Assembly (NCBI RefSeq): GCF_009828835.1
Contig: NZ_WTTB01000003.1
Location: 1-64,000, forward strand
Direction of reading: 5' to 3'
Length of the DNA: 64,000 nt
Source of the DNA: Erysipelothrix urinaevulpis
GTDB taxonomy: Bacteria; Bacillota_I; Bacilli_A; Erysipelotrichales; Erysipelotrichaceae
Positions 1-64,000 of this stretch are shown piece after piece. Below the pieces are notes generated by a model. That model was not told where the DNA came from. It ran no database searches and was given only the letters and a program-made list of their open reading frames with translations. The first letter of the stretch is position 1; each line of letters opens with the position of its first letter. The translations under genes were made by a program, and so were the position numbers.

Positions 1-28
1 CTGAGCCAGGATCAAACTCTTCATTTGA
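1..28 (-). rRNA. rrs: 16S rRNA gene, 5' end only
   Basis: On the minus strand these bases read as the universal 5' segment of 16S rRNA (AGAGTTTGATCCTGGCTCAG). The rest of the gene lies beyond the left edge. The mature 5' end is placed by analogy with other bacteria and may be off by a few bases. Immediately upstream, 41-60 forms a perfect 8-bp hairpin (AATAACTC, loop TGAC, GAGTTATT), probably part of the precursor leader. Confidence 0.95.
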
Positions 29-148
29 TTCTTTCTCATGAATAACTCTGACGAGTTATTGTTTTATTTTTGTTATCTATTTCTGTTTGAAATTGACGTT
101 TCCTGTTCAGTTTTCAAAGACCATTGCGCACTTCTTGAGTGCCTAATC

Positions 149-177
149 ATAATACTATTTCTACCATCCTTTGTCAA
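149..177 (-). promoter_or_regulatory. rRNA operon promoter
   Basis: The minus strand carries TTGACA (177-172), a 17-base spacer and TATTAT (154-149), a near-consensus vegetative promoter facing the 16S gene. The bases just upstream (178-200) are A-rich on this strand, like an UP element. A short hairpin (GCACT, loop, AGTGC at 128-142) lies at or just after the expected start site. Confidence 0.8.
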
Positions 178-266
178 CTATGTTTTGAAATCTTTTTTAA
201 TATTCCACCATTTAAGGCTTTCGACGTCAAAACATAGCTGATTATCGCTTTTAAAACACAATGAAT

Positions 267-305
267 TTTTACTCTATATATTTTACTCTATATATTCTAT
301 ATATA
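267..305. repeat. AT-rich 14-bp tandem repeat
   Basis: The unit TTTTACTCTATATA occurs twice in direct tandem (267-280 and 281-294) and is followed by a partial copy to 305. It lies between the DUF402 gene and the upstream side of the rRNA promoter. Its function is unknown. Confidence 0.6.
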
Positions 306-314
306 AGGAAGTAA

Positions 315-845
315 TTAACGTTCTTTTATATCAAAGTATTGATTGAAATACTGATAGATTAATTTCTCGTTAAAAGGAAAATAAGAATATTCCGCTCTTT
401 CAACTAACTTATTCTTTTCAGTTTCAACAATTTCAATGATTTCATCACTGTAATTCATTTTAACCTGATGATCCAAAAACTCATCTTCGTCCAAAACAAT
501 TACTTTTCCATCTGGAAATTTCTTTACATCTAAATCATAATCAATATTTTTTAGTGACTCACCATCGTATATACTTGGTGATGCTAGATTACAATAATAA
601 TAAACACCTTTTTTTCTAATCATTGATATAACATTATACCAACGCTCAAAATAATAAAAACAAATGGCTGGTTCTCGTGTGAACCACTTCCGTCCATCAC
701 CTTCAACAACCCAGGTTTTATATGTAATCAACACTATTTTTTCATCATCGACATCCAACACAGTCCCACTTGACCAAGTACGATGTAATGACCCATCATG
801 TTTATAACTTTGAATGTAAATTACTTCGCCTATTTTTGGTTTCAT
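315..845 (-). CDS. DUF402 nucleoside di-/triphosphate phosphatase (Ntdp type)
   Basis: Predicted cytoplasmic DUF402 protein of 176 residues. Staphylococcal and Bacillus members of this family hydrolyse nucleoside di- and triphosphates. The family hallmarks are present: IQSYKHDGSLHRTW near the N-terminus, GRKWFTREPA, YYYCNLASP, and the acidic run IDYDLDVKKFPDG followed by LDEDEF, which supplies metal-binding carboxylates. The reading frame continues upstream to 908, but that stretch lies on the terminator of the preceding gene and has no ribosome site. The ATG at 845 matches the usual family length and N-terminus. The gene stands alone between the ThiT terminator and the rRNA promoter. Family assignment is firm; the exact substrate is inferred. 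Confidence 0.87.
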   Translation of the reverse strand: MKPKIGEVIYIQSYKHDGSLHRTWSSGTVLDVDDEKIVLITYKTWVVEGDGRKWFTREPAICFYYFERWYNVISMIRKKGVYYYCNLASPSIYDGESLKNIDYDLDVKKFPDGKVIVLDEDEFLDHQVKMNYSDEIIEIVETEKNKLVERAEYSYFPFNEKLIYQYFNQYFDIKER

Positions 846-907
846 AATTTTCACATCCCATCCTAATTCATTATATGTTTTTGACAGACCAATATCAAAT
901 ATTCGCA

Positions 908-939
908 TAAAAAAAGATAATTTCTAGTAAGAAATTATC
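908..939 (-). terminator. Terminator after thiT
   Basis: On the minus strand a 9-bp stem (GATAATTTC / GAAATTATC, loop 925-930) is followed by seven T residues. It ends the thiT transcript and argues against translation of the next gene starting at 908. Confidence 0.85.
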
Positions 940-950
940 CTTTACTATTT

Positions 951-1475
951 CTAATGTTCCAACAATCTTGGTTTGATGACCATAACCACAATAAAACTAA
1001 CAATTGTCGTAGGAATCATATACGTTAAGTTATAAACCATGACCGCCTTTACCATATCGACAGGGTAGTATTCTGCAAAAAACACCCATCCAGATATATT
1101 GTGCGCCATAAACCGAACAATATTAGCAATAATTACCCCAATTGGTAATGCAAGACCTTTCACATTCCAGTCTTTGAACAAACCAACAATTGAATAAGAC
1201 CCATAAGCAACAATATAATCCATAATAAATTGAACAACATGAACAAATGTTGGTGGATTAAACATAAACTTAAGGACTAAAGCAATCATCGACATAAACA
1301 ATGTACGTCCAAAACCAAATTGGTAACCTGCAATAATCAGCGGAATAATACTTAATGACAGTTTCCCACCCGCTTGCATCTTAAACAATCCAAATCGATC
1401 ACTTAAGAATTCTAACACAACAAATATAGCAATATACATCGCCATCAAAACAAGATCCTTCGTTTTCATTTTCAT
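951..1475 (-). CDS. thiT: Thiamine ECF transporter S component (ThiT)
   Basis: Integral membrane substrate-binding subunit of an energy-coupling-factor transporter for thiamine. The 174 residues form about six hydrophobic helices. The segment RFMAHNISGWVFFAEYYP near residues 122-139 matches the conserved thiamine-binding region of ThiT, and the N-terminal VLMAMYIAIFVVLEFL is typical of S components. The shared ECF ATPases and T component are not in this window. The start at 1475 lies ten bases after GGAGGTG. A TPP riboswitch directly upstream independently supports thiamine as substrate and implies repression when thiamine pyrophosphate is abundant. Confidence 0.93.
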   Translation of the reverse strand: MKMKTKDLVLMAMYIAIFVVLEFLSDRFGLFKMQAGGKLSLSIIPLIIAGYQFGFGRTLFMSMIALVLKFMFNPPTFVHVVQFIMDYIVAYGSYSIVGLFKDWNVKGLALPIGVIIANIVRFMAHNISGWVFFAEYYPVDMVKAVMVYNLTYMIPTTIVSFIVVMVIKPRLLEH

Positions 1476-1485
1476 ATAAAAAAAA

Positions 1486-1608
1486 CACCTCCATAATAAA
1501 TATGAGGCGTAAGGAAAAAACTCGAACTCCCTACGCTAGCACGACCTAGATCAGGTGATAAGGGTTTACGAGTAAATCGTTCTCAACTACAATAGTTCCC
1601 CTGTTCAC
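1486..1608 (-). promoter_or_regulatory. TPP riboswitch with Shine-Dalgarno sequestering hairpin
   Basis: The minus strand holds the conserved THI-box elements in order: GGGG near 1601-1598, TTGAGA, ACCCTT, CACCTGATCTAGGTCGTGC and TAGCGTAGGGAG, closed by a GAAC/GTTC stem. Downstream, CGCCTCAT (1509-1502) can pair with the ribosome-binding segment ATGGAGGTG (1494-1486). The competing segment CCTTACGC (1514-1507) can pair with GCGTAGGG of the aptamer (1536-1529). There is no T-run, so ligand binding probably blocks translation rather than transcription. Confidence 0.93.
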
Positions 1609-1634
1609 AAATGTATTATACACAATATAGTAAC

Positions 1635-2312
1635 TTAATCAAATACTATACGTTTCTTAATGTAATCAATATAATCTTTATAGCGCACACCATAAATAAT
1701 TAAATCATCTTCAATTTCATATAACATAAGGCCGCTACCAAACACAATGCCGTGCAACAACTTCCAATTTACTTCATAATCAAGGTAGGGAATAAGTTCT
1801 CCTTCAATTGCTGATGTATTTTTTATAATTACTTTTTCATCTAGATCATGCAATGCATATTTAGCTTCAAAGGGTATATGTTTTGCACTCACGAAAATGA
1901 TAACAGCATTTAGATCGTATAAATCTGAAAACACAGATTCTTCACCATAAGGAAAATCTAATGACTGAGGTCGTGAAAATAATTTTGCATACTTACCAAG
2001 TGACAACAAGGAAATACCGGGATGGTAGGCAAATTGGCTTTCATGTTTTAAAGATGCTAGTTGCATCATTTTAGTTGAACTTAAAATAAATCGTTCTTGA
2101 GGCTGTAAAGCCATCAAGAAATCGTCACCTTCAGCACTTGTGTTGAATTCACAATCCCCTAACATTACTAAGGTTCCCTCATTATTTGTTTTCTCAAGTA
2201 AGATATCTAAATATAATTTTGAGGTTTTTGCATCTAGACATTCATTGGTTCTTATCATAACTAAATCGTCGTGACGATGATTTAAGCGTTTTAATAATTT
2301 ATCAATTGCCAT
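1635..2312 (-). CDS. Short AAC(3)-like (aminoglycoside 3-N-acetyltransferase fold) protein
   Basis: A 225-residue protein related to the AAC(3)/YokD acetyltransferase family. The clearest similarity is in the middle: HPGISLLSLGKYAKLF, then FPYGEESVFSDLYDLNAVIIFV, which resembles the family core (HP-x2-S-x2-ALG, PFG-x-S-x2-L-x-L). Family members usually have about 260-280 residues. Here the N-terminal acetyl-CoA region (VMIRTNECLD) is divergent and the C-terminus is short. The gene starts at 2312 after AAGGAG and lies 12 bases after the PgpA-type gene, so the two are likely co-transcribed. I would not infer antibiotic resistance; the substrate is unknown. Confidence 0.6.
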   Translation of the reverse strand: MAIDKLLKRLNHRHDDLVMIRTNECLDAKTSKLYLDILLEKTNNEGTLVMLGDCEFNTSAEGDDFLMALQPQERFILSSTKMMQLASLKHESQFAYHPGISLLSLGKYAKLFSRPQSLDFPYGEESVFSDLYDLNAVIIFVSAKHIPFEAKYALHDLDEKVIIKNTSAIEGELIPYLDYEVNWKLLHGIVFGSGLMLYEIEDDLIIYGVRYKDYIDYIKKRIVFD

Positions 2313-2324
2313 GATTCTGTCTCC

Positions 2325-2801
2325 TTATATTTCTTTGATCTGACTATGCGCCAACTTACTTGCAGCTGCTGCAGCAATTGCACCAACAATATCATCTAAA
2401 AATGTATGACATTTTCCGTCTGTTGCATCATTTAGTTTAGCGATAATTCCAGGTTTTACTCGGTCAATGTAACCATAATTCGTCAATGCAATTGATCCGT
2501 ATAAATTACAAATTCCATACGCCAATACCTCATCGATTCCGTATAAACCCTCATCAGTCATAATAATATTCTGAATACGTTCACTTCCAAACTTATTATT
2601 TTCAGTTTGAATATCAATATTTATCCCGGTTAACAAGGCATGTTGAACTTCCCTTTTATTTAAAACACCTTTTACAATTTCAGTGACTTCATCTCGATCA
2701 ATATTTTTCACAAATTCTTTTTGCAAATAAACAACGCAGTCAACAATATCCGAAACCAAGACTCCACGTTCATTCAAAAGATTAACACATTCTTCGTACA
2801 T
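2325..2801 (-). CDS. Phosphatidylglycerophosphatase A-like protein (YutG/PgpA)
   Basis: A 158-residue PgpA-family protein, probably removing phosphate from phosphatidylglycerol phosphate in phospholipid synthesis. The characteristic C-terminal block is intact: DEGLYGIDEVLAYGICNLYGSIALTNYGYIDR, KPGIIAKLND and HTFLDDIVGAIAAAAAS, containing the acidic residues expected at the active site. It resembles the Firmicutes YutG subgroup, which lacks the strong membrane helices of proteobacterial PgpA. The start at 2801 follows AGAAGGGTGATTATT; the upstream in-frame codons to 2843 have no ribosome site. It is divergent from the M32 peptidase, with which it shares a 76-bp control region. Confidence 0.82.
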   Translation of the reverse strand: MYEECVNLLNERGVLVSDIVDCVVYLQKEFVKNIDRDEVTEIVKGVLNKREVQHALLTGINIDIQTENNKFGSERIQNIIMTDEGLYGIDEVLAYGICNLYGSIALTNYGYIDRVKPGIIAKLNDATDGKCHTFLDDIVGAIAAAAASKLAHSQIKEI

Positions 2802-2817
2802 AATAATCACCCTTCTA

Positions 2818-2834
2818 AATAATATGATATTATT
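2818..2834. promoter_or_regulatory. Perfect AT-rich palindrome between divergent genes
   Basis: AATAATATGATATTATT is an 8-1-8 perfect palindrome in the short region between the PgpA-like gene and the M32 peptidase. Symmetry and AT-richness resemble Fur/PerR-family operators, but it is not a close match to either consensus. Its position would let it affect both promoters. Confidence 0.4.
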
Positions 2835-2877
2835 ATTATACATTATGAAAGGTTAAAAACCTAGAAGGAGTCTATCT

Positions 2878-4347
2878 ATGAACTATACCGAACTAACAAA
2901 ACTATTAAACAGTTATGGTTTAGCATTAAACACAATGATGTATGATGCTTTAACAATCGCACCTAAACAAGGCGCACCATATCGAAATGAAGCAATGGCT
3001 TTATTGAATGGTGAGTATTTCAAATTATTAACAAGTGACGAAAGCATAAAAGTATTCAAAGAAGCACAAAATCATGACGATGCAATTATTGCTGAAAGTG
3101 CTAAATATACAAGCAAAGAAATCTTAAAAATTAAGAACATTCCAGAAAAGGAATATGTAGATTTTGTTCATCTAACAAATGATTCTCAACAAGCATGGGA
3201 AGATGCAAAAAGTAAAAATGATTATTCATTATTTGAAGACAACTTAATTAAGTTAATTGCTTCTCGAAAAAAATTGATGGCTTATCGTGAGGAAGAACAA
3301 CCTCTTTATACACAATTGCTCTCTGATTATGAAGATGGCCTAACACTTGAAAAAGTTGATGATTTTTTTGAAGTCATCAAGACAGAACTCGTACCATTTA
3401 TTGATATTGTCATTGAAGCACAAGGTGATAAGCCTGATTTTTTAACAAGTCATGTGCCCATTGAAAAACAAAAAGAAATCTCAAAACTCATCATGGATCA
3501 TCTTTCTTATAGTTTTGACTTTGGATATTTAGCTGAAGCCGAACATCCATTTAGTAGTACGTTCTCGATTAACGACACTCGCATCACAACACATTACAAA
3601 GTTGACGATTTTACTTCGAATATTTTCTCGGTAATTCATGAAGTCGGTCATTCTCTATATAACCACAATGTAAATCCTAAATTTGAAGGTCATGCCGTGG
3701 CAAATAATATGAGTTATAGCATGCATGAATCACAGTCACGTTTCCTAGAGAACAATATTGGACGAAGTAAAGAATTTTGGATTCCAATTTATGGGAAATT
3801 GCAAGCTATTATCCCAACCACTCTTTCCAATATTTCTCTTGATGAGTTTATTCTGGGTATTAATTATGTAGAGCGTTCTGCCATAAGAACTGAGTCCGAT
3901 GAATTGACTTACCCACTTCATATTCTTGTTCGTTATGAATTAGAAAAAATGATGTTTGAAAGCAATGAGACACCCGAAAATCTCAATATCAAATTTAGAG
4001 ATTTGATGAAGGAATATATTGGCATTAATGTTGAATCAGATGACCTTGGAATTCTTCAAGATGTTCACTGGTCAGATGCATCATTCGGGTATTTCCCAAC
4101 ATACGCATTAGGAAGCGCTTATGCTGCGCAGTTTATGGTTCAAATGGAAAAAGACATACCTTTAAAAAGTGGTTTAATGACTGGAGATTTAAAGCCAATG
4201 TTTATTTGGCTTAAAAACGAGGTTCATCAATATGGCGGTTTTTATCAAGCTGATACAATTTTAAACAAAGCTACCAATGAAAGTTTTAATCCTCACCACT
4301 ACATTAACTACCTGAAGGAAAAATATAGCCAATTACTAGGCATATAG
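2878..4347 (+). CDS. M32-family metallocarboxypeptidase (carboxypeptidase Taq type)
   Basis: Predicted cytoplasmic zinc carboxypeptidase of 489 residues, the usual length for M32. All family signatures are visible: HPF (223-225), DTRIT (233-237), the zinc-binding HEVGH (254-258), HESQS (283-287) with the third metal ligand region, IRTESD near 353 and GYFPTYALG near 400. It probably trims C-terminal residues of peptides during turnover. A good ribosome site (AGAAGGAG) precedes the ATG. The superoxide dismutase gene follows after 55 bases in the same direction and may be partly co-transcribed. Confidence 0.93.
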   Translation: MNYTELTKLLNSYGLALNTMMYDALTIAPKQGAPYRNEAMALLNGEYFKLLTSDESIKVFKEAQNHDDAIIAESAKYTSKEILKIKNIPEKEYVDFVHLTNDSQQAWEDAKSKNDYSLFEDNLIKLIASRKKLMAYREEEQPLYTQLLSDYEDGLTLEKVDDFFEVIKTELVPFIDIVIEAQGDKPDFLTSHVPIEKQKEISKLIMDHLSYSFDFGYLAEAEHPFSSTFSINDTRITTHYKVDDFTSNIFSVIHEVGHSLYNHNVNPKFEGHAVANNMSYSMHESQSRFLENNIGRSKEFWIPIYGKLQAIIPTTLSNISLDEFILGINYVERSAIRTESDELTYPLHILVRYELEKMMFESNETPENLNIKFRDLMKEYIGINVESDDLGILQDVHWSDASFGYFPTYALGSAYAAQFMVQMEKDIPLKSGLMTGDLKPMFIWLKNEVHQYGGFYQADTILNKATNESFNPHHYINYLKEKYSQLLGI

Positions 4348-4402
4348 TTAGATATAAAAGTAGAAGTTTGCTAATATGGGGTCATAGAGGAGGAATTAAT
4401 TA

Positions 4403-5011
4403 ATGACACATACATTACCTAAATTACCTTATGCATACGATGCATTGGAACCACATATTGACAAAGAAACAATGGAGATTCACCATACAAAACACCACCA
4501 AGCATATATAAATAACTTGAATGGTGCACTTGAAAAACATCCTGAGTTAAAAGATAAAGATTTACAAGATATCGTCGCAAATATTGACAATGTTCCAGCA
4601 GACATAAAAGTCGCTGTTCAAAATAATGGTGGTGGCCATTTGAACCATAGTTTATTCTGGGAAACATTGACACCTAATTCTAAATTACTTGATAACGAAG
4701 TTACGAAGGCTATTACAGAAACTTTTGGATCATTTGATGATTTCAAAGCTAAGATTAGTGCAGCTGCTGCAACTCGTTTCGGTAGCGGTTGGGGATGGTT
4801 AGTCTTAAACAAAAACAAAGAATTAGAAGTAATCTCAACTCCGAACCAAGATAACCCAATTATGCAAAGTTATACTCCTTTACTAGGAATTGATGTTTGG
4901 GAACATGCCTACTACTTAAAATATCAAAACCGTCGTCCTGAGTATATCGAAAATTGGTTTAATGTTATTAATTGGGAAAAAGTTAACGAATTATATTTAA
5001 ATAATAAGTAA
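4403..5011 (+). CDS. sodA: Superoxide dismutase, Mn/Fe family
   Basis: A 202-residue cytoplasmic superoxide dismutase converting superoxide to hydrogen peroxide and oxygen. The four metal ligands can be assigned: His27 (EIHH), His82 (NHSLFW), Asp164 and His168 ([11 protein letters not shown]). The run [11 protein letters not shown] and Gln149 in TPNQDNP are typical of the Mn-preferring type. GAGGAGG precedes the ATG. A strong terminator follows, so this gene ends its transcription unit and is separated from the peptide island downstream. Confidence 0.97.
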
Positions 5012-5044
5012 TCGATTAATCAGACTTACTTTCAATATCATAGA

Positions 5045-5073
5045 AGAGTGCTCAATTGAGCACTCTTTTTTTG
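5045..5073 (+). terminator. Terminator after sodA
   Basis: The perfect inverted repeat AGAGTGCTCAATTGAGCACTCT is followed by a run of T residues. It separates sodA from the accessory island. Confidence 0.93.
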
Positions 5074-5150
5074 TTTTTCAAGATACTCTAACGATTTATC
5101 ATGGATGATAGAGTCATTTACACTCTTCGAAGCATTAGATAAAAGCCAGT

Positions 5151-5165
5151 TAAAGTGTCACTTTA
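5151..5165. promoter_or_regulatory. 15-bp palindrome upstream of the peptide promoter
   Basis: TAAAGTGTCACTTTA is a 7-1-7 perfect palindrome about 75 bp upstream of the -35 element of the peptide promoter. The one-base centre makes it unsuitable as an RNA hairpin, so a protein-binding site is more likely. The binding protein is unknown. Confidence 0.4.
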
Positions 5166-5239
5166 TTTCTTCTTTTTGGGTAGTTAAATCTTGAAAATCG
5201 ACTGTTCTGATGTATTATCACACAGTTCTAATTATTTTA

Positions 5240-5268
5240 TTGACTCGATTAAAATTGATTGTTATTCT
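5240..5268 (+). promoter_or_regulatory. Promoter of the peptide/ABC island
   Basis: TTGACT (5240-5245), a 17-base spacer and TATTCT (5263-5268) form a good vegetative promoter. The predicted RNA starts only about 20 bases before the peptide ATG at 5294, leaving just the GAGGGG ribosome site in the leader. Confidence 0.7.
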
Positions 5269-5293
5269 TCTTGTGAAAGAGGGGTATTACAAT

Positions 5294-5485
5294 ATGTTAC
5301 ATTTATTTTCGAATTATTTTGCATTAGATTTTAAGGATTCAAATCCAAAAAGCATCAAGAATCATGCACCTGGTATTGTTTGGTTTATTGTTATTGCCAT
5401 TGTATTCTACGCAATCTTTTGTACTTACAAAGGTCATAGCTTTGGCGTTATAGCAAACCCACTGAAAGTCGGGTGTTGGAAATAG
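5294..5485 (+). CDS. Small membrane peptide with two cysteines (bacteriocin- or pheromone-like, unrecognised)
   Basis: A 63-residue peptide I do not recognise. It has a polar N-terminal third (residues 1-26, with three lysines), one strongly hydrophobic helix (about 28-43, GIVWFIVIAIVFYAIF) and a 20-residue C-terminal tail with Cys43 at the helix end and Cys61 near the terminus, which could form one disulfide loop. The ATG at 5294 follows AAAGAGGGG; an upstream in-frame start at 5210 would overlap the promoter. It is the first gene of a unit with an ABC transporter, a membrane protease and a thioredoxin-like lipoprotein, which suggests a processed, exported peptide. Bacteriocin, toxin or signal are all possible. 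Confidence 0.6.
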   Translation: MLHLFSNYFALDFKDSNPKSIKNHAPGIVWFIVIAIVFYAIFCTYKGHSFGVIANPLKVGCWK

Positions 5486-5513
5486 ATATAGAGAATTCTC
5501 TCTATATCTTTTT
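5484..5513 (+). terminator. Terminator/attenuator overlapping the peptide stop codon
   Basis: AGATATAGAG and CTCTATATCT pair in a 10-11 bp stem that begins inside the peptide stop codon and is followed by five T residues. The ABC gene begins four bases later, so this is likely a partial terminator favouring peptide mRNA over transporter mRNA. Confidence 0.8.
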
Positions 5514-5516
5514 ATT

Positions 5517-6191
5517 ATGATTAAGGTACATATACTAGAAAAAAAATTTAACCATTTAGTTCTTAAAAATGTTGATTTAAAAATTGAGAATAACAATGTT
5601 TATGGTTTGATTGGGTTAAATGGTAGTGGTAAAACTACGCTGATAAATCTTATATTGGGCTTAGACCTAGATTTTAAAGGGAATATTTCATTCTCAGAAA
5701 ATAGTCGAGGAATTGATGATTGCTTTTATATTCCTTCAGATTTTTTTCTACCTAATTACCTCACAGGACAAGAGTATTTTATTTATTTGCATAAACTAAA
5801 AGAAAAGGATATAAATTTTGATTATTTCAATAAGCTTTGTGAGTTGTTTTTTATTGATCAAAATAAATTAATTGAACATTACTCATATGGAATGAAGAAG
5901 AAAATCCAGTTTATTGTTGGAATCTTATTAAATTGCAAATACTATATTTTCGATGAGTTAACAAGTGGATTAGATATAGAAGCGGTTTTGCTCATTGAGA
6001 AAATCCTTGAGCATCATCAGTCTACTTTTATTATCTCTTCCCATGAGATTGATTTTATCGACCGCATCTCTAATGAAGTTCTTCTGATAGACAATCATCA
6101 AGTGCGATCAATTACTGGAAACCTAAGAGAACAGCTGTCGAGCCTAAGTAAAGTTGAAAGTTTATATGAGCAAATTAATAATTTTATTTAG
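5517..6191 (+). CDS. ABC transporter ATP-binding protein
   Basis: A 224-residue ATPase subunit with the full set of motifs: Walker A GLNGSGKT (33-40), a degenerate signature YSYGMKKK (122-129), Walker B YYIFDE (142-147) with the catalytic glutamate present, and the switch histidine in SSHE (His176). It energises the membrane protein encoded by the next gene, with which it overlaps by 26 bases. Its ATG is directly preceded by a terminator T-run and there is no Shine-Dalgarno sequence, so translation may be weak or coupled. The layout resembles two-component exporters used for peptide export or self-protection (for example YydIJ), but the substrate is unknown. Confidence 0.9.
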   Translation: MIKVHILEKKFNHLVLKNVDLKIENNNVYGLIGLNGSGKTTLINLILGLDLDFKGNISFSENSRGIDDCFYIPSDFFLPNYLTGQEYFIYLHKLKEKDINFDYFNKLCELFFIDQNKLIEHYSYGMKKKIQFIVGILLNCKYYIFDELTSGLDIEAVLLIEKILEHHQSTFIISSHEIDFIDRISNEVLLIDNHQVRSITGNLREQLSSLSKVESLYEQINNFI

Positions 6192-7512
6192 AATCTTAAT
6201 AAAAGAATTCCTTGGTAAGTTTAATGTTAAAGAAAACAAACAAAATTTATACTTGTTTGTGTTTGTTGTCGTTATTTTCGTTTACTACAGTCTTTCAATT
6301 ACGCCAACGAACCTAAACTCGAATTTTGAAATGTTGAATAACATCGTCATACTAGGAATCTTACAGATCCCTTCCGTTGCAATAATTTCGTATCTCTTTG
6401 TCTATATTAGTTTTGATTTTTCTTATAAACTCAACCAATTTTTTGTAACAAATTTCATTAGCAATAAACTGTTAAACACTACAAAGAAAATATTGATGAG
6501 TATAGGAGTCCAGATTTTTGCACTTATTTTAATTCTTTTACAAGCTGGCATTCCACTTTACCGGAGTTTGAATGCAATTTTATTTTTAAAGTTTATTTTA
6601 ATGAGCGTTATTGGTTTTAATCTAATGTTCGTAATTATTGATTGTTTTACAAAATATTTGGAAACGAACTATCAAAAATTGGGTTTTAAACTTACGGCAA
6701 CACGAATAATAATCCTCGTTAATCTCTCAATTATTTATGTTGCTGTCTACTATTCTGAACTTGTGGTTTGGTTTAATGATTTAAAAAAATTAGATGTTTT
6801 TTCCTATTTTTCAAAAAGCAGTCTTATTTTTTGGCTCTTTCTTTTGTTTGTGTCGTTCATTCTATTATGGCTTTATTCTTTATTTATTACGCATACCGTA
6901 AGTTTGACACACACTTTTACAAATCGCTATTTTCGATTGACAAGTTCAAAAAAGATGACAACAGAAAGAAAGTATATCTATTCGATAATCAGAAATAGCA
7001 AGAGTTTATTCATACTTGTTTTTACTTTCTTAGCCCAAATGTTAAATTTAATGATGACAAAAGATCCTTCGATTGCTCTCTCTTTAAGTTTGTTTATGAC
7101 AGCTATAGGAATCAACTTTTTTTCAAATATAAGCCATGAACAGAAATTTTTATTTTTCTATAACAATCATGACTCTATTAGTATTTTAGGTGTTTTGTTT
7201 CTTGTATTTACTGTAATTAATTCTCCGTTTATCGTTTTAGCTCTTAGGACTAATCCACTAGCAATTTTTCAAGCTTATCTGATCTTCTTGAGCTCTATCT
7301 ATTTAGGAGTTGTTTTCCCGCGTGAAAATAATAGTTTGAATCGTTTTATATCAAATTTCATGCTGACTATATTTTCATTTCTGTTAATACTATTAAGCAT
7401 CATTGTTAAGGAAACATATCTAAAATATACTCTGCATGTTTTATTGACATTTGTTTTTCTTGTATTCACTAGTTATAAATTTAGGAGGTTTTATGAAAAA
7501 AACAGCATTTAA
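6166..7512 (+). CDS. ABC transporter permease, polytopic membrane protein
   Basis: A 448-residue membrane protein with roughly ten to twelve hydrophobic segments, for example VFVVVIFVYYSLS, VAIISYLFVYISF, LILILLQAG and SIYLGVVFP, and short lysine-rich loops. No family name can be given from sequence alone. It is assigned as permease because it overlaps the ATPase gene and has no other recognisable domain. The ATG at 6166 is preferred; an in-frame TTG at 6154 is possible. The next gene begins inside its 3' end. Base composition is clearly A+T-rich, as in the rest of the island. Confidence 0.75.
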   Translation: MSKLIILFRILIKEFLGKFNVKENKQNLYLFVFVVVIFVYYSLSITPTNLNSNFEMLNNIVILGILQIPSVAIISYLFVYISFDFSYKLNQFFVTNFISNKLLNTTKKILMSIGVQIFALILILLQAGIPLYRSLNAILFLKFILMSVIGFNLMFVIIDCFTKYLETNYQKLGFKLTATRIIILVNLSIIYVAVYYSELVVWFNDLKKLDVFSYFSKSSLIFWLFLLFVSFILLWLYSLFITHTVSLTHTFTNRYFRLTSSKKMTTERKYIYSIIRNSKSLFILVFTFLAQMLNLMMTKDPSIALSLSLFMTAIGINFFSNISHEQKFLFFYNNHDSISILGVLFLVFTVINSPFIVLALRTNPLAIFQAYLIFLSSIYLGVVFPRENNSLNRFISNFMLTIFSFLLILLSIIVKETYLKYTLHVLLTFVFLVFTSYKFRRFYEKNSI

Positions 7513-7759
7513 AAGCATCTATTTAGGGACAAACCTTTTTCTTGCTTTACTTTTAATAGATTATGTTTTCACATTATTTTCTTTGTCAGAAACTGGAGTA
7601 GTTACCAGTACGATGGGAATTGTATTTGATCACATAGAGACACCAACTTATATTTCTACTTCTTTTAGTGTTGCACCTAGGATTATTTTGTTTTATTTTG
7701 CAATTCTAGGCCTAACAGCAATGGTAAATAAATTTAGCAAACATGATGTATCTCATTGA
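7493..7759 (+). CDS. Small two-helix membrane protein of the peptide island
   Basis: An 88-residue protein I do not recognise. It has two predicted membrane helices (about 10-30, LGTNLFLALLLIDYVFTLFSL, and about 62-78, IILFYFAILGLTAMV) joined by a loop of about 30 residues that lacks cysteines. A near-perfect ribosome site AGGAGG lies before the ATG at 7493, within the 3' end of the permease gene (20-base overlap). The gene overlaps the protease gene downstream by 17 bases. Small membrane proteins in such units often protect the producer, but an immunity role here is only a guess. Confidence 0.65.
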   Translation: MKKTAFKSIYLGTNLFLALLLIDYVFTLFSLSETGVVTSTMGIVFDHIETPTYISTSFSVAPRIILFYFAILGLTAMVNKFSKHDVSH

Positions 7760-8078
7760 TTTTTATATAACACTTACTTTGCATGAATCGGTTCATTTTA
7801 TTTTTGCTTTATTCTTTGCTAGAACTCCACAATTAAAGTTCTTTTTATTCTTTTTCCCTTATATTGAGTATCGAGAAAATAACGCCTACCTACAAAATTG
7901 TATCATTAGTTTCGCACCAATTTTAATTCATCTTATTCTTTCAATAAGCAGTCGTGCAAGCCTTAGTTTTATTAACAGAATTTTTATGCTGTCGTTTCTT
8001 CCTGTTACCTCAGATGGTCAGTCATTTTGGCAAAATTTATTAAAATATTTTAACGAAAAGAGGAATTATGAAAATTAA
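7743..8078 (+). CDS. Very small M50-like (site-2 type) membrane metalloprotease
   Basis: A 111-residue hydrophobic protein with a complete zinc-protease motif HESVH at residues 14-18 inside a membrane helix, and a second motif LPVTSDG near 86-92 that resembles the N/LP-x3-DG element supplying the third zinc ligand in M50 proteases. The order and spacing (HExxH, hydrophobic stretch, DG) fit a minimal M50 core. If active, it would cut a membrane-embedded substrate, and the peptide of 5294-5485 is the obvious candidate. It overlaps both neighbours, so translation is probably coupled. M50 homologues such as YydH occur in other peptide operons. The protein is unusually short for the family. Confidence 0.6.
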   Translation: MMYLIDFYITLTLHESVHFIFALFFARTPQLKFFLFFFPYIEYRENNAYLQNCIISFAPILIHLILSISSRASLSFINRIFMLSFLPVTSDGQSFWQNLLKYFNEKRNYEN

Positions 8079-8559
8079 AAAATATATTATTATTCTATTA
8101 TTCTTTATAAGTGCTTGTTCGATGGAAGGAAGAAAACAATCATCACATTCGGATGGTCAATGGTTTAGCGAGTACAATTTGGATTCTTCTTCTATAAAAA
8201 ATATATCTTTTGATGAGCTTATAAAGATGGAAGATAAAGAATCGTTCGCCATCGTTCTATCAACGCCTGATTGTGGTGCTTGTCAAAAAGCAATACCTTC
8301 CCTGAACACACTTGCATTTAAATATGAGCTAAACAACATTTATCATATTAACGCATCAAATATAGATCAAAAGCAACGTGCAGCGCTCAATGCACTTTTA
8401 AATAACCAACTTAAGACCCATGATGATGGCTCGATTTCCTTATTGGTACCTAGTTTGTATACTTTCACAAATGGTCAAATCAAGGATTCTCAAGTCGGGT
8501 TAACTGATTCTTTAAAGAGTTTAGAACAGGAATATCTTAGAATACTTAGCGATATGTAA
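8068..8559 (+). CDS. Thioredoxin-like lipoprotein
   Basis: A 163-residue protein anchored outside the cytoplasmic membrane. Residues 1-17 form a lipoprotein signal (KKYIIILLFFISAC) with lipid attachment predicted at Cys17. The thioredoxin-fold region has the redox centre DCGAC (Cys69, Cys72) after the strand FAIVLSTP, then LVPSLYTFTNG with the expected cis-proline (VP). The role would be making or reducing disulfides outside the cell. It is the last gene of the island and overlaps the protease gene by 11 bases. The two-cysteine peptide in the same unit is a plausible substrate. Confidence 0.85.
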   Translation: MKIKKYIIILLFFISACSMEGRKQSSHSDGQWFSEYNLDSSSIKNISFDELIKMEDKESFAIVLSTPDCGACQKAIPSLNTLAFKYELNNIYHINASNIDQKQRAALNALLNNQLKTHDDGSISLLVPSLYTFTNGQIKDSQVGLTDSLKSLEQEYLRILSDM

Positions 8560-8662
8560 CCTTGTTAAAAAACTAATAACAGTCTTATATACTGCATTTT
8601 TTAATTATGTATCTTTATTTAGTCATAAATTCAAATTTAAAACGTAGATATTCGTTTAATTA

Positions 8663-8689
8663 CGGAAACACAATATTTCACTGTTTCCG
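8663..8689. promoter_or_regulatory. Perfect inverted repeat at the regulator promoter
   Basis: CGGAAACA (8663-8670) and TGTTTCCG (8682-8689) are perfect 8-bp arms separated by 11 bases. The right arm ends two bases before a TACAAT -10 element (8691-8696), and the repeat covers the place of a -35 element, for which no consensus is seen. This suggests an operator or activator site, probably for the adjacent regulator. Confidence 0.6.
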
Positions 8690-8718
8690 CTACAATTAAT
8701 GAAGGTAGGAGGGATAGT

Positions 8719-9876
8719 ATTGACACTTTAGATTTGAAAATAGACCTAATCCGTCATCACTTATCCACTCAACATATAAAGGTGACGGATCTTGCTTATG
8801 AAGCCGGTTATGCTCGTCCGTATTTATCTGCGATTTTAAATCGCAATCGACGAGCTAATCATGCGCTTTTAAACCACTTGTTAGAAACGCTTGATATAAA
8901 CTATAAGTTAGAAATACAGCAGTTAGAAACATTGTATAGCCTTTTGGATATGTTTCAACACTCTCTTACCTACAAGACCATTAATCGAACATCACTCTAT
9001 CAAAGAATCGAACCTTTATCGTATTTAATTTCGATTTCTCTTGTATTACAAAATCGTTATCATATTTTGAATTCGATTTATAAGATTCAAATGAATTTAA
9101 GTTATTCGTTAGATCAAGTTGAGTCTATGAATGACTCGTTGTACTATTGGTTATTATGTGAACATTATTTCTTAAAGCAAAAACCAATTCAATTAATGAA
9201 CCATGCTGAGAATGGCCTAAGTTGCCCTAGCAAACTCTATATCTTTAATTACTACATGGCCTATGCCCATTTCTTGAATAACGATTTTATTTCTTCTTTG
9301 AAATTTTTAGAAGTTTCGGAGTATAATGCTTTAAAGAATCATAATTATCAAAGAATTATCGATATTCAATTATTAAGGATGAAGATTACGGTCATGAATA
9401 AAGACTTTAATAATTCATTCAAAATATATGAACAGCTCCGCAATTTACTATCTTATAATCAAGTAGCAAGTGATAGTTTGGATCAGGAATGGTTTAAATC
9501 TTTAATTTATCTCGATGAGCTTGATGACGCTATTCAACTCCGACATAACTTATCAAAGCATTCCTCTTCTACTAAATTGGCGAACATGATTTTAGATTTA
9601 AAGTTAAATTTAGAATCATCTGAAATTATTACAGAGAATGATTTTGAAGCATCAGTCTTGGTATTCATTCGTAAAATTAAAGAGCAAACCCTATCGACTT
9701 CTGAACTTGAAAAAAACATAGACTTTATTTGTAACGCATATTACCATGATTATTTAGTTAAATGTTTAACGTGTTCATATCTTGCTTCATATCTTCTAAC
9801 AGCTAGAAGATATAAATCATTATCTGTAGTACTTCAAAAATTCCCCCAATTAAAAATAGGAAATCACAATCAGTGA
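8719..9876 (+). CDS. HTH transcriptional regulator with helical-repeat C-terminus (RRNPP/Rgg-like)
   Basis: About 385 residues. The N-terminal 60 form a Cro/CI-type helix-turn-helix (VTDLAYEAGYARPYLSAIL, then NRNRRANHALL). The remaining 320 residues are almost entirely amphipathic helices with TPR-like spacing, the plan of peptide-sensing RRNPP regulators. There is no ATG: the ribosome site AGGAGG (8707-8712) is spaced for an ATT at 8719, while the first conventional start (TTG, 8734) is 21 bases from it. It follows the peptide island in the same direction with its own promoter region and may control it. Ligand sensing is inferred from domain plan only. Confidence 0.7.
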   Translation: MDTLDLKIDLIRHHLSTQHIKVTDLAYEAGYARPYLSAILNRNRRANHALLNHLLETLDINYKLEIQQLETLYSLLDMFQHSLTYKTINRTSLYQRIEPLSYLISISLVLQNRYHILNSIYKIQMNLSYSLDQVESMNDSLYYWLLCEHYFLKQKPIQLMNHAENGLSCPSKLYIFNYYMAYAHFLNNDFISSLKFLEVSEYNALKNHNYQRIIDIQLLRMKITVMNKDFNNSFKIYEQLRNLLSYNQVASDSLDQEWFKSLIYLDELDDAIQLRHNLSKHSSSTKLANMILDLKLNLESSEIITENDFEASVLVFIRKIKEQTLSTSELEKNIDFICNAYYHDYLVKCLTCSYLASYLLTARRYKSLSVVLQKFPQLKIGNHNQ

Positions 9877-9890
9877 CTTCCTATTTTTTT
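9852..9890. terminator. Bidirectional terminator inside two convergent gene ends
   Basis: AAAAATAGGAA and TTCCTATTTTT pair, with flanking A and T runs on both strands. The hairpin overlaps the last codons of both the regulator (plus) and trmH (minus). Confidence 0.85.
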
Positions 9891-10588
9891 CTAAAATAAT
9901 GACAAATAATACCTTGAGCGATTGCGACATTTAAAGAATCAAACGCATTCATCTCAATAATAATTTCTTGGTCTGCATACGTTAGTATTTCCTGGGAAAC
10001 ACCTTGACCCTCTGAACCCATAACAATTGCAACCGGTTCAACCCTTAATGATTCCAATGGAACAGAATCGCTTGACAAATTGGTCACATAGACTTTAATT
10101 TTTTCTTTTTTTAACGCTTGAATTATTTCTCTGAGATCTCCTCTAATAACAGGAATGTGGAAAACTGCGCCTTGACTTGACCTTATCGCTTTAGGACTCA
10201 GATGATCTGCTGAATTATTCGATAGGTAGATCGCATCAAAACCAAAACTATGAGCTGTTCGTATCATTGTACCAATATTTCCAGGATCTTGAACACCATC
10301 AATTAAAATATGTCGACTTGATATCGTCTTAACGTCTTGCTTCATTTTGACTAGAGCAAATAGTGTTGAGCCTGAAGTAGAATCTGAAATCTTTTTACAA
10401 ACGGTTTCACTAACCTGGATATCGCATGAGGCATCCAAGCCAATAACCTGATATTTATAACTCGATTTTTTAAGTTCTTGAATCAAGTGTTCGCCTTCCA
10501 CCAAGAACTCTTGGTGGAGGTCACGATATTTTTTTTGTTTTAATTTGACTAAGTGTTTAACAAAGTCATTTTTAACTGAGGTAATCAT
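9881..10588 (-). CDS. TrmH/SpoU-family RNA 2'-O-methyltransferase
   Basis: A 235-residue SPOUT-class RNA methyltransferase. An N-terminal substrate-binding domain (about 1-90, with FLVEGEHLIQE) is followed by the knotted catalytic domain with its three motifs: HILIDGVQDPGNIGTMIRTA, VAIVMGSEGQGVS and IEMNAFDSLNVAIAQGI. It methylates a ribose in rRNA or tRNA using S-adenosylmethionine; the target nucleotide cannot be read from sequence. The start codon overlaps the ileS stop by four bases (ATGA), so it is translated after ileS in the same operon. Confidence 0.9.
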   Translation of the reverse strand: MITSVKNDFVKHLVKLKQKKYRDLHQEFLVEGEHLIQELKKSSYKYQVIGLDASCDIQVSETVCKKISDSTSGSTLFALVKMKQDVKTISSRHILIDGVQDPGNIGTMIRTAHSFGFDAIYLSNNSADHLSPKAIRSSQGAVFHIPVIRGDLREIIQALKKEKIKVYVTNLSSDSVPLESLRVEPVAIVMGSEGQGVSQEILTYADQEIIIEMNAFDSLNVAIAQGIICHYFRKK

Positions 10589-13305
10589 TTTGTTAAGACA
10601 CTAGCACAACGTTCACATAAACCATCTTCATTGACAGTTTCAACAATATTCCAGCAGCGTGGACATACACTTCCTTCAATTTTTTCAACTGCAATATTAT
10701 ACCCTTGAACTTCTTCTAATTGATCAGCTGTGAAACTCACTTTGGATACAATTAACCATTGAGCTAAATCTTGACCAAAGACTGTTTCTAATGTTTCTTT
10801 GAAATCGTTAGCAACATTTAATGTGACATGTGCTTCGAGCGATTTTCCGATAACTTTTTCTGCACGTTTATCTTCTAGTGCTTTAAACACCGCATCTCTA
10901 AATTCAAACAATTCTTTAAACAATTCGTTTTCTTGTTCAGTTAAGATTGCATCTTTCATCGGACTAAATGTTTCCAAATGAATACTTTCTGTTTCCGGAC
11001 TAAATTGCTCAGTTAATTCTTCCATTGTATGAACTAGAATTGGCGCCATCAAGCGTGAGTAAATGTCAACAGCATGATATAAAACAGTTTGAACTTCTCG
11101 ACGTTTTTTATCATCTTCTGCTTCAATATAAAGCGTGTCTTTGTTGTAGTCTAAGTAATATGATGACATGAGATTTGTCATTGAATTTAGGACAGTTGTT
11201 GTTACTTTTTGATAATCAAACTGTGCATAAGCCGCCTGTACTTGTTTATTTACATCAATAATTTCATTTAAGACATAACGATTAAGCAAACTCAAATCTT
11301 CTACTGCAACCCCATGTTCTTGTGCACTGAAGCCATTCAAGTTCCCTAACATAAATCTAAATGTATTTCTAATTTTTCTGTAGGATTCACTGATTTGTTT
11401 TAATAATTTTTCTGACATTGAAATATCACTGTGATAATCAACACTCGCAACCCACAGTCTGAGCGTGTCAGCACCTAAGGTTGAGGTAATTGCTTGAGGA
11501 CTTAATGCATTTCCTTTAGATTTACTCATTTTTTCACCATCATCATGCATGATAAAGCCATGACTCACAACTTTTTTGTACGGTGAAATCCCATAAACAG
11601 CTGTTGAAATAATAAGTGATGAGTTAAACCATCCACGATATTGGTCAGATCCTTCAGCGTAAACATCTGCTGGTAAAGGCGTTTCTTTATGATCTAATGC
11701 AGCTGTATGTGATGATCCTGAATCAAACCAAACATCCATAATATCTTTTTCTTTTGTAAAGATACCATTTGGGGAATGCGCATTAACATACCCTTCAGGT
11801 AGTAAATCTTTTGCTTCCTTTTCAAACCAAACATTTGGACCTTCAGTTGCAAAGACAGTGACGATATGATCAAAAACTTCTTGTTCCATGATAGGATTTC
11901 CATCTTCACAATAAAAGATAGGAATTGGAACACCCCATGCTCTTTGTCTTGAAATACACCAATCGCCACGATCTGCAATCATATTGTGCATTCTTTTTTG
12001 TCCCCATGCCGGTTGCCACTCAACTTTTTCAATTTCAGCAAGAACTTGCTCTCTAACTGAATCAATCGATGCGAACCACTGTGTTGTAGCTCTAAAGATA
12101 ATTGGCTTCTTTGTTCGCCAATCATGTGGATAGGAGTGAACAAGCCATGACATTTTATGCATGTGACCAAGCTCATCCAACTTCATAGTAACTGCTTTAT
12201 TTGCTTCTTCAAATGTTAATCCGGCGAATTCTCCTGTAACTTCATTTAAAATACCTTGCTCGTTGACAGGACCAAAAGGTTCAATTCCATATTTTTTAGC
12301 AACTTCAAAGTCTTCTACACCATGGTCAGGAGCAGTATGAACACAGCCAGTTCCTGCGTCATCAGTGACATGATCACCATTTAAGACACGTGAAGTACGA
12401 TCGTAAAGAGGATGTTTTACTGTAATATTCTCGAGATCGCTCCCTTTGAATTCTTTAAGGATAGTATGTTCTTTAACTTCAATCGTTTCAAGTACATCAC
12501 CTATTAATGTTTTTCCCATAACTAAGTTTCCACGTTCGGTTTTCACAAGAACATAATCCATATCAGGATGGAGTGAAATCGCTAAGTTGGCTGGAATTGT
12601 CCACGGTGTGGTTGTCCAAATTAAGAATGCATCATCTTTATTTAATAACCCTTTGCCGTCTTCTACATTAAAGCTAACAAAAATAGCTGGGTCTCGTCTT
12701 TCTCTATATTCGATTTCAGCCTCTGCAAGCGCTGATTCACTGGAAGGAGACCAGTAAACTGGACGCATTCCTTTGTAAATCATTCCCTTCATCGCCATGT
12801 CAGAAAAGACTTTAATTTGTTTTGACACAAAATCTTTACTTAATGTAATGTAAGGGTTTTTGTAATCTGCAACAGTCCCTAATGATTTAAAGTCTGCTTT
12901 TTGAATTTCAACTTGTTCCAAAGCATATTTCTCACAAAGCGCTCTAAATTCTGCAATAGGCATCGATTTTCGATCAACCCCTAATTTTTGAATAGCATTT
13001 TCAATGGGTAATCCATGTGTGTCCCATCCTGGTCTAAACGGCGTTTTATAACCCGCCATAAATTTAGAACGAACAAGAAAATCTTTTAAAATTTTATTTA
13101 ATGCATGACCCAAGTGAATATTACCGTTTGCATACGGAGGACCATCGTGTAAAACAAATTGTTCATGTCCTTCTCTTTTTAATTGCATTTGTGCATAAAG
13201 ATCCATTGTTTCCCATTTTTCTTGAAAACGTGGTTCTTTCTTATTGAGGTTACCTCTCATCTCAAATTCTGTTTTTGGTAACAATAGTGTACTCTTATAA
13301 TCCAT
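10585..13305 (-). CDS. ileS: Isoleucyl-tRNA synthetase
   Basis: A 906-residue class I synthetase charging tRNA-Ile. HLGH (64-67) and KMSKSKGN (about 595) are the ATP-binding signatures. The editing insertion is present (TTPWTIPANLA, GTGCVHTAPDHG), and the C-terminus carries a Cys4 zinc site (Cys881, 884, 897, 900). The start at 13305 follows AAGGAG; upstream codons to 13365 lie in the leader terminator. Expression is controlled by a T-box leader. It forms an operon with trmH. Confidence 0.98.
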   Translation of the reverse strand: MDYKSTLLLPKTEFEMRGNLNKKEPRFQEKWETMDLYAQMQLKREGHEQFVLHDGPPYANGNIHLGHALNKILKDFLVRSKFMAGYKTPFRPGWDTHGLPIENAIQKLGVDRKSMPIAEFRALCEKYALEQVEIQKADFKSLGTVADYKNPYITLSKDFVSKQIKVFSDMAMKGMIYKGMRPVYWSPSSESALAEAEIEYRERRDPAIFVSFNVEDGKGLLNKDDAFLIWTTTPWTIPANLAISLHPDMDYVLVKTERGNLVMGKTLIGDVLETIEVKEHTILKEFKGSDLENITVKHPLYDRTSRVLNGDHVTDDAGTGCVHTAPDHGVEDFEVAKKYGIEPFGPVNEQGILNEVTGEFAGLTFEEANKAVTMKLDELGHMHKMSWLVHSYPHDWRTKKPIIFRATTQWFASIDSVREQVLAEIEKVEWQPAWGQKRMHNMIADRGDWCISRQRAWGVPIPIFYCEDGNPIMEQEVFDHIVTVFATEGPNVWFEKEAKDLLPEGYVNAHSPNGIFTKEKDIMDVWFDSGSSHTAALDHKETPLPADVYAEGSDQYRGWFNSSLIISTAVYGISPYKKVVSHGFIMHDDGEKMSKSKGNALSPQAITSTLGADTLRLWVASVDYHSDISMSEKLLKQISESYRKIRNTFRFMLGNLNGFSAQEHGVAVEDLSLLNRYVLNEIIDVNKQVQAAYAQFDYQKVTTTVLNSMTNLMSSYYLDYNKDTLYIEAEDDKKRREVQTVLYHAVDIYSRLMAPILVHTMEELTEQFSPETESIHLETFSPMKDAILTEQENELFKELFEFRDAVFKALEDKRAEKVIGKSLEAHVTLNVANDFKETLETVFGQDLAQWLIVSKVSFTADQLEEVQGYNIAVEKIEGSVCPRCWNIVETVNEDGLCERCASVLTK

Positions 13306-13324
13306 AATCTTTATCTCCTTCTTA

Positions 13325-13522
13325 ATAAAAAATAACGCCCTTACAAGAATATGTAAGGACGTCATAAACGCGGTACCACCTTAGTTCATGGCTAAAAACA
13401 CCATGCTCTTAAAAAACTTAACGCGTCTTAAACGTAATTTCTTACTCTTCGTTCAGAAATCAAACTCGCAAGTGATATCCAATCAATCTCTTGTTCGCTC
13501 TCACCGTTTACGAACTCTCTTT
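13325..13522 (-). promoter_or_regulatory. T-box riboswitch of ileS
   Basis: The minus strand contains the T-box sequence AAGGTGGTACCGCG (13382-13369). It is followed by a terminator hairpin (TCCTTACA / TGTAAGGG region, 13362-13333) with a T-run. Stem I begins near 13520 (AGAGAG, GGTGAGAG), and its specifier reads ATC in GGATATCACTTGCGAG, the codon for isoleucine. Uncharged tRNA-Ile would stabilise the antiterminator and switch on ileS. Confidence 0.95.
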
Positions 13523-13524
13523 AA

Positions 13525-14007
13525 TTATTGATCAGATGTGTCTTGGTCTTCGTCTAACCATGCTAATGGCGGAGCTTCTGGAAGTTCCAAACCATTCAGT
13601 ACAGTTTCTAATTCTTTAATTTTTGTTTGTAATTCATCTCTTAGTACATGAGATTGGGTCGAAATTCTAGCAATCTCCACTAATATCTGACGTGCCGATG
13701 ACATTGCTTCACGAACAATCATATCAGCATTATCATAAGCACGATCAATGATTGAGTTTGCTTCACGCAATGCAATTCGAGCCATCTCTTCTGCTGCACG
13801 TTCACGAACTCTTAGTTCATCAATCAGTGTTTCATATCGACTACTTAAATGAGCTTTTTGTTGGCTTAAATTGTCAACTTGCTCTTTGTAGATTTCAGAT
13901 TGTTTTTTGCTTTCCTGAAGTTCACGCTGTAATTGAGCAATTTCTTGATCAACTTCAAACCGGTCATACCCTTTTCGTTTGATCTGAAATTCTTTCTTGC
14001 TACTCAT
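13525..14007 (-). CDS. divIVA: DivIVA-family cell division/polarity protein
   Basis: A 160-residue DivIVA-domain protein. The N-terminal membrane-targeting region is recognisable (FQIKRKGYDRFEVDQEIAQLQREL, about residues 7-30), followed by long coiled-coil helices to about residue 140 and an acidic tail. Such proteins gather at curved membrane, at the septum or poles. The start is uncertain: ATG at 14007 overlaps the sepF stop by eight bases, ATG at 14016 is also in frame. The gene follows sepF, as in many Firmicutes division clusters, and sits directly before the ileS leader. Confidence 0.87.
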   Translation of the reverse strand: MSSKKEFQIKRKGYDRFEVDQEIAQLQRELQESKKQSEIYKEQVDNLSQQKAHLSSRYETLIDELRVRERAAEEMARIALREANSIIDRAYDNADMIVREAMSSARQILVEIARISTQSHVLRDELQTKIKELETVLNGLELPEAPPLAWLDEDQDTSDQ

Positions 14008-14410
14008 CCAACTCATCAATGTTCATACTAATTTCACCTTCAACACCAATTGTTTTAGGTGTGCACAGTATGACATTGTGTCCTATTTTTTGAATTGAAC
14101 CATCAAGTGCAAAGACAACTCCCGTTAAAAAATCAATCGTTCTTTGGGCATAATCTCTTTGCAATCGATGAAGATTAACAACGGCTGCACGTCGTTCTTT
14201 TAAGTAACGGGCAACTTCATCTGCTTCTTCAAATGATCTTGGTTCAAATAACACCATTTTTGTATCGCTTGGCAACTTAGGACCTCCTTGAGAACGTGGT
14301 TGCTCATATTCACTCAAACGTTCTGTTTCTTCTTCAGTCAGTTCAATATACTCCTCGTAATCGTCTTCTACGGGAGTCAGTATGTTTTTTAATTTATCTT
14401 TAAAACTCAT
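14000..14410 (-). CDS. sepF: Cell division protein SepF
   Basis: A 136-residue FtsZ-associated protein that assembles and anchors the division ring. The N-terminus (MSFKDKLKNIL) is the short amphipathic membrane anchor, followed by an acidic linker. The SepF core then follows: MVLFEPRSFEEADEVARYL, RRAAVVNLHRLQ, AQRTIDFLTGVVFALDGSIQKIG. An extended -10 element (TGTTATAAT) lies just upstream on the minus strand, so it may have its own promoter. It is translationally linked to divIVA by an eight-base overlap. Confidence 0.95.
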   Translation of the reverse strand: MSFKDKLKNILTPVEDDYEEYIELTEEETERLSEYEQPRSQGGPKLPSDTKMVLFEPRSFEEADEVARYLKERRAAVVNLHRLQRDYAQRTIDFLTGVVFALDGSIQKIGHNVILCTPKTIGVEGEISMNIDELDE

Positions 14411-14458
14411 CGCGCTTCCTCCATTGAAACAATTATAACACAGTCAAAGCCTATTTAA

Positions 14459-15004
14459 CTATTTATCCGCTTCAACTTCTAGTAAACCATAATCACCATC
14501 ACGGCGCTTATAAACAACCGCTACTTCATTTGTTTCATCGTCTGTATAAACAAAGAATGAGTGACCTAACATTTCCATATCCACAATCGCATCGTTTAAG
14601 TTCATTTTTTCTGCAAAAACAGCTTTTGTTCGGACTAATTGTGGTTCTTCTTCCAAATCTTTTTCTTCTTGCTCAATCATTTTTAAGAAAGCTTGTGATA
14701 AACCTTCTCTATTTTTCTTGGAAATACGTGTTTTATGTCTTCGTATTTGATCTTCTAATTTGTCGACAGCCTTATCAATTGCTGCATAGAAATCTTCGTG
14801 AAGGACCTCTGCACGGAGCGTTCCGATTTTTGATGTAATTGTAATTTCTACTTTTACACCTTCTGGATAAACATTTACAACCACATTTGCTCTAAATGAA
14901 TCATCGACATCGAAATACTTATCTAAGAATTGGAGCTTTTCCTCCACCTTAGCGTGCATTGCATCGGTAATATCAACATTCTTACCATGAATATAAATTA
15001 ACAT
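14459..15004 (-). CDS. hpf: Ribosome hibernation-promoting factor, long form
   Basis: A 181-residue protein with the N-terminal S30AE ribosome-binding domain (about 1-100: IHGKNVDITDAMHAKVEEKLQFLDKYF, then AEVLHEDFYAAIDKAVDKLEDQIRRHK). A linker leads to the C-terminal dimerisation domain (VRTKAVFAEKMNLNDAIVDMEMLGHSFFVYTDDET). The long form pairs 70S ribosomes into inactive 100S dimers in stationary phase. Its neighbours are sepF downstream and a phospholipase-C-like gene 21 bases upstream. Confidence 0.95.
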   Translation of the reverse strand: MLIYIHGKNVDITDAMHAKVEEKLQFLDKYFDVDDSFRANVVVNVYPEGVKVEITITSKIGTLRAEVLHEDFYAAIDKAVDKLEDQIRRHKTRISKKNREGLSQAFLKMIEQEEKDLEEEPQLVRTKAVFAEKMNLNDAIVDMEMLGHSFFVYTDDETNEVAVVYKRRDGDYGLLEVEADK

Positions 15005-15025
15005 ATTACTTCCTCCTTCTTTTTA

Positions 15026-16009
15026 TTATTTATCATAAATACTATCATAATACTTCATCTGAATTCCTTCAGGACGTCCTGTGTCATACTGACGATTTTC
15101 TAATAAATCATCAAAGGAATCTCGTTCTCCAGCTAGCGCTAAAGAAAATTCATGAAGTAGTAACACACCAAGTTTCACTGAATAATCATATAATTCAATA
15201 AAACTCATGGTTGAAACATCCTCAATATCCGTTGGGTTTGACCAAGGCTCTTTCTTGAGGTTGAGAACATCATATTTAGCATCGATTTTCGAATTGACTA
15301 TATGACTCGAGAATGCCCAAGGTTCGGCCATTTTATTTTCAAGTGACTCAACCAAAGGGGTAAACAAATTATGAGGATCATATAAGAACTTTAAAATAGA
15401 TTTAAATGATGTAATCGCAGATGCGACGGTTTCTGGTTTTGTATAGATACCAAAAACATCCGATAACATTTGTTGGTAGAAAAATGAAATCACTCGTTTT
15501 TCATAATCATCAACATCAACGAATCGATAAGCTTTCAAAGAGGCCATATCTTTTCGTTTAACATAAGTGACCATGAGGGCATCCAACATTGATTCATATC
15601 GATAATGCCAATATTTGCTTTTCCCACTCAGCGGACCTGAACGGTAAAAAACAAACGGATGGGCTAGCGAATCAAGCGACCAATGTAGAAAATGTCCTGC
15701 TACGTATGCAATGAGTACATTCTTCCTTTTGTCATCTTTTGTCGACTGAATAAACTTAAGCGCATGATTATAAAAATCATTGATGTTACGAGTATGAACT
15801 GCGTGTCCATAATCTGCTACAATTGCGTTTAATTTTTGATCTTGCCATGGAAAGACATTGTAATAGAATAACATATCTGGTCCATTGCTTCCCAATAGAA
15901 ATGCTTTAGGATGTTTTGCTATTGCATCTCTGACTTGAGATTCTTCCAATTGATTATAAACATCAAGCGCCATAAGTCCATGAGCTGTTACATTTGGAAT
16001 ATCGGCCAC
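15026..16009 (-). CDS. Zinc-dependent phospholipase C-like protein
   Basis: A 327-residue protein of the zinc-dependent phospholipase C/S1-P1-like class. The putative metal ligands are spread as expected: HGLMALDVY near residue 10, LGSNGPDMLFYYN (about 39-51), GHAVH (about 68-72), and YVAGHFLHWSLDSLAHPF (about 103-120). There is no signal peptide, so it is probably cytoplasmic, unlike secreted alpha-toxin-type enzymes. The substrate is unknown. It lies between ald and hpf on the minus strand. Confidence 0.75.
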   Translation of the reverse strand: MADIPNVTAHGLMALDVYNQLEESQVRDAIAKHPKAFLLGSNGPDMLFYYNVFPWQDQKLNAIVADYGHAVHTRNINDFYNHALKFIQSTKDDKRKNVLIAYVAGHFLHWSLDSLAHPFVFYRSGPLSGKSKYWHYRYESMLDALMVTYVKRKDMASLKAYRFVDVDDYEKRVISFFYQQMLSDVFGIYTKPETVASAITSFKSILKFLYDPHNLFTPLVESLENKMAEPWAFSSHIVNSKIDAKYDVLNLKKEPWSNPTDIEDVSTMSFIELYDYSVKLGVLLLHEFSLALAGERDSFDDLLENRQYDTGRPEGIQMKYYDSIYDK

Positions 16010-16038
16010 CTCCTTTAATACATTGTATCAAGAAAAGG

Positions 16039-17166
16039 TTAAACTTTCATTATTTTTATACAATTTTCATATTCTGTATAGTCTAGACCAAATGATTCAG
16101 CAACACCTTGATGAGTTACTTGTCCTTGATAACAGTTTAATCCTTTGATTAATCCTTCATTAATTTCCAAAGCTTTTTCTAAACCATAGTTCGCAATTGT
16201 TAAGCCGTAAGGCAATGTTGCGTTTGCTAATGCAACTGTCGATGTTTTAGGCACAGCACCTGGCATGTTGCTGACCGAGTAATGAACGATGCCATCAACG
16301 ATATAAATTGGATCACTGTGTGTTGTTGGATGGCTTGTTTCAAAGCAGCCGCCTTGATCAATTGCAACATCAACCAAAACAGTTCCTTTTTCCATAAGTG
16401 ATAGGTGTTCTTTTCTTACCAGTTTAGGTGTTTTCGCACCTGGTAAAAGCACACTTCCTACAACAACATCTGCCCTTTTTAATTCTTCTTCAATGCTTTT
16501 TTCATCACTATACAATGTTTCAACTTGGCCATTAAAAACATCTTCAATATAAGCTAAACGATCAAGATTTCGATCTAAAACAGCAACAGTTGCGCCAGTT
16601 CCCAAAGCCGTCTTACAAGCGCTCATCCCTACAACTCCGCCTCCAATTACGGTGACATGACCACTCCTTACTCCTGGTACTCCTGATAATAAAATCCCTT
16701 TACCGCCATAAGTTTTCTCTAAGTATTTTGACCCTTCTTGAATCGATAAGCGACCTGCCACTTCTGACATTGGTTTTAATAATGGTAAACGTCCTTCTTG
16801 GTCAACCACAGTCTCATAAGCAATTGCACTGACCTGTTTTTCTAATAATGCATGGGTTAGGGCTTCATTGCTTGCTAAATGAAGGTAAGTAAAAATAATT
16901 TGATTATTCCTCATCAAATCAAATTCACTTTCCAAAGGTTCTTTAACTTTGATGATCATTTCTGCTTTTTGCCAAACTGTTTCAGGTTTATCGATGAGAG
17001 TTGCTCCTGCCTCTTGGTAATCTAGATCAGTGAATCCACTCCCTAAGCCTAAACCTTTTTCAACGAGGACTTGATGACCAACTTTAACATATTCTTTAAC
17101 ATGGGCTGGAATCAAGCCAACTCGATTTTCAAATTCTTTAATTTCTTTTACACTTCCGATAATCAT
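16039..17166 (-). CDS. ald: Alanine dehydrogenase
   Basis: A 375-residue NAD-dependent enzyme interconverting L-alanine and pyruvate plus ammonia. The N-terminal substrate domain has RVGLIPAHV and the YLHLASN region. The Rossmann domain begins at VIGGGVVGMSACKTALGTGA (about residue 170). The later VDVAIDQGGCFETSHPTTHSDP carries the conserved aspartate of the active site. Length and motifs are normal. The gene stands with its own ribosome site (AAGGAG) and is divergent from mgtA. Confidence 0.96.
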   Translation of the reverse strand: MIIGSVKEIKEFENRVGLIPAHVKEYVKVGHQVLVEKGLGLGSGFTDLDYQEAGATLIDKPETVWQKAEMIIKVKEPLESEFDLMRNNQIIFTYLHLASNEALTHALLEKQVSAIAYETVVDQEGRLPLLKPMSEVAGRLSIQEGSKYLEKTYGGKGILLSGVPGVRSGHVTVIGGGVVGMSACKTALGTGATVAVLDRNLDRLAYIEDVFNGQVETLYSDEKSIEEELKRADVVVGSVLLPGAKTPKLVRKEHLSLMEKGTVLVDVAIDQGGCFETSHPTTHSDPIYIVDGIVHYSVSNMPGAVPKTSTVALANATLPYGLTIANYGLEKALEINEGLIKGLNCYQGQVTHQGVAESFGLDYTEYENCIKIMKV

Positions 17167-17290
17167 AATGTTTCTCCTTAATTCCGATGACGATCTCCAC
17201 GTCTTGGTATATTGTTTTCTTTAACTATTTCTTCTATTAAAAAATAATACCACATGTCGGTTTATTTTGAAAATAGAACTATCCTCTTAA

Positions 17291-17327
17291 TTGCTATCAA
17301 AGCACTAATTTGTTATAGTTTTGATAG
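17291..17327 (+). promoter_or_regulatory. mgtA promoter with overlapping inverted repeat
   Basis: TTGCTA (17291-17296), a 17-base spacer and TATAGT (17314-17319) form the promoter. The perfect arms CTATCAAA (17294-17301) and TTTGATAG (17320-17327) begin inside the -35 element and end just past the -10 element. A protein bound there would block polymerase. The regulator is unknown. Confidence 0.65.
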
Positions 17328-17373
17328 ATAGGGATTATATTTTTCAATCCCCACGTGAGAAGGAGATGGTATT

Positions 17374-19956
17374 ATGGACATAAAAAAATTGATTGACCTG
17401 CTCAAACGTCCTCAAAACGAAGTTCTTAAAGAATTGGGCGCTAGTCAGAGTGGTTATTCTGGTGAAAAAGCTGCTCAACTTTTGGAGGATTATGGTCCCA
17501 ATGAAATCCAACAGAAAAAACGAAAAAATCCGTTTGTTGGATTTGTGAACGTCTTAATCAATCCTTTTAACCTTGTATTAATGATTGTGATTGTCGTTAC
17601 ATTTTTTAGCGACATTTTACTCCCAAAGGAAAAAGACTTTGTAACTTTCACAATATTAGTTGTCATTGTCATGATTTCTACACTAATCTCATTTATTCAA
17701 GATGAACGTTCAAGTGCAGCAAGTGAAAAACTATTAAATATGGTTTCGAATACGACCGCCGCTTTACGTGATGGTGAATTTATTGAAATTCCCATCGATG
17801 AATTGGTCTTAGGTGATATCGTTCGTTTATCAGCAGGTGACATTATTCCTGCAGACATGCGTGTGATTTCTGCAAAAGACTTGTTTATCTCTCAAGCGAC
17901 TTTAACAGGAGAATCTCAACCTATCGAAAAATTTGTCAGTTTTAATGATAAAAAAACAGACAGTGAGAGCGATTATTCAAATCTGTGTTTAATGGGGACA
18001 AACGTTGTGAGTGGAAGTGCACGCGCCGTTGTCATTCGAACAGGGAACAATACATACTTAGGCCAAATGAATCGCAGTTTGGAAAATACAAAAAGACCGA
18101 ATAGTTTTGAAAATAGCATCGCAACAATCAGTCGATTATTAATGAGATTAATGTTGATTATGTTACCTATTATTTTCATTATTAATGGTATTTTAAAAGG
18201 AAACTTCCTTGATTCATTCACCTTTGCTTTAACTGTTGCGGTTGGGTTAACCCCAGAAATGCTTCCAGTTGTCTTGTCGAGTGGCTTAGCTCGCGGGGCG
18301 ATTAATATGGCAAAACATGAAACCATCGTAAAATCTCAGAGTTCAATTTCTTCATTTGGTGAGATGGATGTCCTATGTACTGATAAAACTGGAACAATTA
18401 CGCAAGATAACATCATTTTGGAACGTTATATGGATGTAACGGGTGAAGATGACATGCGCGTTTTACGACATGCCTATCTGAACTCCTATTTCCAAAGTGG
18501 ATTAAAAAATCTGATTGACTTAGCAATTATTGAGCGTGCCAAATCTTATAATATGGATGACTTGGTTAATTACTATCGTATTGTTGATGAAGTTCCATTT
18601 GATTTTGCTCGTCGCCGTATGTCTGTTATCCTCGAAGATGGAAATGGCAAAAGACAGTTAATTTCCAAGGGTGCCGTTGAAGAAATTTTAAAAATTTGTA
18701 GTTATATTGATCGTGGCGGAATCGTCACTAAATTAGATGATCAAACCCGTCAAGAAGCCTTTGAAGTTTATGAACAACATAATCATGATGGTTTGAGAAT
18801 GATTGCTGTCGCTCAAAAAAACGACATTCCTAATGAACATGAATTTGGCATTAAAGATGAATCAGATATGGTTCTCATCGGTTTTGTTGGTTTCTTAGAT
18901 CCACCAAAAGAAAGTGCAAAACCAACCATTGAAAGTCTAAACCAACACGGTGTTGATGTTGTTGTTATTACGGGAGATAGTTTAGGTGTTGCTAAAAAAG
19001 TCTGTGCGAAGGTTGGAATCGATACTGAGGTAACCTATCTCGGTAAAGATATTGATGCAATGGACGATACTCAACTGCGTGAGGTAGTAGGTAGTTGTCA
19101 TTTATTTGCAAAAATATCACCTGTTCAAAAACAAAGAATTGTTAAGGCATTGCAAGAAAATAATCATACTGTTGGTTTCTTGGGAGATGGAATTAATGAT
19201 GCGCTTGCTTTAAAGCAAGCTGATGTTGGTATCTCAGTCGATACTGCCGTTGATATTGCTAAAGAAAGTGCTGATATCATTCTCTTGAAGAAAGATCTCA
19301 CTGTCCTTGAAAAAGGTATCCTTGAAGGACGTAAAACAATTGTTAACATGATTAAATACCTTGAAATGGCAGTCAGTGGGAACTTTGGTAATATGATTTC
19401 AGTCATCGTTGCAAGTTTATTCTTGCCTTTCTTACCTTTACTTCCTGTTCATATTTTAGTACAAAACTTGCTCAGTGATTTGGCTCAAACAGGAATTCCG
19501 TTTGACAATTGCGATGACGAAGACCTTGATAAGCCTCGCAAATTAGAGTCGGGTCGCTTGGTTAAATTTATGGCAGTCTTTGGTCCATTAAGTTCTGTTT
19601 TCGACATTATGTCATTTATTGTACTGTACTATGTCTTAGGAATTAACACACCAGCACAAGCTACCGCATTCCAAGCTTTCTGGTTTACCTTTGGGATTTT
19701 ATCTCAAGCTCTTATTATCTTTATCATTCGAGCAAAAAAACCATTTTCTTTCAAAAACAAACCTTCGACTGTCTTAGTCGCGGTATCAATTTTATCTGTT
19801 GCAATCACAGTGGCCTTAGTAACCACACCGCTTGCTTACTCAATTGAGCTAGCTCCACTTGCTCCAGGACATCTTTCTTGGGTCCTTGGAATTGTTGGAT
19901 TATATTTGATAACAACTGCTATCGTCAAGAAGTTTGTTTGGACTCCATTAGATTAA
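17374..19956 (+). CDS. mgtA: Magnesium-importing P-type ATPase
   Basis: An 860-residue P-type ATPase of the MgtA/MgtB branch, driving Mg2+ uptake across the cytoplasmic membrane. The actuator-domain motif TGES is near residue 176. The phosphorylated aspartate is Asp337 in DKTGT, and GDGINDA is near 604. The branch-specific membrane motif GLTPEMLPVVLSSGLARGA lies just before the phosphorylation domain, and about ten membrane helices are present. AGAAGGAG precedes the start. The promoter overlaps an operator-like repeat, which suggests control by metal or stress. Monocistronic, with a strong terminator. Confidence 0.96.
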   Translation: MDIKKLIDLLKRPQNEVLKELGASQSGYSGEKAAQLLEDYGPNEIQQKKRKNPFVGFVNVLINPFNLVLMIVIVVTFFSDILLPKEKDFVTFTILVVIVMISTLISFIQDERSSAASEKLLNMVSNTTAALRDGEFIEIPIDELVLGDIVRLSAGDIIPADMRVISAKDLFISQATLTGESQPIEKFVSFNDKKTDSESDYSNLCLMGTNVVSGSARAVVIRTGNNTYLGQMNRSLENTKRPNSFENSIATISRLLMRLMLIMLPIIFIINGILKGNFLDSFTFALTVAVGLTPEMLPVVLSSGLARGAINMAKHETIVKSQSSISSFGEMDVLCTDKTGTITQDNIILERYMDVTGEDDMRVLRHAYLNSYFQSGLKNLIDLAIIERAKSYNMDDLVNYYRIVDEVPFDFARRRMSVILEDGNGKRQLISKGAVEEILKICSYIDRGGIVTKLDDQTRQEAFEVYEQHNHDGLRMIAVAQKNDIPNEHEFGIKDESDMVLIGFVGFLDPPKESAKPTIESLNQHGVDVVVITGDSLGVAKKVCAKVGIDTEVTYLGKDIDAMDDTQLREVVGSCHLFAKISPVQKQRIVKALQENNHTVGFLGDGINDALALKQADVGISVDTAVDIAKESADIILLKKDLTVLEKGILEGRKTIVNMIKYLEMAVSGNFGNMISVIVASLFLPFLPLLPVHILVQNLLSDLAQTGIPFDNCDDEDLDKPRKLESGRLVKFMAVFGPLSSVFDIMSFIVLYYVLGINTPAQATAFQAFWFTFGILSQALIIFIIRAKKPFSFKNKPSTVLVAVSILSVAITVALVTTPLAYSIELAPLAPGHLSWVLGIVGLYLITTAIVKKFVWTPLD

Positions 19957-19973
19957 ATAATAATCATTCATTA

Positions 19974-20043
19974 AAAAGAACTGCTTAAATAAAAACCATG
20001 ACAATTTCATGGAATCCGTTTTATTTACTGCAGTTCTTTTTTT
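19974..20043 (+). terminator. Terminator after mgtA
   Basis: AAAAGAACTGC and GCAGTTCTTTT form the base of a long stem containing an inner hairpin (CCATGA / TCATGG), followed by seven or more T residues. Confidence 0.85.
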
Positions 20044-20076
20044 CATTCAATTAAAAACAATATTACGTATGGAGTC

Positions 20077-20119
20077 CAAAAAGGTATGACGCCTTATCAT
20101 GGAAGGAAGTCATACCTTT
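20077..20119 (-). terminator. Terminator after valS
   Basis: On the minus strand AAAGGTATGAC and GTCATACCTTT form an 11-bp stem with an 18-base loop, followed by TTT. It lies just downstream of the valS stop codon. Confidence 0.75.
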
Positions 20120-20151
20120 ATCACTTAAACTATAAAATGTTTATTTAGTTA

Positions 20152-22743
20152 CTATTTTAATCCTTCAAGTTCTTCTTCAACAAGGTTTAATTGTCGTTTG
20201 TACTCTTCAAGCTTGTTTTTTTCTTCGTCAACTTTTGCTGCGGGGGCTTTGTCGACAAAGTTTTTATTTGCTAACATACCGGTTGCTCTTTTAATTTCTT
20301 TTTCTAAATGGTTCTTTTCTTTCGTTAATTTTTCAATCAACATGTCAACATCAATCAATTCTGACTTATTGAAAAGTAACGCTGCTCCTTTTATTGGATG
20401 ACGTAGGGTATCGTCTTCTAAATCTGTAAAGTCGACACGTGCCATACCTTCCATCATTTCTTTGATTGAGCTTGTAAATTCAATCGTATTATTTTTCTCA
20501 TCTAACATTTGTACACTCAAACGTGTTGATGGTTTCAGTTCGTAATCAACTTTTAATTCCCGAACTGCTGAGATGGCATTAATCAACAATTCTACTTGGT
20601 TCAGGTCTTGTGTCTCGACTGCAAATTCTTTTGGCCATTCTTCGATATTTATGCTTTCTTTTGCGTTCGGCAAAGCAAGATAAATTTCTTCTGTGACAAA
20701 TGGCATAAATGGATGTAACATGATGACAATATTCTTTAATATAAATTGTAATGTTGCTTTACTTCCATACTTGATGCTTTCATCATTGCCTTGAAGACCA
20801 GTTTTACTTAATTCAATGTACCAGTTTGCAAAATCGTCCCAAATAAAGCGGGTTAATGTATTTCCAACAAGTGCAAATTCGTAACGATCCATATTTTTAC
20901 TAATTTCTTTGAGTGTTTCATTATATTTATTAATAATGTATCGATCAACTTGTGATAGTTGTGCTTGTGTTATATCAAAATTTTCACCCTCTAAATTCAT
21001 AAGAACATAGCGTGATGCATTCCAAACTTTGTTTATAAAGTTCCATGAAGATTCTACTTTTGCAGGAATATATCGCATATCTTGACCTGGGCTTGAATTG
21101 GTTGTTAAAAAGAATCGAAGGGCATCAACGCCATGTTCTTCAATAACATCCATTGGATCAACACCATTCCCCAGTGATTTACTCATTTTTAACCCGTTCT
21201 CATCACGTATTAAACCATGCATGAGTACATCTTTGAACGGTATGCTATTTGTTGCATAGCGAGCTTGAAAAGCCATCCTAGCAACCCAAAAGAAAATAAT
21301 ATCATAGCCAGTAACTAGAACATCCGTTGGATAATAACGAGCAAGTTCCTCACTATCCTCTGGCCATTTTAAGGTTGAAAACGGCCATAATGCACTTGAG
21401 AACCAAGTATCAAGCACATCTTCATCTTGATTCCAGTTTTCAATGTCTTCTGGTGGCGTTAGACCCACATAGATTTCGTTAGTCTCTTTGTGGAACCAGG
21501 CAGGAATACGATGTCCCCACCACAATTGACGTGAAATACACCAATCCTCAATATTCTCCAACCATTGATGAAATGTATGATTGAAACGATCAGGATAAAA
21601 TTCAATTTTTTCTTCTGATTGATGGTCTAACACAGCTTCTGCTAATGGCTTCATCTTTACAAACCATTGTTTTGATAAATATGGCTCAACAATAACATCT
21701 GTTCTTTCTGAATGCCCAACTTGATGAATTCGTTGTTCTACTGAAATTAATTTGCCATCTTGTTTTATCTTATCGACCAATGCTTTACGACAAGCAAATC
21801 GTTCTAAACCTTCAAATTCACCGGCAAGGTCATTCATAGTACCATCTGGATTCATACAATTCGGCATTTCTAGTCCATATTTTTCACCAATCGTAAAGTC
21901 ATTGGGATCATGAGCGGGTGTACATTTCATGACACCAGTCCCAAATTCAATATCAATGTAATCATCTTCAATAATTGGAATTAACTGACCATTTGCAGGA
22001 TTAAGTGCTTTTTTACCAACAAGATGAGTGTAACGTTGATCATCAGGATGAACAACTAAGCAAACATCCGCAAACATTGTTTCTGGACGTGTTGTTGCAA
22101 CAGCCAGCTTCTCTTGTGTATCTTCGACTGTGTACTCGAATGTATAAAAATTCCCCTCAATCTCTTTGTGAATGACCTCTATATTTGAAAGAGCAGTTTG
22201 TGCTTCAACATCCCAGTTAATAATTCTATCCCCTTGGAAAATTAAACCATCGTTATAAAGATCCACAAAAACTTTATTAACAGCATCATTTAGACCTTGA
22301 TCCAAGGTAAAACGTTCACGAGAATAATCAAGAGATAAACCTAATTTACCCCATTGTTGACGGATATGTTTGGCATATTCAGTCTTCCATTCCCATGACT
22401 TTTCTAAGAATTTTTCACGTCCTAGATCATAACGGGACATCCCTTCTTCTCTCATTTTTTTCTCTACTCTTGCCTGTGTTGCAATCCCTGCATGATCCAT
22501 TCCCGGAAGATAGAGAACATCCTTCCCTAAGAGTCTTTGATAACGCGCAATAATATCTTGTAATGTATTATCCCATGCATGCCCTAAATGTAATTTACCC
22601 GTTACGTTTGGCGGTGGAATAACAATAGAATAAGGCTCTTTACTTTTGTCTCCCGCGGTAAAATACCCTTTTTCTAACCACTTCCCATATTTATCAGCTT
22701 CAACTTTTAAATGATCATATTTTTTATCTAATTCGTTTCCCAT
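20152..22743 (-). CDS. valS: Valyl-tRNA synthetase
   Basis: An 863-residue class I synthetase charging tRNA-Val. Signatures are HLGH (52-55) preceded by PPPNVTGKL, KMSKSLGN near 525, and the editing domain with TTRPETMFADVCLVVHP. The last 60 residues form the valine-specific C-terminal coiled coil (LIEKLTKEKNHLEKEIKRA). The start codon overlaps the preceding GNAT gene by 20 bases, so both are made from one T-box-controlled transcript. Confidence 0.98.
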   Translation of the reverse strand: MGNELDKKYDHLKVEADKYGKWLEKGYFTAGDKSKEPYSIVIPPPNVTGKLHLGHAWDNTLQDIIARYQRLLGKDVLYLPGMDHAGIATQARVEKKMREEGMSRYDLGREKFLEKSWEWKTEYAKHIRQQWGKLGLSLDYSRERFTLDQGLNDAVNKVFVDLYNDGLIFQGDRIINWDVEAQTALSNIEVIHKEIEGNFYTFEYTVEDTQEKLAVATTRPETMFADVCLVVHPDDQRYTHLVGKKALNPANGQLIPIIEDDYIDIEFGTGVMKCTPAHDPNDFTIGEKYGLEMPNCMNPDGTMNDLAGEFEGLERFACRKALVDKIKQDGKLISVEQRIHQVGHSERTDVIVEPYLSKQWFVKMKPLAEAVLDHQSEEKIEFYPDRFNHTFHQWLENIEDWCISRQLWWGHRIPAWFHKETNEIYVGLTPPEDIENWNQDEDVLDTWFSSALWPFSTLKWPEDSEELARYYPTDVLVTGYDIIFFWVARMAFQARYATNSIPFKDVLMHGLIRDENGLKMSKSLGNGVDPMDVIEEHGVDALRFFLTTNSSPGQDMRYIPAKVESSWNFINKVWNASRYVLMNLEGENFDITQAQLSQVDRYIINKYNETLKEISKNMDRYEFALVGNTLTRFIWDDFANWYIELSKTGLQGNDESIKYGSKATLQFILKNIVIMLHPFMPFVTEEIYLALPNAKESINIEEWPKEFAVETQDLNQVELLINAISAVRELKVDYELKPSTRLSVQMLDEKNNTIEFTSSIKEMMEGMARVDFTDLEDDTLRHPIKGAALLFNKSELIDVDMLIEKLTKEKNHLEKEIKRATGMLANKNFVDKAPAAKVDEEKNKLEEYKRQLNLVEEELEGLK

Positions 22744-23287
22744 GATATTCCTCCTTCAATAATCTATAATATTTCATATCCACAACTTCGGCATTTTCAA
22801 TGAAAACTGCCTGATGCATTCCTTCATATATAAATCCTATTTTTTCAATGACACGTTGAGATCTAGCATTATTGCTTTTATGACGAATAGACATTCGACG
22901 AACGCCATACTCTTCAAAAGCAAATCGCAAGACTCCTTGTACCGCCTCTGTCATTAGACCTTGGTGCCAATAATCTTTGTGTAAGACATACCCCATTTCA
23001 AAACAATCATTACCCATTACCGGCCAAAAATCACAGGTCCCTATCATCTTTTTAGTCTTTTTATCAACAAGTGCAAAGGCTTCGGGCCAATTCTTTTGAG
23101 GTCGAGAAAGAAAAACTGTCTCAATAATGTGCTTCGTTTCATCTAACGAGGTATGGGGTTGAAATGAAGTAAACGATGCAACATCGATGTTTGAAGCATA
23201 ATCATACATTGCTTCAGCATCTTCTTTCTTTAGTCCTCTTAGAATCAAGCGTTCAGTTTCTAAAAGAGGAACACTATATTTTGACAA
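22724..23287 (-). CDS. GNAT acetyltransferase, RimJ/RimL type
   Basis: A 187-residue N-acetyltransferase of the RimJ/L group: LLETERLILRGLKKEDAEAMYDYA at the N-terminus, then EMGYVLHKDYWHQGLMTEAVQGVL for the acetyl-CoA-binding region and SNNARSQRVIEKIGFIYEG near the C-terminus. Substrate unknown. It lies between the valine T-box leader and valS and overlaps valS by 20 bases, so it is predicted to be induced with valS when valine is short. Confidence 0.9.
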   Translation of the reverse strand: MSKYSVPLLETERLILRGLKKEDAEAMYDYASNIDVASFTSFQPHTSLDETKHIIETVFLSRPQKNWPEAFALVDKKTKKMIGTCDFWPVMGNDCFEMGYVLHKDYWHQGLMTEAVQGVLRFAFEEYGVRRMSIRHKSNNARSQRVIEKIGFIYEGMHQAVFIENAEVVDMKYYRLLKEEYHGKRIR

Positions 23288-23297
23288 ATCTCATCAC

Positions 23298-23545
23298 CCT
23301 TTCACACAAAAAAAACATCACCCAAAGGACGATGTTATCGTGGTACCACCTTAATTTACTTTATCAATTAATAAAGCCTCCATAATCTGTTAACGCCAGC
23401 CACGAGAAATCTTACTATGAGTTCTGATTTCTTTCTCCCAAGCGACTTTCAAATTATAAACTGTGTATGTTTCACCAAGCCATACATCTCTATTTTCAGT
23501 TTTGTAATTTTACTTTTCTTGTTCTTCGAACTTACCGTTATTTTA
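23298..23545 (-). promoter_or_regulatory. T-box riboswitch of the GNAT-valS operon
   Basis: The T-box sequence TTAAGGTGGTACCACG lies at 23355-23340 on the minus strand. It is followed by a terminator hairpin (AACATCGTCC / GGGTGATGTT) with a long T-run at 23317-23306. In the upstream stem the specifier position reads GTC in GAAAGTCGCTTGGGAG, a valine codon. The leader fills most of this 325-base stretch. It should read through when tRNA-Val is uncharged. Confidence 0.93.
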
Positions 23546-23612
23546 TCATTCTTTGATTATTAGCACAAGCCCAAGAATCAAAGCATCAAAATCATCGAAT
23601 ATTAAAAGAGAT

Positions 23613-24641
23613 TTACAATTGAATATTCATATATTTTTGATAAATCGGCTTGCATCCTTCTTTACGTTCACACATACTTGGTGCTAATTGAAATGGACCC
23701 GTACTCGTATTTCCTTCAATAATCTCTGCATTGCCTTCCGGAGTAACTGCAACATCCCACCCAATATAACGAACCTGTTGAACTTTTAGACACGCTTCTT
23801 TAATCTGTTGTTCAATGACAGGATAATTGGGGACTTGAAATCCAATTAATGGTCGACCGTTTAATGGGTTAATGGTATGTTGGTTACCACACTGATCGAG
23901 AAATGGATATTTAACAACGCCATTCTCATCTAATATTGTATACATACCACCTTGCCCAATATTATCAAGATGTTTTCCTAGCCCTGATTTTAAAACCCTA
24001 ACCAAAACACGCGGAATTTTTTGATCATCAAGAAATGTAATAATACGCAAGGTATTAACACTTTTATCAGAGAGTTCATCCATTTTAGGATGTTGTTTAA
24101 AGAATTCCTCAATTAAGACTTGATCTGAATCTTTTAATTCATGATATAGTTTACACAAATCTAAATTTGGTGTAGTCGTTAAATCTATTTTATCAATCCC
24201 ACGTCCAACATAATCACTCGTCTTTTTAGCCATAACTTTTTTATGATCACGAACAAATTTACAAAAATCATCCGCAGACACTTTTCTTAAATCGATATGA
24301 TCTCTTGATACGTATTCAACAAACCTATCAACAAATATTGACTTATCATCAAAGATACCACTATACTTCGCATCATTATAGGCTTTTTCAACCTTGTGTG
24401 ATTGTCCAAGCGTCAGATAAGTTTTCCGTTGTTTGCCATTTATTGAATAAAATTCAAATTCATTGTAATCAACATATCCTGCGGTGTATCGCCATGATGA
24501 CCATACCATATCGAAAAACAAAAAGATGCGAAATTTGCCACTTTTAGCGTGAGCAACATCAATCGCATCAAAAAAACCTTTATGGTCCATATTTTTTAAA
24601 CGTTTAAAATAGTACTTTAAATTCCACATTATCTTTTTCAC
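23613..24641 (-). CDS. ATP-grasp protein, sugar-transfer-associated type (paralogue 1)
   Basis: A 342-residue protein of the ATP-grasp family often found in polysaccharide clusters (sugar-transfer-associated ATP-grasp). Visible features are SVNTLRIITFLDD, the GLGKHLDNIGQGGMYTILDENG stretch, and the metal/ATP-binding YIGWDVAVTPEGNAEIIEGN near residue 300. The enzyme joins an acid to a nucleophile using ATP; the substrates are unknown. A close paralogue lies at 29666-30655. The start is a GTG at 24641 after GAGGGG. It is followed closely in the minus direction only by the T-box region. Confidence 0.78.
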   Translation of the reverse strand: MKKIMWNLKYYFKRLKNMDHKGFFDAIDVAHAKSGKFRIFLFFDMVWSSWRYTAGYVDYNEFEFYSINGKQRKTYLTLGQSHKVEKAYNDAKYSGIFDDKSIFVDRFVEYVSRDHIDLRKVSADDFCKFVRDHKKVMAKKTSDYVGRGIDKIDLTTTPNLDLCKLYHELKDSDQVLIEEFFKQHPKMDELSDKSVNTLRIITFLDDQKIPRVLVRVLKSGLGKHLDNIGQGGMYTILDENGVVKYPFLDQCGNQHTINPLNGRPLIGFQVPNYPVIEQQIKEACLKVQQVRYIGWDVAVTPEGNAEIIEGNTSTGPFQLAPSMCERKEGCKPIYQKYMNIQL

Positions 24642-24660
24642 AAGGATCCCCTCTTATTTT

Positions 24661-25242
24661 CTAGTCAATGTGTAGATTCAATTTTAATGATTCTTCTATT
24701 TTCTCGATGCTTTGTGCATCGGCATGGGAAAAAGGTAAAACTTCCCAATCATGTAAATCTTCTAACCTACGTTTATAGTTTAACACTTTTGAACGAGAAA
24801 GTTTATCTGTTTTGCTAAGAATTACTAAAAAAGGGATATTATTCATTTCAGCAATCTGAATCATCATCTCGTCATCGTCACTCAAACCACGTCTTACATC
24901 TACTAAAACAAACATAAAATCAATCTGTCGACCACCAAAATAACCATCCATTAAAACACCAAAATCTTCTTGTTCTTTCTTTGATCTTTTAGCAAAACCA
25001 TAACCAGGGACATCAACGAAGACTAAATCTTCGTTGATATGATAGAAATTAGCAAGTCTTGTTTTCCCTGGTCTTTGCCCGACATAGGCTAATTTTTTTC
25101 GTTTCGCTAAAGCATTGATAATACTCGACTTACCAACATTTGATTTCCCAACAAAAACAACTTCTTGTCCTGATACTTCTGGAAATTGGGAAGGATGTGC
25201 TGCTGATATTATTAAATGAGCATCCTGTGTTCTTAAGGACAT
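24661..25242 (-). CDS. engB: Ribosome biogenesis GTPase EngB/YsxC
   Basis: A 193-residue GTPase needed for assembly of the large ribosomal subunit. The G motifs are in order: GKSNVGKSS (G1, about 32-40), the G2 region RPGKTRLANFY, DVPGYG (G3) and SKTDK (G4, near 147). Length is typical. Its start overlaps the lon stop codon by one base, the common lon-engB arrangement in Firmicutes. An ATP-grasp gene follows after 19 bases. Confidence 0.96.
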   Translation of the reverse strand: MSLRTQDAHLIISAAHPSQFPEVSGQEVVFVGKSNVGKSSIINALAKRKKLAYVGQRPGKTRLANFYHINEDLVFVDVPGYGFAKRSKKEQEDFGVLMDGYFGGRQIDFMFVLVDVRRGLSDDDEMMIQIAEMNNIPFLVILSKTDKLSRSKVLNYKRRLEDLHDWEVLPFSHADAQSIEKIEESLKLNLHID

Positions 25243-27554
25243 TATACTAACGCTTCTTTCAAGACTTGGTCAATTGTATCAACCGGAATAAACTGAACAC
25301 TCTCCTTAACAACGTTAGGAATATCTTCCATATCTTTTTCATTCAATTTCGGAATTACAATACGATTAATACCAACACGATGAGCCGCTAAAGATTTTTC
25401 TTTAAGACCCCCAATTGGTAAAACTTTTCCTCTTAGTGTAATCTCGCCTGTCATCGCAATATCAGAATAAACTTTCTTATTGGTGATTGAACTTACCAAT
25501 GCAGTCGTAAATGTAACACCTGCACTTGGTCCATCTTTAGGAACAGCTCCCTCGGGTACATGAATCTGAATATCGTGTTTTTCAAAGAAGTCAGCCTCAA
25601 TACCAAACGCTTTCGCATGAGATTTTACATAGCCAAAAGCAATCTCAGCTGATTCTTTCATGACATCACCCAATTGTCCGGTAACAATTAAACGTCCTTT
25701 TCCATCAAAATGAGTCACTTCAATCGGCAATACATCGCCACCAAATTGAGTATAAGCAAGGCCTGTAACGACACCGACTTCATTCGCCTTCTCTTTTTGA
25801 CCATATTCAAAGATTGTTTTACCTAACCATTCTTGAATTTGAGCTTGTGTAATTGAAACTGATTCCTTGCCATCTTTCAAGATAGCTAAGACAGTCTTTC
25901 TACACAACGATGCAATAACACGTTCTAATTGACGAACGCCTGCTTCTCGTGTGTAATGACGGATTAAATAACGCAATTGAACTTCTGTAATTTTAAATTG
26001 ACTTTTCTTTAACCCATTCGTTTTAAGTTGCTTAGGAATCAAATGCTCTTTAGCAATCATTAATTTTTCTTCTTCAGTGTATGAACTTAAATCTATGATT
26101 TCTAATCGATCACGAAGCGCTTCAGGAATATCGCCAAGGTAGTTAGCCGTTGCGACAAACATTACCTTTGATAAGTCATAAGGCTCTTCTAAATAATGAT
26201 CACTGAACATTGTATTTTGTTCTGGATCTAAAACTTCAAGCATTGCAGATGAAGGGTCTCCTTTGTAATCAGATGCCATTTTATCAATTTCATCAATCAA
26301 GAAAACCGGATTAACAACGCCAGCTTTTTTCATCCCTTGAATAATACGTCCAGGCATAGATCCAAGATAAGTTCGACGATGTCCACGAATCTCTGCCTCA
26401 TCACGAACACCACCAACAGACGCTTTAACAAACTCTCGTCCCATTGAATCCGCAATTGAACGTGCTAACGATGTCTTACCAACGCCTGGTGGACCGACTA
26501 AACATAAGATGGGAGCATTCAAGGATTGAGTCATATTCTTAACCGCTAAATATTCTAAGATACGATCTTTTACTTTATCCAAACCATAATGATCTGCATC
26601 CAGTTTTTTACGAACAAGATTCAAATCTTCGATATCTTCTGTTTCTTGCCACCATGGTGTATAAAGCAACCAATCAAGATAGTTTCGAACAACGCCCGAT
26701 TCACCAGCTGCTTGTGGCAACATTTCATAACGACGTAATTCTTCATAAGCTTTTTCTTTTACATAGTCAGGATATGGGTTATTGTCCAGCATTTCTCTGA
26801 ATTCATCACTATCCTCACCCACATCAGCAACATCGCCTAATTCTTCACGAATTGCGCGAAGTTTTTCTCGTAAATAAAATTCACGTTGATTTTCATCGAC
26901 ACTGCTTTTGACTTTTTCGTTGATTTCATTTTCTATCGCATTAATCGCTTGCTCTTTGTTAAGGTCTTCAAGAATCATTAGAAGACGATCATTAACATTC
27001 AACGTTTCTAACAATGCTTGTTTTCTAGAAACTTGCATTGGGAAATATTGAGCAAATTGATCACTTAATTGCGATGATGATATCCCCATTGTAAGTTGAG
27101 TAATCATTTCTTGAGGAATGGCAACATTTTGAACAGATACAGCTTCGATTTCTTTTGTTATTCGGCGAAGCAGCGCTGCTTCTTCTGCACCATCACCATA
27201 AAAATCATCAAGAAGCGTGACAGATGAGAACAACATCTTTTCATCATCATTTAAATTTTCTAAACGAACACGCTGAACACCACTAAATGTTACCCGTAAA
27301 TAACCTTGCTTACGAGTAACTTTTTTTACATGACACAATGATCCATATTCATATAATTCGGATTCACTTGGATCATCAATTAATACGTCTTTTTGGCTGA
27401 CTAAGACGACGTGTCCGTTAAAGAATTTCTCAGCCTCATCAATCGCATTGATACTTTTATGGCGACCAACTTCGATCATTATTTCTTGTTCAGGAAAGAC
27501 AATCACACCGCGAGTTGCGACCACTGGAACATTCATTGTTTTTGTTTCACTCAT
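25242..27554 (-). CDS. lon: ATP-dependent protease Lon
   Basis: A 770-residue LonA protease that degrades misfolded and regulatory proteins. The N-terminal substrate domain (1-200) is followed by coiled coil, an AAA+ domain (GPPGVGKTS near 355, Walker B PVFLIDEIDKM) and the peptidase domain, whose catalytic pair can be assigned as Ser677 (DGPSAG) and Lys720 (GLKEKSL). AGAAGGAGG precedes the ATG. A terminator stands between tig and lon, with only 47 bases between the genes, so lon may depend on read-through or on a promoter inside tig. Confidence 0.97.
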   Translation of the reverse strand: MSETKTMNVPVVATRGVIVFPEQEIMIEVGRHKSINAIDEAEKFFNGHVVLVSQKDVLIDDPSESELYEYGSLCHVKKVTRKQGYLRVTFSGVQRVRLENLNDDEKMLFSSVTLLDDFYGDGAEEAALLRRITKEIEAVSVQNVAIPQEMITQLTMGISSSQLSDQFAQYFPMQVSRKQALLETLNVNDRLLMILEDLNKEQAINAIENEINEKVKSSVDENQREFYLREKLRAIREELGDVADVGEDSDEFREMLDNNPYPDYVKEKAYEELRRYEMLPQAAGESGVVRNYLDWLLYTPWWQETEDIEDLNLVRKKLDADHYGLDKVKDRILEYLAVKNMTQSLNAPILCLVGPPGVGKTSLARSIADSMGREFVKASVGGVRDEAEIRGHRRTYLGSMPGRIIQGMKKAGVVNPVFLIDEIDKMASDYKGDPSSAMLEVLDPEQNTMFSDHYLEEPYDLSKVMFVATANYLGDIPEALRDRLEIIDLSSYTEEEKLMIAKEHLIPKQLKTNGLKKSQFKITEVQLRYLIRHYTREAGVRQLERVIASLCRKTVLAILKDGKESVSITQAQIQEWLGKTIFEYGQKEKANEVGVVTGLAYTQFGGDVLPIEVTHFDGKGRLIVTGQLGDVMKESAEIAFGYVKSHAKAFGIEADFFEKHDIQIHVPEGAVPKDGPSAGVTFTTALVSSITNKKVYSDIAMTGEITLRGKVLPIGGLKEKSLAAHRVGINRIVIPKLNEKDMEDIPNVVKESVQFIPVDTIDQVLKEALV

Positions 27555-27574
27555 AAAATCCCTCCTTCTAGGAT

Positions 27575-27599
27575 AAAAAAGACGCTAGGCGTCTTTTTT
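27575..27599 (-). terminator. Terminator between tig and lon
   Basis: AAAAAAGACGC and GCGTCTTTTTT pair with a three-base loop and a T-run. The stem is symmetric, so it could work on either strand, but it lies immediately after the tig stop codon. Confidence 0.85.
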
Positions 27600-27601
27600 C
27601 A

Positions 27602-28873
27602 TTAAGCACGAGCTTCTTGAATTAACTCGATTGCCTTACGAAGTAGAATATCGTAGCTGATTGCATCTTCTGAAGCAATTTGCTTAATTTGTTCGACTTC
27701 CATTCCATACATTTCTGAAATCTTAGCATATTCTTCTTCAATTTCAGTTTCTTCAATTTTTAATTCTTCAACTTCAGCAATTTTTTCTAAAGTTAAACGA
27801 GTACGAATTCTCATCATTGCGTCTTCTTTCATTTGACCTTTGATGTCTTCTTCACTTTGTCCTAAAATTTGTGAATACAATTCGAAGTTCATACCTTGTT
27901 GTGCTAAACGTTGTTCAAATTCTTGGAACATTTGGTTTAATTCTTCTTCAACCATTGTTTCAGGAACTTCAATTGTTGCATTGTCCGCAACTGTTGTAAT
28001 TAACAATTCGTTCACACGATCTTCTTCTGCTTGTTTTTTACTTTCTTCTAGATCTTCTTTGATTGAGGCTTTTAAAGCTTCAAGGTTTTCAAATTCTTCA
28101 TCAAGAAGTTCAACAAAATCATCATTCAATTCTGGTAATTGTTTTTCTTTAATTTCATGTACTTTAACCTTAAACACTACAGGTTGACCCTTTAAGTCTT
28201 CGACATGATATGTGTCAGGGAAGGTAATATCTAAATCTTTTTCTTCACCAACAGCTAAACCAATCATCGCATCCTCAAAGCCAGGAATAAATGAGTTTGA
28301 ACCAATAACAAGTTCATAGTTCTCACCTTGTCCACCTTCGAAAGCAACGCCGTCTTTAAATCCTTCAAAGTCCATAATGACAGTATCACCATCTACAACT
28401 GTTCCGTCTTCTTTTAAAACTAATTCAGCATTTTGCTCTTGCATTGCTGTTAGTGTTTCCATGACTTCTTCTTCTGTGACTGTAATGTCTTCTGCTTCAA
28501 CTGTAATTCCTTTGTAATCACCAAGTGTAACTTCTGGTTTAATTGTTACTAAGAATTTTAATGTTAAATCAGTTTCTGTCATTGCATTAATATCTAATTG
28601 AGGTTGTGCAACTGGCTCAAGTGTATGTTCAACCATACCTGCTACAAATGCATCATTAGCAACTTCATTCACAGCATCTAAAAGTACTTGTTGTCCATTG
28701 ATGTGTTTTTTTGCTACGTTTGCAGGAACTTGACCTTTTCTAAATCCTTTTACTTCTAAGTCTTTTGTTAAATTTTCTAATGCTTTTTCTTGTGCTGTTG
28801 CCCAAGCTTCTTTGTTAACTTCAACAATTAAATCACCTGTTGAATTTTCATTTAATGTCCATGTTGATTTCAT
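27602..28873 (-). CDS. tig: Trigger factor, ribosome-associated chaperone
   Basis: A 423-residue chaperone and peptidyl-prolyl isomerase that binds emerging chains at the ribosome exit. The N-terminal domain contains the ribosome-docking loop KGFRKGQVP (about 42-50, the family GFRxGxxP signature). The FKBP-like domain (about 150-240, VVDGDTVIMDFEGFKDGVAFEGG) and the helical C-terminal domain follow. GGAGG precedes the start. The promoter is overlapped by a CIRCE-type operator, so it is probably repressed by HrcA and heat-inducible. Confidence 0.97.
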   Translation of the reverse strand: MKSTWTLNENSTGDLIVEVNKEAWATAQEKALENLTKDLEVKGFRKGQVPANVAKKHINGQQVLLDAVNEVANDAFVAGMVEHTLEPVAQPQLDINAMTETDLTLKFLVTIKPEVTLGDYKGITVEAEDITVTEEEVMETLTAMQEQNAELVLKEDGTVVDGDTVIMDFEGFKDGVAFEGGQGENYELVIGSNSFIPGFEDAMIGLAVGEEKDLDITFPDTYHVEDLKGQPVVFKVKVHEIKEKQLPELNDDFVELLDEEFENLEALKASIKEDLEESKKQAEEDRVNELLITTVADNATIEVPETMVEEELNQMFQEFEQRLAQQGMNFELYSQILGQSEEDIKGQMKEDAMMRIRTRLTLEKIAEVEELKIEETEIEEEYAKISEMYGMEVEQIKQIASEDAISYDILLRKAIELIQEARA

Positions 28874-28896
28874 AATTTCCTCCTAATATCTTTTCT

Positions 28897-28924
28897 ATTA
28901 TAACACATGACTTAGCACTGTCAA
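28897..28924 (-). promoter_or_regulatory. tig promoter
   Basis: On the minus strand TTGACA (28924-28919), a 16-base spacer and TATAAT (28902-28897) give consensus hexamers. The -35 element lies inside the CIRCE operator. Confidence 0.85.
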
Positions 28925-28938
28925 CATTTAAGTGCTAA
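28912..28938. promoter_or_regulatory. CIRCE operator (HrcA site) upstream of tig
   Basis: TTAGCACTG, nine bases, AAGTGCTAA. This is the CIRCE consensus (TTAGCACTC-N9-GAGTGCTAA) with only the innermost base of each arm changed. It covers the tig -35 element and reaches into the stop codon of the upstream DUF3196 gene. hrcA itself is not in the window. Confidence 0.9.
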
Positions 28939-29579
28939 TCATTCTCCTCAATGGATAAATATTGCTTGATTGTATCAACAATACCATCCACATCGACTGG
29001 TTCTTGTTTGAACGGAAAACTACTGCTACTTTGAAATTGTAATTCTGCTAAACACAACTTTAAAAAACTGGGGTTGTTGGACTCATATCGATTCTGTAAT
29101 TCTCGATATGCCTGAGTGAACTCTTCTGTTTTAAATGGATGACATAGATCCTCCAGTTTAAGGCAGTGTTCATGTCCATGTAACCAAATTTTCTTCTCAC
29201 CACTTAATCCTTGTTCTAACATAAGAACTAGAATTTGTTTTTTTATCCAATCTTCTATTTGATTATTGTAGAGAATATAATCTAATTCATTGACAAACAT
29301 TCTTAAATTAGATTTTTCTAAAGAACGAAGAGCTTTCATTTGAAATGCTTCTGTTCCTTCCAAGGCTTTCTCAATGTCTTCAATAGCTGTGAAGTATTGA
29401 TTACTTACATTATTTTCATTGGGAAGACCTTTATACATTTCGATAAACTTTGAATTGTAAGGCTCTGGTACATAAGGGACCAGAAGTTCTTGCTCCAATA
29501 AAGTTTTAGCGTATGTATAATTTTGATTATCAATTGCACTGACAATCTCATGGATTATTTCATCATAATAATTTTTCAT
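28935..29579 (-). CDS. DUF3196 protein
   Basis: A 214-residue, mostly helical, probably cytoplasmic protein of the DUF3196 group. The N-terminal half looks TPR-like (YYDEIIHEIVSAIDNQNYTYAKTLLEQELLVPYVPEPYNSKF), and the middle has ALRSLEKSNLRMFVNELDYIL. The function of this family is not established. The start at 29579 follows AAAGGA; 13 upstream codons in frame have no ribosome site. It precedes tig, and its last codon lies in the CIRCE element. Confidence 0.72.
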   Translation of the reverse strand: MKNYYDEIIHEIVSAIDNQNYTYAKTLLEQELLVPYVPEPYNSKFIEMYKGLPNENNVSNQYFTAIEDIEKALEGTEAFQMKALRSLEKSNLRMFVNELDYILYNNQIEDWIKKQILVLMLEQGLSGEKKIWLHGHEHCLKLEDLCHPFKTEEFTQAYRELQNRYESNNPSFLKLCLAELQFQSSSSFPFKQEPVDVDGIVDTIKQYLSIEEND

Positions 29580-29665
29580 TAGATTCCTTTCACACTTCTT
29601 TATTTTACCATAAATCAATCAATAAGTAATGTGTAAGACACATAAAATTTACACCTTAAAGACAG

Positions 29666-30655
29666 TTAGAAATCAATATATTTTTTATAGTGTGGCTTGA
29701 CCCCAACTTTTTCTTTTGTGATGCTGGGTTTCATTTGAAATACGCCACTATTGTAATTACCTTCAATTAGAATGGGACCCTCTTGGCCAATCGCAATATC
29801 CCAACCAACATAAGGAATTTGAGGCACTTGACGTCCAACATTCTTTACCAATTCCACAACTTTGTCATAATGTGGAACTTCAAACCCAATGATTTCAACT
29901 TGGCTTGATGGATGAATTGAGAATGCGTTCGCTTTCGCATCGAATGCAGGATAAAGAACTTTTCCTTCTTCACTTAAGATTGTATACATTCCACCTGCAG
30001 CAAAGTTATCTAAATGACCACCATTACCAATTTTAAGAACTTTCTCCAAAATCGCAACCTCGTCACCATCAAAGAATGTAATAACTCTTAAAGTGTTTAC
30101 ACTCCCAGGATAAAGTCTTGCCATTTCTGTATGTTGTGTAAAAAACTCTTCCCATAAATATTGTTTGTTTTCTAAACATTTTTGAACAAACTCATCGACA
30201 TTTTCAATATCGGAAATAGTTATTTTTTCAACCCCATGCCCCATTAAGTTTTGTGTTTCTTTGATCATCATTGTGTCTCGATTTTCTAAAAACTTATCGA
30301 TATCGTCTTTTGAGGCAGTTTGTATATTTAACCAATCTCGTCCGACATAGTCTGCAAATGTTTTGTTAAAATCTGCTTTATCATAAAATAAATGTCGGTA
30401 TTCTTTTTGATTGTAGCGTTGAACAATTTCATTTGCTTGGACACTCGTCATATATGTTGAGCGTTCTTGTTCATTTAACAAATAAAATTCATACTCAAAA
30501 TATTCTGAATACCCTGCACCATATTTTTTGTAACATTGCAACATATCCATGAAGACTGAAATTTGAGATTTACCAGTTAGTTGACTAATTTCTTTGATGT
30601 TTGATTTTAAAAGTTTTGTATCAATTCTTTTGAAACGGTTTATAATTCTTTTCAT
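29666..30655 (-). CDS. ATP-grasp protein, sugar-transfer-associated type (paralogue 2)
   Basis: A 329-residue paralogue of the protein at 23613-24641, with matching blocks: PGSVNTLRVITFFDGDE, GNGGHLDNFAAGGMYTILSEEGK, VEIIGFEVPHYDKV and YVGWDIAIGQEGPILIEGNYNSG near the C-terminus. The latter holds the acidic residues and asparagine that bind Mg-ATP in ATP-grasp enzymes. It is expected to form an amide, ester or thioester bond on a cell-surface sugar precursor, but this is inferred from family context elsewhere. It stands between tRNA-Arg and the DUF3196 gene. Confidence 0.78.
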   Translation of the reverse strand: MKRIINRFKRIDTKLLKSNIKEISQLTGKSQISVFMDMLQCYKKYGAGYSEYFEYEFYLLNEQERSTYMTSVQANEIVQRYNQKEYRHLFYDKADFNKTFADYVGRDWLNIQTASKDDIDKFLENRDTMMIKETQNLMGHGVEKITISDIENVDEFVQKCLENKQYLWEEFFTQHTEMARLYPGSVNTLRVITFFDGDEVAILEKVLKIGNGGHLDNFAAGGMYTILSEEGKVLYPAFDAKANAFSIHPSSQVEIIGFEVPHYDKVVELVKNVGRQVPQIPYVGWDIAIGQEGPILIEGNYNSGVFQMKPSITKEKVGVKPHYKKYIDF

Positions 30656-30731
30656 AATTTTCCTCCACCTCTTTATGATACCAAAAAATAAAAACCTATT
30701 CTAGATACGAATAGGTTTGATTTATCTCAAA

Positions 30732-30808
30732 TGGCGTCCCCGGAGAGATTCGAACTCCCGACCACACGCTTAGAAGGCGCGTGCTCTATCCAACTGAGCT
30801 ACGGAGAC
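30732..30808 (-). tRNA. tRNA-Arg (anticodon TCT)
   Basis: On the minus strand a complete cloverleaf is seen: acceptor GTCTCCG with CGGGGAC, D arm AGCTCAGTTGGATAGAGC, anticodon loop CTTCTAA, T arm GGGAGTTCGAATCTCTC, and an encoded CCA. The stem contains one G-T wobble. Confidence 0.96.
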
Positions 30809-30860
30809 ATCATGCGAGTACTATAATAACAAAGTTAATTTGAAATATCAATGCTTTTTG

Positions 30861-31328
30861 TTAAAGTTCACTAACTAATTTTCGTTTAACAAAAAATTCG
30901 CCATCAACGATACTCAAAATCGCATAACTTGGCTCTGATCCATCACGATTGTAATACAACGATCCAGGATTAATACAAAGCACACCATCCACTGTTTCGA
31001 CTTCATAACGATGCGTGTGTCCAAAACAGGCAATATCACAATTATGGGCTTTTGCAAGAACTGCTAGATCCTCCAATCGATTCCTAAAACTAAGGCGATG
31101 CGAATGAGTTACGTAGATTCGGTGTCCCTTCACTTCAACAACTAAGTCATCAGGATACCGGTAATAGTAGTCATTGTTACCCGTCACCGCATAAAAATCG
31201 ACAAGATCTTGATTAGGCAATTCAATATCGCCGCAATGAATACGAGCATCGACATTTTGATATTGATCAACAAGTTGTTTCAGGACAATTTTTTTCCCAT
31301 GATTATCACTACATATTAATATCTCCAC
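30861..31328 (-). CDS. Metallophosphoesterase, YfcE/MJ0936 type
   Basis: A 155-residue small calcineurin-like phosphodiesterase. The metal-binding motifs are SDNHGK (near 7), HCGDIE (about 31-36), GNND (about 50-53), THSH and FGHTHRYE (about 103), ending in CINPGSL, a set typical of MJ0936/YfcE enzymes acting on phosphodiesters. The natural substrate is unknown. Its start overlaps the murI stop by one base. Confidence 0.9.
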   Translation of the reverse strand: MEILICSDNHGKKIVLKQLVDQYQNVDARIHCGDIELPNQDLVDFYAVTGNNDYYYRYPDDLVVEVKGHRIYVTHSHRLSFRNRLEDLAVLAKAHNCDIACFGHTHRYEVETVDGVLCINPGSLYYNRDGSEPSYAILSIVDGEFFVKRKLVSEL

Positions 31329-32062
31329 TATAATCCACTCACTTTCTCATCTTTATTAAACAACACTTTAATTTGTTGAGCCATTTTGTCAGGATGACCA
31401 CTTGTGTAAACTACTGAATCTTTATCACAGACACCAGCAATCTGCTTGACATAATCTAGAATGGGCTTTCTTGAATCTAAGATTTCCATCTCAAATACTT
31501 CTTTAAACACATCTTCTACCAAAGGAAAATGTGTACAGGCTAAGATCATATAATCTGCTTGCTTAATTGTTAAAGAAGCTTCTTTGAGATATTGATTAAC
31601 GTTCAGTAAATCAAAATCATTCTCAATCAAATCGACCAGTTCAGGTAAAGCATATTCTTGAATCAATGGGCTTGACCACGCTTTTTTATAGGCGTGAGAT
31701 TCCATAGTTGCTTGGGTTGATACAACTGCAAGACTGCAATCATTTTGTTCAATTTGATGAAGGGTCAAATCAATGATACCAACAATTGTCATACTTGGAA
31801 ATTCATCTCTAAGCGTCTTTAGCGCTACAGCCGATGCCGTATTACATGCTAAAAGAACTGTCGTGATGGCTTGATCTTGAAACCACATTAAGGCATTTCT
31901 TACATGGTTGATGATTGCCGTAGCGCTTTGATTTCCATAAGGTGCATTTTTTTGATCAGCATACAAGACATATTGAATCTTGGGTCCTTTTGTTTTTAAC
32001 GCATCATATACGCTATATCCCCCAAGTCCTGAATCAAAAATACCTAGTGTTTTAATTTTCAT
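31328..32062 (-). CDS. murI: Glutamate racemase
   Basis: A 244-residue cofactor-free racemase making D-glutamate for peptidoglycan. The two catalytic cysteines are in ACNTASA (near 74) and ACTHFP (near 179), and the N-terminal motif is FDSGLGGYSV. The ATG at 32062 is preferred over the in-frame starts at 32071 and 32068 because MKIKTLGIFDSG matches the family N-terminus. The start lies inside the end of uvrC (11-base overlap), so translation is coupled. Confidence 0.95.
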   Translation of the reverse strand: MKIKTLGIFDSGLGGYSVYDALKTKGPKIQYVLYADQKNAPYGNQSATAIINHVRNALMWFQDQAITTVLLACNTASAVALKTLRDEFPSMTIVGIIDLTLHQIEQNDCSLAVVSTQATMESHAYKKAWSSPLIQEYALPELVDLIENDFDLLNVNQYLKEASLTIKQADYMILACTHFPLVEDVFKEVFEMEILDSRKPILDYVKQIAGVCDKDSVVYTSGHPDKMAQQIKVLFNKDEKVSGL

Positions 32063-33818
32063 TGTCATCACTCCAATCTATATTCAACATCATTTTCAAT
32101 TCTTGAGCTACATCTTCTGGTAAAACTTCAGTCAATTCTTCGATGCTTGCTTCACGCATTCCTTTTAAAGATCTAAACTTATTATATAACTTTTTCTTAC
32201 GAACAGCACCAATCCCTTTGACTTCATCCAAAATTGAACGTGTCATGGCTTTGCTTCGAATGGACCGATGATAAGCAATAACATACCGGTGGACTTCATC
32301 CTGCATAGCGACTAATAATGAAAACATTGGTGATTGGGGATCAATTTCAATGGTTTCATTAAAATCTGTGAGTAAGGCTCTTGTGCGGTGTCGATCATCT
32401 TTAACTAAGCCCGCCAACCGAACCTTTAAACGTAAACTATGAAGGACCTCTTGAGCAACCTTCATTTGTGTTTCTCCGCCATCCACAAGAATGAGGTCAG
32501 GTAAAGTTTTTCCTTCTTTCAACAATCTAAAATAACGACGATACAACACTTCTTTCATCGACGCTAAATCATCGTGTCCATCTTGGAGGCGATACCGTCG
32601 GTATTCATTTTTATTGGGTTCTCCATCATCATAAACAACACAGGATGATACGGTAAAATTACCCGCGATGTGTGAGTTATCAAAAATTTCTATGCGAACA
32701 ATCCTTCCATTATAATCTAAAACTTTTTCTAAATCTCGTAAGGCTTGATCCTTAAAACTTTGACGATCATGAAGTAAACTAAACTGATCTTCCAATTGGT
32801 TTTCAGCATTTTTATGCGCAATATCGAGTAGTTTTCGTTTTTTTCCACGTTGTGGTGTCATAACATCGACACCAACTATACTCGACAATGCGTCAGTATC
32901 GATTTCTTGAGGGACATAAATTAATTTTACACTTGGTTTATTCTGATAAAATTGAGCAATAAATGAAAACAAGGCATCATCTGGTTCTTCTAAACATGCT
33001 TCGACTGCCATACTTCGTTCTAAAAGTCGTCCTTGCCGAACAAAAAGTCCAACAATTGCTATATATCCTTGATGGTATGCATAGTGAAACATATCAAAAT
33101 TTTCATTGCGTGAAAATTGGACTTGTTGTTTATCGCCGATGTAATCAAGTGCCTCAAGTTTTGCTTTTAAGTTCATCGCTAATTCAAAATTCATGGCGTC
33201 GCTTGCATCTTGCATTTGACTCATCAAACTCGATCTGAATATTTCAATATTTCCATTTAAAACCGCATGAAGATTATTCCGCCATGTTTCGATTTCTTCA
33301 GCACTCAAGGTTAGTTCTGTTCGATTAAACTTGTGATAGATTGCTTGTGTATTTGGAACAAACTCTTTGTTTGTTGGCATTGTTTCATTGAGTAATTGAG
33401 CCATATTACGGGCCGCTGTCGCATCAGGATAGGGTCCAAAATAATAAAACTTAGGATTTTGTTTACGATCTCGTGCAACCTCTACTTTGGGTAAACCGCT
33501 TCGATTTAGTCGTAAATACGGATAAGACTTGTCATCCATAAACAAAATATTAAAACGTGGTCGATGTTCTTTAATTAAATTAATTTCTAAAATTAACGAC
33601 TCTTTTTCTGTCGATGTAATTATAATATCAAAATCATCAATCTGACTAACTAGTTTGGTCGTTTTATAATCGTGGGCACCCGTAAAATACGAGCTAACTC
33701 GTTGTTTTAATTTTTTTGCCTTACCCACATAAATTATGTCACCAAACTTATTTTTCATTAAGTAACACCCAGGTTCGTTGGGTAAAAGTCTTAATTTTTC
33801 ATCCAATTGTTGATTCAC
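32052..33818 (-). CDS. uvrC: Excinuclease ABC subunit C
   Basis: A 588-residue nuclease making both incisions in nucleotide excision repair. The GIY-YIG domain is at the N-terminus (LPNEPGCYLMKN...IIYVGKAKKLKQRVSSYF). A UVR motif follows near 200 (ASDAMNFELAMNLKAKLEAL), then the RNase H-like endonuclease domain (IEIFDNSHIAGN, ILVDGGETQM), and C-terminal helix-hairpin-helix repeats (LDEVKGIGAVRKKKL). It shares one base with the mutS2 stop. uvrA and uvrB are not here. Confidence 0.97.
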   Translation of the reverse strand: MNQQLDEKLRLLPNEPGCYLMKNKFGDIIYVGKAKKLKQRVSSYFTGAHDYKTTKLVSQIDDFDIIITSTEKESLILEINLIKEHRPRFNILFMDDKSYPYLRLNRSGLPKVEVARDRKQNPKFYYFGPYPDATAARNMAQLLNETMPTNKEFVPNTQAIYHKFNRTELTLSAEEIETWRNNLHAVLNGNIEIFRSSLMSQMQDASDAMNFELAMNLKAKLEALDYIGDKQQVQFSRNENFDMFHYAYHQGYIAIVGLFVRQGRLLERSMAVEACLEEPDDALFSFIAQFYQNKPSVKLIYVPQEIDTDALSSIVGVDVMTPQRGKKRKLLDIAHKNAENQLEDQFSLLHDRQSFKDQALRDLEKVLDYNGRIVRIEIFDNSHIAGNFTVSSCVVYDDGEPNKNEYRRYRLQDGHDDLASMKEVLYRRYFRLLKEGKTLPDLILVDGGETQMKVAQEVLHSLRLKVRLAGLVKDDRHRTRALLTDFNETIEIDPQSPMFSLLVAMQDEVHRYVIAYHRSIRSKAMTRSILDEVKGIGAVRKKKLYNKFRSLKGMREASIEELTEVLPEDVAQELKMMLNIDWSDDNEN

Positions 33819-36097
33819 TATCGTAACGTCACCACCGTTGCTCCAGCTCCACCTTCCATGACAGGGGCTAAACTAAAACTCTTAACTTGTTTGTTTTTTC
33901 TTAAGCTTTGATGAATAGCAGTTCTTAATTGTCCGGTTCCATGACCATGAACAATTCTAGTACTTGTCATACCTTGTAAAATACAATCATCAAGATGTTT
34001 ATTCACAATAGGCAATGCTTCTGCAACACGCTTACCAATAACATTGCATTCTAAACTCACAGAACGTGTTGCTTTGACTCGATGACTTGCCTTTTGTTTT
34101 TGTTTTTTTACAGGGCCTGACACACGGTCTAATTTATGCAAAGGAACTTGAATCGACATCTGTCCAATCTGCACCTTTGCTTCTTTGCGATCTATTTCTT
34201 CAACCGTCCCAATTTGTTGACTACTCTTTATGCGTACACGGTCTTTTACAGATATCTTCACAGCCGTTTCTTCCACTTCAATCATCGAAGCAATGTTTTC
34301 AACTGCTTTTTTTCGTTCATGCGGACGGTTAGTCTTATTGATTATCTCCATTTGTTCTTGCGCAACCAATAGCAATTCTTCAATTTTTTCTTCATGCTTA
34401 GCTTCCAACTGTTCTAATTTTAATTGATAAGCAAGATGTTGTTGGTGGCTTTGTTCATCCAGTGCAGTCTCTTTCTCTTTTAGTTTTTCTTCTTCTTTAG
34501 CAAGCTGCTCTTTTAACCGTTCTTGCTCTTGAATTTTACCTTCTAATATTTCAATAAGATGGTCTTCTTCATACTGACTCTCTTGCTTGTATCTGAAAGC
34601 TGCATCAAGTATCTCATCGTTAATCCCTAAGCGCCGAGCAATCGCTAGTGCATTGGATTCGCCAACAATGTGTTCTTTATAACGATACGTTGGTTTGAGT
34701 GATTCTAAATCAAATTCAACACTTGCCATTAAGGTATCATCATACTGGCTTCCATATTTTTTTAGACGAGAAAAGTGTGTCGTTGCGACAACCCATGATC
34801 CTTTGTTTCTTAAATCATCAAGAATGGCCATCGCTAAGCTTTCACCTTCTAAAGGATCAGTTTGTGACCCTAATTCGTCAAGCAATATCAATGATTTCTT
34901 GGTCGCATTTGATGTGACATATTTTATAGTTGTAAGGTGAGCTGAGAATGATGACAATGATTTTTCAATCGATTGTTGATCACCAATATCAACAAACACA
35001 GCATCAACAAACATAACTCTCGCCTTTTTAGCAATGACAGGACAAGCTGAATGACTCAGTAAAACGGCCAAACCGATGGTCTTTAAACTAACACTTTTCC
35101 CTCCCGTGTTGGGTCCAGAGATAAGGATACTACGATACTCATCTCCCAGTCGATAATCATTCAAAACAGCTTCATCTTTCGATATCAAGGGATGACGTGC
35201 TTGAATTAGTTCCAAACTATTCTCAGTAATCACAGGAACACTCGCTTCTTCTTGATACCCCCAGATTGCTTTTGCAAATAAGTCATCAATCAGTGCAACT
35301 GTTTCTAAGTTAGCTCGCAATTGTAATGCATCGTTTGCGATTAATGCACTCGCTTCGATACAAATCCTTTCAATTTCTTCTTGTTCTCGCATCATTAATC
35401 CTTGCAGTTCATTTTGCATTGACGCTAAAAACGCTGGCTCAAAGTAGACAGATTGACCACTTGCCGAGCTTCCATAAATGGTTCCATCAATTTTATATTT
35501 ATCAGATGGCTTAATTAAAAAGGTTCGACGCCCTTGCTGTAATGAAACAACTTGTTCACTCAACATCTCTTTATTTTTTTTCATAAAGGATTCACTGGAG
35601 TCATCAATTCTTTTTTCTAAACTTCGGATTTCTTGACGAACATTTCTTAACTCCGCACTTGCGCGATCTAAAACCTCCCCTTGCTCACTAAACGCATTGG
35701 AAAGGGTATTTAAAACATGGTCATTAATAATTAAACTATTAAATAAGTCATCGAGGCGTTCATAAGTTTCCTCAAAGTTGTTGAACTGCTTCTTTAATCG
35801 CGAAACACCTTGCATAAAACGGGCAACTTGTACCAATTCAAATACAGCGAGTACGGAAGATTTTTCTGCTCTTTGCAGTAATAATCCAACATCACTCAAC
35901 CCTGAAAAAGACAATGCATGGCCATCATTTAAAACCTGCATTGCGTCTTGTAATCGTTCTAATTCTCTTTTTAACTTCAGTTTAGAGTAGATAGGACGAG
36001 TGGAAAGCACTCTTTTTTTTCCTAAAGAAAAAGATGCATGACTTGCAATCTTTTCCAGTACCTTATCCATCTCTAAACGAATTAAACTATCGTCCAT
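33818..36097 (-). CDS. mutS2: MutS2 endonuclease
   Basis: A 759-residue MutS2 protein. The lever/clamp and ATPase regions include Walker A GPNTGGKSV (about 331) and Walker B LILLDELGSQTDP. A long coiled coil follows (about 510-620), and the C-terminal Smr nuclease domain ends the protein (LDDCILQGMTSTRIVHGHGTGQLRTAI). MutS2 acts on stalled ribosomes or recombination intermediates; it lacks the mismatch-recognition domain of MutS. It overlaps cvpA by 11 bases and uvrC by one. Confidence 0.96.
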   Translation of the reverse strand: MDDSLIRLEMDKVLEKIASHASFSLGKKRVLSTRPIYSKLKLKRELERLQDAMQVLNDGHALSFSGLSDVGLLLQRAEKSSVLAVFELVQVARFMQGVSRLKKQFNNFEETYERLDDLFNSLIINDHVLNTLSNAFSEQGEVLDRASAELRNVRQEIRSLEKRIDDSSESFMKKNKEMLSEQVVSLQQGRRTFLIKPSDKYKIDGTIYGSSASGQSVYFEPAFLASMQNELQGLMMREQEEIERICIEASALIANDALQLRANLETVALIDDLFAKAIWGYQEEASVPVITENSLELIQARHPLISKDEAVLNDYRLGDEYRSILISGPNTGGKSVSLKTIGLAVLLSHSACPVIAKKARVMFVDAVFVDIGDQQSIEKSLSSFSAHLTTIKYVTSNATKKSLILLDELGSQTDPLEGESLAMAILDDLRNKGSWVVATTHFSRLKKYGSQYDDTLMASVEFDLESLKPTYRYKEHIVGESNALAIARRLGINDEILDAAFRYKQESQYEEDHLIEILEGKIQEQERLKEQLAKEEEKLKEKETALDEQSHQQHLAYQLKLEQLEAKHEEKIEELLLVAQEQMEIINKTNRPHERKKAVENIASMIEVEETAVKISVKDRVRIKSSQQIGTVEEIDRKEAKVQIGQMSIQVPLHKLDRVSGPVKKQKQKASHRVKATRSVSLECNVIGKRVAEALPIVNKHLDDCILQGMTSTRIVHGHGTGQLRTAIHQSLRKNKQVKSFSLAPVMEGGAGATVVTLR

Positions 36098-36755
36098 AAT
36101 TATTCAAAAACTCCTTAATTTCAATTTCATTAAATCCTTTTTTCTGTAACCATAATGCCAATTCTTCTTGTTGTTGGTCCGTTAATGATTGATGATTGAC
36201 AAGACTTTGAATCGCTTCATTTTGTGTGAGTGTTTTATTCACAACTTCCAAAACAGGCTCACTCAATTCAACCACTTTAGATAACCATGTCTTATTAATA
36301 ATATCTTGACCATTCTTAACCACTGGGAAAGACAAGAAATAGATCAATAAGAGTACTTGAAAACTAAAATACACAACACTAAAAATTCCACCTACTGCTG
36401 AATTCACTTGTTTAACCAATGGAATTTTAGAAATAACACTGGCTAAAGGTGTGACCAACAGTAATAACAGTTTCGCAATAATAAATAAAAGTAAAAACCA
36501 AATCATTCGGTTAATCTGTTGGGTCACCATTTGATCAATCGTAACTAAACCACTGCCTACTGGTTTTACAAACTGGTAAATCCTCACAAAAACCGGTGCA
36601 AATACCCATGCAGCAAATAATGCAACGAATGTTCCAACGACATCCACAATCATCAATAATAATCCTCTTGTATACCCACGTGCGACGACAATTAAAAACC
36701 AAATAATTAAAGCGCCGTTGATATAAATAATCATCGAATCAGGAAAAGTAAACAT
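36087..36755 (-). CDS. CvpA-family membrane protein
   Basis: A 222-residue CvpA-like protein with four N-terminal membrane helices: MIIYINGALIIWFLIVVARGYTRG, LLMIVDVVGTFVALFAAWVFAPV, MIWFLLLFIIAKLLLLLVTPLASV and a fourth near 120-145. The RGYTRG turn after helix 1 is characteristic of the family. The C-terminal part is soluble and helical. In Firmicutes this gene commonly precedes mutS2, as here. The molecular function is not firmly known. Confidence 0.87.
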   Translation of the reverse strand: MFTFPDSMIIYINGALIIWFLIVVARGYTRGLLLMIVDVVGTFVALFAAWVFAPVFVRIYQFVKPVGSGLVTIDQMVTQQINRMIWFLLLFIIAKLLLLLVTPLASVISKIPLVKQVNSAVGGIFSVVYFSFQVLLLIYFLSFPVVKNGQDIINKTWLSKVVELSEPVLEVVNKTLTQNEAIQSLVNHQSLTDQQQEELALWLQKKGFNEIEIKEFLNNYGR

Positions 36756-36808
36756 AAATTACCACCTATTTCCTTTCAAACTCACATAAAATCATATATA
36801 TTATAGAT

Positions 36809-37684
36809 ATGATAACCTTAAAGATGACAAAAAATCAAATAAAAAAACTAGAAAACGACTATCCAAATGCTGAATTTCGCTACGATATTCCCTACACAAT
36901 ATTCCAATTAAAAACTGTTGATGCAGTTATTACAGCTTATACAAGCGGTAAAGTAGTCTTCGCAGGAAAAAACCCTGAGAAGCACGCCCGAAAATATGGC
37001 ATTGTGGAATCTAGTGTGAAAGCGCAAGAGCATACCGTTTCGTTTCCTATGGCAGGAAGCGATGAGGTTGGTACTGGCGATTTTTTTGGTCCTGTGACTG
37101 TTTGTGCTTGCTATGTTAGCAAGGAAGACTTAAACAAAATTCCAGTCGACGAAATTGTTGATTCAAAACAGATTACAGACGATAAAATCCGTTCAATTGC
37201 TCCCATTCTTATCGACAACTTAAGTCATAGTTTATTAATTCTAAACAACCATAAATACAATCAAGTTCATCAAACACACAATATGAATGCAATTAAAGCA
37301 CTTTTACACAATCAAGCTTTCATAAACTTATCAAAAAAAGTAACGTTACCCAAGGGTAATGTCATCATTGACCAATTTATGAAAGAACCCTCATACTACC
37401 GTGTCCTTCAACATGAAGAAGCAGTCTATAGAAATTTAGTATTTGAAACTAAAGCTGAGAATAAGTTTTTAGCCGTTGCTTGTGCCGCTATTATTGCTCG
37501 TTATGCTTTTATCGAACAACTCGACTTGTTGGAGCGCCATTACGGCATGCCTCTTCCCAAAGGCGCTGGCACCAAAGTCGACCTTGCTGGTGTCGAATTT
37601 GTTAAAAAACATGGCTTAGATAAACTCGACCATGTTGCTAAAACACACTTTAAAAATAGAGAAAAAATTATTGAGCTACTGTAA
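36809..37684 (+). CDS. rnhC: Ribonuclease HIII
   Basis: A 291-residue RNase HIII that cuts RNA in RNA-DNA hybrids. An N-terminal TBP-like substrate-binding domain (1-75, [22 protein letters not shown]) is followed by the catalytic domain with [13 protein letters not shown] (Asp85, Glu86) and IIDQF (aspartate near 187). This gene faces away from cvpA across a 53-bp intergenic region. Its end overlaps the dCMP deaminase gene by 17 bases in convergent orientation. Confidence 0.96.
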
Positions 37685-38150
37685 GTTTTAGTTCAATTGT
37701 TTCATCAAGCTGGCGTAATTCAACGCCTGCACCCTTTAACATTGCTTTGGACGCTTGGACTGAATGACTTTGTGCGTATTTATCACTCTCATAAACAATT
37801 TCTTTTATCCCAGATTGAATAATCGCTTTAGCGCACTCGTTGCAGGGAAACAAAGAAACATAGATACTGCAAGACCCTAAATCTCCACTTGCATTCAGAA
37901 TTGCATTCAATTCAGCATGAACAACATACGCATACTTACTATCTAAAAAGTCACCATCTCGTGACCATGGAAAGTCATCATCATTCAATCCTGTTGGGAG
38001 GCCATTATAGCCTATCCCAACTATTTTTTTCTTCTCATTGACAATGACTGCACCAACTTGTGTTGAGGGGTCTTTTGAGCGTTTTGCTGATAAATGAGCT
38101 AAGCCCATGAAGTATTGATCCCAAGTAATTGCATCATTTCGTTTTGACAT
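37668..38150 (-). CDS. Deoxycytidylate deaminase family protein (ComEB type)
   Basis: A 160-residue zinc deaminase converting dCMP to dUMP for thymidylate synthesis. The active site is clear: HAELNAIL (about 80-87) with the catalytic glutamate, and [10 protein letters not shown] (about 108-117) with two zinc cysteines. TQVGAVIV and the allosteric-type GYNGLP motif are also typical of dCMP deaminases. The last gene of the lspA-rluD-rhomboid operon; its 3' end overlaps rnhC on the other strand. Confidence 0.93.
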
Positions 38151-38160
38151 ATAGTCCCTC

Positions 38161-39360
38161 CTAAAGCGATAGACGATGAGCTAACCAGTCTGCATATCGG
38201 CCCAAGCCAATATCTTTCCAAGCTTTAATCACCGTTTTATCAAAAACTAAATCCGGTTCTGTATAAGCGCGTTGTGTCATTAAGATAGCTAACCCTACAA
38301 TCATTCCAACAAACAAAAATGTCATATACTTTCTTAATTCTAGCCAATCAGGACGACTTGAGAATACAAATCCAAGAAGGATTCCAGCAATAAAACCACC
38401 CAAATGCGCCATAAAGCTAATTCCAGGCAACATACTGATGAACAAATTAATAAACAATATATTTCCAATTTGAGCTAACATTCTGCGGTTTTTAAAGGCA
38501 CCACTTTCATACAAGTAAACAATCATCGCACCCATAAGAGCAAATAAACCACCGCTTATCCCCAAACCAACCGCAGCTTCATCTGTGATAAACACAAACA
38601 TGTTTCCAAATATAATCCCAGCGAGTAAGGTAAATAAGAACTTCTTACTTCCCATTACACGTTCCATAATTGTCCCCAAATTCCTCAGGGCAATTAAATT
38701 CATCATCAGATGGAAAAAGTCAATATGAACAAATCCCGCTGTAATTAAACGCCAGTATTGATGAGCATCCACCATGAATCGCTTATAATAAGCACCAAGC
38801 ATCACAGCAGTAACGTCAAGTTTAATACCTTGTGTTAATAAAATCCGACTGATTAAAAATACGACTAATAACACCGTTCCAATTGTACTTGTCACTGGCA
38901 AAAGTTTTCGTTGTGCTTGTTTTTGAGCTTTTTGCAAGTTTCGACGTAAACCATTCAATGCTTTATTTAACGATCTTTCTGGATTTTGACTATGTTTTAA
39001 GACCGTTTTCAAACGGGGATAATCTCTAAGGATTGCTTCATCGCTCACATAGTCAGGACCGATCGCAATATTTTTCTCATTTGTAAAATCATTCTCCTGG
39101 GAAACAGATAAATTAATCCCTTGTGCTGGAACATTAAACACCATGGACAAGGATTGACGATGCTTTAACAATAACATCTCATCCAAACTCTCAATTGGTT
39201 CTGAGGTAATCATCATAATTGGATTTTTGGTATTTTCTACATTTACAAGCCACATTTCAGCTTGATTCTTCGATATTGTAATAACTTGGTATCCGTGTTC
39301 CTTAACAAAATAATTTGCAAGTTCAAGCATCCAAGCGCCATATTGGCTTTTTGAATCCAC
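38161..39360 (-). CDS. Rhomboid-family intramembrane serine protease
   Basis: A 399-residue membrane protease. The N-terminal 150 residues are soluble, as in GluP-type rhomboids, then six or seven membrane helices follow. The catalytic serine is in [13 protein letters not shown] (about residue 271) and the histidine in [13 protein letters not shown] (about 319). [18 protein letters not shown] is the conserved helix-2 motif. It cuts transmembrane helices; the substrate is unknown. Start and stop codons touch those of rluD (one-base overlap). Confidence 0.92.
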
Positions 39361-40268
39361 TAGTCTTGCCTCCTAATCTCTTCAAGTATTCCTTTCATAC
39401 GCATGGGTAAATCAATTTCAAAATCTAGCTTCTCATTTGTAATTGGGTGATTAAAAGCAAGGTGGTATGAATGCAAAGCATGACCTTGCATTTCAAGTGT
39501 ATTTCTGTAGCCATACATTTCATCCCCTACAACAGGGTGTTTAATGTATTGGCAATGAACACGTATCTGATGAGTTCTTCCACTGTCCAATTTTGCTTTT
39601 AAAATTGAATAATCTTTAAATTCTTCAACCAATGTAAGGTATGTTTTCGCATCCTTAGAATTAACATGAGTCACCGTCATTTTCTTACGATCGTGAGGAT
39701 CACGTCCAATCGGTGCATCCACTAATGCTTGTTGATGATTAAATTTATGATGAACAATCGCAATGTATTCACGAACAATATCACGTTGTTTCAACATTTC
39801 AACTAGTTTCTCATGGGCTTCATTTGTTTTCGCAACAACCAATAATCCACTGGTATCTTTATCCAATCGATGAACGATCCCTGGGCGAAGTTCGCCACCT
39901 AGATCACTCAACTGACTTGTATAAGCCAATAGACCATTCACCAAGGTTTCTTGATCCTTGCTCGATTCTGAAGGATGGACAATTAAGCCAGCTTCTTTAT
40001 TCACAATTAGGAGATAATCATCTTCATAAATTACTTCCAAATCCATTTCAATTGGTTTCAATACAAAATCTTCTTCTGAAATATCAACATTAATTACGTC
40101 ATCTTCTTTGAGTCGATAGTTTGCCTTTGCTACCTCTTGATTAACAAGAATTGAACCATCTTCAATAAAACGTTGTACTTGGGACCGTGAATAATCGCCA
40201 AGGACATCTGTCATGTAATGATCTAAGCGGACCGTTTCATACCTCTCATCAATTACTAATTTTCGCAT
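39360..40268 (-). CDS. rluD: RluD-type 23S rRNA pseudouridine synthase
   Basis: A 302-residue pseudouridine synthase. An S4 RNA-binding domain (1-65: RLDHYMTDVLGDYSRSQVQRFIEDGSILVN) is followed by the RluA/RluD catalytic domain with GIVHRLDKDTSGLLVVAK, where the aspartate after RL is catalytic. SGRTHQIRVH is also present. The ATG at 40268 is preferred, overlapping lspA by 20 bases. It follows lspA, a common Firmicutes arrangement. Confidence 0.95.
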   Translation of the reverse strand: MRKLVIDERYETVRLDHYMTDVLGDYSRSQVQRFIEDGSILVNQEVAKANYRLKEDDVINVDISEEDFVLKPIEMDLEVIYEDDYLLIVNKEAGLIVHPSESSKDQETLVNGLLAYTSQLSDLGGELRPGIVHRLDKDTSGLLVVAKTNEAHEKLVEMLKQRDIVREYIAIVHHKFNHQQALVDAPIGRDPHDRKKMTVTHVNSKDAKTYLTLVEEFKDYSILKAKLDSGRTHQIRVHCQYIKHPVVGDEMYGYRNTLEMQGHALHSYHLAFNHPITNEKLDFEIDLPMRMKGILEEIRRQD

Positions 40269-40722
40269 GTTTATTCCGCCTTTCTTCAAGTATCATATCT
40301 AACATGATTAAACCAACACCAATGACCAATGATGAATCTGCAATATTGAACACTGGAAAATGGTAACCAAACAAATTAAAGGACAACATGTCCCTAACAA
40401 AACCATATGCTATTCTATCGATTAAATTGCCAAGTGTTCCCGCAAGCATTAAGCTAAGCGCAAACATTAGAATAGGCTTTTCTTCTTTCCGAATATAATA
40501 TACTAAAACAATCGAGACAGTACTTGCAATTAAGATAAAGAATAATCGTTTACCTTCTAAAATACTCCATGCTGCGCCAGTGTTTGTCATGTATGTTAAT
40601 TCAAAGAAATTTGGAATCACTACAAATGGTAATGAATTCTCTAAATATACCTGCGCAAAATGTTTACTGATTAGATCAATTCCTAAAACAAATATAGCGA
40701 GGACTAACGATTTCTTTTTCAT
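40249..40722 (-). CDS. lspA: Lipoprotein signal peptidase (signal peptidase II)
   Basis: A 157-residue membrane aspartyl protease that removes the signal peptide from prolipoproteins after lipid attachment. Four membrane helices are visible, and the catalytic aspartates can be placed at Asp111 (FVRDM) and Asp129 (FNIADSS), with GNLIDR just before. The start at 40722 (MKKKSLVLAIF) is preferred to 40743. It would process the thioredoxin-like lipoprotein at 8068-8559, among others. Confidence 0.95.
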   Translation of the reverse strand: MKKKSLVLAIFVLGIDLISKHFAQVYLENSLPFVVIPNFFELTYMTNTGAAWSILEGKRLFFILIASTVSIVLVYYIRKEEKPILMFALSLMLAGTLGNLIDRIAYGFVRDMLSFNLFGYHFPVFNIADSSLVIGVGLIMLDMILEERRNKHAKISN

Positions 40723-40788
40723 AATAAACCTCATTTCATCCATATAATATTATATCACGATTTTAACGGAGTGTGACACTATAGTAAC

Positions 40789-42123
40789 TCATGCTTTCTC
40801 AATCCATTTTGACTTACGGTAGTAGATCATTGTCAAAATCATCGATGCAAACCACGTTACCGAATAACTCCAAAAAATCATATCCATTGAGCGATTAATT
40901 TTCATCGTGATGACCAAGAATAATTGACGCAAAATAGTAAAGCAGAAAATCATAATGAGCATCGGTACAATGGTCAATCCTCCACCACGCAACGCGCCAC
41001 TCAAAATTGCATTAATTGCTAAAAAAGCGTAAAACGGAACTCGAATCCTTAATTCTTTAGCACCAAATCCAATAACTTCAGGACTATTACTAAAGATAGC
41101 AATCAACTGTTCTGCAAAAATAAATGTGGGAATTCCTAAAAGAACTACCGCTACGATGGCCATGATTGTTGCCGTCCGAATCCCAACTTGCACGCGATCC
41201 TTTTTCTTTGCTCCAAGGTTTTGACTTGTAAATGTGGTTATGGTCAATGATAAACTATTGGTTGGCATTGCGAGAAAAGCATGGTATTTATCAGATGCTG
41301 AAAATCCCGCCATAGCACTTGCACCAAAACTGTTGATATAAGATTGAACTAATACATTCGAAAAAGAAACGACTGTTTGCTGAATACCAGTTGGAACACC
41401 CATGCGAATAATATCCCACAACATCTCTAAATCAATCCGTATATTTTTAAGGACAACCTTATAAACATCATCGCTTCTGATTAAATGAATAACGACCAAC
41501 ACCGCTGATACGAGTTGAGCGATTAACGTTGCAACTGCAACGCCAAGTATCCCCATATTAAAAACGATGACAAACAATAAATCCAAAGACACATTGATGA
41601 AACTAGAAATAGCAAGATAAATGAGGGGGTTTCTTGAATTACCAACCGCCCGTAAAACACCTGCACCTGAATTATAAATAACTAAAAACAAGACACCCCA
41701 AAAATAAACCCGTAAATACGTTGTTGCATCAGGCAGGACTTCTGCAGGTGTTTTTAACCATTTTAATAAATGAGGAGAAAACACCAACCCCAACACAGTC
41801 AGCAAAACACCTACAATTAATGAAAAAGCCATAAACGTATGAATTGAACTCTCAACCTCATCATACTTTTGGCCACCATAATAGCGTGATATTAAGATAC
41901 CGGCACCTGTCGATATTCCCATAAATAGTCCAATAATTAAGTTAATTAAGGGATTACTTGCTCCAACAGCCGCCAAAGCCTCAGGTCCTACATAGTTCCC
42001 TACTACATATGAATCCACAGCATTATATAATTGTTGAAAGATGTTCCCTAATAACAACGGTAATGTAAACATTAGTATTTGTTTCCATATGATCCCTTCC
42101 GTCATGGATCGATTTTTCTTCAT
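40789..42123 (-). CDS. MATE-family multidrug/cation exporter
   Basis: A 444-residue membrane protein with about twelve helices in two similar halves. The MATE N-terminal motif is clear: WKQILMFTLPLLLGNIFQQLYNAVDSYVVGNYVG. The second half shows SYINSFGASAMAGFSASDKY and TSQNLGAKKKDRV. It exports cationic compounds in exchange for Na+ or H+; the substrate is unknown. The ATG at 42123 follows AAGGGAG. It is transcribed away from tRNA-Leu. Confidence 0.93.
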   Translation of the reverse strand: MKKNRSMTEGIIWKQILMFTLPLLLGNIFQQLYNAVDSYVVGNYVGPEALAAVGASNPLINLIIGLFMGISTGAGILISRYYGGQKYDEVESSIHTFMAFSLIVGVLLTVLGLVFSPHLLKWLKTPAEVLPDATTYLRVYFWGVLFLVIYNSGAGVLRAVGNSRNPLIYLAISSFINVSLDLLFVIVFNMGILGVAVATLIAQLVSAVLVVIHLIRSDDVYKVVLKNIRIDLEMLWDIIRMGVPTGIQQTVVSFSNVLVQSYINSFGASAMAGFSASDKYHAFLAMPTNSLSLTITTFTSQNLGAKKKDRVQVGIRTATIMAIVAVVLLGIPTFIFAEQLIAIFSNSPEVIGFGAKELRIRVPFYAFLAINAILSGALRGGGLTIVPMLIMIFCFTILRQLFLVITMKINRSMDMIFWSYSVTWFASMILTMIYYRKSKWIEKA

Positions 42124-42194
42124 AAGATCTCCCTTCTTAACCATCTTATAATTATACATCATTTTGGACATAACGGTTTATTTTTAAGCAAGTC

Positions 42195-42223
42195 TTGAAT
42201 ATGATTTCCATCTTTGGTATAAT
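42195..42223 (+). promoter_or_regulatory. tRNA-Leu promoter
   Basis: TTGAAT (42195-42200), a 17-base spacer and TATAAT (42218-42223) lie 12 bases before the tRNA-Leu 5' end. Confidence 0.85.
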
Positions 42224-42235
42224 CTAAAAGCAGTC

Positions 42236-42320
42236 GCACCAGTGGCGGAACCGGTAGACGCGCACGCTTGAGGGGCGTGTGCCGCAAGGCGTGGAAGTTC
42301 AAATCTTCTCTGGTGCACCA
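42236..42320 (+). tRNA. tRNA-Leu (anticodon GAG)
   Basis: A class II tRNA of 85 bases with a long variable arm (TGCCGCAAGGCG). The acceptor GCACCAG pairs with CTGGTGC, the anticodon loop is TTGAGGG and CCA is encoded. It is the only tRNA on the plus strand in this window and has its own promoter and terminator. Confidence 0.97.
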
Positions 42321-42334
42321 ATTTAATAACTTAA

Positions 42335-42359
42335 ACAGATGGAGTTTCCATCTTTTTTT
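42335..42359 (+). terminator. Terminator after tRNA-Leu
   Basis: GATGGA and TCCATC pair around GTT and are followed by seven T residues. Confidence 0.9.
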
Positions 42360-42376
42360 ATACATAAAAAGCACAC

Positions 42377-42634
42377 TTACCGTGTGCTTTTCTTCTTATG
42401 CGCTGTGATTATGGTATAACTGCTAGCATTAATGGTTAACGTCACACCATCCAAACTAACATACCAATTTTTACCTGTTCTTGTTATTTCGCTTTCTGGA
42501 TTTAAAACAAATTCTTTGCACCATTCAACGACATCAATCACCTCTAAGTTCAAATTTCGTTTAATCCGTACAACTCCAAGTTCAGTTGTTTTTAACTTTG
42601 TTACATTAGCAAGCAATATTTCTGGGTTATTCAT
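42377..42634 (-). CDS. DUF3781 protein
   Basis: An 85-residue small soluble protein with the DUF3781 pattern: TELGVVRIKRNL, then DVVEWCKEFV, ITRTGKNWYVSLDGVTLTINASSYTIITAHK. The function of the family is unknown. The ATG at 42634 overlaps the upstream ABC exporter gene by eight bases (ATGAATAA), so it is translated from the same transcript. It may be a passenger or an accessory of the exporter. Confidence 0.78.
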   Translation of the reverse strand: MNNPEILLANVTKLKTTELGVVRIKRNLNLEVIDVVEWCKEFVLNPESEITRTGKNWYVSLDGVTLTINASSYTIITAHKKKSTR

Positions 42635-44426
42635 CCATATCAGCAAACTGACTATTATAAAGAGAAGCATAGAATCCATCAAGCGCTAGAAGTTCCTCAT
42701 GGTTTCCTTTTTCAACAATATCACCATGATCCATGACTAGAATCATGTCAGCATTACGAATGGTTGATAAACGGTGCGCAATAATAAAACTAGTACGACC
42801 CTTCATCAAGACATCGAGTGCTTTTTGAATTAAGACTTCAGTTCGTGTATCAACAGAAGATGTCGCTTCATCCAAAATCATTATTTTAGGATCAGCTAGA
42901 ATTGCTCGAGCAATGGTGAGTAATTGTTTTTGTCCTTGTGAGACATTGCTTGTTTCTTCGTTTAGCTCTGTTTCATAGTTATCAGGTAAGGTACGAACAA
43001 AGTAATCAACCTGAGCTTCTTTCGCTGCTTCAATGACTTCTTCTTCACTAGCATTTAAGTTACCATAGCGAATATTTTCCATGATTGTTCCTGAATACAA
43101 CCAAGTATCTTGTAAAACCATCCCTATTATTTGACGCAAGTCTTGACGTTTCATATCTTTAATATCAACACCATCAATTCTTATCGACCCTTTATTAACA
43201 TCATAGAAACGCATTAATAATTTAACAAGCGTAGTTTTTCCAGCACCTGTTGGACCTACAATCGCGACAGTTTGGCCTGCTTTCACATCTGCGATAAAGT
43301 CATTAATAATCATTGTTTCACCATCATATGAGAAACTCACATTATCAAATGTTACATTCCCTTCAATAGTACTAACATCTAAATCTTCAGTGACATCATC
43401 CACTTCTTCTTCATAATCTAAATAGTCAAACACTCTTTCTGCTGCCGCTAACGATGATTGGAACGTTGTTGACAAGTTTCCCAGTTGGGCAATTGGATTC
43501 ATAAAGTTACGCATATACTGGATAAACGACTGAATTTCACCAACAGAAATTGCACCTTGACTTGCAAAATAGCCTCCCATAACACTGACCACAACATACC
43601 CCAAATTACTAATGAATGTCATAACAGGATTAACAAGACCGGAGAAGAATTGACTTTTCCAAGCGGCATCGTGAAGTTTATCATTCGCCGCTTCGAAGTC
43701 CTCAACCGATTTTTTTTCACCATTAAATGCCTTAACAATCACATGGCTTGAGTACATTTCCTCAACATGACCGTTTAATTTACCAATTTGACTTTGTTGA
43801 TCTTTAAAAAAACCTTGAGATCGCTTAAAAATCGCAACCATCAACATGAATGACACCGGTAAAATAAGTAATGCAGCCAGAGTCATTTGCCAATTAATTG
43901 AAAACATCATGTATAAAATCCCAATAATTGTCGTAATTGATGTCATCAACTGAGTCAAAGTATTGGTGAGATTACCATCGATCGTGTCGATATCATTCGT
44001 AACGAGTGATAAGACGTCACCTGTATTGTTTTTATCAAAATAATCAAGGGGCAGCTTATTTATTTTTGCATGCATATCAGTCCGTAATTTGTAAGTTATA
44101 TTATGAGAAATTCCAGCCATAATGAACCCTTGAATAGTGTTGAATAAGAATGAAACAATGTAAATTACAAGCAACCAAATTAATATCTCTGCAATCCTAG
44201 CAAAATCAACTCCACCTGTCCCCTGTACTTTACCTAATAAGCCATTAAACAATTCTGTTGTTGCTTCTCCCATTATTTTAGGACCAACAATTGAGAAGAT
44301 TGTTGATAACAAAGCAAACACCAATACAATAAAAAACTTAATTTTATAGGGTCTCAATAAGTCCCAAAACCCTCTAAAGACACGTTTACTATCTTTTACT
44401 TTTGGATTCATGTTAGCGTCTTTCAT
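42627..44426 (-). CDS. ABC exporter half-transporter, heterodimer partner B
   Basis: A 599-residue half-transporter: six membrane helices (about 25-325) fused to an ATPase domain. Walker A is GPTGAGKTT and Walker B IMILDEATSS, with a catalytic glutamate and switch histidine (IAHRLST). The signature motif is degenerate (VSQGQKQ). This combination matches the catalytic-site-bearing chain of heterodimeric exporters such as TM287/288 or LmrCD. The ATG at 44426 is preferred, after AAAGGAGG, and overlaps the partner gene by 14 bases. Substrate unknown, probably hydrophobic drugs or lipids. Confidence 0.92.
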   Translation of the reverse strand: MKDANMNPKVKDSKRVFRGFWDLLRPYKIKFFIVLVFALLSTIFSIVGPKIMGEATTELFNGLLGKVQGTGGVDFARIAEILIWLLVIYIVSFLFNTIQGFIMAGISHNITYKLRTDMHAKINKLPLDYFDKNNTGDVLSLVTNDIDTIDGNLTNTLTQLMTSITTIIGILYMMFSINWQMTLAALLILPVSFMLMVAIFKRSQGFFKDQQSQIGKLNGHVEEMYSSHVIVKAFNGEKKSVEDFEAANDKLHDAAWKSQFFSGLVNPVMTFISNLGYVVVSVMGGYFASQGAISVGEIQSFIQYMRNFMNPIAQLGNLSTTFQSSLAAAERVFDYLDYEEEVDDVTEDLDVSTIEGNVTFDNVSFSYDGETMIINDFIADVKAGQTVAIVGPTGAGKTTLVKLLMRFYDVNKGSIRIDGVDIKDMKRQDLRQIIGMVLQDTWLYSGTIMENIRYGNLNASEEEVIEAAKEAQVDYFVRTLPDNYETELNEETSNVSQGQKQLLTIARAILADPKIMILDEATSSVDTRTEVLIQKALDVLMKGRTSFIIAHRLSTIRNADMILVMDHGDIVEKGNHEELLALDGFYASLYNSQFADMDE

Positions 44427-46563
44427 TTTCAAGTTCCTCCTTTGTTAACTGTGAACTTGCAATCTCATAATAAGTTTCACATGATTTCAACAGTTCACTA
44501 TGAGTACCTTTGCCAACTAATCGACCTTCATCTAACACTAATATCTGATCAGCATCGAGAATCGTATTAACACGTTGAGCAACAATAATCAGATTCGCAT
44601 TTTCAAGGTTTTCATGAAGTGCTTGACGTAAATTTTGATCAGTTTTAAAATCTAAAGCCGAAAAACTATCATCAAAAATATAGATGGGAGCATTTTTGAC
44701 AACGGCTCTTGCTATACTTAACCGTTGTTTTTGCCCACCTGAAACGTTTGTTCCACCTTGAGAAATTGCCATACTTAATCCTTCATCACTGTTTAAAACA
44801 AAATCTGATTGAGCAATTTTTAGAGCACGAATCATCTCTTCCTCTGTTGCATCTGCTTTTCCATATTTTAAATTAGATTCCACATCTCCGGAAATTAGAA
44901 TTCCTTTTTGGGGAATATAAGCAATTTGCTCTCGAAGATCATGTTGATAAACAGCCTCAACATTGACACCATTCACTAAAACTTCTCCCTCAACCACATC
45001 AAAAAATCGCGGTATCAAGCCAATTAGTGTTGATTTTCCACTTCCAGTTGATCCAATAATTGCAGTTGTTTGTCCTGGTTTTGCGACAAAATCGATCGCT
45101 TCCAAGACATATTCTTTTGCATCACCATATTTAAAAGAAACATTTTTAAATTCAACATATCCTGTTTTATCTTCAATAAAATCAATCGACTTCTCAGGGT
45201 CTAAGATCGCATTCTCTTTAGAAAGCACTTCATCAATACGGTTCATCGAAACGATAGCTCTTGGGATAAAAATAAACATCATCGAAATCATCAAGAAGGA
45301 GAATATAATTTGCATGGTATATTGCATAAAAGCCATCATGTCTCCAATTTGTAGTAAACCATCTGAAATTTGTTGAGAGCCAAACCAAATAATGCTTAAC
45401 ATGGTAATGTTCATCATAAACATCATCAATGGCATCATTAGCGACATGAGACGGTTTACAAATAAGGTTAAATCTGATTTGTCTTTATTTGCTTTATCAA
45501 ACCGTTTATTCTCAAAGTCATGATTACCAAACGCTCGGATAACCATAACTCCGCTAAGATTTTCTCTAAAAACAAGGTTCAAGCGGTCAACAAAATCTTG
45601 CATAATCTTGAACTTAGGGACAGCGACAATAAAAACAACTCCTAGTAAGATCGCTAGTGCAGCAACTGCAACAATAATAATCCAAACCATTGTCGTATCA
45701 CGATTTAGAATCATGATTATTCCACCAATAGCCATGATAGGGGCATAGAAAAACATTCGAATCCCCATCAAAATAACTTGTTGGATTTGATTGACATCGT
45801 TTGTCGTTCTAACGACCAGTGACGATGAAGAAAACTCATCAAACTCACCATTTGAGAAACTTTCAACTTTTTCAAAGACATCTTTTCGTAAACTACGAGC
45901 AAATCCTGCTCCAATTTTTGAAGAAAAATAGGATACACCGATGGTCGCAACCATTCCTATTAATGTAATAACCATCATGATGCCACCTGTTTTTAAAATA
46001 TATTTATTTTGCATTGAATCTAGACTTACATCTAGATCCTTGTAAAACATCTTAGAAAAAACAACACCCGTTTGAAGTTTTAAGCTATCTTCCATCTTGC
46101 TTGCTTCTTCATACGCAGATGTCTTGTCCATAAGTTGGAACATAGGTGTTAACTGATAAAGCTCTTGAGGATTAAAATCACCCGACAAGTCACTTTCTAA
46201 GCTAGTTTGTCCACTCTCTTTAGCAATATTCATCATCGTCCATGCAGCTTCTCCCACAAGTAAGTCTGCTTGATCGCGATCGATATCTGTCTTAACAATA
46301 TACAACTCTTTTTCTTTTGTATACATATCTTTCAACGTATTACCCTGTTTTTCGGGCAACAGTGAAACAATAAAATCCATACCATCCTGTGTAAGCCTGT
46401 CTGGACTTGCGTGTTCAATACCGTTTTGTTGAATACCAACATTAACGATATCCGACATATAATTTGGCAACTTTAAATCAGCAAACGCTTGTACAAAGAG
46501 TAAAACGATTGCAAGCAGTAGCACGGATACAAAAGGTTTTAAATGCGAAAATATCCTTTTCAT
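44413..46563 (-). CDS. ABC exporter half-transporter, heterodimer partner A
   Basis: A 716-residue half-transporter with an unusually long extracytoplasmic insertion between helix 1 and helix 2 (about residues 40-170, largely acidic and polar). Walker A is GSTGSGKST and the signature VSGGQKQR is canonical. However, the Walker B catalytic glutamate is replaced by aspartate (YIFDDSFSALD) and the switch histidine by glutamine (VAQRVNT). Together with the partner's faulty signature, this leaves one working and one degenerate ATP site. The start at 46563 is preferred. A promoter lies inside the end of the gene upstream. Confidence 0.92.
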   Translation of the reverse strand: MKRIFSHLKPFVSVLLLAIVLLFVQAFADLKLPNYMSDIVNVGIQQNGIEHASPDRLTQDGMDFIVSLLPEKQGNTLKDMYTKEKELYIVKTDIDRDQADLLVGEAAWTMMNIAKESGQTSLESDLSGDFNPQELYQLTPMFQLMDKTSAYEEASKMEDSLKLQTGVVFSKMFYKDLDVSLDSMQNKYILKTGGIMMVITLIGMVATIGVSYFSSKIGAGFARSLRKDVFEKVESFSNGEFDEFSSSSLVVRTTNDVNQIQQVILMGIRMFFYAPIMAIGGIIMILNRDTTMVWIIIVAVAALAILLGVVFIVAVPKFKIMQDFVDRLNLVFRENLSGVMVIRAFGNHDFENKRFDKANKDKSDLTLFVNRLMSLMMPLMMFMMNITMLSIIWFGSQQISDGLLQIGDMMAFMQYTMQIIFSFLMISMMFIFIPRAIVSMNRIDEVLSKENAILDPEKSIDFIEDKTGYVEFKNVSFKYGDAKEYVLEAIDFVAKPGQTTAIIGSTGSGKSTLIGLIPRFFDVVEGEVLVNGVNVEAVYQHDLREQIAYIPQKGILISGDVESNLKYGKADATEEEMIRALKIAQSDFVLNSDEGLSMAISQGGTNVSGGQKQRLSIARAVVKNAPIYIFDDSFSALDFKTDQNLRQALHENLENANLIIVAQRVNTILDADQILVLDEGRLVGKGTHSELLKSCETYYEIASSQLTKEELENERR

Positions 46564-46670
46564 ACATACCTCGATTCTTTTTTGATAAGTAAAAAGCATA
46601 TGTCTTCAAAAACCCCAAATGCCTAATGCACCAAAGATTAATGTATGAACATACGCTCTTGACTTCTTTT

Positions 46671-46699
46671 ATTATACTCTAGCTTTACAAGTCTTGCAA
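46671..46699 (-). promoter_or_regulatory. Promoter of the heterodimeric ABC exporter operon
   Basis: On the minus strand TTGCAA (46699-46694), a 17-base spacer and TATAAT (46676-46671) form a promoter overlapping the last codons of the CydC-like gene. Confidence 0.75.
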
Positions 46700-48310
46700 T
46701 TCGTTTAAATTTCCGTTTTCCATTTTATAAACACAATCTGCAATTCTCATTGTGGATTGTCGATGAGAAATTATAACGATTGATCGCCCATCTTTATTCT
46801 CATGTAACGACTTTAAAATCATGGCTTCCGACAAACTATCCAAGTTACTCGTGGGTTCATCTAAAATCAAAAGAGGGCTTTTTGACAAGAACATTCGTGC
46901 CAATGCTAATCGCTGTTTTTCGCCTGATGAAACATTCTCTCCCATTTCTTCGATTTTGGTCTGATATCCATATTCTAAGCCTTCTATAAAGTCATGGACC
47001 GCTGCTTGATGAGCTGCATTTTCAACCATTTCTTGTGTGAATCCATCTTGGAACATTGTGATGTTTTCGAAAATTGTACCTGTAAATAAATTTGTTGACT
47101 GAGTCATATATCGTTGGTTTTTCCGTAAACTTTGGGTTTCAATTTCTTTTATGTTGATATCATTCATCGCTATAAATCCATCATCCACATCCCAAAAACG
47201 CATTAATAATTTAGCTAATGTTGATTTTCCCGAACCACTTTCTCCCATGATTCCAATAATCTGACCCTGCTCAACTTTCAAAGAAATTTCATCTAAGACC
47301 CTTGTCTCTTCATATGAAAACGTTACATCGCTCACATTCAAGTCCTTATAGTCTAAACATACTCCGTCAGTATTGTCATAAATCATTGGATCTTCTTGCA
47401 ATAAGTCATTAATCCTCATAATACTACCGATCGTTTGATTTAAGTCTAAACTTAAATTTCCCAGTGCAAGTGAAGGACCAAATGAACTTATATGAATTAC
47501 TAAGATAACCATCGCGAAAGCACGACTTTGCTGAAAGCCTAAAACAAGCACAACAATTAAACTTAAGTAAATGATTAAATCTGTCAAAACCATACTAATA
47601 CCATAACTTTGCTTAACCCTTTCTTGTATCTTAGTATTCGCAATGCTCAAAGTATTTAGTTTTTCTTTTCGAGCTTCTAGTCCAGAGAATTGGCGAAAAC
47701 CTTGGTAATTATGAATCCCTTCGAGTAATAAACTATTGAACTGACCAAGGTGATTTCTATACTTTAATCCCAAGTTTTTATTCAGATTACCAAAATACAT
47801 CGGTATAAATACACTTAACAAAAGGTGAGTCACAAGACTCACAAGCCCTATTTTAAAATCTATCATCGCCAGTGCGATAATAACAAGACTATTAAATAGA
47901 AAGGCAATAACAAGAGGTGATAAAGTATGCGCATAAAAAACCTCAATCAGCTCAATATCACCTGTTGCTAATGCGATAATATCCCCTTGGTCTTTCCCTT
48001 CTAATTTAGCCGGAGCTAATTCTCTTAATTTTTCAAACACACTCACTCGAATATCAGCGAGAACATGAAATGCAATGTAATGATTCATGAGTTGTTCACC
48101 ATACCTATACACACCCCTGAAAACACCAGATCCAATAAGCAATACCAAATAGACTGGATGAAAGGGTTGAGTTATTAAAACCACGCCTAAGACTGGAATC
48201 ATCAATGCTGATAAATGACCTAATAATCCTAAAAATATAGCAACTATCATCGGTCCATGAAGTGATTTTAAGCGATGAATCATCGTCCAAAGTTCCTTGA
48301 GTTTATTCAT
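46685..48310 (-). CDS. ABC exporter CydC-like half-transporter
   Basis: A 541-residue half-transporter of the CydC type: RYGEQLMNHYIAFHVLADIRVSVFEKL (about 69-95) is the family signature in the membrane domain. The ATPase domain has GESGSGKST, SSGEKQRLAL and LLILDEPTSNLD. CydDC exporters move thiols or haem across the membrane for cytochrome bd assembly, but no cytochrome bd genes are in the window, so the role here is open. The start overlaps the CydD-like gene by eight bases. Confidence 0.82.
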   Translation of the reverse strand: MNKLKELWTMIHRLKSLHGPMIVAIFLGLLGHLSALMIPVLGVVLITQPFHPVYLVLLIGSGVFRGVYRYGEQLMNHYIAFHVLADIRVSVFEKLRELAPAKLEGKDQGDIIALATGDIELIEVFYAHTLSPLVIAFLFNSLVIIALAMIDFKIGLVSLVTHLLLSVFIPMYFGNLNKNLGLKYRNHLGQFNSLLLEGIHNYQGFRQFSGLEARKEKLNTLSIANTKIQERVKQSYGISMVLTDLIIYLSLIVVLVLGFQQSRAFAMVILVIHISSFGPSLALGNLSLDLNQTIGSIMRINDLLQEDPMIYDNTDGVCLDYKDLNVSDVTFSYEETRVLDEISLKVEQGQIIGIMGESGSGKSTLAKLLMRFWDVDDGFIAMNDINIKEIETQSLRKNQRYMTQSTNLFTGTIFENITMFQDGFTQEMVENAAHQAAVHDFIEGLEYGYQTKIEEMGENVSSGEKQRLALARMFLSKSPLLILDEPTSNLDSLSEAMILKSLHENKDGRSIVIISHRQSTMRIADCVYKMENGNLNELQDL

Positions 48311-49982
48311 AGGTCACCTCTTTACCCATAAAAGATAAATAGGTTTCTTGTTGCTTATACAAGTTGAAATAGCATGATCTGTTGGAAAGTAATTCATCAT
48401 GTGTTCCAGATTCTACAAGACGGCCTTTGTCTAGAACCATTATCTCATCTGCCTTTTCAACGTTTTTTAATTGATGGGAAATCATTAAAACAGCTTTCCC
48501 CTTTAACAACAACGCATCAACAAAATCAAGGACAATCTTTTCACTTTCCATATCCAAACTTGACGTAAACTCATCGAGTATAAAGACAGATGGATTCAAT
48601 AGTACAGCACGAGCAAAGGCAATACGCTGTTTCTCTCCGCCCGATAAATTAGCACCTCGTTCATCAATATCCAAATCAAGCGATAAGTGGTCAAGTTTTA
48701 ACTTATCCAAAACGACACGACACATTTGTTTATCATAATCTTCTTTAATTCGTAAATTTTCAGCCAGTGTCCCTTTAATTATAAATGCGTCACTGCCTAA
48801 GTAAACAATCTCATCATAAAGATTCTTTTTATCCAATGGTTCTTGAAATAAACATATCTCACCACTATTTGGAACTAAATCATTCATGATAAGTTTTGCT
48901 ACTGTACTTTTTCCAGATCCACTTACACCAACGATTGCCTGAAACATTCCTGTTTTTAAAACTATATCGATGGCCTCTAAACCAAAATCAGGATATTTAA
49001 AACTAACGTTATTTAAGCTCAATATGTCCTCAACTTGGACATATTGATGGTTTTTTCTTTCATAACATTCCATGTTTAGAATCGCCTCAAGACGTTCATG
49101 TGCAGCAATTCCATTCATAGCAACGTGAAAATAAGAACCTAATCGTCGCATAGGTAGAAAAAAATCTGCAGAAAGTAGAATAATGATCAACACCCCATAA
49201 ACCGTAATTAAACCGTCAGAGTATTGACGATAAGACATAAGCACCGCAATCATTGCACCCCCATACGCAACTAAATCCATCATCGCAATTGAATTCAATT
49301 GCATCAATAAAACACGCATCGTTGCTTGTCGAAATGATTCGGATTCTTGCTCCATTTCCATTGACTTTAACCCATCAACACCGTATATTTTTAAATCTGT
49401 CAATCCCTTCACATTTTCAAGAAAACTGTCGCCTAACTGTGTATAACTATCCCAATATTTATTAAGAATTCGTTTCGCTATTTTTTGTATCGCAATAATC
49501 GAAAGCGGAATTAAAGGGACTCCCAGTAGTAAAACAATAGCTATTTTGAGACTGTATACACGTATCACAGAAAATAAAATCAAAGGAGCAACCATACTAT
49601 AGACAAACTGTGGTAAATACAACGAAAAATACGAATCTAAATGTTCAATTCCTTCTGTTGATACTTGAGACATGGTGGAACTAGACATTGACTTACTTTT
49701 TCTATATCCACTCGAAAGTAGAACATTCAAGAGATGTTCACGTAAAGATACCTTGACTAAACTTGAAATGTGTTGCGTCATCTGTATATCCAAGTAAACA
49801 ACAAATGCTTTTATAATGATAAACACTATAAGCATCCAATAAATTTCCCTTGCTAGCAAACTATCAACGAGATAAAATACAATTTTAATGTTTAATATTA
49901 GGTTAATAATTTTTAATAGTGTCGATGAGACAATTGCTATTTTGCTTTTAGGAACAAGCTTCAATAAATCCTTCTTAATCAT
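48303..49982 (-). CDS. ABC exporter CydD-like half-transporter
   Basis: A 559-residue half-transporter of the CydD type. STEGIEHLDSYFSLYLPQFVYSMVAPLI is characteristic of this subfamily, and LENVKGLTDLKIYG also fits. The ATPase domain has GVSGSGKST, LSGGEKQRIAF and VFILDEFTSSLD with the catalytic glutamate. The ATG at 49982 follows GAGGAAG and overlaps the DUF454 gene by eight bases (ATGATTAA). Its partner is the CydC-like gene downstream. Substrate unknown. Confidence 0.82.
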   Translation of the reverse strand: MIKKDLLKLVPKSKIAIVSSTLLKIINLILNIKIVFYLVDSLLAREIYWMLIVFIIIKAFVVYLDIQMTQHISSLVKVSLREHLLNVLLSSGYRKSKSMSSSTMSQVSTEGIEHLDSYFSLYLPQFVYSMVAPLILFSVIRVYSLKIAIVLLLGVPLIPLSIIAIQKIAKRILNKYWDSYTQLGDSFLENVKGLTDLKIYGVDGLKSMEMEQESESFRQATMRVLLMQLNSIAMMDLVAYGGAMIAVLMSYRQYSDGLITVYGVLIIILLSADFFLPMRRLGSYFHVAMNGIAAHERLEAILNMECYERKNHQYVQVEDILSLNNVSFKYPDFGLEAIDIVLKTGMFQAIVGVSGSGKSTVAKLIMNDLVPNSGEICLFQEPLDKKNLYDEIVYLGSDAFIIKGTLAENLRIKEDYDKQMCRVVLDKLKLDHLSLDLDIDERGANLSGGEKQRIAFARAVLLNPSVFILDEFTSSLDMESEKIVLDFVDALLLKGKAVLMISHQLKNVEKADEIMVLDKGRLVESGTHDELLSNRSCYFNLYKQQETYLSFMGKEVTYE

Positions 49983-50355
49983 CACATTCTTCCTCTTCAC
50001 ACGTTTTAATCAAAACTAAAAATGTATAATACTTAACAACAACTAATAGAGTGATAATTACACGAGCCCACCATCGTCCTGAAAAATAAAAAGCAAACAT
50101 CATCAAAACTGTCGCAAGCATTAATATTTTTATCTTAGATTTCTTAGTCATAGTTCGTGTCTCAACAAAATCTTCTAAATTATTTTTATATAAATTTGAT
50201 TGCGTGATTCTACGGTGAATTCGAGTCGAACCTTTTGCCGCTAGTAAGGATGACAATAGCAAAAAAGGAGTCGTTGGCCATACTGGAATCACAACCCCAA
50301 CCACCCCTAGCACAAGAAAAAAAAGTGACGTAACAATATATAATGATTTGATAAT
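49975..50355 (-). CDS. DUF454 (YbaN-like) membrane protein with non-ATG start
   Basis: About 126 residues. DUF454 signature LGVVGVVIPVWPTTPFLLLSSLLAAKGS is near the N-terminus, followed by a short basic loop and two membrane helices. The first conventional start is a GTG at 50313, but it lacks a ribosome site and would delete the first half of helix 1. The frame stays open to ATT (50355) and ATC (50352), just after the ribosome site AGGAG (50364-50360) and a TATAAT. This gives the expected hydrophobic N-terminus KSLYIVTSLFFLV. The family function is unknown. First gene of the CydDC-like operon. Confidence 0.7.
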   Translation of the reverse strand: MIKSLYIVTSLFFLVLGVVGVVIPVWPTTPFLLLSSLLAAKGSTRIHRRITQSNLYKNNLEDFVETRTMTKKSKIKILMLATVLMMFAFYFSGRWWARVIITLLVVVKYYTFLVLIKTCEEEECDD

Positions 50356-50455
50356 ACCACTCCTACCTCTATCTATTATAAGACCATCTCTTTAAAAAAG
50401 AAAGGATTGCTTAAAACCCTCTGGATAGTGATTATCAGTATCTAATTGATTAAGG

Positions 50456-50478
50456 AAAAAGTCACTCAATCGAGTGAC
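50456..50478 (-). terminator. Terminator after argS
   Basis: GTCACTC and GAGTGAC pair around a four-base loop with TTTTT following on the minus strand. Confidence 0.9.
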
Positions 50479-50483
50479 TAATC

Positions 50484-52223
50484 TTACATTTTTTCAACTG
50501 TTTGAATTCCTAATTTATCGAGATTAAATGTTAATATCTTAGTTGTTGCTTGCATCAGTCCCAGCCATGATGCTTGACGATTTCTATCTTTTTCTTTTGC
50601 AATATTATTTTCCGCATAAAATTTAGCAAACGCCACAGAAATTTGGTATGTTGACTCAGCCACCACGTTGGGAGACTGTTGGGTTACAGCTGTATTAAAT
50701 ACTTCGGGATTCTTTAACAGACGAAGAATTAGATTTCGGTCATATTGGTTCACTATCTCAGAAACAACTAATTGTTTGTTGACATTCATTTTTTCAAGAA
50801 TGGCTAATATACGAACATTATTATAAAGAATATAACTTCCTGTCTTTCCTTCAAACGATAAAAATTTTTCAATATCGAAAACATAATCAAGGCTTGGATG
50901 GTTTATAAGATCCCCAAACTTTATAGCCGCAGTTCCTATTTTCAAAGCATCCAATTCACTTGGGTTTTTTTGAGTTAATGCTAACGTTTTAAACGACTTG
51001 TCTTGAACTAGTTGCAACAAACTCGAAAGACTCATAACTCCACCATCTCTTGTTTTAAATGGTTTACCATCTGGGCCATTCATTGTACCAAATCCTAAAA
51101 AGTTGAAATCAGTATCCTCACTCACCAGATTTGCTTTCCGTGCAACTCTAAACACTTGTTCAAAGTGAAGCCCTTGTCGTTTGTCCACAACATACCAATA
51201 CTTGTCAGGTGTAAAATCTCTTTCTCTTTGAATGATCGTCGCTAAATCAGTGGTCGCATAAATACTAGAACCATCACTTTTCTCAACAATAACTGGTGGC
51301 ATTGGAGATTTGTCTTCATCCGTTAAAATATCCACAACTAAAGCACCTTCGCTTTCACGAATTAGGTCCTTTTGTTTCAATATCTCCATTAATTGTGGAA
51401 TATACACATCTGCATCACTTTCCCCATACCAATAGTCAAACTCTACATCCAATTTATCATAATCTTTCTTAATATCTTGTTTTGATGCTGAAATAATCTT
51501 TTTCCATAAGAAGCGATAACCTTGATGCCCTTCTTGAAGTCGAGCCGTAATTAACCGCGCATCTTTTAAATACTGATCATCTTCTTTACTTTTGGCACTA
51601 GCATACGGATAAATTTCATAAAGATCCTCAGGATAAACTTCAATAGTTAAATGATTGGTCTCTTCAAAATCATCTGAAAAACAAGCCCATTCAGGATTTC
51701 TCGTCTGCAATTCGAGGATAACTAAACCAATTGGTAAACCCCAATCACCTAAATGAATATCTCCAATGACATCATAACCACTTGTCCTAGCAATTCTCTT
51801 CATTGCTTCTCCAATGACAACTGATCGTACGTGACCAACATGTAACGGCTTAGCCACATTAGGACCACCGTAATCCATAATGATTGATTGACCAACTCCA
51901 ATTTGCTTAATCCCTAATGTTTTACTTGCCATCATTTCAGACAAAGAATCTAGTAAAAATTCGTCGGTTACATCAATATTAATAAAACCTGGAGGAGCAA
52001 ACGTAACATTTTTTAGATGTGGGTTTCTTTCAAGAATTTCAATAACACGCTCACATACAATTTTAGGATTAATTTTTTCTTCTTTCGCAATCACAAACGA
52101 ATCATTGGATTGAAACTGACATAAATCTGGGCGTTTAGATTCTGTAACCTGACCATGATTAGGATAACCTGCTTCAGCAAAACACACACTAACAATTACA
52201 TTAATTTTTTCTAATAGAGACAT
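50484..52223 (-). CDS. argS: Arginyl-tRNA synthetase
   Basis: A 579-residue class I synthetase charging tRNA-Arg. The N-terminal Add1 domain (1-100) is followed by the ATP-binding motif HVGH (128-131) in GGPNVAKPLHVGHVRS. YWYVVDKRQGLHFEQVF marks the catalytic domain, and the C-terminal anticodon-binding domain ends in ATTKILTFNLDKLGI. The second class I motif is replaced by TRDGGVMSL, as is common for ArgRS. Both tRNA-Arg genes of the window (30732 and 56702) are its substrates. It is flanked by terminators, so monocistronic. Confidence 0.96.
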   Translation of the reverse strand: MSLLEKINVIVSVCFAEAGYPNHGQVTESKRPDLCQFQSNDSFVIAKEEKINPKIVCERVIEILERNPHLKNVTFAPPGFINIDVTDEFLLDSLSEMMASKTLGIKQIGVGQSIIMDYGGPNVAKPLHVGHVRSVVIGEAMKRIARTSGYDVIGDIHLGDWGLPIGLVILELQTRNPEWACFSDDFEETNHLTIEVYPEDLYEIYPYASAKSKEDDQYLKDARLITARLQEGHQGYRFLWKKIISASKQDIKKDYDKLDVEFDYWYGESDADVYIPQLMEILKQKDLIRESEGALVVDILTDEDKSPMPPVIVEKSDGSSIYATTDLATIIQRERDFTPDKYWYVVDKRQGLHFEQVFRVARKANLVSEDTDFNFLGFGTMNGPDGKPFKTRDGGVMSLSSLLQLVQDKSFKTLALTQKNPSELDALKIGTAAIKFGDLINHPSLDYVFDIEKFLSFEGKTGSYILYNNVRILAILEKMNVNKQLVVSEIVNQYDRNLILRLLKNPEVFNTAVTQQSPNVVAESTYQISVAFAKFYAENNIAKEKDRNRQASWLGLMQATTKILTFNLDKLGIQTVEKM

Positions 52224-52305
52224 AATAAACCCACTTTCTATTTCTCATTATTATAACTTACCTCAAGACCATTTGCATCCGTTAAATGAAAAATCTTCGA
52301 TATTA

Positions 52306-52328
52306 TAAAAAAACCACTTGAAGTGGTT
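52306..52328 (-). terminator. Terminator after the GntR regulator
   Basis: AACCACTT and AAGTGGTT pair, followed by a run of T residues on the minus strand. The stem overlaps the stop codon region of the regulator gene. Confidence 0.85.
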
Positions 52329-52986
52329 AAGATGTTATTTCAATCACACGTTCTTGTGGATTGTTAAATGTTTTTATGTAAAGGATAGTTTTACCCAACT
52401 TATTGGTTACTACACTTTCGGTCATTATCATTGGAGAATTAATAGGAACCTCCAACATACGAGCATACTTCATTGGTACGATAATAGGATTAAACCTATA
52501 ATTTGTCGTATACTGTGCAATTGCTTCATCTAATTTTTTCCAATCGCGAAGATTGTCGACTTCTTCATCTGTGAGTCGATTCCTACTTGCGTAGAATTCT
52601 TCAACCGCAACAGGTTTCTTATCATCAAGCATAATTCGAATCATTCTAATAATCTGATCATTGGGACCGATTCCAAGAATATCTTGCACCTCGTTGCTTG
52701 ACGATGCTTTTAAATCAAAATAAAATATTTTATAGTCTAAGTGTTCACTTTGTTGTAATGTATTCTTTCGAATTAATTTTTTATCAGCAATAAATGTTCC
52801 TTTATTTGAATCCCGATACAAGTACCCTTCCTCAACTAAATCATTAACTGCTCTTCTAACCGTCATCCGACTGGCTCCATGTTGAACAGCAAGATCTCTC
52901 TCACTTAGTAATGGAGAATTAGCTGGCTTGTCCTTAATTTCTTCGATTATGTCATTTTTAATTCTTTGATAAATAGGAATTCCCAT
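52327..52986 (-). CDS. GntR/HutC-family regulator with UTRA domain
   Basis: A 219-residue repressor. The N-terminal winged helix (PIYQRIKNDIIEEIKDK, LLSERDLAVQHGASRMTVRRAVNDL, GYLYRDSNKGTF) binds DNA, and the C-terminal UTRA domain (about 80-219) senses a sugar phosphate or similar effector. It is the last gene of a unit with PTS IIC and DUF3284 genes and probably controls it. A palindrome suitable for this family (TGGTATATACCA) lies at the PTS promoter. Confidence 0.93.
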   Translation of the reverse strand: MGIPIYQRIKNDIIEEIKDKPANSPLLSERDLAVQHGASRMTVRRAVNDLVEEGYLYRDSNKGTFIADKKLIRKNTLQQSEHLDYKIFYFDLKASSSNEVQDILGIGPNDQIIRMIRIMLDDKKPVAVEEFYASRNRLTDEEVDNLRDWKKLDEAIAQYTTNYRFNPIIVPMKYARMLEVPINSPMIMTESVVTNKLGKTILYIKTFNNPQERVIEITS

Positions 52987-53022
52987 TTAGGACAACCACC
53001 TTTCCTGGATAATCAAATTAGA

Positions 53023-53463
53023 TTACTTTTCTTCATTTAATAAACGTTGTAATTGATCAAACATGATGTTAATTCTCTTTTTACTTGATCTTTTGTATAT
53101 AAAATTTCCCAACTTAAAATTCCACTGATTCATTTTTTTGGGACTGTCAAAACTTTCCTGATAGATAAGATTGAATGACTCTGAATCATTATCACTTAAT
53201 GAATACGATAAACGATTAGTTCCTTGATTACTCTCAAAACGAGCTTGGTAAAATGTTGGTACTTCGAGTTCATCGATCACCACGTTCACACTGCCATCTT
53301 TACCTAGCCGATTCGGCAATATTTTTACATAGGAATACCCAGAATGAATATCATCCACAGTGACCTCTGTTTCAGTTTCTTGATTAATATCATGAATAAG
53401 TGCTTCTAATATTATATCAAAACATTCTTCTTTTGTCCCTTTTAAGATTTTAGTAACTTCCAT
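53023..53463 (-). CDS. DUF3284 protein, PTS-associated
   Basis: A 146-residue soluble protein of the DUF3284 family, which is usually encoded beside cellobiose- or lichenan-type PTS genes. Features include ILKGTKEECFDIILEALI at the N-terminus, SGYSYVKILPNRLGKDGSV and SYSLSDNDSESFNLIYQESFD. The SRPBCC-like fold is only a guess. No catalytic residues can be named. Start at 53463 follows AAGGA, three bases after the stop of a 49-residue membrane protein gene. Confidence 0.78.
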   Translation of the reverse strand: MEVTKILKGTKEECFDIILEALIHDINQETETEVTVDDIHSGYSYVKILPNRLGKDGSVNVVIDELEVPTFYQARFESNQGTNRLSYSLSDNDSESFNLIYQESFDSPKKMNQWNFKLGNFIYKRSSKKRINIMFDQLQRLLNEEK

Positions 53464-53465
53464 TG

Positions 53466-53615
53466 CTAATCCTTCTTTCGTTTAAATATCATCAATAAAG
53501 AAATAATAATAAGCGAGACGCCTAAAAACAAATAATTGATATTCAAGCCATCACGCATAGAGACCATTACAAAGATCCCCCCAATACTTAACATTGCAAA
53601 TGCCCATTCTTTCAT
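53466..53615 (-). CDS. Small two-helix membrane protein (49 residues)
   Basis: A short open frame of 49 codons beginning at ATG 53615. It has two hydrophobic stretches, WAFAMLSIGGIFVMVSM and INYLFLGVSLIIISLLMIF, joined by a short polar turn, and a basic tail KRKKD. It lies between the PTS IIC gene and the DUF3284 gene, ending three bases before the latter, so it fits the operon. The ribosome site is weak (GGGGTATTAAACT before ATG). It is supported by position, membrane pattern and lack of in-frame stops; function unknown. Confidence 0.55.
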   Translation of the reverse strand: MKEWAFAMLSIGGIFVMVSMRDGLNINYLFLGVSLIIISLLMIFKRKKD

Positions 53616-53645
53616 AGTTTAATACCCCACTACTATATTAGCACA

Positions 53646-53672
53646 AATAAGAGAGGACTAGCCTCTCTTATT
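53646..53672 (-). terminator. Hairpin after PTS IIC (possible attenuator)
   Basis: AATAAGAGAGG and CCTCTCTTATT form an 11-bp stem with a five-base loop in the gap after the PTS IIC gene. The T-run is poor, so it may reduce expression of the genes downstream or protect the IIC mRNA rather than stop transcription. Confidence 0.55.
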
Positions 53673-53685
53673 ATGCAAAGCTATT

Positions 53686-55002
53686 TTAATTTTGTTTGTA
53701 TTCTACCTTATTCGCAACAATGACGAATATTCCCCATAGAACAACTGAGAGCACTAAGTTAAACAATGCTAGCAAGGCTGCAGGGAACGAGAACCCTGTT
53801 GCCATCCATGCATAAATAACTGGTGGCATGACCCATGGAACTTCTAGGAATACTGGCGGAACTAATCCAATACTTGTTACACCATAAGCGATTGTCGCAA
53901 GGATTGCTGGTACGAAAATCCAAGGAATTAAATAAATAGGGTTAAGAACAATCGGTAATCCAAAGATTACTGGTTCGTTAATATTAAACACACCCATTGG
54001 CGCACTTAGCTTAGCTACAGCACGATCTTCTGCACGTTTTGAGAAGATTAAGATTGCAATAATTAAACCAATTGTTGCTCCTGAACCACCCATCCAAATA
54101 AAGGCATCAAATGATCCACGAGTCCAAATATGTGGTAAATCTTTAACAGAACGACTTGCGTTATATGCGTTTGTGTTTTCTGTCAAAGCAATTTTATAAA
54201 TTCCATCTAACGCTGGTGCTAATACGTTTGGACCATGTAATCCAAAGAACCAGAAGATTGAAACAAAAACTGTTAACATTAAGACTGATGCTAAACTCTG
54301 TGAAACGCTCAAGAATGGCATCTGTACGTATTTAAGAATTAAATCTCCAAGACCTGCTCCAAAGTATGTAGTTGTAACATATGCAATTGCACCGACAACA
54401 TATAAAGCAATTGTACCTGGAATGATCGAAGCAAACGCTTTTGAAACTGCTGGAGGTACTTCGTCCGGCAATTTAATTGTAATGTTTTTAATCATTAATT
54501 TTGAGAATGTAATGGTTGAAATAAAACCAACAATCATTGCAGTAAACAAGCCCTTAGCATCTAGATACGCCCAGTTCAAGAATCCCCATCCTGTAACTGC
54601 TGCATCAAATCCTTCAGGTGTAAATGTTGCAACTTGAGGTGTTACAATAATAAATGCTGAAAGTGAAACTAATCCACCTGCAAGCGGTGTAACATCATAT
54701 GCTTTCGCTAACTGATAACCAATCGCAAACGAGAAAACCAAGGCTAACATTGCTAAGGTTCCCCACCAAATGTTTCCGTTGATCCCAATTAACCAACTAA
54801 ATGCTTCTGTAATACCATCTAAACCAAACTTTCCTGGTAAATCTCTTACCAATGCGTTTAGTAATACTGCAATTGCTCCTGCCATCGTAATTGGCATGAT
54901 GCTAATAAATGCATCACGAATAGCAATTAAATGCTTTTGTGATCCAATTTTCATTGCAACTGGAACGAAGTGTTTTTCCATCCAGTTCGTAAACTTTTCC
55001 AT
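53686..55002 (-). CDS. PTS transporter IIC, cellobiose/lichenan type
   Basis: A 438-residue membrane subunit (IIC) of the lactose/cellobiose PTS class, which imports and delivers sugars for phosphorylation. About ten helices are visible. The opening MEKFTNWMEKHFVPVAMKIGSQKHLIAIRDAFISIMPITMAGA and the later NINEPVIFGLPIVLNPIYLIPWI are family signatures. IIA and IIB domains are absent, but separate genes lie at 59079 and 58017. The promoter carries a cre site and a GntR-type palindrome, which suggests catabolite repression plus specific repression. Confidence 0.93.
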   Translation of the reverse strand: MEKFTNWMEKHFVPVAMKIGSQKHLIAIRDAFISIMPITMAGAIAVLLNALVRDLPGKFGLDGITEAFSWLIGINGNIWWGTLAMLALVFSFAIGYQLAKAYDVTPLAGGLVSLSAFIIVTPQVATFTPEGFDAAVTGWGFLNWAYLDAKGLFTAMIVGFISTITFSKLMIKNITIKLPDEVPPAVSKAFASIIPGTIALYVVGAIAYVTTTYFGAGLGDLILKYVQMPFLSVSQSLASVLMLTVFVSIFWFFGLHGPNVLAPALDGIYKIALTENTNAYNASRSVKDLPHIWTRGSFDAFIWMGGSGATIGLIIAILIFSKRAEDRAVAKLSAPMGVFNINEPVIFGLPIVLNPIYLIPWIFVPAILATIAYGVTSIGLVPPVFLEVPWVMPPVIYAWMATGFSFPAALLALFNLVLSVVLWGIFVIVANKVEYKQN

Positions 55003-55076
55003 ATTTCCCTCTCCTTTTCGATCCTAAGATCTAATGTATCGTGTTGTGATATCGGCAACACTTTTTGTTTTCTTGC

Positions 55077-55088
55077 TGGTATATACCA
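55077..55088. promoter_or_regulatory. GntR-type operator palindrome at PTS IIC promoter
   Basis: TGGTATATACCA is a perfect 12-bp palindrome about 15 bases downstream of the -10 element, the expected place for a repressor. The GT...AC pattern suits HutC-subfamily regulators, such as the one at 52327-52986. Confidence 0.7.
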
Positions 55089-55101
55089 CAAGTACATTAA
55101 C

Positions 55102-55130
55102 AATATAGCATATGCTTTTAGGATTGTAAA
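55102..55130 (-). promoter_or_regulatory. PTS IIC promoter
   Basis: On the minus strand TTTACA (55130-55125), a 17-base spacer and TATATT (55107-55102). The -35 element lies within a cre-like site. Confidence 0.75.
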
Positions 55131-55138
55131 CGATTTCA
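55124..55138. promoter_or_regulatory. cre site (CcpA binding) overlapping the PTS IIC promoter
   Basis: TTGTAAACGATTTCA fits the catabolite-responsive element consensus WTGNAANCGNWNNCW at every fixed position. It covers the -35 element and should cause repression by CcpA when preferred sugars are present. The gene for CcpA is not in the window. Confidence 0.75.
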
Positions 55139-55299
55139 GAGTAAATAATGTTTTTTTTGTGTGATGGCCTTTATATGATATTTGTAGATACCGCTTAAAG
55201 ACTGCATATTCATCATTTTTATAATCAATATTCTTTTATCAATTTATTAATTATCAACGTTTCTATAGACATTTTTTCATTAACTGGACCAACTCATCG

Positions 55300-55311
55300 T
55301 GGTATACCACC
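55300..55311. promoter_or_regulatory. Second GntR-type palindrome, upstream of the methyltransferase gene
   Basis: GTGGTATACCAC is a perfect 12-bp palindrome sharing GTGGTATA with the site at 55077. It is 80 bp upstream of the methyltransferase gene and about 190 bp upstream of the PTS IIC promoter. It may serve either direction or allow looping. The rest of the 378-base gap (55003-55380) is AT-rich with no other clear element. Confidence 0.5.
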
Positions 55312-55380
55312 CTCATAAAACCATAGCAATTCACCTCGATTATCGATACAATATGTCTAAACACAAAAAAGGAGAACAAC

Positions 55381-56055
55381 ATGAATAATCAAATTTTTGA
55401 TCAGTCATCAAATGAATACGATGAATGGTTAACCACTCATTTAGGAAATCATATCCATACTTTGGAATTAGAAACACTCTTTAAATCAATTACAATCAAT
55501 CCCGGACAGACTTTTCTTGAAATCGGTGTCGGAACTGGAAATATTGCTAAAGAATTACTGAATGCGGGTGCCCATGTCACAGGCATCGATGTTTCAAAAA
55601 ACATGTTAGATGTCGCAAAACAAAAATTCAAACACAACGAGATTGAACTACATCACATGAACGCAGACAAGCTTTTATTTTCAGACTCTAACTTCGACTC
55701 TACCATTGCATTTACATCATTAGAATTTATGGATGATCTCATCGCTACTATTCAAGAAATGAAACGCGTAACCAAAAAAGATGGACAAATTATTGTCGGT
55801 TTTTTGAATCAAGGAAGTCGATGGGTCAACATGTACGAATCCGAAGCAATGAAAGGCAGCGTTTATGATTATGCTACATTTTATACAAAAGATGAGTTAG
55901 AAAAAGATTTTTCATTGCCAATTACTTCTTATCAAGAAACACTATTTACACCACCTGGACTCCTTGATGATTGTTATACAACTGAATCAAATACCTTTTA
56001 CCAACATCAGAATGAACGCGGTGGTTTTGCAGTAATCGTTTTTATAAACAAATAG
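55381..56055 (+). CDS. Class I SAM-dependent methyltransferase
   Basis: A 224-residue methyltransferase of the UbiE/Coq5-like small-molecule type. The SAM-binding glycine motif is TFLEIGVGTGNIAKELLNAG (near 45-64) and motif II is HVTGIDVSKNML. FDSTIAFTSLEFMDDL and the later motif KKDGQIIVGFLNQGS complete the fold. The substrate cannot be told. AAAGGAG precedes the ATG. A small gap of 35 bases leads to tag, in the same direction. Confidence 0.87.
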   Translation: MNNQIFDQSSNEYDEWLTTHLGNHIHTLELETLFKSITINPGQTFLEIGVGTGNIAKELLNAGAHVTGIDVSKNMLDVAKQKFKHNEIELHHMNADKLLFSDSNFDSTIAFTSLEFMDDLIATIQEMKRVTKKDGQIIVGFLNQGSRWVNMYESEAMKGSVYDYATFYTKDELEKDFSLPITSYQETLFTPPGLLDDCYTTESNTFYQHQNERGGFAVIVFINK

Positions 56056-56090
56056 ACTTTGTGATATAATAATTCAAAAGGAGAGTCACT

Positions 56091-56645
56091 ATGATAAAGC
56101 GATGTGATTGGGCAAACCATAGTCCACAAGAAATATATTATCATGATAACGAATGGGGAATCCCCGTTCACGATGATAACAAACTTTTTGAAATGTTGAT
56201 TCTAGAAAGTATGCAAGCTGGCCTCAGTTGGTCAACGATCTTATCAAAAAGAGAAACACTCAAAGAAGCCTATGATAACTTTGACTATAAAATAATTGCA
56301 ACCTATGATGATAATAAATACCATGAGTTACTCAACAATCCAGGAATTATTAGAAATAAACTAAAAATTAAATCTGTTATTACAAATGCTCATGCCTTTA
56401 TGGAGATTCAAGAATCTTTTGGTTCCTTTGATCAATATATTTGGAACTTTGTTGATGGGACAACCATCAATAATTCTTGGAATAGTATTGATGAGGTCCC
56501 TGCAAAATCAGATTTATCCATTCAAATAAGTCAAGATTTAAAGAAACGAGGCTTCAAATTTCTAGGCCCTACAACCGTTTATGCTTTTATGCAAGCAACG
56601 GGTTTGGTCAATGATCATATGAATTATTGTTTTAAAAAGAAATAA
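56091..56645 (+). CDS. tag: DNA-3-methyladenine glycosylase I
   Basis: A 184-residue repair enzyme that removes 3-methyladenine from alkylated DNA. The Tag signatures are RCDWANHSPQEIYYHDNEWGIPV (N-terminus, with a zinc cysteine and the catalytic region), LESMQAGLSWSTILSKRE, NPGIIRNKLKIKSVITNA and GFKFLGPTTVYAFMQATGLVNDH at the C-terminus. Length is normal. GGAGAG precedes the ATG. A terminator follows. Confidence 0.95.
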   Translation: MIKRCDWANHSPQEIYYHDNEWGIPVHDDNKLFEMLILESMQAGLSWSTILSKRETLKEAYDNFDYKIIATYDDNKYHELLNNPGIIRNKLKIKSVITNAHAFMEIQESFGSFDQYIWNFVDGTTINNSWNSIDEVPAKSDLSIQISQDLKKRGFKFLGPTTVYAFMQATGLVNDHMNYCFKKK

Positions 56646-56654
56646 AATTTCAAA

Positions 56655-56690
56655 AAAGCTGAGACAAATTTATTTTGTCCCAGCTTTTAT
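56655..56690 (+). terminator. Terminator after tag
   Basis: AAAGCTG.GACAAA and TTTGTC.CAGCTTTT pair with a small loop and are followed by a T-rich tail. Confidence 0.8.
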
Positions 56691-56701
56691 TATATATATT
56701 A

Positions 56702-56778
56702 TGGCGCGACTGAAAGGAATCGAACCTTCGACCTAGTGCTTAGGAGGCACTTGCTCTATCCTACTGAGCTACAGCCGC
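56702..56778 (-). tRNA. tRNA-Arg (anticodon CCT)
   Basis: On the minus strand the acceptor stem is GCGGCTG with CAGTCGC, the anticodon loop is CTCCTAA within AGTGC/GCACT, and CCA is encoded. It reads AGG codons. Confidence 0.95.
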
Positions 56779-56797
56779 ATGAGTAAAGACGTAGACC

Positions 56798-57277
56798 TTA
56801 GTCCCGCCTCATACGCTCATAAAGTTCCTTTGCAACAAATTCAGGCACAAAATCTTTTAAATCAGCACCATAACTTGCTAACTCACGTGCAACAGATGAT
56901 GATATATATGAATATTTTGGAGATGCTACTAGAAATAATGTTTCAACATTTGGATTTAAAACTCGATTAGCAGTTGCTTGTTGAAGTTCAAGTTCATAAT
57001 CCATCACCGCTCTGATTCCACGAACGAGAACACTACAATTCATCTTCGCAGCAAAATCAACCGTTAATCCATGGCCAATCACAACCTCAACATTTTTAAG
57101 ATGTCCAATTGATTTTTCCACCAACTCTAATCGTTCATCCATTGTAAAAGTCCCTAATTTACTATCATTAAGCATGATTGCGACGACAACTTGATCAAAC
57201 TTTGCTGAGCAACGTTCTATTAAGTCAATATGACCAATTGTAATCGGATCAAACGATCCTGGATACATTACTTTCAT
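56798..57277 (-). CDS. coaD: Phosphopantetheine adenylyltransferase
   Basis: A 159-residue enzyme of coenzyme A synthesis. The nucleotidyltransferase motif GxxH is His16 in MKVMYPGSFDPITIGH, and the second motif is YSYISSSVARELASYG near 120. RGIRAVMDYELELQQA binds the pantetheine substrate. The ATG at 57277 (MKVMYPG) follows AGAGGTGG; an upstream extension to 57364 overlaps a terminator hairpin. Confidence 0.96.
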   Translation of the reverse strand: MKVMYPGSFDPITIGHIDLIERCSAKFDQVVVAIMLNDSKLGTFTMDERLELVEKSIGHLKNVEVVIGHGLTVDFAAKMNCSVLVRGIRAVMDYELELQQATANRVLNPNVETLFLVASPKYSYISSSVARELASYGADLKDFVPEFVAKELYERMRRD

Positions 57278-57317
57278 AGTGCCACCTCTTTCCTTTATGA
57301 TTATACAACAGTTCATA

Positions 57318-57355
57318 AAAAAAAGAAACGCACTTGGGATACGTTTCTTTATTAG
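57318..57355 (-). terminator. Terminator between the flavodoxin gene and coaD
   Basis: On the minus strand AAAGAAACG and CGTTTCTTT pair around an 11-base loop, followed by eight T residues. It likely ends transcription coming from the flavodoxin gene. Confidence 0.8.
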
Positions 57356-57548
57356 AAATATCAATCATTTCAGGAAGGAAATATAGTAATACTATTTTCT
57401 ATGAGGAAATAGAGATTATGAATTTGATATTTCAATTTATTATAGTATAGATGTGATGGTCATCTATGGGACAATTATACCCTACACTTTTGTAAGAAGT
57501 CAATGAAATTTACATGAAAATGTAAAGTTTTCATTGTTTCATTTTGTT

Positions 57549-57971
57549 TCATTCAACGAAGAATATACGAACTTGCTCACGAATTGCATTAAGTTGCTCT
57601 TCTTCAGGATTCCACTGAACTTTAAGGGTCGCCATGATTTCACCTTCAGCATCTTCAACTTCTTTGGACCACGAATTCATCCACTCGCCACCGCCCCAAT
57701 CATAAGAACCAAACAACACAACTTTCTTATTTGCTAAGAGTGGTTTGATATCTTCAAAGAAAGGTCTAAACTCTAATTCTTCTATATCCTCACCCGTCAT
57801 CGCAGGCGATCCTAAAAATACCCAATCTGCCTCTTCAACATCACTAATTTCTGCATCACCCACAAAATCAAAACTCGGATCAAATCCCAATGACTCTAAC
57901 TCATCCATAATTGTTTCAGCCATCATTTGTGTATTTCCTGTTCCTGTCCAATAGACAATTGCTTGTTTCAT
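57549..57971 (-). CDS. Flavodoxin
   Basis: A 140-residue acidic electron carrier with FMN. The phosphate loop is TGTGNT (9-14), and the two flavin loops follow (FLGSPAMTGED near 53, FGSYDWGGGEWMNSW near 87-101). It replaces ferredoxin for low-potential reactions. A terminator after the PTS IIB gene is directly upstream, so it is not certain that the two share a transcript. The 189 bases after the gene hold only small AT-rich hairpins and the coaD-side terminator. Confidence 0.95.
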   Translation of the reverse strand: MKQAIVYWTGTGNTQMMAETIMDELESLGFDPSFDFVGDAEISDVEEADWVFLGSPAMTGEDIEELEFRPFFEDIKPLLANKKVVLFGSYDWGGGEWMNSWSKEVEDAEGEIMATLKVQWNPEEEQLNAIREQVRIFFVE

Positions 57972-57992
57972 ATAAAAACCTCCCTAAACAAG

Positions 57993-58018
57993 AAAAAATG
58001 TTAGACAAGCTAACATTT
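57993..58018 (-). terminator. Terminator after PTS IIB
   Basis: AATGTTAG and CTAACATT pair around a five-base loop and are followed by six T residues on the minus strand. It begins inside the stop codon of the PTS IIB gene. Confidence 0.8.
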
Positions 58019-58319
58019 AATCACCTAATACTTCTTTGACTTGTTTTACGACTGCTTCACCATTCATCATACCATATGCTGCCATATCAATGACTTCAAC
58101 TGGTTTTCCTGGTAATTGTTTTTGAACTGCACTTAAGTTAAAACGAACTTGAGGTCCTAGCAAGATAATATCTGCATCAGCACCTTCTCTGCTTGCCTCA
58201 CTGACTGAGTAAGCTTCAATGTCTGCTTCATAACCTTGAGCTGCAGCTGCTTCACGCATTTTTGTAACAAGTAAGCTTGTTGACATTCCTGCTGAACATA
58301 ACAATACAATTTTTCTCAT
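58017..58319 (-). CDS. PTS transporter IIB, cellobiose type
   Basis: A 100-residue cytoplasmic IIB subunit of the lactose/cellobiose PTS class. Cys8 in IVLLCSAGMSTS carries the phosphoryl group that is passed to the incoming sugar. ILLGPQVRF matches the second conserved loop. It probably works with the IIC at 53686 and the IIA at 59079. AAGGAGGG precedes the start, and a promoter lies at 58347-58375. Confidence 0.95.
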   Translation of the reverse strand: MRKIVLLCSAGMSTSLLVTKMREAAAAQGYEADIEAYSVSEASREGADADIILLGPQVRFNLSAVQKQLPGKPVEVIDMAAYGMMNGEAVVKQVKEVLGD

Positions 58320-58346
58320 AATACAATACCCTCCTTAGTCTTCCAT

Positions 58347-58375
58347 ATTATAACAACATTAAATCGTTTAGTCTA
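58347..58375 (-). promoter_or_regulatory. PTS IIB promoter
   Basis: On the minus strand TAGACT (58375-58370), a 17-base spacer and TATAAT (58352-58347), with an extended TG before the -10 element. Confidence 0.7.
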
Positions 58376-58437
58376 GATAAAGTCCTTGATAAATAGTATG
58401 TGTGATAAATTAGACAATTCCACTCAATACTCCCAAA

Positions 58438-58881
58438 CTACTTTTTTTGATAACGCTTTCCTGAAAATCGTTCCTGGATATATTCAACATCAGCTAATGG
58501 TAAACGAACTTTAACTTCAGTCCCTTGAATCGCAAGCATTAATTTTCCTTTTTCGTAACGAACATGACTAACATGTTTGGTTAAAAACATGTGTTCAAGT
58601 AAGTAAATCATATTCTTACCCACAAACACATAACGGCGTGTATGTAAAAACGTCACAACAATCATGACTTGACCTAAAATCATAAGTTTAAATGAATTTG
58701 CCTCATTTGCTTTACTCACTAAAACAAATAAATCAAGAGCCACAACAACGAATAGCTCAACCCAAGAACGAAGATTGAGTTTCAATTCAATACTCGGATC
58801 AGTTTTTTTAGCTCTTGAAATCTTATATGAAACAATCACTAACAGTGCAAGTAAAATTAACTTAACCAATATATGTACCAT
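58438..58881 (-). CDS. Small membrane protein with PH-like C-terminus
   Basis: A 147-residue protein I do not recognise. It has three hydrophobic segments (HILVKLILLALLVIVSYKI, WVELFVVVALDLFVLVS, MILGQVMIVVTFLHT). These are followed by a soluble tail of about 50 residues with a beta-strand pattern (YVFVGKNMIYLLEHMF, GKLMLAIQGTEVKVRLPLADVEYIQ) resembling a bacterial PH-like domain. The start at 58881 follows ATGAGGG. It sits between the PTS IIB and IIA genes but shows no link to sugar transport. Confidence 0.55.
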   Translation of the reverse strand: MVHILVKLILLALLVIVSYKISRAKKTDPSIELKLNLRSWVELFVVVALDLFVLVSKANEANSFKLMILGQVMIVVTFLHTRRYVFVGKNMIYLLEHMFLTKHVSHVRYEKGKLMLAIQGTEVKVRLPLADVEYIQERFSGKRYQKK

Positions 58882-58994
58882 AAACACCCTCATTTCTATG
58901 AAACATTATAACATAAAAATATGAGGTTCTAACATCAGAATCAGGCTCAATAAACAACCATATTTACGAAACTAATTTTTAACACACAGGTTTA

Positions 58995-59033
58995 CAAAAA
59001 AAACTACCGCACCCTAAAGTGTGGTAGTTTTGA
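58995..59033 (-). terminator. Terminator after PTS IIA
   Basis: AACTACC.CAC and GTG.GGTAGTT pair around a short loop, followed by about eight T residues on the minus strand. The remaining gap holds no other visible element. Confidence 0.85.
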
Positions 59034-59078
59034 TTTTAACCTTGCTAGAATGATTCCTAACAATACTTTTTAAAAAAC

Positions 59079-59390
59079 TTATTTAATTTTTTTATGAATG
59101 TCAATTAATTCTGCTGCAATAATTTTTAAAACTTCTGCACTCATCATTTGATCTTCAGCATGGATTAACAATAAGTTAATGTCTGTTGAACCTTCGTTTT
59201 GTGCTTCTTGTTGGATTAATTGCGCATGAACACGGTGTCCTTCAACAAATTGCTCTTCACCTTCTGCCATTAATTCTTCTGCGCGGTCGAAGTCTCCTTC
59301 TTTTGCAGCTGCAATTGCTTCAACAAAGCTTGAGCGTGCTGAACCGTTAAATGAAATCATTTGAAAACTTAGTAATTCGATACCTTCCAT
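59079..59390 (-). CDS. PTS transporter IIA, lactose/cellobiose type
   Basis: A 103-residue helical IIA subunit. His77 in LLLIHAEDQMM accepts phosphate from HPr, and Asp80 sits where the trimer-stabilising metal binds in this class. ELLSFQMISFNGSARS and AAAKEGDFDRAEELM are typical. It passes phosphate to IIB (58017). An extended -10 element (TGCTATAAT, 59425-59417) lies upstream, so it is transcribed separately from IIB and IIC. Confidence 0.95.
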   Translation of the reverse strand: MEGIELLSFQMISFNGSARSSFVEAIAAAKEGDFDRAEELMAEGEEQFVEGHRVHAQLIQQEAQNEGSTDINLLLIHAEDQMMSAEVLKIIAAELIDIHKKIK

Positions 59391-59474
59391 CTTAATTCTC
59401 CTTTACTATCTTTACCATTATAGCATACTTTAATCCGATGATTTAGTAAACACTCTTGTGCTATAATTATCATA

Positions 59475-59550
59475 TGGTGCCGACTAGAGGACTTGAACCC
59501 CCAACCTACTGATTACGATTCAGTTGCTCTACCAATTGAGCTAAGTCGGC
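59475..59550 (-). tRNA. tRNA-Thr (anticodon CGT)
   Basis: On the minus strand the acceptor GCCGACT pairs with AGTCGGC, the anticodon loop is ATCGTAA within ACTGA/TCAGT, and CCA is encoded. It reads ACG codons. Confidence 0.95.
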
Positions 59551-59605
59551 CTGCAAGAATTATATTAATTTTTGACACAAATTGCAAGTTAAAGGAGGAA
59601 GTCTT

Positions 59606-60112
59606 ATGAAATTATATATTAAACAGAAAGTCTTTACGTATAAAGACAAGTTTGAAGTTAGAAATGAACACTTTGATTTAGAATATAAAGTTGCGGGTAA
59701 ACTTTTTGCTTTGTCAAAAAGATTTAATGTTGAGGATTCAAAGGGAAAAAGAGTTGCTAGCATCAAGAAAAAAATCTTTACCTTTAGACCTCATTACAAA
59801 ATTACCATTGGCGATGAAACTTATACACTAAAACGTAACATCACTTTTTTTAAACACAAATATGTTATGAGTAACCTAAACTGGGTAACCTCTGGTGACT
59901 TTATTAATCGAAAGTATTCAATCAAAGATAAAAATACGACGATTATGAGCATGCAAAAACAATGGTTCAAATGGGGCGATAGCTATGAATTATCGATCAA
60001 CCATCAACAAAATGCATTACTGAGTCTTTGTATCGCTATCGCAATTGATGCTGAACTTGCATCCGATAAAAAAATGGTTCGAAACAATCAACCCAAAAAT
60101 ACAGCTGCCTAA
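59606..60112 (+). CDS. LURP-one-related (LOR/DUF567) protein
   Basis: A 168-residue protein of the LURP-one-related family, built of beta-strands with the Tubby-like fold. Typical stretches are MKLYIKQKVFTYKDKFEVRNE, YKVAGKLFALSKRFNVEDSKGKRVASIKKK, FRPHYKI and YSIKDKNTTIMSMQKQ. No enzymatic role is known for bacterial members; membrane or lipid binding is suspected. The ATG at 59606 follows AAAGGAGG, and a terminator overlaps the stop codon. Confidence 0.85.
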   Translation: MKLYIKQKVFTYKDKFEVRNEHFDLEYKVAGKLFALSKRFNVEDSKGKRVASIKKKIFTFRPHYKITIGDETYTLKRNITFFKHKYVMSNLNWVTSGDFINRKYSIKDKNTTIMSMQKQWFKWGDSYELSINHQQNALLSLCIAIAIDAELASDKKMVRNNQPKNTAA

Positions 60113-60127
60113 GCAGCTGTATTTTTT
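60100..60127 (+). terminator. Terminator overlapping the LOR gene stop
   Basis: AATACAGCTGC and GCAGCTGTATT pair around CTAA, which contains the stop codon, and six T residues follow. Confidence 0.93.
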
Positions 60128-60536
60128 ATTCAGAACATTTATTTATATGATCAATGTGTAGTTCTTTGAAATCTGTTAGATCGCCCTTTGATCGCCTTAA
60201 TTCATGGCTTTCCAACTCAATAAGAACAATTTCAGCCGTCGATTGAATAATCGAACCAACTAAAAGATGTCCACCATAGACCTTGAAATTGGTATCACTC
60301 ACGGCTGTATGGAGATGCATTCCTTGATTCGATAAAGTCCCTTCCATTGAAACAATTTCAAAAGGACCCTCCATTGTAAATAAAACTTGATCATACCCTT
60401 TTCTAAAAACTACACGTTGAAAACTTCCAACACATGTGCCAATATATGCAGCTTTAATCTCATGTTTCTTACAGTAATTGTGTAAACTCAAAACAAGATC
60501 TTCGCCTGGTAATAAACGCATAACATGTTCTTTCAT
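60126..60536 (-). CDS. PPC/DUF296 domain protein
   Basis: A 136-residue protein consisting of a single PPC (DUF296) domain, known from plant AT-hook proteins and from bacteria. It has MRLLPGEDLVLSLHNYC, IGTCVGSFQRVVFRKG, MEGPFEIVSMEGTLS, HLHTAVSDTNFKVYGGHLLVGSII and AEIVLIELESHELRR. The histidines in HLHTAVSD and GGHL could bind metal. Bacterial function is not known. Start at 60536 follows AGGTGG. Confidence 0.88.
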   Translation of the reverse strand: MKEHVMRLLPGEDLVLSLHNYCKKHEIKAAYIGTCVGSFQRVVFRKGYDQVLFTMEGPFEIVSMEGTLSNQGMHLHTAVSDTNFKVYGGHLLVGSIIQSTAEIVLIELESHELRRSKGDLTDFKELHIDHINKCSE

Positions 60537-60569
60537 TAAAACCACCACCTAATCCTATTATACTCCATA

Positions 60570-60601
60570 ATAAAAAAAACACTCAATTAATTTGAGTGTT
60601 A
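60570..60601 (-). terminator. Terminator after the Na/Pi cotransporter gene
   Basis: AACACTCAA and TTGAGTGTT pair around a short loop, followed by eight T residues on the minus strand. It starts at the stop codon of the cotransporter gene. Confidence 0.9.
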
Positions 60602-62278
60602 TAAATCTTCGTCGTGTAATTTAATGGCGGATGAAACATAACGAGCTACGTTGACACCATGATCTCCAATCCGTTCCAATATTCCTAAAATATCAATATA
60701 AATACTGCTTGCTACCTTGGTATCACAGATTCCTTCTGCCATACGTTGGAAGTGTTTTTCTCTGTATTTATCTTCAATCAGATCAAGATACTCTTCATCT
60801 CGAATTAAGGACTCAAATCCCGATAAATCTTCATGTTTGAATATTTCAAATGACCGGTTTAACATATCTAAGAGTAATTGATACATTGTATCTAAGTCTC
60901 TCATTGCATCAGCTGAAAACTCTTCTCTATTTTCATAAACCATATGATAAAACTCAACGAGATTGGTTGATAAATCACTCATCCGTTCATAATTTTTAAT
61001 GATTTCTAAGTTTTTAGTATACGATTCAGCAATATGTCCTGACTGATTTCCTTGTTTCGCAATTTTTAACAGATAATCAGTTAAATCAGTATCAATCGCA
61101 TTAACCATTTCCTCTAGTTGCAAGACGACTTCGTAGTCTTCATTTGATCCATTATGCAAATATGACTGCGTTGTTTCAAGTGATTCTAAAACTAAACTTG
61201 CCATATGCATCGTTGTACTTTTTGCAAGCTGCAACGCTCCTTCAGGAAATGTTGTAATTAAATTCTCATCGAGAGGTTCAATCTTTTCACGATTTCTCAT
61301 TCGATCTTCACCAGGTATTAAGATTTCTAATAATTTAATAAACTTCGGAATAAATGGAATGACCAGTATCGCAAAAGTAAAGTTAAATAAGAAATGACTT
61401 AATGCGATTAAAAAAGTAGGACTCCCTTTTAAATAACCGTTTAACATAACAACAAAATTAGAATATGGTTGGAGAACCAACATAACAATCGTTGCTCCAG
61501 TAATATTAAATAGCGTATGAAATAACCCCGCACGCTTTGTAACGATTGATCCACCCATTGAAGCCATCAACGCCGTAACCGTCGTTCCGATGTTTGATCC
61601 CAAGACAAATGCAATCGCAGCCACAACATCCATTCCTCCAGAAGCGTAGATCTTCTGAACAATTGCAATGACAGCTGATGACGAGTTAATAATCGCCGTC
61701 GAGACCGTCCCTCCTAAGAGTGCAAGCCAAGGATGAGCCGACATGGTCATCATAAAACTTTCAAAAAATGCATAATCTTGTAATAAACTTAGTTTTTGAC
61801 TCATTAGTTCTAATCCAACAAACGTAATACCAAAACCAAAGATCACAAACCCAATATTTTTATTTTTAGATCGTTTAGAAAAAACATAAATTAGCGCACC
61901 AATAAATACGAAATAGTACCCAAACTCATCAATTTCTAACCCAATCATTAGAGCTGTAACTGTGGTACCAACGTTAGCACCAACAGATATACCAATTGCT
62001 TGATTAAGCGTCATTAGACCCGCTCTAACAAGAGATATAGAAATAACAGTCGCCGCAGAACTTGACTGCATGATTGCAGTAATTCCAGCACCAACTAAAA
62101 TTGCCATAAAAATATTACTTGTATACTTTTCAATATAATCACGAATTTTAGGTCCTGCCGCTTCTTTAAGCCCATCCCCTAAAAACGTAATTCCCAAGAT
62201 AAATAAACCGAAACCACCCAAGATTACATTCAACCCCAAATCTTGTATTGATGGGTTCTGAGTTAATTGAACAATCAT
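60599..62278 (-). CDS. Na/Pi cotransporter with PhoU-like domain
   Basis: A 559-residue protein: an N-terminal Na+/phosphate cotransporter domain (about 1-310, eight or more helices) made of two repeats, and a C-terminal PhoU-like helical domain (about 340-559). Repeat signatures are GAGITAIMQSSSAATVISISLVRAG and GGTVSTAIINSSSAVIAIVQ, each with the QSSS/NSSS motif. GANVGTTVTALM and GSNIGTTVTALM are also duplicated. It imports phosphate with sodium; the PhoU domain likely regulates it. The ATG at 62278 follows GGAGGAG. Confidence 0.95.
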   Translation of the reverse strand: MIVQLTQNPSIQDLGLNVILGGFGLFILGITFLGDGLKEAAGPKIRDYIEKYTSNIFMAILVGAGITAIMQSSSAATVISISLVRAGLMTLNQAIGISVGANVGTTVTALMIGLEIDEFGYYFVFIGALIYVFSKRSKNKNIGFVIFGFGITFVGLELMSQKLSLLQDYAFFESFMMTMSAHPWLALLGGTVSTAIINSSSAVIAIVQKIYASGGMDVVAAIAFVLGSNIGTTVTALMASMGGSIVTKRAGLFHTLFNITGATIVMLVLQPYSNFVVMLNGYLKGSPTFLIALSHFLFNFTFAILVIPFIPKFIKLLEILIPGEDRMRNREKIEPLDENLITTFPEGALQLAKSTTMHMASLVLESLETTQSYLHNGSNEDYEVVLQLEEMVNAIDTDLTDYLLKIAKQGNQSGHIAESYTKNLEIIKNYERMSDLSTNLVEFYHMVYENREEFSADAMRDLDTMYQLLLDMLNRSFEIFKHEDLSGFESLIRDEEYLDLIEDKYREKHFQRMAEGICDTKVASSIYIDILGILERIGDHGVNVARYVSSAIKLHDEDL

Positions 62279-62357
62279 AGTTTCTCCTCCATAAGACCAA
62301 CATAATAATAACATAAAATAACTTGATAAAACATCAACAAATATTGTTTAGTATGAA

Positions 62358-63275
62358 TCATTTGTTTTTTCCATTCAAGCACGGCGACGTTTCGATCATC
62401 ATCTCCTCCTCAAAGCGTTGCTCATAGCAAATTATTTGAGCATTAGAGAGTAAATCAAAACTAGAATTTACAATTTTTCGATACGCCAAGAACGCTGTAT
62501 TCCACAGTTGGTTATAGCTCATCCCTTCATCTTTTTTCCTTAGTTCATTAAGAAGTTCAAAGAACATCACATTCGTCGCTTTCCCGGTACGTATTGCATC
62601 CAAAACCAGTGTTCCCCATACCGGATGTTTATCAAAATAGTTTGAGTTCTGATATTCAATACGCAAGCCATTATAAGTATCAAATGAATCAATGCTGTAA
62701 TATTTTACCGAAACATTTTCTTCATTAATATCCAAGATTGCATAGCTATAGCCAGGACCATCTGCAGGCAGCCCTACCGAACCAGGATTTATAAACCGCT
62801 TACCTCTATACGAACAATCAAAGGCCTCATGAATGTGACCCATAATACAAATGTCAAATACTTCGTTGTCAATTAACCAATCAAAGGACTTTCTAAATGG
62901 TTTATCTTCCAACACACCATCGCCATGCAGCAACAAAATTTCTTGATCATGCACCTTCAATCGTAGAGATGTGCTCAACGTTTTAATAAACTGAAGCTCA
63001 TCTTCTTGAAGTGATTCTCGCGTCCATTTTAAAGGCAATTGATTAATAGATATTTCTTCATTAAATGTCATCTCAGCAATTTTTTCTCGATTTCCAGCAA
63101 TGATGTAATCACCTAATTTTGATACGATATCCAAAACCTTTGAATCATTGTTTCCATCTGATATATAATCACCTAGAAAAACAAAAGCATCAACATGAAC
63201 ACGACTAATTTCGTCTAGTACAAGATTTAAAGCAATGACATTAGAGTGAATATCACTCATCAAAGCAAATCTCAT
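62358..63275 (-). CDS. Metallophosphoesterase with C-terminal extension
   Basis: A 305-residue calcineurin-like phosphoesterase. The five metal motifs are in order: SDIHSN (7-12), FLGDYISD (near 37), GNREK, LLHGDGV (about 115) and MGHIHEAF (about 148), ending in NPGSVG. These span about 180 residues; the remaining 120 (from YYSIDSFDTYNGLRIEY) form an extra helical domain typical of the family branch. Substrate unknown. Start at 63275 follows GGTGG. The tRNA-Ala/Ile pair is upstream. Confidence 0.87.
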   Translation of the reverse strand: MRFALMSDIHSNVIALNLVLDEISRVHVDAFVFLGDYISDGNNDSKVLDIVSKLGDYIIAGNREKIAEMTFNEEISINQLPLKWTRESLQEDELQFIKTLSTSLRLKVHDQEILLLHGDGVLEDKPFRKSFDWLIDNEVFDICIMGHIHEAFDCSYRGKRFINPGSVGLPADGPGYSYAILDINEENVSVKYYSIDSFDTYNGLRIEYQNSNYFDKHPVWGTLVLDAIRTGKATNVMFFELLNELRKKDEGMSYNQLWNTAFLAYRKIVNSSFDLLSNAQIICYEQRFEEEMMIETSPCLNGKNK

Positions 63276-63329
63276 TATCATAACCACCATTCTTTTTTAG
63301 TTATATAATATCACATTATGGAAACATAT

Positions 63330-63357
63330 AAAAAAACCTACTTCAAGAGAAGTAGGT
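63330..63357 (-). terminator. Terminator after the tRNA-Ile/tRNA-Ala pair
   Basis: ACCTACTTC and GAAGTAGGT pair around four bases, followed by a T-run on the minus strand. Confidence 0.9.
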
Positions 63358-63370
63358 GTTAATTTATAAA

Positions 63371-63446
63371 TGGTGGAGCTTATCGGGATCGAACCGATGA
63401 CCTCCTGCGTGCAAGGCAGGCGCTCTCCCAGCTGAGCTAAAACCCC
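63371..63446 (-). tRNA. tRNA-Ala (anticodon TGC)
   Basis: The acceptor GGGGTTT pairs with AAGCTCC, the anticodon loop is CTTGCAC within CCTGC/GCAGG, and CCA is encoded. It follows tRNA-Ile on one transcript. Confidence 0.97.
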
Positions 63447-63474
63447 ATTTATATGTGATGCAGTAAACTTAGAA

Positions 63475-63551
<77 letters not shown>

Positions 63552-63570
63552 ATTCCTTGACTGCCTTAAT

Positions 63571-63599
63571 AATATACCATTAAGAATTAGCTATGTCAA
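63571..63599 (-). promoter_or_regulatory. tRNA-Ile/tRNA-Ala promoter
   Basis: TTGACA (63599-63594), a 17-base spacer and TATATT (63576-63571) on the minus strand, about 20 bases before tRNA-Ile. Confidence 0.87.
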
Positions 63600-63671
63600 C
63601 AGATTTCAAGAAAAACTTTAATCTTTTTTTAAACTCTCCATAAACCACTCTAATTAGGCTGTTTTACAAGA

Positions 63672-63701
63672 ATACAAGAGGCATTTTAATGCCTCTTGTA
63701 T
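63672..63701 (-). terminator. Long perfect hairpin after the truncated gene
   Basis: ATACAAGAGGCATT and AATGCCTCTTGTAT form a perfect 14-bp stem with a two-base loop, just downstream of the partial gene. The following bases (TCTTGTAAAAC) are only moderately T-rich. Confidence 0.65.
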
Positions 63702-63710
63702 CTGAATATA

Positions 63711-64000
63711 CTACTGAATCGGTAAAAGTGAAAAACTTGATCGGGCTTCAATTTCATCACCTTCAACAAAGGTATTTATGTACTCATCAACGCCGAGTCT
63801 TCCGCCAAGTATTATATTAACTTGTAATCCCCCAAAACTATCTCTGACAATGTAATTGCTGCTCCCATTATAGATTTTATAACGACCAGGATCAATATCT
63901 TTCCCAACCGTTAATTTTCCTGCTGGATAGTGTTTAGGGGCCCCTTTTGACTTAATAATATCTCCTTCTAATCTTTTCTTGTCATTTTCTAATGACTTAA
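63711..64000 (-). CDS. Partial gene, C-terminal 95 residues of an unknown protein
   Basis: An open frame on the minus strand running from the window edge to a TAG at 63713-63711. The visible part begins with a charged, helical region (SLENDKKRLEGDIIKSKG). It then reads KLTVGKDIDPGRYKIYNG, a small beta-rich domain often found at the C-terminus of Firmicutes surface or membrane proteins, and ends GDEIEARSSFSLLPIQ. The start and any membrane segment lie outside the window. Function cannot be given. Confidence 0.75.
   Translation of the reverse strand, partial: KSLENDKKRLEGDIIKSKGAPKHYPAGKLTVGKDIDPGRYKIYNGSSNYIVRDSFGGLQVNIILGGRLGVDEYINTFVEGDEIEARSSFSLLPIQ

Follow-up and report, generated by a model that had tools for sequence, protein, structure and literature searches.

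The window analysed here, a 64,000-nucleotide stretch of the Erysipelothrix urinaevulpis genome (contig NZ_WTTB01000003.1), carries one operon of six genes on the forward strand (5294-8559), specifying a peptide, an ATPase, a permease, a two-helix protein, an HExxH protein, and a lipoprotein with a CGAC motif, and it is followed on the same strand by a separate regulator-like gene after a gap of about 160-174 nt. Reading of the sequence and its ORFs found all seven frames unbroken and in the places given to them in a preliminary description of this DNA. The genes were there called tightly overlapping, which holds from the ATPase through to the lipoprotein, but the peptide gene is set apart from that of the ATPase by 31 nt. 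The A+T-richness pointed out in the same description is real but mild, the GC content being 0.28-0.32 in the island and 0.33-0.38 in its surroundings.

The first gene (5294..5485, +) has the ribosome-binding site AGAGGGG and encodes a putative precursor of 63 amino acids, comprising a leader (about residues 1-26), a hydrophobic helix (about 27-43), and a C-terminal loop from Cys43 to Cys61. The helix is the only hydrophobic stretch and has Trp-Phe near its start, with one cysteine at its far end and the other near the C terminus of the peptide. The spacer that follows carries a perfect 11-bp hairpin and then a T run (5484..5509, +; -14.1 kcal/mol, z -3.55), an attenuator-like arrangement. Downstream, all on the + strand, are the genes for an ABC ATPase (5517..6191), a permease of 448-452 amino acids (starting at 6154 with TTG or at 6166 with ATG, and ending at 7512), the two-helix protein (7493..7759), a site-2-type metalloprotease with the motif HESVH and a distal LPVTSDG (7743..8078), and the CGAC lipoprotein (8068..8559). 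The regulator-like gene (8719..9876, +) could begin at ATT 8719, with AGGAGGG 5 nt upstream, or at TTG 8734, and from its sequence would specify an HTH protein with a helical C-terminal part.

Queries with the peptide, permease, ATPase, lipoprotein, protease, and regulator recovered no close relatives from Pfam, NCBIfam, PDB, plasmids, viral contigs, GTDB contigs, or related genomes. The peptide and the permease matched nothing in Pfam, NCBIfam, plasmids, or viral contigs, nor did the permease in GTDB contigs; no credible relative was seen of the peptide among 60 related genomes, or of the permease among 146 genomes of the family and 395 of the class. The HExxH protein matched DUF3267 (E=1.5e-4) and the lipoprotein matched Pfam Thioredoxin (E=1e-3), both below the Pfam cut-offs, and the lipoprotein also weakly matched PDB thioredoxins. 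Family-level matches were found for the ATPase and the thioredoxin, with no operon partners visible in the short stretches flanking them.

A full-text literature search for DUF3267 led to papers on the TMcins, whose gene clusters make a membrane-helix antibacterial peptide (PMC12328743, PMC13252029), and the island, previously held to be undescribed, is thus of a kind already on record. In the pathway of TMcin-G1905, every step of which has been shown by mutants, the precursor TmcA is a membrane peptide with two conserved cysteines, the DsbA-like TmcD forms its disulfide, TmcP (DUF3267) cuts off its leader, and TmcE, an escort protein of two helices, is required for this cleavage, with a further role in export proposed (PMC13252029). 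The function shown for TmcBC is export and not protection (PMC13252029), contrary to the earlier suggestion that the ABC pair might protect the cell. Mature TMcin-G1905 perforates the membranes of Gram-positives with large pores (PMC12328743). Neither Erysipelothrix nor thioredoxin is named in the main text of the 2025 TMcin paper.

With the published mature TMcin-G1905 sequence as query, six plasmids were found at E below 1e-4; their loci were read, a TmcA alignment was made, and GTDB genomes provided 50 further loci. When the gene orders of the collected loci were typed by profile, Bacillus and its relatives had A-B-C-P-E, staphylococci and enterococci had B-C-E-P-A, and most actinobacteria had A-B-C-E-P. 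The arrangement in the window, A-B-C-E-P with a thioredoxin-like gene, is one of the known TMcin orders, and since numerous unrelated Gram-positives have this core gene set arranged identically, its occurrence here is not a chance grouping. A search of 316 genomes of the order and 395 of the class with the TmcC profile added a single TMcin-type locus from another family, in which B, C, and E were present but neither a peptide nor a protease was recognised.

The relationship of the individual proteins to those of TMcin clusters was examined with profiles built from the collected loci, the window excluded, and run on all ORFs of the window. The TmcC profile ranked the permease first (E=2.4e-5; next ORF 0.16) with a score of 17.7 bits, while 24 control permeases, including the neighbours of the next-best ATPase matches, all scored at or below -4.6 bits and shuffled sequences at or below -28.6; Arg280 of the permease and its G-x-x-x-P motif are conserved. 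Similarly, the HExxH protein came first with the TmcP profile (E=1e-6; next ORF 0.2), at 22.7 bits against at most 6.5 for controls, and the residues H, E, and H together with the distal P, D, and G are invariant in the alignment. An AlphaFold model of this protein (pLDDT 71) had no match in the PDB. The two-helix protein was ranked first by the TmcE profile, but weakly (E=0.01; next ORF 0.2), and its 12.6 bits barely exceeded the best of 300 shuffles (10.8), so that any homology to TmcE would be weak; in its size, its topology, and its position between the C and P genes it resembles the E proteins of TMcin loci, and it is a putative escort.

The ATPase also ranked first among the window ORFs with the TmcB profile, but its bit score did not separate it from other ABC ATPases, and in a tree it lay on a long branch with no resolved place. 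An independent test did set it apart: when used in a tblastn search of 72,556 plasmids it retrieved only five records at E<1e-20, and these were exactly the plasmids with a canonical tmcA beside tmcBC that had also been found with the TMcin-G1905 peptide; the sixth plasmid found by that peptide, from Roseburia, had no tmcBC in the stretch read. The next tier of matches examined (7e-20 and weaker) consisted of unrelated exporters of ordinary kinds, among them transporters for tetronasin resistance and for lantibiotics, and plasmid record OY726033 was likewise set aside as an ordinary ABC exporter. The window thus has adjacent homologues of tmcB and tmcC, and homology to TMcin genes was shown, at the level of sequence comparison, for the ATPase, the permease, and the protease.

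The skfA-H and yydFGHIJ operons of B. subtilis also specify a peptide, an ABC pair, and a membrane protease, to which skf adds a thioredoxin-like gene, and both contain radical-SAM enzymes. That the island is a site-2-protease peptide system of this type, independent of TMcins and sharing only a convergent gene list, could be argued from this overlap in content, but is very improbable given that its ATPase, permease, and protease are specifically similar in sequence to TMcin genes, that the SkfA profile matched nothing in the whole genome, and that the operon has no radical-SAM gene. The preliminary description had correctly noted that an oxidoreductase, the CGAC thioredoxin-like lipoprotein, is present in place of a radical-SAM enzyme, but was mistaken in naming yydFGHIJ as a relative; skf and yyd are work-alikes only.

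Among described systems, the closest are the TMcin-G1905 cluster of Staphylococcus aureus pCT545 (PMC12328743, PMC13252029) and its relative on S. epidermidis pHOB2 (NZ_CP018844.1), which have the five core functions also predicted for the window, namely a two-cysteine membrane peptide, an ATPase, a polytopic permease, a two-helix escort, and a DUF3267 site-2-type protease, along with a nearby HTH gene, as is putative for the window, and, in pCT545, a thiol oxidoreductase. The window ATPase is 35.5% identical to that of pHOB2. Both plasmid clusters have the order B-C-E-P-A and a longer TmcA with fixed spacings, whereas the window has A-B-C-E-P and a short peptide. Actinobacterial and Bacillus/Peribacillus loci resemble the window in placing A first, followed by B-C, the actinobacteria having A-B-C-E-P, but their TmcA is canonical. 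TmcP of Bacillus and Paraclostridium differs from the window protease in having an N-terminal extension (annotated as PqqD-like in Paraclostridium) and in preceding E.

Two further features of the operon recur in other TMcin clusters. A strong hairpin between tmcA and tmcB was present in Peribacillus, the B. pumilus and B. licheniformis groups, Marininema, Metabacillus, Georgenia/Oceanitalea, Terrabacter, and Pseudarthrobacter; among the loci compared it was missing from Paraclostridium/Romboutsia and from some actinobacteria. It may hold expression of the precursor above that of the machinery. A thiol oxidoreductase is frequent near staphylococcal TMcin loci but not universal. The TmcD of TMcin-G1905 is DsbA-like with the motif CPHC, while the window protein is thioredoxin-like, not DsbA-like, with CGAC, and is a putative functional counterpart. 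Two Enterococcus loci, which share the core genes with the window and differ from it in their B-C-E-P-A order and canonical TmcA, have thioredoxin-like membrane proteins after tmcA, a Roseburia locus has a thioredoxin/DsbD-like fusion, and Paraclostridium a Thioredoxin_4 (DsbA-like) protein, so TMcin clusters are accompanied by different oxidoreductases.

The precursor is the most divergent component. It was not detected by the TmcA profile (E about 6), and cannot be classed as TmcA on its sequence. Its alignment score to that profile was reached by 2 of 300 full shuffles, by 63 of 600 shuffles that kept leader, helix, and tail apart, and by 133 of 600 with the cysteines also fixed, the segment-keeping shuffles giving z values of 0.7-1.2; the similarity is therefore above full shuffles but not above those that preserve the segments. 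The distance from Trp to Cys is 13 residues and that between the cysteines 18, whereas in 51 of the 52 members of the family these distances are 23 and 24/25. A single-sequence AlphaFold model, of low confidence, contained helices but no beta hairpin. Profile searches had been proposed as a check on the earlier account, and TMcin profiles matched the permease and HExxH protein but not the peptide; the statement that the peptide resembles nothing known is true in part, its sequence failing the TmcA profile. Its single hydrophobic helix, its two cysteines with the second near the C terminus, and its place in the operon are as in TmcA.

A cut at the published position (before A-W-F) would leave a helix of about 14 residues, short for a normal membrane span; cleavage may therefore occur further upstream, or the mature peptide may act in another way. 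The product would be a short variant, most likely a bacteriocin. It is nearly as likely as not that the locus represents a distinct short TMcin subclass, in which a reduced protease processes a functional precursor with its helix shortened by about 10 residues and its disulfide loop by about 6-7, relative to the collected TMcins; such a product would have to span the membrane, oligomerise, or act unlike the known beta-barrel pore.

These departures in peptide length and spacing, together with the failure of the TmcA profile and the regulator-like gene lying next on the same strand, could also fit a TMcin-derived machinery whose substrate has another function, in which case the short peptide would serve as a pheromone, with TmcBCEP-like proteins to mature and export it and the adjacent regulator to sense it. 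This is unlikely, since two cysteines and a dedicated thiol lipoprotein better suit a disulfide-stabilised bacteriocin, and HTH genes are carried by TMcin clusters too (PMC12328743). Also against it, the RRNPP identity suggested earlier for the regulator found no support in sequence searches of Pfam and PDB, where the gene had no match; one short marginal match aside, it had no relative in 12 congeners either. Genes of 380 aa lie near other TMcin loci, but their agreement in size with this gene was a coincidence.

Shortening is not confined to the peptide. Compared with their relatives, the precursor, permease, protease, and E protein all have reduced lengths, the protease starts directly with its HExxH helix, without the N-terminal region that lies upstream in TmcP, and partial clusters were found elsewhere, all of which might indicate a decaying TMcin cluster whose precursor and protease have been shortened by deletions and whose function is lost. 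Against this, every frame is intact, several have good ribosome-binding sites, and the key motifs are retained (the cysteines, HExxH, distal Asp, Walker motifs, and CGAC), making decay quite unlikely.

The surrounding genes give an indication of how the cluster came to be there. In the genus, genes for an M32-like carboxypeptidase and superoxide dismutase lie ahead of an rRNA methyltransferase gene and ileS, and the cluster was missing from this site in all 12 congeneric genomes compared. One congener has a gap of 246 nt at the corresponding site, nine have it filled by a GNAT gene, IS-type genes, large surface-type proteins, or other small genes, and in two the neighbourhood differs. Because the cluster is absent there and the contents vary among congeners, it appears to have been received at a variable chromosomal site, an acquisition that is considered probable as part of the TMcin-type interpretation. 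Lack of joint conservation of the gene set in related genomes, named earlier as an outcome that would refute the idea, was seen within the genus, but the genes do occur together across Gram-positives.

Taken together, the gene content and order, the homology of the ATPase, permease, and protease, the shared A-B hairpin, and the thiol genes beside other TMcin clusters argue that the island is probably a divergent TMcin-type bacteriocin gene cluster with machinery of the TMcin type. Content and order are read directly from the DNA; the biochemical steps, the cut site, and the antibacterial activity are proposed by analogy with TMcin-G1905. The 63-aa precursor would insert into the membrane, where the lipoprotein would make the Cys43-Cys61 disulfide at the outer face. 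The two-helix protein would then hand the peptide to the small site-2-type protease for removal of the leader, and the ABC transporter would extract the mature peptide, helix plus loop, from the membrane and release it against neighbouring Gram-positive cells, on which it would most likely act by forming pores in the membrane. Membrane anchoring, an external disulfide, cleavage by the protease, and export by the ABC pair had been foreseen in the preliminary description, and agree with the TMcin-G1905 pathway (PMC13252029), but the role of the two-helix protein had been missed.

Descriptions of TMcins date only from 2025-2026 and come from a single studied product. A much shorter precursor accompanied by TMcin machinery shows what substrate that machinery may tolerate, and the window locus, which could be reached via TmcB, TmcC, and TmcP and not via its peptide, illustrates that searches seeded with TmcA miss members of the family. 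Two questions become testable with this locus: how small a helix and loop can still form a pore, and whether the function of TmcD can be taken over by a thioredoxin-like lipoprotein.

The gap between the precursor gene (tmcA) and the ATPase gene (tmcB) of TMcin loci was found to contain a strong hairpin in several lineages, a feature that is not mentioned in the available portions of the TMcin papers (PMC12328743, PMC13252029). In the Metabacillus kandeliae locus (~6587-7165), two consecutive ORFs typed as tmcA-like lie upstream of tmcB.

In Kandleria vitulina (6944-7548), a canonical tmcA has just a tmcE-like gene behind it and lacks tmcB, tmcC and tmcP, making this an orphan or decaying TMcin locus. 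Locus L163 (5643-8104), from a different family of the same class, carried tmcB-tmcC-tmcE, with neither precursor nor protease recognised, and a Roseburia plasmid (5917-8588) showed the order tmcA, tmcE-like gene, tmcP, and a double thioredoxin and DsbD-like fusion, with tmcBC absent within the stretch read.

The earliest ordinary start codon of the regulator-like gene that follows the cluster is TTG at 8734, and an AGGAGGG motif (within 8707-8736) is positioned to serve an ATT start at 8719. Upstream of this gene, at 8660-8692, is an inverted repeat, CGGAAACA-N11-TGTTTCCG, a possible operator.

Comparison of positions 5012-9880 of the window with congeneric genomes L092-L101 revealed that the gap between the superoxide dismutase and rRNA methyltransferase genes is a variable cargo site within the genus: it can be empty, or can hold the present cluster, large surface-type proteins, IS-type genes or a GNAT gene.
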